Source: Candidatus Altarchaeum sp. | Lineage (GTDB): Archaea; Altiarchaeota; Altiarchaeia; Altiarchaeales; Altiarchaeaceae | Length of the DNA: 12,351 bases | Assembly: GCA_018260755.1 (NCBI GenBank) | Contig: JAGTWP010000040.1 | Location: 1 to 12,351, forward strand | Reading direction: 5' to 3' | Shown: positions 1-12,351 of the stretch, in pieces | Position numbering within the stretch: the first letter of the stretch is position 1 | Layout of the letters: each line of letters begins with the position of its first letter | Notes under the pieces: model-generated | The model's database searches: none | What the model was told of the DNA's origin: nothing | The model's input: only the letters and a program-made list of their open reading frames with translations | Program-made: the position numbers and the translations under genes

Positions 1-13
1 TTTTTTATTTTTA

Positions 14-64
14 ATATATTTATATATAATCCTAATAATTTATATTAAAACTGCATAAGTCCTA
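14..64 (+). repeat. 51-bp repeat, copy 1 (probable IS end)
   Basis: This stretch matches 8048-8098 at 50 of 51 bases, in the same orientation; the only difference is A at 55 against G at 8089. Its last 13 bases (52-64) are TGCATAAGTCCTA, one base away from the reverse complement of the sequence at 12314-12326. That is what an insertion-sequence terminal inverted repeat looks like. Position 19-26 is TTTATATA, a perfect archaeal-type TATA box. The match is seen directly; the IS assignment is inferred. Confidence 0.8.
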
Positions 65-184
65 TAATTTTATTTTTAATATCCTGGTACTGCTGTGAAA
101 TTCCAAAAATTTTCAGCACCTTCACGGATTTGAAAATATGGACCAAAATATTTTATTTATTGAAAGAGGTGGCTGAATAGTTAC
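65..184. mobile_element. IS debris ending in a 17-bp terminal repeat
   Basis: Positions 168-184 (GGTGGCTGAATAGTTAC) are identical to 8031-8047, the right end of a 101-bp inverted-repeat element, so this is the right end of a related element. No matching left end (GTAACTATTCAG) is present in the first 167 bases. A + frame is open from 49 and stops at the TAG at 178-180, inside the terminal repeat; it could be the last codons of a decayed transposase, but in DNA this AT-rich an open stretch of about 43 codons is weak evidence. The repeat ends 16 bases before the first gene. Confidence 0.55.
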
Positions 185-200
185 GATTTAATTAATAAAT

Positions 201-1196
201 ATGATGAATTTGAAAAATAAAAAAGTATTAGTTACCGGAGCAGGGGGTTTCATAGGAAGTCATTTAACTGAAAGGTTAGTTGAACTTGGAGCGGATGTTT
301 CTGCTCTTGTTAGATACAATTCAAGGAATGACTGGGGAATGGTTGAATTATTTCCAGAAGAAACAAAAGAAAAGATAAATGTTATAACCGGAGATATAAA
401 GGATTCGGATGCTATGCGGTGGGCTGCAAAAGATGTTGATATTATTTTTCATCTTGCCGCACTTATCCCGATTCCTTATTCCTATATTCATCCCCGTGAA
501 GCAATAGAGACAAACATAATAGGAACACTAAATGTTCTTATGGCTGCAAAAGAAAATAATGTTGAAAGAATGATTCACACATCAACTTCTGAGACATACG
601 GAACTGCACAATATGTGCCGATGGATGAAAAGCATCCTCTTCAGGGACAGTCACCGTATTCGGCAAGTAAAATCGGGGCAGACAAGATTGCGGAATCATT
701 TTATTTGTCTTACGGGCTTCCTGTTGCAACAATTCGCCCGTTTAACACTTATGGTCCAAGGCAATCGGCAAGAGCTGTTATTCCTACAATTATAACTCAG
801 GCATTAATAAAAAATGAAGTTTTCATCGGTTCAAAACACCCGACAAGAGATTTAACTTATGTATCGGATACTGTTGAAGGGTTTGTTAAAATTGCTGAAG
901 CTGATAAAGGTGTTTTAGGTGAAGTAATTAATATCGGCTCAAATTTTGAAATCTCAATCGGCGATTTAGCGAATAAAATCGTCTCTTTGATTAATAAAGA
1001 CGTGAAAATTAAATTTGACGAATCCCGCGTAAGACCAGGTAAAAGCGAGGTTGAACGGCTCTGGGTTGATAACAGGAAGGCAAAGAAACTTATGAACTGG
1101 GAGCCAAAGGTTTCGCTTGATGAGGGACTTAAAAAGACAATTGATTATATCTCAAAGAATATTAATAAATACAAACCAAATATTTATAATGTTTAA
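201..1196 (+). CDS. NAD-dependent nucleotide-sugar 4,6-dehydratase/epimerase (extended SDR)
   Basis: 331 residues, the usual length for extended short-chain dehydrogenases acting on nucleotide sugars. The NAD-binding motif G13xxG16xxG19 is at the N-terminus; S128-T129-S130-E131 and Y153xxxK157 supply the active site, and a PFNTYGPRQ segment follows. The YNSRNDWG segment near residue 39 and the overall pattern recall LegB-type dehydratases of legionaminic-acid pathways (from memory, not searched). A substrate cannot be assigned from sequence; UDP-GlcNAc or a GDP-sugar are candidates. The start is ATGATG at 201-206, with either ATG possible and no SD. The next gene begins 2 bases after its stop. 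Base composition differs from the neighbour: 28 of 60 G+C at 601-660 against 14 of 60 at 1501-1560 in the next gene, suggesting separate origins. Confidence 0.88.
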   Translation: MMNLKNKKVLVTGAGGFIGSHLTERLVELGADVSALVRYNSRNDWGMVELFPEETKEKINVITGDIKDSDAMRWAAKDVDIIFHLAALIPIPYSYIHPREAIETNIIGTLNVLMAAKENNVERMIHTSTSETYGTAQYVPMDEKHPLQGQSPYSASKIGADKIAESFYLSYGLPVATIRPFNTYGPRQSARAVIPTIITQALIKNEVFIGSKHPTRDLTYVSDTVEGFVKIAEADKGVLGEVINIGSNFEISIGDLANKIVSLINKDVKIKFDESRVRPGKSEVERLWVDNRKAKKLMNWEPKVSLDEGLKKTIDYISKNINKYKPNIYNV

Positions 1197-1198
1197 AA

Positions 1199-1948
1199 AT
1201 GAAAGCAGTAATTTTAGCGGGCGGGAAAGGAACAAGGTTAAGACCATACACCTATGTAATACCAAAGCCTTTAATGCCAATTGGAGAACAACCAATAATT
1301 GAAATTATTCTCAATCAATTGAAAAATAATGGTTTCAATAATATTATAATATCAACAGGTTACAAAGAAAATTTAATAAGAATGTTTCTTAATGGTGCAG
1401 ATAAAAAATATGATTTAAATATCAAATATTCTTGTGAAGATAAATCTTTGGGAACAATAGGCCCGCTTTCGCTTATTAGAAAAGAATTAAATAATACATT
1501 TCTTCTTATGAATGGAGACACATTATCTACAATAAACTATAATGAACTTATAAAATATCATAAGAAATCAGGTAACATAGCAACAATCTCTCTTTATAAA
1601 AGAGATATTTACATTGATTTTGGAGTGGTAAAATTAAATGGTGTTGATATAATTGATTACATTGAAAAACCGACAAATACTTATTTTGTAAGTATGGGAG
1701 TGTATGTTTTTGAACCGGAAGTTTTAAAATATGTACCCGATGAAAAATTAGATTTTCCAGATTTAGTTAAAATACTAATAAAAAACAATGAGAAAGTAGG
1801 AGGATATATTTTTGAAGATTACTGGCTTGATATAGGAAGACCCGAGGATTATATGAAAGCTAATGAAGACATAAAGTTAATTTATAATAAATTAGGAAAT
1901 AAGAAAGAGGATTTCGATAAAAATGACAATAAAAATACCCCTATCTGA
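1199..1948 (+). CDS. Sugar-phosphate nucleotidyltransferase (NTP_transferase family)
   Basis: 249 residues. Activates a sugar 1-phosphate with an NTP to give an NDP-sugar in the cytoplasm. The signature loop GGKGTRLRP lies at residues 8-16, followed by KPLMP at 23-27, the metal-binding NGDT with D107, and the closing DYWLDIGRPEDY at 207-218. There is no hexapeptide-repeat acetyltransferase domain, so this is the short form, like RmlA-N/GlmU-N-type or PtmE-like enzymes; sugar and base are not determinable. The start is ATG, 2 bases after the dehydratase stop and without an SD, which argues for translation coupled to that gene. The last 24 or so residues are Lys/Asn/Asp-rich, and their DNA overlaps the aminotransferase fragment by 26 bases. 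The adjacency dehydratase, nucleotidyltransferase, aminotransferase points to an amino-deoxy sugar. Confidence 0.88.
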   Translation: MKAVILAGGKGTRLRPYTYVIPKPLMPIGEQPIIEIILNQLKNNGFNNIIISTGYKENLIRMFLNGADKKYDLNIKYSCEDKSLGTIGPLSLIRKELNNTFLLMNGDTLSTINYNELIKYHKKSGNIATISLYKRDIYIDFGVVKLNGVDIIDYIEKPTNTYFVSMGVYVFEPEVLKYVPDEKLDFPDLVKILIKNNEKVGGYIFEDYWLDIGRPEDYMKANEDIKLIYNKLGNKKEDFDKNDNKNTPI

Positions 1949-2093
1949 TATTGATTTAGGTGACGAGGAAACTGAAGCAGTAACCAAAGTATTAAAGTCA
2001 AAATGGCTTTCAATGAGGCCTATGACAGAGGAATTTGAAAATAAATTCGCTCATATACCTATTATCATTGAACTTTTTGTTTTGCATTTTTAG
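1923..2093 (+). pseudogene. DegT/DnrJ/EryC1 aminotransferase, N-terminal fragment
   Basis: 56 codons from the ATG at 1923 to the TAG at 2091. The first 43 residues read like the start of a PLP-dependent sugar aminotransferase: IPLSDIDLGDEE, then a helix ending in LKSKWLSM, then TEEFENKFA. After the alanine near base 2051 the family pattern (normally a Gly-Val turn and the substrate/PLP region) stops abruptly and an unrelated hydrophobic tail leads to the stop. Family members are about 360-400 residues, so roughly 90 % including the PLP lysine is gone. It overlaps the upstream gene by 26 bases, so it was once translationally coupled. No C-terminal part was found elsewhere in the window. Confidence 0.8.
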
Positions 2094-2178
2094 TGTATTT
2101 GACTTAATTTATATTTGAGTTTATGCTTGAATTTTAAAATTTGCAAAACTTCAACAATGTACTTTATCTCCATTAGTG

Positions 2179-2194
2179 AAAATCAACATAAGAA
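2179..2194 (+). repeat. 16-bp direct repeat, first copy
   Basis: AAAATCAACATAAGAA, identical to 2212-2227, spaced 33 bases start to start (about three helical turns). It lies in the 140-base gap between the broken aminotransferase and the GT2 gene. It could be a pair of operator sites or a small duplication at an old insertion point. Nothing else recognisable was seen at 2094-2178. Confidence 0.75.
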
Positions 2195-2211
2195 CGATAA
2201 TTTAATCTATA

Positions 2212-2227
2212 AAAATCAACATAAGAA
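2212..2227 (+). repeat. 16-bp direct repeat, second copy
   Basis: Exact second copy of the 2179-2194 sequence. It ends 6 bases before the start codon of the GT2 gene, so a protein bound here would cover the translation start or a leaderless transcript start. Confidence 0.75.
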
Positions 2228-2233
2228 GCGAAA

Positions 2234-3382
2234 ATGATTAAGAATGATGAAGGTATCGAATTAACTATAATAATTCCATGTAAAAATGAGAAACACACAA
2301 TAAAAAGAGTTATTAATGATTCATTTAATGTGTGCAACAAGAAAGGCATCTCCTCAGAGATAATTGTTGTATTCTCAAAGGAAACTATAGATGATTCTCC
2401 AAAAATAGCAAAAGATAATGGGGCAAGAACCGTTTATCAAGAAAATATGGGCTATGGTGATGCATGCTTAAAAGGATTTGAAGAAGCGAAGGGAAAATAT
2501 ATCATAACACTGGATGCTGATGGTCAGCACGATCCAGAAGACATTCCCAAATTTTATAATGGTCTGAAAGACGAGAATTATGATTTTATTGTTAGCTCAA
2601 GATTTAAAGAAAATTCAGTAAAGTCAACATCATTTATCAATTATTATATTGGAAATCCACTTTTGGCAAAAACTTTAAATTTTCTTTTCCACGCAAATTT
2701 CTCAGAGGTAATGTCGGGATATAGAGGATTTAGAAAAGATGTAATAAAAACATTAGATTTGAAATGTAAGGGTATGGAATTCACTCCTGAAATATTGATA
2801 AAAGCATTAAAAAAAGGATTAAAAGTAAAGGAAATTCCAATAACTGCAAATTTAAGAGTTTATGGAGAACCAGAATTGCATCCATTGCGCGATGGATGGA
2901 AATCCCTTAGATTCATGTTTTTATTCGCTCCAAACTGGCTTTTCATGGTTCCCGGGACAATATTTTTTGCCTTCGGTTTATTCTTAATTTTAGCCATATT
3001 AAACGGACCATTAGTTATTGGTTCAATGCAATTTGATATTCATCCGATGATATTTGGTGCATTTTTAACAATTATTGGATTACAAACAATAATTTTTGGA
3101 TTGCAATCAAAAATTTATTCAAAATCAATAGGACTTGGAAATGAAAGTCGGACATTAAAATTTATAGATAAATATTTTACACTTGAAAAAGGAACAGTGA
3201 TTGGCTTAGCAATATCCTTTATTGGAATCGCAATTTTAATCTACATCTTTAACACCTGGCTTAATGTTGGATTCGTTCAGCAGATAAAGTTAATGCTTGC
3301 CGGAATGACTTTAACCGTTTTAGGAATTCAGATAATATTTTCATCATGGTTTTTAAACATGATTGGAATTGAGAAAAGATAA
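2234..3382 (+). CDS. Membrane GT2 glycosyltransferase, DPM1/polyprenyl-phosphate type
   Basis: 382 residues. The N-terminal 220 or so form a GT-A fold family-2 transferase: IIPCKNE near residue 13, LDADGQHDPED with metal-binding D94 and D96, and MSGYRGFRKDV further on. The C-terminal part has four hydrophobic segments at roughly 235-255, 270-290, 320-340 and 352-376, so the enzyme is held in the membrane. This layout matches transferases that load a sugar onto dolichol/polyprenyl phosphate; the donor sugar cannot be told. The start at 2234 is supported by a stop in frame at 2222-2224; there is no SD. It stands behind a disrupted region and two 16-bp repeats, so it probably has its own promoter. 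VVFSKETIDD replaces the more usual VDDxSxD-type motif of this family, a small oddity in the nucleotide-binding loop. Confidence 0.88.
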   Translation: MIKNDEGIELTIIIPCKNEKHTIKRVINDSFNVCNKKGISSEIIVVFSKETIDDSPKIAKDNGARTVYQENMGYGDACLKGFEEAKGKYIITLDADGQHDPEDIPKFYNGLKDENYDFIVSSRFKENSVKSTSFINYYIGNPLLAKTLNFLFHANFSEVMSGYRGFRKDVIKTLDLKCKGMEFTPEILIKALKKGLKVKEIPITANLRVYGEPELHPLRDGWKSLRFMFLFAPNWLFMVPGTIFFAFGLFLILAILNGPLVIGSMQFDIHPMIFGAFLTIIGLQTIIFGLQSKIYSKSIGLGNESRTLKFIDKYFTLEKGTVIGLAISFIGIAILIYIFNTWLNVGFVQQIKLMLAGMTLTVLGIQIIFSSWFLNMIGIEKR

Positions 3383-3412
3383 TTAAGAACATTCTAAATT
3401 TATAAACTTAAA

Positions 3413-4414
3413 ATGAAAGCAATAATAACAAACAAGGAAAAATTGCAGGAAAAATTCAAGGACAATTTTTTAGAAATAGAAAGCAAATTAAACGAATATT
3501 GTAAAATTTTTAATGGAAAACTTTTTTATACTAACAAAACAAAACCTGACGAAATAAGAAATGTTTTTAATGAAGCAGAAAAAGAAGGTGCAACTTCTTT
3601 TGTTATTGTCGGTGGAGATGATGTAATTCCTTTTTTCAGATTAAAAAATCCTGCAAGTGATGATGGAGATGAGATTGTTTATAGTGATAATCCTTATGCT
3701 TCCAAAGACAATGATTATTTTATTCCCGAAAGAAGTTTAGGTAGAATTCCCGATGGAAATAATGCAGTGTTCCTGATATGCGTTTTGGAAAATTTCATAG
3801 GCATCAAAAAAGATAAAAGAAAAGGAAAATTTGGATGTACTGCTTTTGAATGGATTAAAGCAAGTAAAGAGGTCTATAAAGCAGTAAATGGAAGAACCTT
3901 AAAGATTTCGCCGCCAATAAGAAGCAATAATATTGAAACCAAATGGATAAATAAAAAGAAGTTTTTTTATTTCAATTTGCATGGAAGTGAAGAAACAAAA
4001 TACTGGTACGGACAAAAAGGAGAAAATTATCCGGTTGCATTTTCTCCTGAAAATTTGAATGATGTAAATTGCATTAATGTAGTAATTTTTAGTGAGGCAT
4101 GCTATGGAGCAAACATTATAAATAAATGTCTAAACGATGCAATCTCTTTGAAATTTCTTGAAAGAAAAGCAATTTGTGTTGTTGCTTCTACAAAAATTGC
4201 TTATGGTCCATCTGAACCACCAAGCACAGATGCTGATTTATTAGGAAAATTATTCTTTAAAGAGATAATTAATAAGGAAAGTTTTGGAATTGCATTGATG
4301 AAAGCAAAACAAAATTTTGTCGTTGAAAGTTCAAAGAAAGGATATTTGGATAGTTCGGAAAAGAAAACATTGATTGAATTTGTTTTGTATGGAGATCCTG
4401 ATTTGACAATATAA
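3413..4414 (+). CDS. Peptidase C25 (gingipain/caspase-fold) family protein, cytosolic
   Basis: 333 residues without signal peptide or membrane segment. The clan CD dyad is visible: H190-G191 at the end of a hydrophobic strand (FNLHGSEE) and C230 in SEACYGA, with E228 just before it. GGDDVIPF at 67-74, PERSLGRIP and the closing LYGDPDLTI are typical C25 elements; the GDP near the C-terminus is common in the family. Gingipains cleave after Arg or Lys and are secreted with propeptides and sorting domains; none of those is here, so this is a bare catalytic domain acting inside the cell. A product lying 24 bases downstream is lysine-rich and is a possible partner or substrate (inference). The start ATG has no SD. 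Its role among glycosyltransferases is unknown; processing of a glycosylation or export component, or a stress/defence protease, are both possible. Confidence 0.8.
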   Translation: MKAIITNKEKLQEKFKDNFLEIESKLNEYCKIFNGKLFYTNKTKPDEIRNVFNEAEKEGATSFVIVGGDDVIPFFRLKNPASDDGDEIVYSDNPYASKDNDYFIPERSLGRIPDGNNAVFLICVLENFIGIKKDKRKGKFGCTAFEWIKASKEVYKAVNGRTLKISPPIRSNNIETKWINKKKFFYFNLHGSEETKYWYGQKGENYPVAFSPENLNDVNCINVVIFSEACYGANIINKCLNDAISLKFLERKAICVVASTKIAYGPSEPPSTDADLLGKLFFKEIINKESFGIALMKAKQNFVVESSKKGYLDSSEKKTLIEFVLYGDPDLTI

Positions 4415-4438
4415 TTTTTTAGTAACATTTAAATTTTA

Positions 4439-4741
4439 ATGATGGATGATATAATAAAAAAGATAAAGGAAAAAGTTATAAAGGAAAATCCTGAATTTAA
4501 GGATGCAGAAATAGCAGTAAAGGAAGAGGTATTAGAAATTCCTGGAGAGATAAAGGAAAAGATGAAAAAGATGGGAAAAGAAATAAAAGAACTTCAACCA
4601 AAGCAAGGATTTGAAAAAAAGAAGATTAAAACAATAACATTTAAAAGATTTGCAGTTGCAGAAGACGGAGCAAAAATTCCTATTGTTTTACGGCTTACTG
4701 TTGATGAAAAAGGAAACATATTAAAAGAAAGTGGAAATTAA
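4439..4741 (+). CDS. Unrecognised 100-residue lysine/glutamate-rich protein
   Basis: I do not recognise this family. Of 100 residues, 22 are Lys and 15 are Glu. Residues 1-58 look helical and charged, possibly a coiled coil (KEKMKKMGKEIKEL). Residues 59-100 alternate like beta-strands (KTITFKRFAVAEDG, then IPIVLRLTVDEKG). It has no Cys and no membrane segment. It starts with ATGATG and lies 24 bases after the peptidase gene and 3 bases before the next glycosyltransferase, so the three are almost surely co-transcribed. The proximity to a C25 peptidase suggests a cofactor, inhibitor or substrate; the gene could also be an unrelated operon passenger. It is a real gene judging by its tight packing and strong codon pattern. 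Confidence 0.7.
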   Translation: MMDDIIKKIKEKVIKENPEFKDAEIAVKEEVLEIPGEIKEKMKKMGKEIKELQPKQGFEKKKIKTITFKRFAVAEDGAKIPIVLRLTVDEKGNILKESGN

Positions 4742-4744
4742 TGG

Positions 4745-5956
4745 ATGATGGAAATATTGCTCATAATTTTATACATTATTTTTGGAATAAGTGTATTTGG
4801 ATTGTTTTGGACTTATGCTGGCTATCCTATATTTATTTGGTTTTTATCAAAGATAATAAAGAAAGAGCATAAGTATGATGAAAATTATCAACCAAATGTT
4901 TCCATTATAATTCCTTGTTATAATGAAGAAAAAGTTATTGAAAAAAAATTGAAAAATATTTTGGAGTTAAATTATCCTAAAGAAAAAATTGAAATTATAA
5001 TTGTAGATGACGGTTCAAAAGATAACCTCCTAAAAATTACCGAAAATTTTATAAAAGAGAACAAACTACAAAACATATCCATAATTAGACAAGAACGAAG
5101 TGGAAAAGGTCAGGCAATAAATAATGGAATAAAAATGGCAAAATATGAAATTGTCGCTATATCTGATGCTAATGCGTGGCTTGATAAAAATGCTTTAAAA
5201 TATTGTGTTAGATATTATGCAGATAAAAATGTAGGATATGTTGTTGAACGAAACATCTATGAAATTCGTACTACCACGGGCGTAAATATTGGAGAATCAT
5301 TTTATGCTAAATTTGATTTTTTCTTACACAAAAAAGAATCACAAATTGGTAATTTTTCTCAGTATGGTGGTGGATGGTTACAAACGTTTAGAAAAATTCT
5401 TATAAATCCCAACCATAATTGGACATTAGCGGAAGATTTTGAAATTCCTTTAGTAGTAATACAAAAAAGGTATAAAACAATTTTTGAGCCTTTAGCAAAA
5501 GGATATAAGTTTTCTATGGTTTCCACACAGGACCTTTTCACCAGGGAAAAAAGAATGATTACAGGCACAATTCAAATATTTTTTAGATATCTAAATTTTT
5601 TAAATTTTTTTAGATACGGTTTGTTCTCATTAATGTTTTTTTCTCATAAAATACTTCAAATAATAACAGCTTTTTTTATATTTTTAATGTTTATTTCATC
5701 AGTTGGAATTTATTTTCTTTCCTCACATAATTTATTTTATGTTTTTGTATTATTAGAATCGGTTGCATTGTTTTTTTGTTTTGCAGTTATTGCAATATCA
5801 AAAGTAAAGGATATAACGATTCAACCATTTCCGGCAATAAAATTTTTTACTTTAACAAACATAAGTTGTTTAATAGCATGGATTGACTATGTTGGAGGAA
5901 AAAACTATGGAACAACATGGGAAACGATTAGAAGTTCAAGAGAAATCGAAAAATGA
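4745..5956 (+). CDS. Membrane GT2 glycosyltransferase, processive (NodC/hyaluronan-synthase-like) type
   Basis: 403 residues. An N-terminal membrane helix (about 3-35) is followed by a GT-A domain with SIIIPCYNEE, VDDGS (D88, D89), SDANAW (D141) and AEDFEI (E230, D231), then three or so C-terminal helices at about 295-325, 330-350 and 360-385. Order and topology fit chitin/hyaluronan/cellulose-synthase-like transferases that add sugars at the inner membrane face. The position of the QxxRW acceptor motif reads R267-E-K-R270-M271, so Gln and Trp are replaced; that may mean transfer of single sugars rather than polymerisation. Start at 4745; a second ATG follows directly at 4748. It overlaps the next gene by 4 bases (ATGA), meaning translational coupling. 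Confidence 0.88.
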   Translation: MMEILLIILYIIFGISVFGLFWTYAGYPIFIWFLSKIIKKEHKYDENYQPNVSIIIPCYNEEKVIEKKLKNILELNYPKEKIEIIIVDDGSKDNLLKITENFIKENKLQNISIIRQERSGKGQAINNGIKMAKYEIVAISDANAWLDKNALKYCVRYYADKNVGYVVERNIYEIRTTTGVNIGESFYAKFDFFLHKKESQIGNFSQYGGGWLQTFRKILINPNHNWTLAEDFEIPLVVIQKRYKTIFEPLAKGYKFSMVSTQDLFTREKRMITGTIQIFFRYLNFLNFFRYGLFSLMFFSHKILQIITAFFIFLMFISSVGIYFLSSHNLFYVFVLLESVALFFCFAVIAISKVKDITIQPFPAIKFFTLTNISCLIAWIDYVGGKNYGTTWETIRSSREIEK

Positions 5957-7398
5957 AAATATATTTTTTAAATCCACCATACTTCAAACACTTTGCAAGA
6001 GATAATAGATGGCAGGATACAGGAAGGGGAGGAACGTTATATTATCCTATATGGTTAGCACATGCTGCAGGAGTAGTGGAAGAATTTCATAAAGTACGAC
6101 TCATTGATACTGCGGCTAATGGTTGGAACAGAGATGAAGTTATTAATGATATAATCAATTACAAACCGGATTTAATTGTTGTAGACACAAGTTTTCCGAG
6201 CTTAAATAATGATATTTCTGTCGCTGAAAATATTAAAAAAAATTATCCAGATGCAAAGATTGTAATCGTTGGACCTCCTACATCTCAATTCCCTGAAGCA
6301 ATTTTAAAAAGTTCGGCAGTTGATGTGGTTGCACGTTGGGAATATGATTTTACGATAAGAGAACTGGCTGATGCTATTGAAGAAGGCAAATCATTAGAAC
6401 TTATTAAGGGTATTTCATACAAAGATAATGGAAAAATATTTCATAACAAAAACAGAGAGTGGATAACATCAGAAGAACTGGATTCAATTCCGTTTGTATC
6501 TAAAGTATATAAAAAGCACCTTAACATAAAAGATTATTCTCTTGCAAGTAGTCTTTATCCAGAGGTTCAGATATTTAGTGGAAGAGGATGTCCAAATTTA
6601 TGCATTTTTTGTTCATGGATACACACTTTTACGGGAAGAGAATATAGAGTGAGAAGTATTAAAAATGTTATTGAAGAATTAGAATACATTCAGAATAATT
6701 TACCTGAAATTAAAGAAGTATTTTTTGAAGATGATACTTTTACAATAAATAAAAAAAGAGTGATAGAATTTGTAAATGAATATCAAAGAAGGGATTTGAA
6801 TATCGTATGGGCGTGTAATGCAAGAGCAACTCTTGATTATGAAACTATGAAAGAAATGAAGCGCGCAAATTGTAGAATGCTCATTGTAGGATACGAATCT
6901 GGAAGTGATACAATGTTAAAAAAAATGAAAAAAGGTACAACTACAAAAAATATAAAAGAATTTGCAAAATATGCAAAAAAAGCAAATTTATTAGTTCATG
7001 GAGATTTTGTAATCGGTTTGCCAGGGGAGAATAAAAAAACAATTGAAGAAACAAAAAAAATGATAAAAGAAATAAAGCCAGAAATATTACAAGTTTCTGT
7101 CGCATCGCCATTTCCAGGAACCGAATTTTATAATATTTGTAAAAATAATGGATATCTTATAACAGAAGATCCAAACGAATATTTAGACAATTATGGTCAT
7201 CAAAAACCGATAGTATCATATCCAGAATTATCTAATGAAGAAATCGTTGAAGAAGTTGATAAAATACTGAAAGATTATTATTTGTCTATTGAATATATAC
7301 CTTTAGTATTAAGACAAATTTTTCGCAAAAACGGATTGGATGAAGCAAGAAGAATTGTAAAAGGAATGGTTCCATTTATAAAATATATTAAAAGATGA
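5953..7398 (+). CDS. B12-binding-type radical SAM protein, HpnJ-like
   Basis: 481 residues. The first 150 or so form a cobalamin-binding-like Rossmann domain (FLNPPYF at the start, then VVDTSFPS and IVIVGPPTS); the usual DxHxxG histidine motif is not evident. The radical SAM core follows with C213-PNL-C217-IF-C220 for the 4Fe-4S cluster, YRVRS, EVFFEDDTFT, a CNARA/DYETMKEMK block, VGYESG and VIGLPGE. These segments closely resemble, from memory, HpnJ of hopanoid synthesis, which is about the same length and is assigned to ring contraction of a sugar headgroup; archaeal calditol synthase is a related reaction. No hopanoid genes are in view, so a sugar or lipid-glycan modification is the likelier job here (inference). 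It overlaps both the preceding GT2 gene and the following fragment by ATGA. Confidence 0.85.
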   Translation: MKIYFLNPPYFKHFARDNRWQDTGRGGTLYYPIWLAHAAGVVEEFHKVRLIDTAANGWNRDEVINDIINYKPDLIVVDTSFPSLNNDISVAENIKKNYPDAKIVIVGPPTSQFPEAILKSSAVDVVARWEYDFTIRELADAIEEGKSLELIKGISYKDNGKIFHNKNREWITSEELDSIPFVSKVYKKHLNIKDYSLASSLYPEVQIFSGRGCPNLCIFCSWIHTFTGREYRVRSIKNVIEELEYIQNNLPEIKEVFFEDDTFTINKKRVIEFVNEYQRRDLNIVWACNARATLDYETMKEMKRANCRMLIVGYESGSDTMLKKMKKGTTTKNIKEFAKYAKKANLLVHGDFVIGLPGENKKTIEETKKMIKEIKPEILQVSVASPFPGTEFYNICKNNGYLITEDPNEYLDNYGHQKPIVSYPELSNEEIVEEVDKILKDYYLSIEYIPLVLRQIFRKNGLDEARRIVKGMVPFIKYIKR

Positions 7399-7493
7399 AA
7401 ATAGCGATTTTATTACCTGATTTCTCAGGATATTGTGAGGATGCAAGAGTGACTAAACTTCAGGCAGAGGATTTTTTTATTTGTATATTCTAA
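7395..7493 (+). pseudogene. N-terminal fragment, probably of a family-4 glycosyltransferase
   Basis: 32 codons starting at the ATG that overlaps the radical SAM stop by 4 bases. The first 27 residues contain MKIAILLPDF and then RVTKLQAEDF, a first strand and helix typical of the acceptor domain of GT4/GT-B enzymes. After about base 7476 the sequence turns into T-rich DNA (FICIF, stop). A complete GT4 enzyme has about 350-400 residues. The start is normal and coupled, so the gene was cut by the insertions and rearrangement that follow. The family call rests on a very short stretch. Confidence 0.55.
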
Positions 7494-7758
7494 ATATAAT
7501 ATTACATGACTATCGGCTCTTGACAAGTTGTAAGAAAACTAAAAAATTCATCTCCAATTTTTAAAAAATTTGTGTTTTTTACCTTCAACTTTTACGTTCT
7601 CTTACAGCCCGTTGAATTGCAAGAATTCCCTAAAGTTTAAAGGTTTTATATGAAACTCAAAACACCTTCCTGCAAGACTTTCTTTTGATTTTTTCCTTAT
7701 AAACTAAACAGCGATTCTGAACCGGATATGATTATCTTAAACCGTAACTTTGCTGATT
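7494..7758. other. Gene-free rearranged stretch
   Basis: Nothing on either strand reads as an intact gene. The part next to 7759 is the 3'-flank of the minus-strand transposase remnant, so the end of that element should lie somewhere here. An imperfect inverted repeat at 7528-7607 (listed separately) is the only structure I can point to. Confidence 0.5.
7528..7607. repeat. Imperfect inverted repeat, about 80 bp
   Basis: TTGTAAGAAAAC at 7528-7539 pairs with GTTCTCTTACAG at 7596-7607 (10 of 12 bases), enclosing about 56 AT-rich bases. The pattern with CCC immediately outside the right arm is like IS or MITE ends, but the arms are short and no target duplication is clear. Confidence 0.35.
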
Positions 7759-7946
7759 TTAAGTAATTGGTACTCCTACACTCTCAATAACTTTCTTTAT
7801 TTTTTTAGGTATTTCTGATGTTATCCATTTATCTCCTATTTTGAGTTTATGTACTCGCGAAAAATGCATAAGAATGTCCTTTGGAGAATTATTCTTCAAC
7901 ATTTTTTTATTAACCAACAAGTTGTAAATCCCATAGTAAAATATAA
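7759..7946 (-). pseudogene. Transposase, C-terminal remnant
   Basis: On the minus strand, 62 residues run from the edge of the inverted-repeat element at 7947 down to the TAA at 7759-7761. They include FYYGIYNLL, NSPKDILMHFSRVHKLKIGD and TSEIPKKIKKVIE, the look of the C-terminus of DDE (IS4-like superfamily) transposases common in archaea; the exact IS family is not assigned. Upstream coding is lost: beyond 7947 the frame meets a TAG inside the terminal repeat. So a transposase gene was cut, and the 101-bp element either inserted at the break or marks a deletion end. Confidence 0.6.
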
Positions 7947-8047
7947 GTAACTATTCAGAGGGTACAAAAATTTACCTGTGAAAATTTCAAAAAATTTAAA
8001 AAAGTCAAAAAATTTACCTTTAATTTTTTGGGTGGCTGAATAGTTAC
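7947..8047. mobile_element. 101-bp MITE-like element with 12-bp terminal inverted repeats
   Basis: It starts GTAACTATTCAG (7947-7958) and ends CTGAATAGTTAC (8036-8047), a perfect 12-bp inverted repeat. Inside is an AT-rich stretch with a direct repeat AAAAATTTACCT at 7966-7977 and 8008-8019, and no coding capacity. The outer GTAA resembles IS66-type ends (recalled, not searched). The 8-bp flanks (AAATATAA and ATATATTT) do not match, so no target duplication is visible. It could be a non-autonomous element or an IS with its centre deleted. Its last 17 bases recur at 168-184. Confidence 0.7.
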
Positions 8048-8098
8048 ATATATTTATATATAATCCTAATAATTTATATTAAAACTGCGTAAGTCCTA
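8048..8098 (+). repeat. 51-bp repeat, copy 2 (probable IS end)
   Basis: Matches 14-64 at 50 of 51 bases. Its last 13 bases (8086-8098, TGCGTAAGTCCTA) are the exact reverse complement of 12314-12326. It starts directly at the right edge of the 101-bp element and ends 11 bases before the next gene, so it now forms that gene's upstream region. Confidence 0.82.
8053..8060 (+). promoter_or_regulatory. Archaeal-type TATA box inside the IS end
   Basis: TTTATATA lies 49 bases before the start codon at 8110. With the usual archaeal spacing, transcription would begin near 8080-8086, giving a leader of about 25-30 bases. An identical box is in the first repeat at 19-26. The call depends on the host being archaeal. 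Confidence 0.35.
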
Positions 8099-8109
8099 AG
8101 AATAACAAA

Positions 8110-9135
8110 ATGAACATAGATAAACCCTTTGCTAGCATAATTGTGCTGAATTACAATGGGAAAAAATGGCTAAAAGAATGTTTTGAATCGTTGGAAAAAT
8201 TGAATTATCCGAGGGATAAGTATGAAGTAATTATGGTAGATAATGCTTCATTTGACGATTCAGTAGTATATATAAAAAAAACTTTTTCGCATGTTAAACT
8301 TTTAGAATTAAACAAGAATTATGGGTTTGCTGAAGGGAATAATAAAGGAACAAAATATGCAAAAGGAGAATATATTATTTTTTTAAATAATGATACTAAA
8401 GTGGATAAAGATTGGTTAATTGAACTTGTAAACTCTGTGACAAGCGACAAAACTATAAAAATATGCGAAAGTTTAGAAAAACCATACAATTACAATAGAG
8501 TAAAATCTCCGTTTTACAAGAGATATTTGACCATTATTGGTAGTGGGATGAAAGGAGAGCAAAATGAATATATCGATGGTTGGTCTATTGAAGGATATGC
8601 AAATGGTTCGTCTTTGATGATTGAAAAAAAATTATTTGATTATATTGGCGGATTTGATGATAGTTATTTTATGTATCATGAAGAAGTTGATCTCTGCTGG
8701 AGAGCATGGATAATGGGATTTAAAACAGTACTTGTTCCAACATCAATTTACTTCCATAAAGGTTGTGATGACTATCATTCCATAAGAACGAGGGAAATTT
8801 TTTGTATGCACAACACGAAAAATCGCATGATTAATATATTAAAAAACTTTGAGTTACATAATGTCATCTACGCCCTCATTATTTCATTTTTTTACAATTC
8901 ATTTCAAATAGTCAAGTATTTATTATTAAGGCAACCAAATAGTGTTGTAGATATAATTAAAGCACATTTGTTTGTAATCAGAAATTTACCTGAAATACTC
9001 AGAAAGAGAAGAATAATACAACAAAATAGAAAAATATCGGATAAAGAACTTTATAATATGGAGTTAATATTGCCTTTCTCAAAAAGCGTTAAAAAAGAAA
9101 TAAAATTATCAAAAAAGGAATATCATGGGACTTAA
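8110..9135 (+). CDS. GT2 glycosyltransferase, rhamnosyltransferase-like
   Basis: 341 residues. A family-2 transferase using a nucleotide sugar at the cytoplasmic membrane face. SIIVLNYNG at the start, VDNAS (D44), NNDTKVD with metal-binding D95, then GGFDDSYFMYHEEVDLCWRAW with E191-E192 and D194 in the place of the conserved base; this EDxDLCWR-like motif is typical of WcaA/rhamnosyltransferase-type enzymes. One hydrophobic segment near 258-280 probably anchors it. The start ATG has no SD and follows an IS end by 11 bases, so its original promoter or upstream gene has been replaced. Its last 11 bases overlap the start of a broken reading frame at 9125. The acceptor and sugar are not determinable. 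Confidence 0.88.
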   Translation: MNIDKPFASIIVLNYNGKKWLKECFESLEKLNYPRDKYEVIMVDNASFDDSVVYIKKTFSHVKLLELNKNYGFAEGNNKGTKYAKGEYIIFLNNDTKVDKDWLIELVNSVTSDKTIKICESLEKPYNYNRVKSPFYKRYLTIIGSGMKGEQNEYIDGWSIEGYANGSSLMIEKKLFDYIGGFDDSYFMYHEEVDLCWRAWIMGFKTVLVPTSIYFHKGCDDYHSIRTREIFCMHNTKNRMINILKNFELHNVIYALIISFFYNSFQIVKYLLLRQPNSVVDIIKAHLFVIRNLPEILRKRRIIQQNRKISDKELYNMELILPFSKSVKKEIKLSKKEYHGT

Positions 9136-9190
9136 TTTAAATAAATTTAAGGAAAGAGCATTAACAATAGATTCAATAACAAAAAAATGA
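9125..9190 (+). pseudogene. 21-codon N-terminal remnant of a second membrane-protein gene
   Basis: From the ATG at 9125 to the TGA at 9188 the frame encodes MGLNLNKFKERALTIDSI plus three residues. This lines up without gaps with the start of the membrane protein at 10178 (MSFDMNKFKEKVFTLDSI). I count 44 identical bases of 54, including AATAAATTTAAGGAAA at 9140-9155 and 10193-10208. Immediately after the shared stretch the frame dissolves into AAAAAA and the methyltransferase begins. It overlaps the GT2 gene by 11 bases, as a coupled gene would. It is thus a leftover of a paralogue (or an older copy) removed when the methyltransferase came in. Confidence 0.75.
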
Positions 9191-9909
9191 ACCAATTAAA
9201 TAAATGCGATATATGTGGAAGTGAAAATTTAGAATTCGTTGAGGTTGTTCATGACTACAACAGAGGATTTAAAGGAAATTTCAATTTGTACAAATGCAAA
9301 AACTGTGAATTAATGTTTTTAAATCCTCAACTAAGTGTTGAAGAAGGTCTGAAGTATTACACTTCTGATTATTATCAAAGGATTGATGAAGGTACAGGCA
9401 TACAAAAGATTATAAAAAATTTTACATTTTCCCTGCAAAAATTTTATGCCAAAAATCCAAATATTTTCAGGATTCTTTTCCCGTTTTCTCAATATGTCAG
9501 AGGAATAGAAATTATTTCAAACGGAAGATATTTGGATGTTGGTTGTGGTAATGGAACATTTCTTTACACAATGAAAAGAATAAATCCTTCCGGAGAATAT
9601 TACGGTGTTGAACCGGGAAATTTTGATGAAGAAGACATTAAAGCACACGGACTGAATGTAATCAGGGGAACTTTAGAAGATGCTCATTATCCGGATGATT
9701 ATCTTGATGTAATAACTTTAAATCATGTTTTTGAACATGTTCCAAATCCATCGGAAACAATGAAGGAATTAAAAAGAATTCTGAAGCCGGGAGGAATTTT
9801 AATAATTGCCGTTCCAAATCGTAATTCATTTGCCTATAAAATTTTCGGTAAATTTTTTTATCAGTTAGATGCTCCGAGACATTTATTTTATTACTCTGAT
9901 AAAAATTAA
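9187..9909 (+). CDS. Class I SAM methyltransferase with zinc-ribbon N-terminus (frameshifted; N-terminal part)
   Basis: 240 residues. C7xxC10 and C37xxC40 form a small zinc ribbon. The Rossmann methyltransferase core follows, with the SAM-binding LDVGCGNG at 116-123, YGVEPG, ITLNHVFEHVPNP and LKPGGILIIAVPN. Such ribbon-methyltransferases are frequent in glycan clusters and methylate sugars or modify sugar nucleotides; the substrate is unknown. The DAPRHLFYY segment near the end normally leads into 80-100 more residues; here a TAA at 9907 cuts it off, and the rest is found in another frame from 9906. The start overlaps the remnant at 9125-9190 by 4 bases and has no SD. Confidence 0.82.
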   Translation: MNQLNKCDICGSENLEFVEVVHDYNRGFKGNFNLYKCKNCELMFLNPQLSVEEGLKYYTSDYYQRIDEGTGIQKIIKNFTFSLQKFYAKNPNIFRILFPFSQYVRGIEIISNGRYLDVGCGNGTFLYTMKRINPSGEYYGVEPGNFDEEDIKAHGLNVIRGTLEDAHYPDDYLDVITLNHVFEHVPNPSETMKELKRILKPGGILIIAVPNRNSFAYKIFGKFFYQLDAPRHLFYYSDKN

Positions 9910-10169
9910 AAATATATATTTCAAAATTTAATTTTAAACATAAAGTGAAAATGAGATACGGTGCATTTGGGGATCAGATAACTTTTATTGTTTCAGGATT
10001 ACATTGTATAAGTTCAAAAATAGGAAGAAATATTTGGATAGGACTTCATGAAAAGATAGCAAAAGGAAATATATTCATCATTATGATTTATGGATTTTTG
10101 TATCTTGCATTAACTCCTTTAACTTTATTATTAAATCTTTTAAAATTTGGAGACAGTGTTGAAATTTGA
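9906..10169 (+). pseudogene. C-terminal part of the same methyltransferase, shifted frame
   Basis: 87 residues from the TTA at 9906 to the TGA at 10167, with no start codon of its own before the GTG at 9945. KFNFKHKVKMRYGAFGDQI continues the methyltransferase fold (the usual helix plus strand after the DAPRH motif), and a hydrophobic helix near the end (IIMIYGFLYLALTPLTLLL) would tether the enzyme to the membrane. One extra A in the run at 9901-9905 would join it to the first part, giving a protein of about 328 residues. Either a true frameshift or a homopolymer sequencing error. Confidence 0.72.
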
Positions 10170-10177
10170 ATGAGAAA

Positions 10178-10684
10178 ATGAGTTTTGATATGAATAAATT
10201 TAAGGAAAAAGTATTTACATTAGATTCAATAGGATTATTGTATATTTTAGTAGTTGGAAGTTTATGTTATATTTTACCAATTCCTGAAATGGTTAAAGCA
10301 TTTTTAGCGTTACCTGGTCTTTTGATAATGCCATATTTGCTTGGAAAAACTACCTCAATTCTTATAGAAAAATTTTTAAGAATAGATTTAGGTTTAGATA
10401 CGGTTTCTAGTTTTATTATGTATTGGTGTATTGGAACCATATTAATGGTCATAATTGCTTATTTCTTGAATTACCTTTGGTTATTCTATGCACAAAGTTA
10501 TACACTTTTAATACTATTTTTGATGTCTCCTGCGGTTTTTTACAAAAAAAAAACAAGAACATCTAAAAATGTTTATAAAAATATATGGAGGACATACTGC
10601 AATACTTTTTTCATTATTAATTGGTATTGTCGGCTTTTTGTTTCTCACTTATTTTTCACCATATCCTTATCAATTCGGATGTGA
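10178..10684 (+). CDS. Multi-pass membrane protein, N-terminal part before a frameshift
   Basis: 168 codons as read, but only the first 125 or so are genuine. Hydrophobic segments lie at about residues 18-36, 40-58, 72-95 and 98-118. After the A10 run at 10544-10553 the frame turns into a non-membrane sequence and stops at 10684, while the next frame continues as a membrane protein. I prefer the ATG at 10178 over the TTG at 10166, because residue 1 then aligns with the remnant at 9125 (shared NKFKE and DSI). No close family recognised. It starts 8 bases after the methyltransferase stop. Confidence 0.7.
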   Translation: MSFDMNKFKEKVFTLDSIGLLYILVVGSLCYILPIPEMVKAFLALPGLLIMPYLLGKTTSILIEKFLRIDLGLDTVSSFIMYWCIGTILMVIIAYFLNYLWLFYAQSYTLLILFLMSPAVFYKKKTRTSKNVYKNIWRTYCNTFFIINWYCRLFVSHLFFTISLSIRM

Positions 10685-12351
10685 TTATTATTTTCACAGT
10701 TATGCATCAATGCAGATAATTGAAAGAAACATTATTATTGAAAACGTAAGTTATTTAATGTCTTTTTCTATTCTGGTCGCAAATAATATTCTAATATTTA
10801 ATTTGTATAACGAACCACTTATGTTTTTCTGGGCCATTCAGTTCATTTTTTATTTAGTGTACGCCTTTGGATTGTACTTATTTTCTTATCAAATGTCCAA
10901 AAATAAAATATTATCTTTAATTTCAGTTATTGCAGGAATTTTTGTTATGCATCATCTATATGCACCAATATATTTTTATGATCCTGCCCCTAAAGCTATG
11001 ATTCTTATGTTGTTTCTTTATTTGTTGTTTTTTGTTCATAATTTAATAATTCAAAACCAAAAAAATAACGTATTTGAAATTAAGAAATCAGTCAAACATA
11101 TTTTGTTTATTGCTGTTGTATTCACATCTTTGTTTTTAATATTAAGAAAATACAGTCTGGAATCATCAGACGCAATTGGAATATTAGTTATTTTTGTTAT
11201 TCTTGTTTTATTAATTATAAAATACCTTTTTAAAAATATAATGGAGAGAAAACTTTTGTTGTTATTATCTTCTTTAATGTGTACTATGTTGTTTTTTCAC
11301 ATAGAGATGGGTTTTGCGGGATGTGTTTTTCTCTTATTTTACTTTTCATATTCAATTTTCATAGAAAAATATCCATTTGTAACAAAATATTTGCTATATG
11401 TTTGTGTTTTATTCACAATTTTATTTTTTATTTTGCAGGAAATAGGTGTATTAAATTTTTCATTTATTTTACATTTTACACCCCGCTCAATGTCTTCAAG
11501 CATGTTATTATACATTGGTTTTCAGAATATGAAAAATTTACTCTTAACATTATACTCTCCAATTGTTATCGGATTATTTATACTTGGATGCATTTATTCG
11601 ATTTTTTACAATAAAAAGCAACATTTTCCACTTTTATTTTTAGTTTCTGTCATTTTTGTATGCCTCTTTGCACCTGTTGAGGCAATGTTCAGGTTAGTGG
11701 TTTTTTTGCATCCAATTATGGTATATTTTGTCGCTTATGGTTTAATCACTACGGGACGAATTATTTTTACAAGTCAAATGCATCAAATATATAGTAAGTA
11801 TTCTATTACCTCTTTTATAGTTATCATTTTACTGCTGTCCGTAGTTGGAAACTCCCTAAATGAAATAAACCAAGTTGTCTCAAAAAACGGGGTGCTTTCA
11901 TGTTCACTTTCGTATACGTATGATGCATCTTACGCATTAAAACACAACACACCAAATAATACTTTGATTTTGTTTTACAACCCATCATATATACATCAAG
12001 AAATATGTGATCGTGCAAATAGACCACATACTTTAGCAATGAACAAAATTTATTATCCGGAATGTGTTAATGAGATATTTACTGCACAGAATTCTATCGA
12101 ATCGTATAAAAAAATACATTATCTGTTAACAACTAATGACTCCTTGTCATGTGCATATTATTTGAGAGTAAGTTCCTTTAAAAAATATCAACTTAGATCG
12201 GAAAGATACGAAAACGAAATAAAAAAAATAAGGAATTCGCCAGTAGCAATTCTTATAACAAAGGTGGATTTATACGCTCTGTCCTCGGAGGTAGTAAATA
12301 AATTTTATGATAATAGGACTTACGCAAGACAGACACGAACCCTTGGGTTTT
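10569..12351 (+). CDS. Large multi-pass membrane protein, continuation (possible GT-C-type glycosyltransferase), open at window end
   Basis: The frame is open from 10524 to the last base without a stop; the first ATG is at 10569, but the natural reading joins it to the part starting at 10178 across the A10 run. Together they exceed 700 residues. There are many hydrophobic helices up to about 11860, then a soluble domain of about 150 residues (from SLNEINQVV onward). The first outside loop carries FGCDYYFHSYAS: an Asp followed by aromatic residues and His after the first helices, as in GT-C transferases, where this Asp is catalytic. That suggests a lipid-linked-sugar transferase, but flippase or polymerase roles remain possible. 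From 12314 the frame runs into an IS end, so the true C-terminus has probably been replaced after VNKFYDN. Confidence 0.68.
   Translation, partial: MFIKIYGGHTAILFSLLIGIVGFLFLTYFSPYPYQFGCDYYFHSYASMQIIERNIIIENVSYLMSFSILVANNILIFNLYNEPLMFFWAIQFIFYLVYAFGLYLFSYQMSKNKILSLISVIAGIFVMHHLYAPIYFYDPAPKAMILMLFLYLLFFVHNLIIQNQKNNVFEIKKSVKHILFIAVVFTSLFLILRKYSLESSDAIGILVIFVILVLLIIKYLFKNIMERKLLLLLSSLMCTMLFFHIEMGFAGCVFLLFYFSYSIFIEKYPFVTKYLLYVCVLFTILFFILQEIGVLNFSFILHFTPRSMSSSMLLYIGFQNMKNLLLTLYSPIVIGLFILGCIYSIFYNKKQHFPLLFLVSVIFVCLFAPVEAMFRLVVFLHPIMVYFVAYGLITTGRIIFTSQMHQIYSKYSITSFIVIILLLSVVGNSLNEINQVVSKNGVLSCSLSYTYDASYALKHNTPNNTLILFYNPSYIHQEICDRANRPHTLAMNKIYYPECVNEIFTAQNSIESYKKIHYLLTTNDSLSCAYYLRVSSFKKYQLRSERYENEIKKIRNSPVAILITKVDLYALSSEVVNKFYDNRTYARQTRTLGF
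12314..12351 (+). mobile_element. Left end of an insertion sequence (partial)
   Basis: TAGGACTTACGCA at 12314-12326 is the exact inverse of 8086-8098. The following 25 bases (AGACAGACACGAACCC and so on) do not resemble the 51-bp repeat, as expected if this is the opposite end of an IS. It interrupts the open frame of the membrane protein. Family not assigned; the rest lies outside the window. Confidence 0.6.

Follow-up and report, generated by a model that had tools for sequence, protein, structure and literature searches.

Nearly all that is known of family C25 peptidases concerns, to our knowledge, secreted enzymes with roles in virulence or scavenging. Those of known specificity, gingipains among them, cut after Arg or Lys. 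Control of such enzymes has precedents: RgpB is held inactive by its prodomain, Arg126 of which sits in the S1 pocket, and legumain, a clan CD protease, is inhibited by its own C-terminal domain (PMC4357240). Cystatin E inserts a P1 Asn into the S1 pocket of legumain, and caspase-9 is targeted by the C-terminal tail of NleF (PMC7863939). Here we analyse a C25 gene and the small gene behind it in a 12,351-nucleotide stretch of DNA (hereafter the window), which is contig 74 of a 1.3-Mb Candidatus Altarchaeum genome.

The C25 gene and its surroundings in Altarchaeum

The first gene of the pair (3413..4414, + strand) encodes a gingipain-type cysteine peptidase of 333 residues, assigned by Pfam, homologues and fold. 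It matches Pfam Peptidase_C25 (PF01364) with an E value of 5.2e-10 and 39.5 bits, against a curated cut-off of 23, and aligns with relatives at 28-44% identity across the full domain. His190 (codon 3980..3982, + strand, in an NLHG motif) is invariant in an alignment of 110 sequences, and Cys230 (codon 4100..4102, + strand, in an EACYG motif) is 98% conserved there. Both residues are intact in the window, as the original prediction had read them, and both are near-invariant in the family, the exceptions being a few catalytically dead relatives in Chloroflexota. The surrounding NxHG and ExCYG motifs are likewise common to C25 relatives with few exceptions. The window protein is a catalytic domain alone, with no N-terminal prodomain and no Ig-like or secretion domain. 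Its N-terminus, MKAIITNKEKLQEKF, has no signal peptide by eye, in agreement with the secretion signal having been called missing.

After 24 bases an open reading frame for a 100-residue protein follows (4439..4741, + strand), assigned by HMM and HHalign as set out below, and 3 bases separate it from the next gene; reading frames and gaps are those first proposed. The 22 lysines ascribed to the small protein were also counted. They make up 22% of its residues, against 5-12% in the other proteins of the window. Pfam identifies glycosyltransferases, a nucleotidyltransferase, a sugar-nucleotide epimerase and a B12-type radical SAM protein around the locus, and the glycan setting described for the pair therefore holds in the window. 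Farther along (9909-10169), a methyltransferase-like frame breaks off at 9909, and what looks like its C-terminal part is read in another frame from 9945, a possible frameshift or broken gene. About 710 bases (7399-8109) carry no convincing gene in an otherwise tight gene string.

By C25, the closest relative is Candidatus Altarchaeum sp. HURL_140, with 85% identity. Its C25 gene also lies downstream of a glycosyltransferase gene, but a PIN-domain gene (PF16289, L012:4311-4922) stands between. In this sister genome (G003), in which a partner was sought, the contig stops within the C25 gene. An empty site was sought in other Altarchaeum genomes, where the downstream glycosyltransferase had no close counterpart.

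We obtained 80 C25 loci by scanning about 85,000 species genomes, and a search of plasmids turned up full-length relatives from Rhizobium, Bradyrhizobium and Novosphingobium. The C25 tree divides into a group of Pseudomonadota, Bacteroidota and allies and a second group of Altarchaeum, WOR-3, TA06 and Chloroflexota. Within it the Altarchaeum pair forms its own branch, and the tree thus singles out no bacterial donor for the Altarchaeum copy; the module probably came from bacteria and would owe its position in the glycan operon to where it happened to insert. A model of a Chloroflexota relative (L016), with its extension included and the window sequence part of the underlying alignment, reached a mean pLDDT of 83 and a pTM of 0.83. 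Compared with gingipain R (RgpB) it gave Z 31.6 over 311 residues; for gingipain K the value was Z 28.9. Searching PDB sequences with the C25 or partner profiles gave nothing significant.

Several C25 genes depart from this pattern. In two Chloroflexota TPR-C25 proteins (L017:3819-6386 and L025:3681-6320) the catalytic Cys is gone (EAGH, NANY) and the products are pseudoprotease-like, and the genes at L060:4706-6224 and L072:4753-6221, in a Chitinophaga and another Bacteroidota genome, are seemingly frameshifted. At about 30 loci, C25 genes of Pseudomonadota and Bacteroidota are followed by a conserved protein of 74-97 residues that bears a GSKSE motif and matches nothing in Pfam (for example L005:7505-7768, L006:7552-7794 and L082:4584-4808), which is absent from the window.

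Fused and split forms of the partner

The small protein matched nothing significantly in Pfam and was hit only at chance level in NCBIfam and PADLOC. PADLOC gave no hit for C25 either, and the defence module once considered for this pair thus matched no known defence family. We found no viral relatives and no phage DNA match.

The catalytic reading frame stops at the end of the domain in Altarchaeum, WOR-3, TA06 and Roseiflexaceae, and C25 of nearly all other relatives carries a C-terminal extension of 100-217 residues. As in the window, the WOR-3 and TA06 enzymes are followed by a protein of 93-108 residues. An HMM built from the three WOR-3/TA06 proteins alone matches the window small protein with an E value of 3e-8 among 13,095 translated frames. 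When the Chloroflexota C25 extension was compared with the combined WOR-3, TA06 and window set, HHalign gave 96.9% (E 1.8e-10). The window protein on its own scored 96.9% against the WOR-3/TA06 set and 81.9% against the Chloroflexota domain in its fused form; column-shuffled controls reached at most 0.49% and reversed ones 1.9%. AlphaFold predicts the same order of elements in the free partner and the fused domain, namely helix, strand, weak helix and three strands. Because this homologue is fused to the C-terminus of C25 in Chloroflexota, the small protein is, as judged by profile comparison, the C-terminal partner domain of C25 itself, encoded in trans as a separate gene.

For homology to the C25 extensions of Pseudomonadota and Bacteroidota, also considered, there was no profile signal (HHalign 0.2%), although position and basic C-terminus agree. 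Fold searches with the partner, with a cystatin/NTF2-like or propeptide-type inhibitor fold as candidate, returned weak matches, with Foldseek E values of at least 0.12 and a best Z of 6.7, to designed proteins. Propeptides of the M4 and M36 families reached Z 5.5-5.7; these and affimers are among the middling matches and are not decisive.

Pairing of C25 with the partner is seen across phyla, in WOR-3, TA06 and Chloroflexota besides Altarchaeum. In the WOR-3 phylum, C25 is present in 43 and the partner in 40 of 147 genomes, and all 40 partner genomes are C25-positive (Fisher p about 7e-33, without correction for common ancestry). The two genes share contig and strand in 37 of these 40 pairs and lie within 63 bp of each other in 34; they are on different contigs in G336, G337 and G338. 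Weakly matching partners adjoin C25 in two of the three partner-negative WOR-3 genomes, and in G339 a C25 gene was present and no partner was found. The operon order is C25, then partner, with reading frames that overlap or nearly overlap. In a set of 247 relatives and other archaea, the partner gave a convincing match only in the window's own genome.

In the main clade the outer neighbours of the pair encode V-ATPase subunits C, F and A, and elsewhere they are a prepilin-peptidase-like gene, a permease and MnmG-like or ribosomal genes; these names were read from sequence, except for the V-ATPase C subunit, which Pfam confirmed. Since flanking genes vary in this way, the glycan operon is incidental: the unit is the pair, not its surroundings, and a glycan-specific module was rejected. 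The original prediction had found the pair unexpected in a polysaccharide locus and proposed a search beyond such loci. That the genes belong together is upheld: the pair recurs in several phyla although its neighbours change, and the two genes co-occur almost without exception; the link to glycans proved local, given the V-ATPase, prepilin peptidase and permease genes found elsewhere.

Partner-like and C25 genes also occur apart. Two WOR-3 C25 genes without an adjacent partner (L149:979-3173 and L151:2094-3793) lie beside an apparent ECF sigma factor and anti-sigma factor. A Chloroflexota partner-domain gene with no C25 neighbour (L154:4351-4626) has sugar-epimerase and glycosyltransferase-like genes nearby. 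Directly behind an FtsZ-family gene, Anaerolineae carry another stand-alone partner domain with a Ser-Arg/Lys end (L029:7716-9211, L100:197-1608, L107, L109 and L110; L112 is similar). At L029 this copy shares one gene string with a TPR-C25-partner fusion and a gene for 438 residues.

The C-terminal residue of the partner and its possible role

Lysine content ranges from 1 to 21% among partner homologues and is thus no family feature, so the idea of a lysine-rich substrate loses its basis and was rejected. Of the roles first offered for the small protein, as substrate, inhibitor or activator, that of a regulator or inhibitor now leads, on the conserved pairing.

It is the final residue that is conserved. 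With the last six columns left out of HMM training, 49 of 52 separate partners were found to close in Arg or Lys, usually as Ser-Arg or Ser-Lys, and in 53 of 55 the stop follows the last modelled column at one fixed distance of 6 residues. When an initial set was clustered at 45% identity, 13 of 13 clusters, the window left aside, had a basic end. Arg ends 12 of the 15 Chloroflexota fusions, and Arg or Lys ends 60 of 67 proteins in the Pseudomonadota/Bacteroidota C25 group. As background, neighbouring genes end in Arg or Lys in 18-29% of cases and in Ser-Arg or Ser-Lys in 0-2%. Exceptions are the window partner, with a non-basic tail, ILKESGN (4718..4738, + strand), that closes in Ser-Gly-Asn, and the partners at L163, L166 and L174. 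The substitution G258A was considered as the cause of the lost basic tail and rejected; Ala is also found in L172 and L173, where the partners end in Arg.

Retention of the pairing across distant microbes suggests that the conserved partner is probably the built-in control partner of C25. Its fixed Arg/Lys end, the cutting of gingipains after Arg or Lys and the prodomain Arg in the S1 pocket of RgpB together lead us to propose a regulatory partner of intracellular C25 with a basic tail that would plug the active site. Taken whole, this is our best explanation and one towards which we lean slightly. A single protease module would be divided between the two genes, which would supply the intracellular C25 catalytic domain and, in trans, the C-terminal partner. 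We infer that the partner, predicted to be a helix with a four-stranded sheet, would bind the catalytic domain and most likely restrain it. In most relatives the last Arg or Lys would occupy an S1 pocket of basic specificity in the manner of a product-like P1 residue, and release of the tail by some signal would switch C25 on. That the C-terminal Arg or Lys acts as an active-site latch, a role suggested by analogy, seems to us evenly balanced. Against it stands the partner in the window itself, the Gly-Asn end of which suggests that the latch in Altarchaeum would be either weakened or replaced. Two Cys-less Chloroflexota relatives retain the Ser-Arg end, a sign that the tail may be kept for a structural contact and not for inhibition.

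The main rival to an inhibitor is a subunit that activates or scaffolds. The partner would then be required for folding or substrate docking, with its basic C-terminus resting on an acidic structural site. Such a role would suit the retention of domain and tail in cis in active-looking and catalytically dead fusions alike, as well as the 1:1 assembly that is suggested by the enzyme-then-partner order with its overlapping or nearly overlapping frames. However, the exchange of Arg for Lys at the extreme C-terminus fits the P1 preference of C25 better than a generic salt bridge, and the clan CD precedents speak for such domains as inhibitors; we consider an activator rather unlikely. Whether the partner inhibits or activates, it and C25 should bind each other.

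It is improbable that the partner is instead a C25 substrate, or a tag joined to other proteins, with Arg or Lys as a pre-made cleavage end. The C-terminus does fall nearly always at the would-be cut site, and the second stand-alone copy behind an FtsZ paralogue in Anaerolineae, in L029 within the same gene string as C25, would accord with this. Yet the domain is the fused C-terminus of C25 itself in Chloroflexota, and nothing beyond the basic residue resembles a leader or leaving group. Chance could instead have brought two unrelated genes together in a glycan operon, as the wholly glycan-related character of the adjoining genes might suggest. This reading is refuted by cross-phylum recurrence, changing neighbours and near-perfect co-occurrence, and its probability is close to nil. 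The regulatory partner with a plugging tail could also belong to something larger: a widespread intracellular protease-inhibitor system in bacteria and archaea, in which the domain, fused or in trans, would silence C25 with its Arg/Lys end in S1, with free copies at operons of FtsZ paralogues and a logic like that of separase and securin. This broader reading is tentative, and we regard it as doubtful.

Comparison with gingipains and other clan CD proteases

In open-access papers we found no description of the C25-partner pair or of the partner domain. The enzyme belongs to a known family; what is new is the arrangement, a cytosolic C25 whose C-terminal partner, fused or separate, has a fixed basic end. 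A cytosolic C25 with a partner ending in the preferred residue of the enzyme would be a compact model of protease control in prokaryotic clan CD, directly testable with two small proteins, and the partner domain would name a family that is in neither Pfam nor NCBIfam.

Among known systems, separase, a clan CD protease with a basic P1, and the Craspase TPR-CHAT protein, a TPR-linked member of the clan, are related in fold (Z 11-16). They belong to other families, however; securin is unstructured, Craspase is RNA-guided, and the window holds no such parts. Legumain and its complex with cystatin E likewise present a clan CD protease under a C-terminal or cystatin-type domain, with the P1 residue of cystatin E in S1, but legumain is of family C13 with Asn specificity, and the likeness drawn here concerns control. 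Closer are the uncharacterised TPR-C25 proteins of Chloroflexota, which share the catalytic branch and a homologous C-terminal domain. They differ in being one polypeptide with N-terminal helical repeats, some of them having lost the catalytic Cys, and the window partner lacks the Ser-Arg/Lys end that is frequent, though not universal, in the Chloroflexota-type partner domain. With gingipains R and K (MEROPS C25; RgpB 1cvr/4ief, Kgp 4rbm) the window enzyme shares the catalytic-domain fold, as judged from the homologue model, and the His/Cys dyad. Unlike these enzymes, it is cytosolic and free of the N-terminal prodomain, Ig-like and secretion domains, and its kind has the partner at the C-terminus or in trans.
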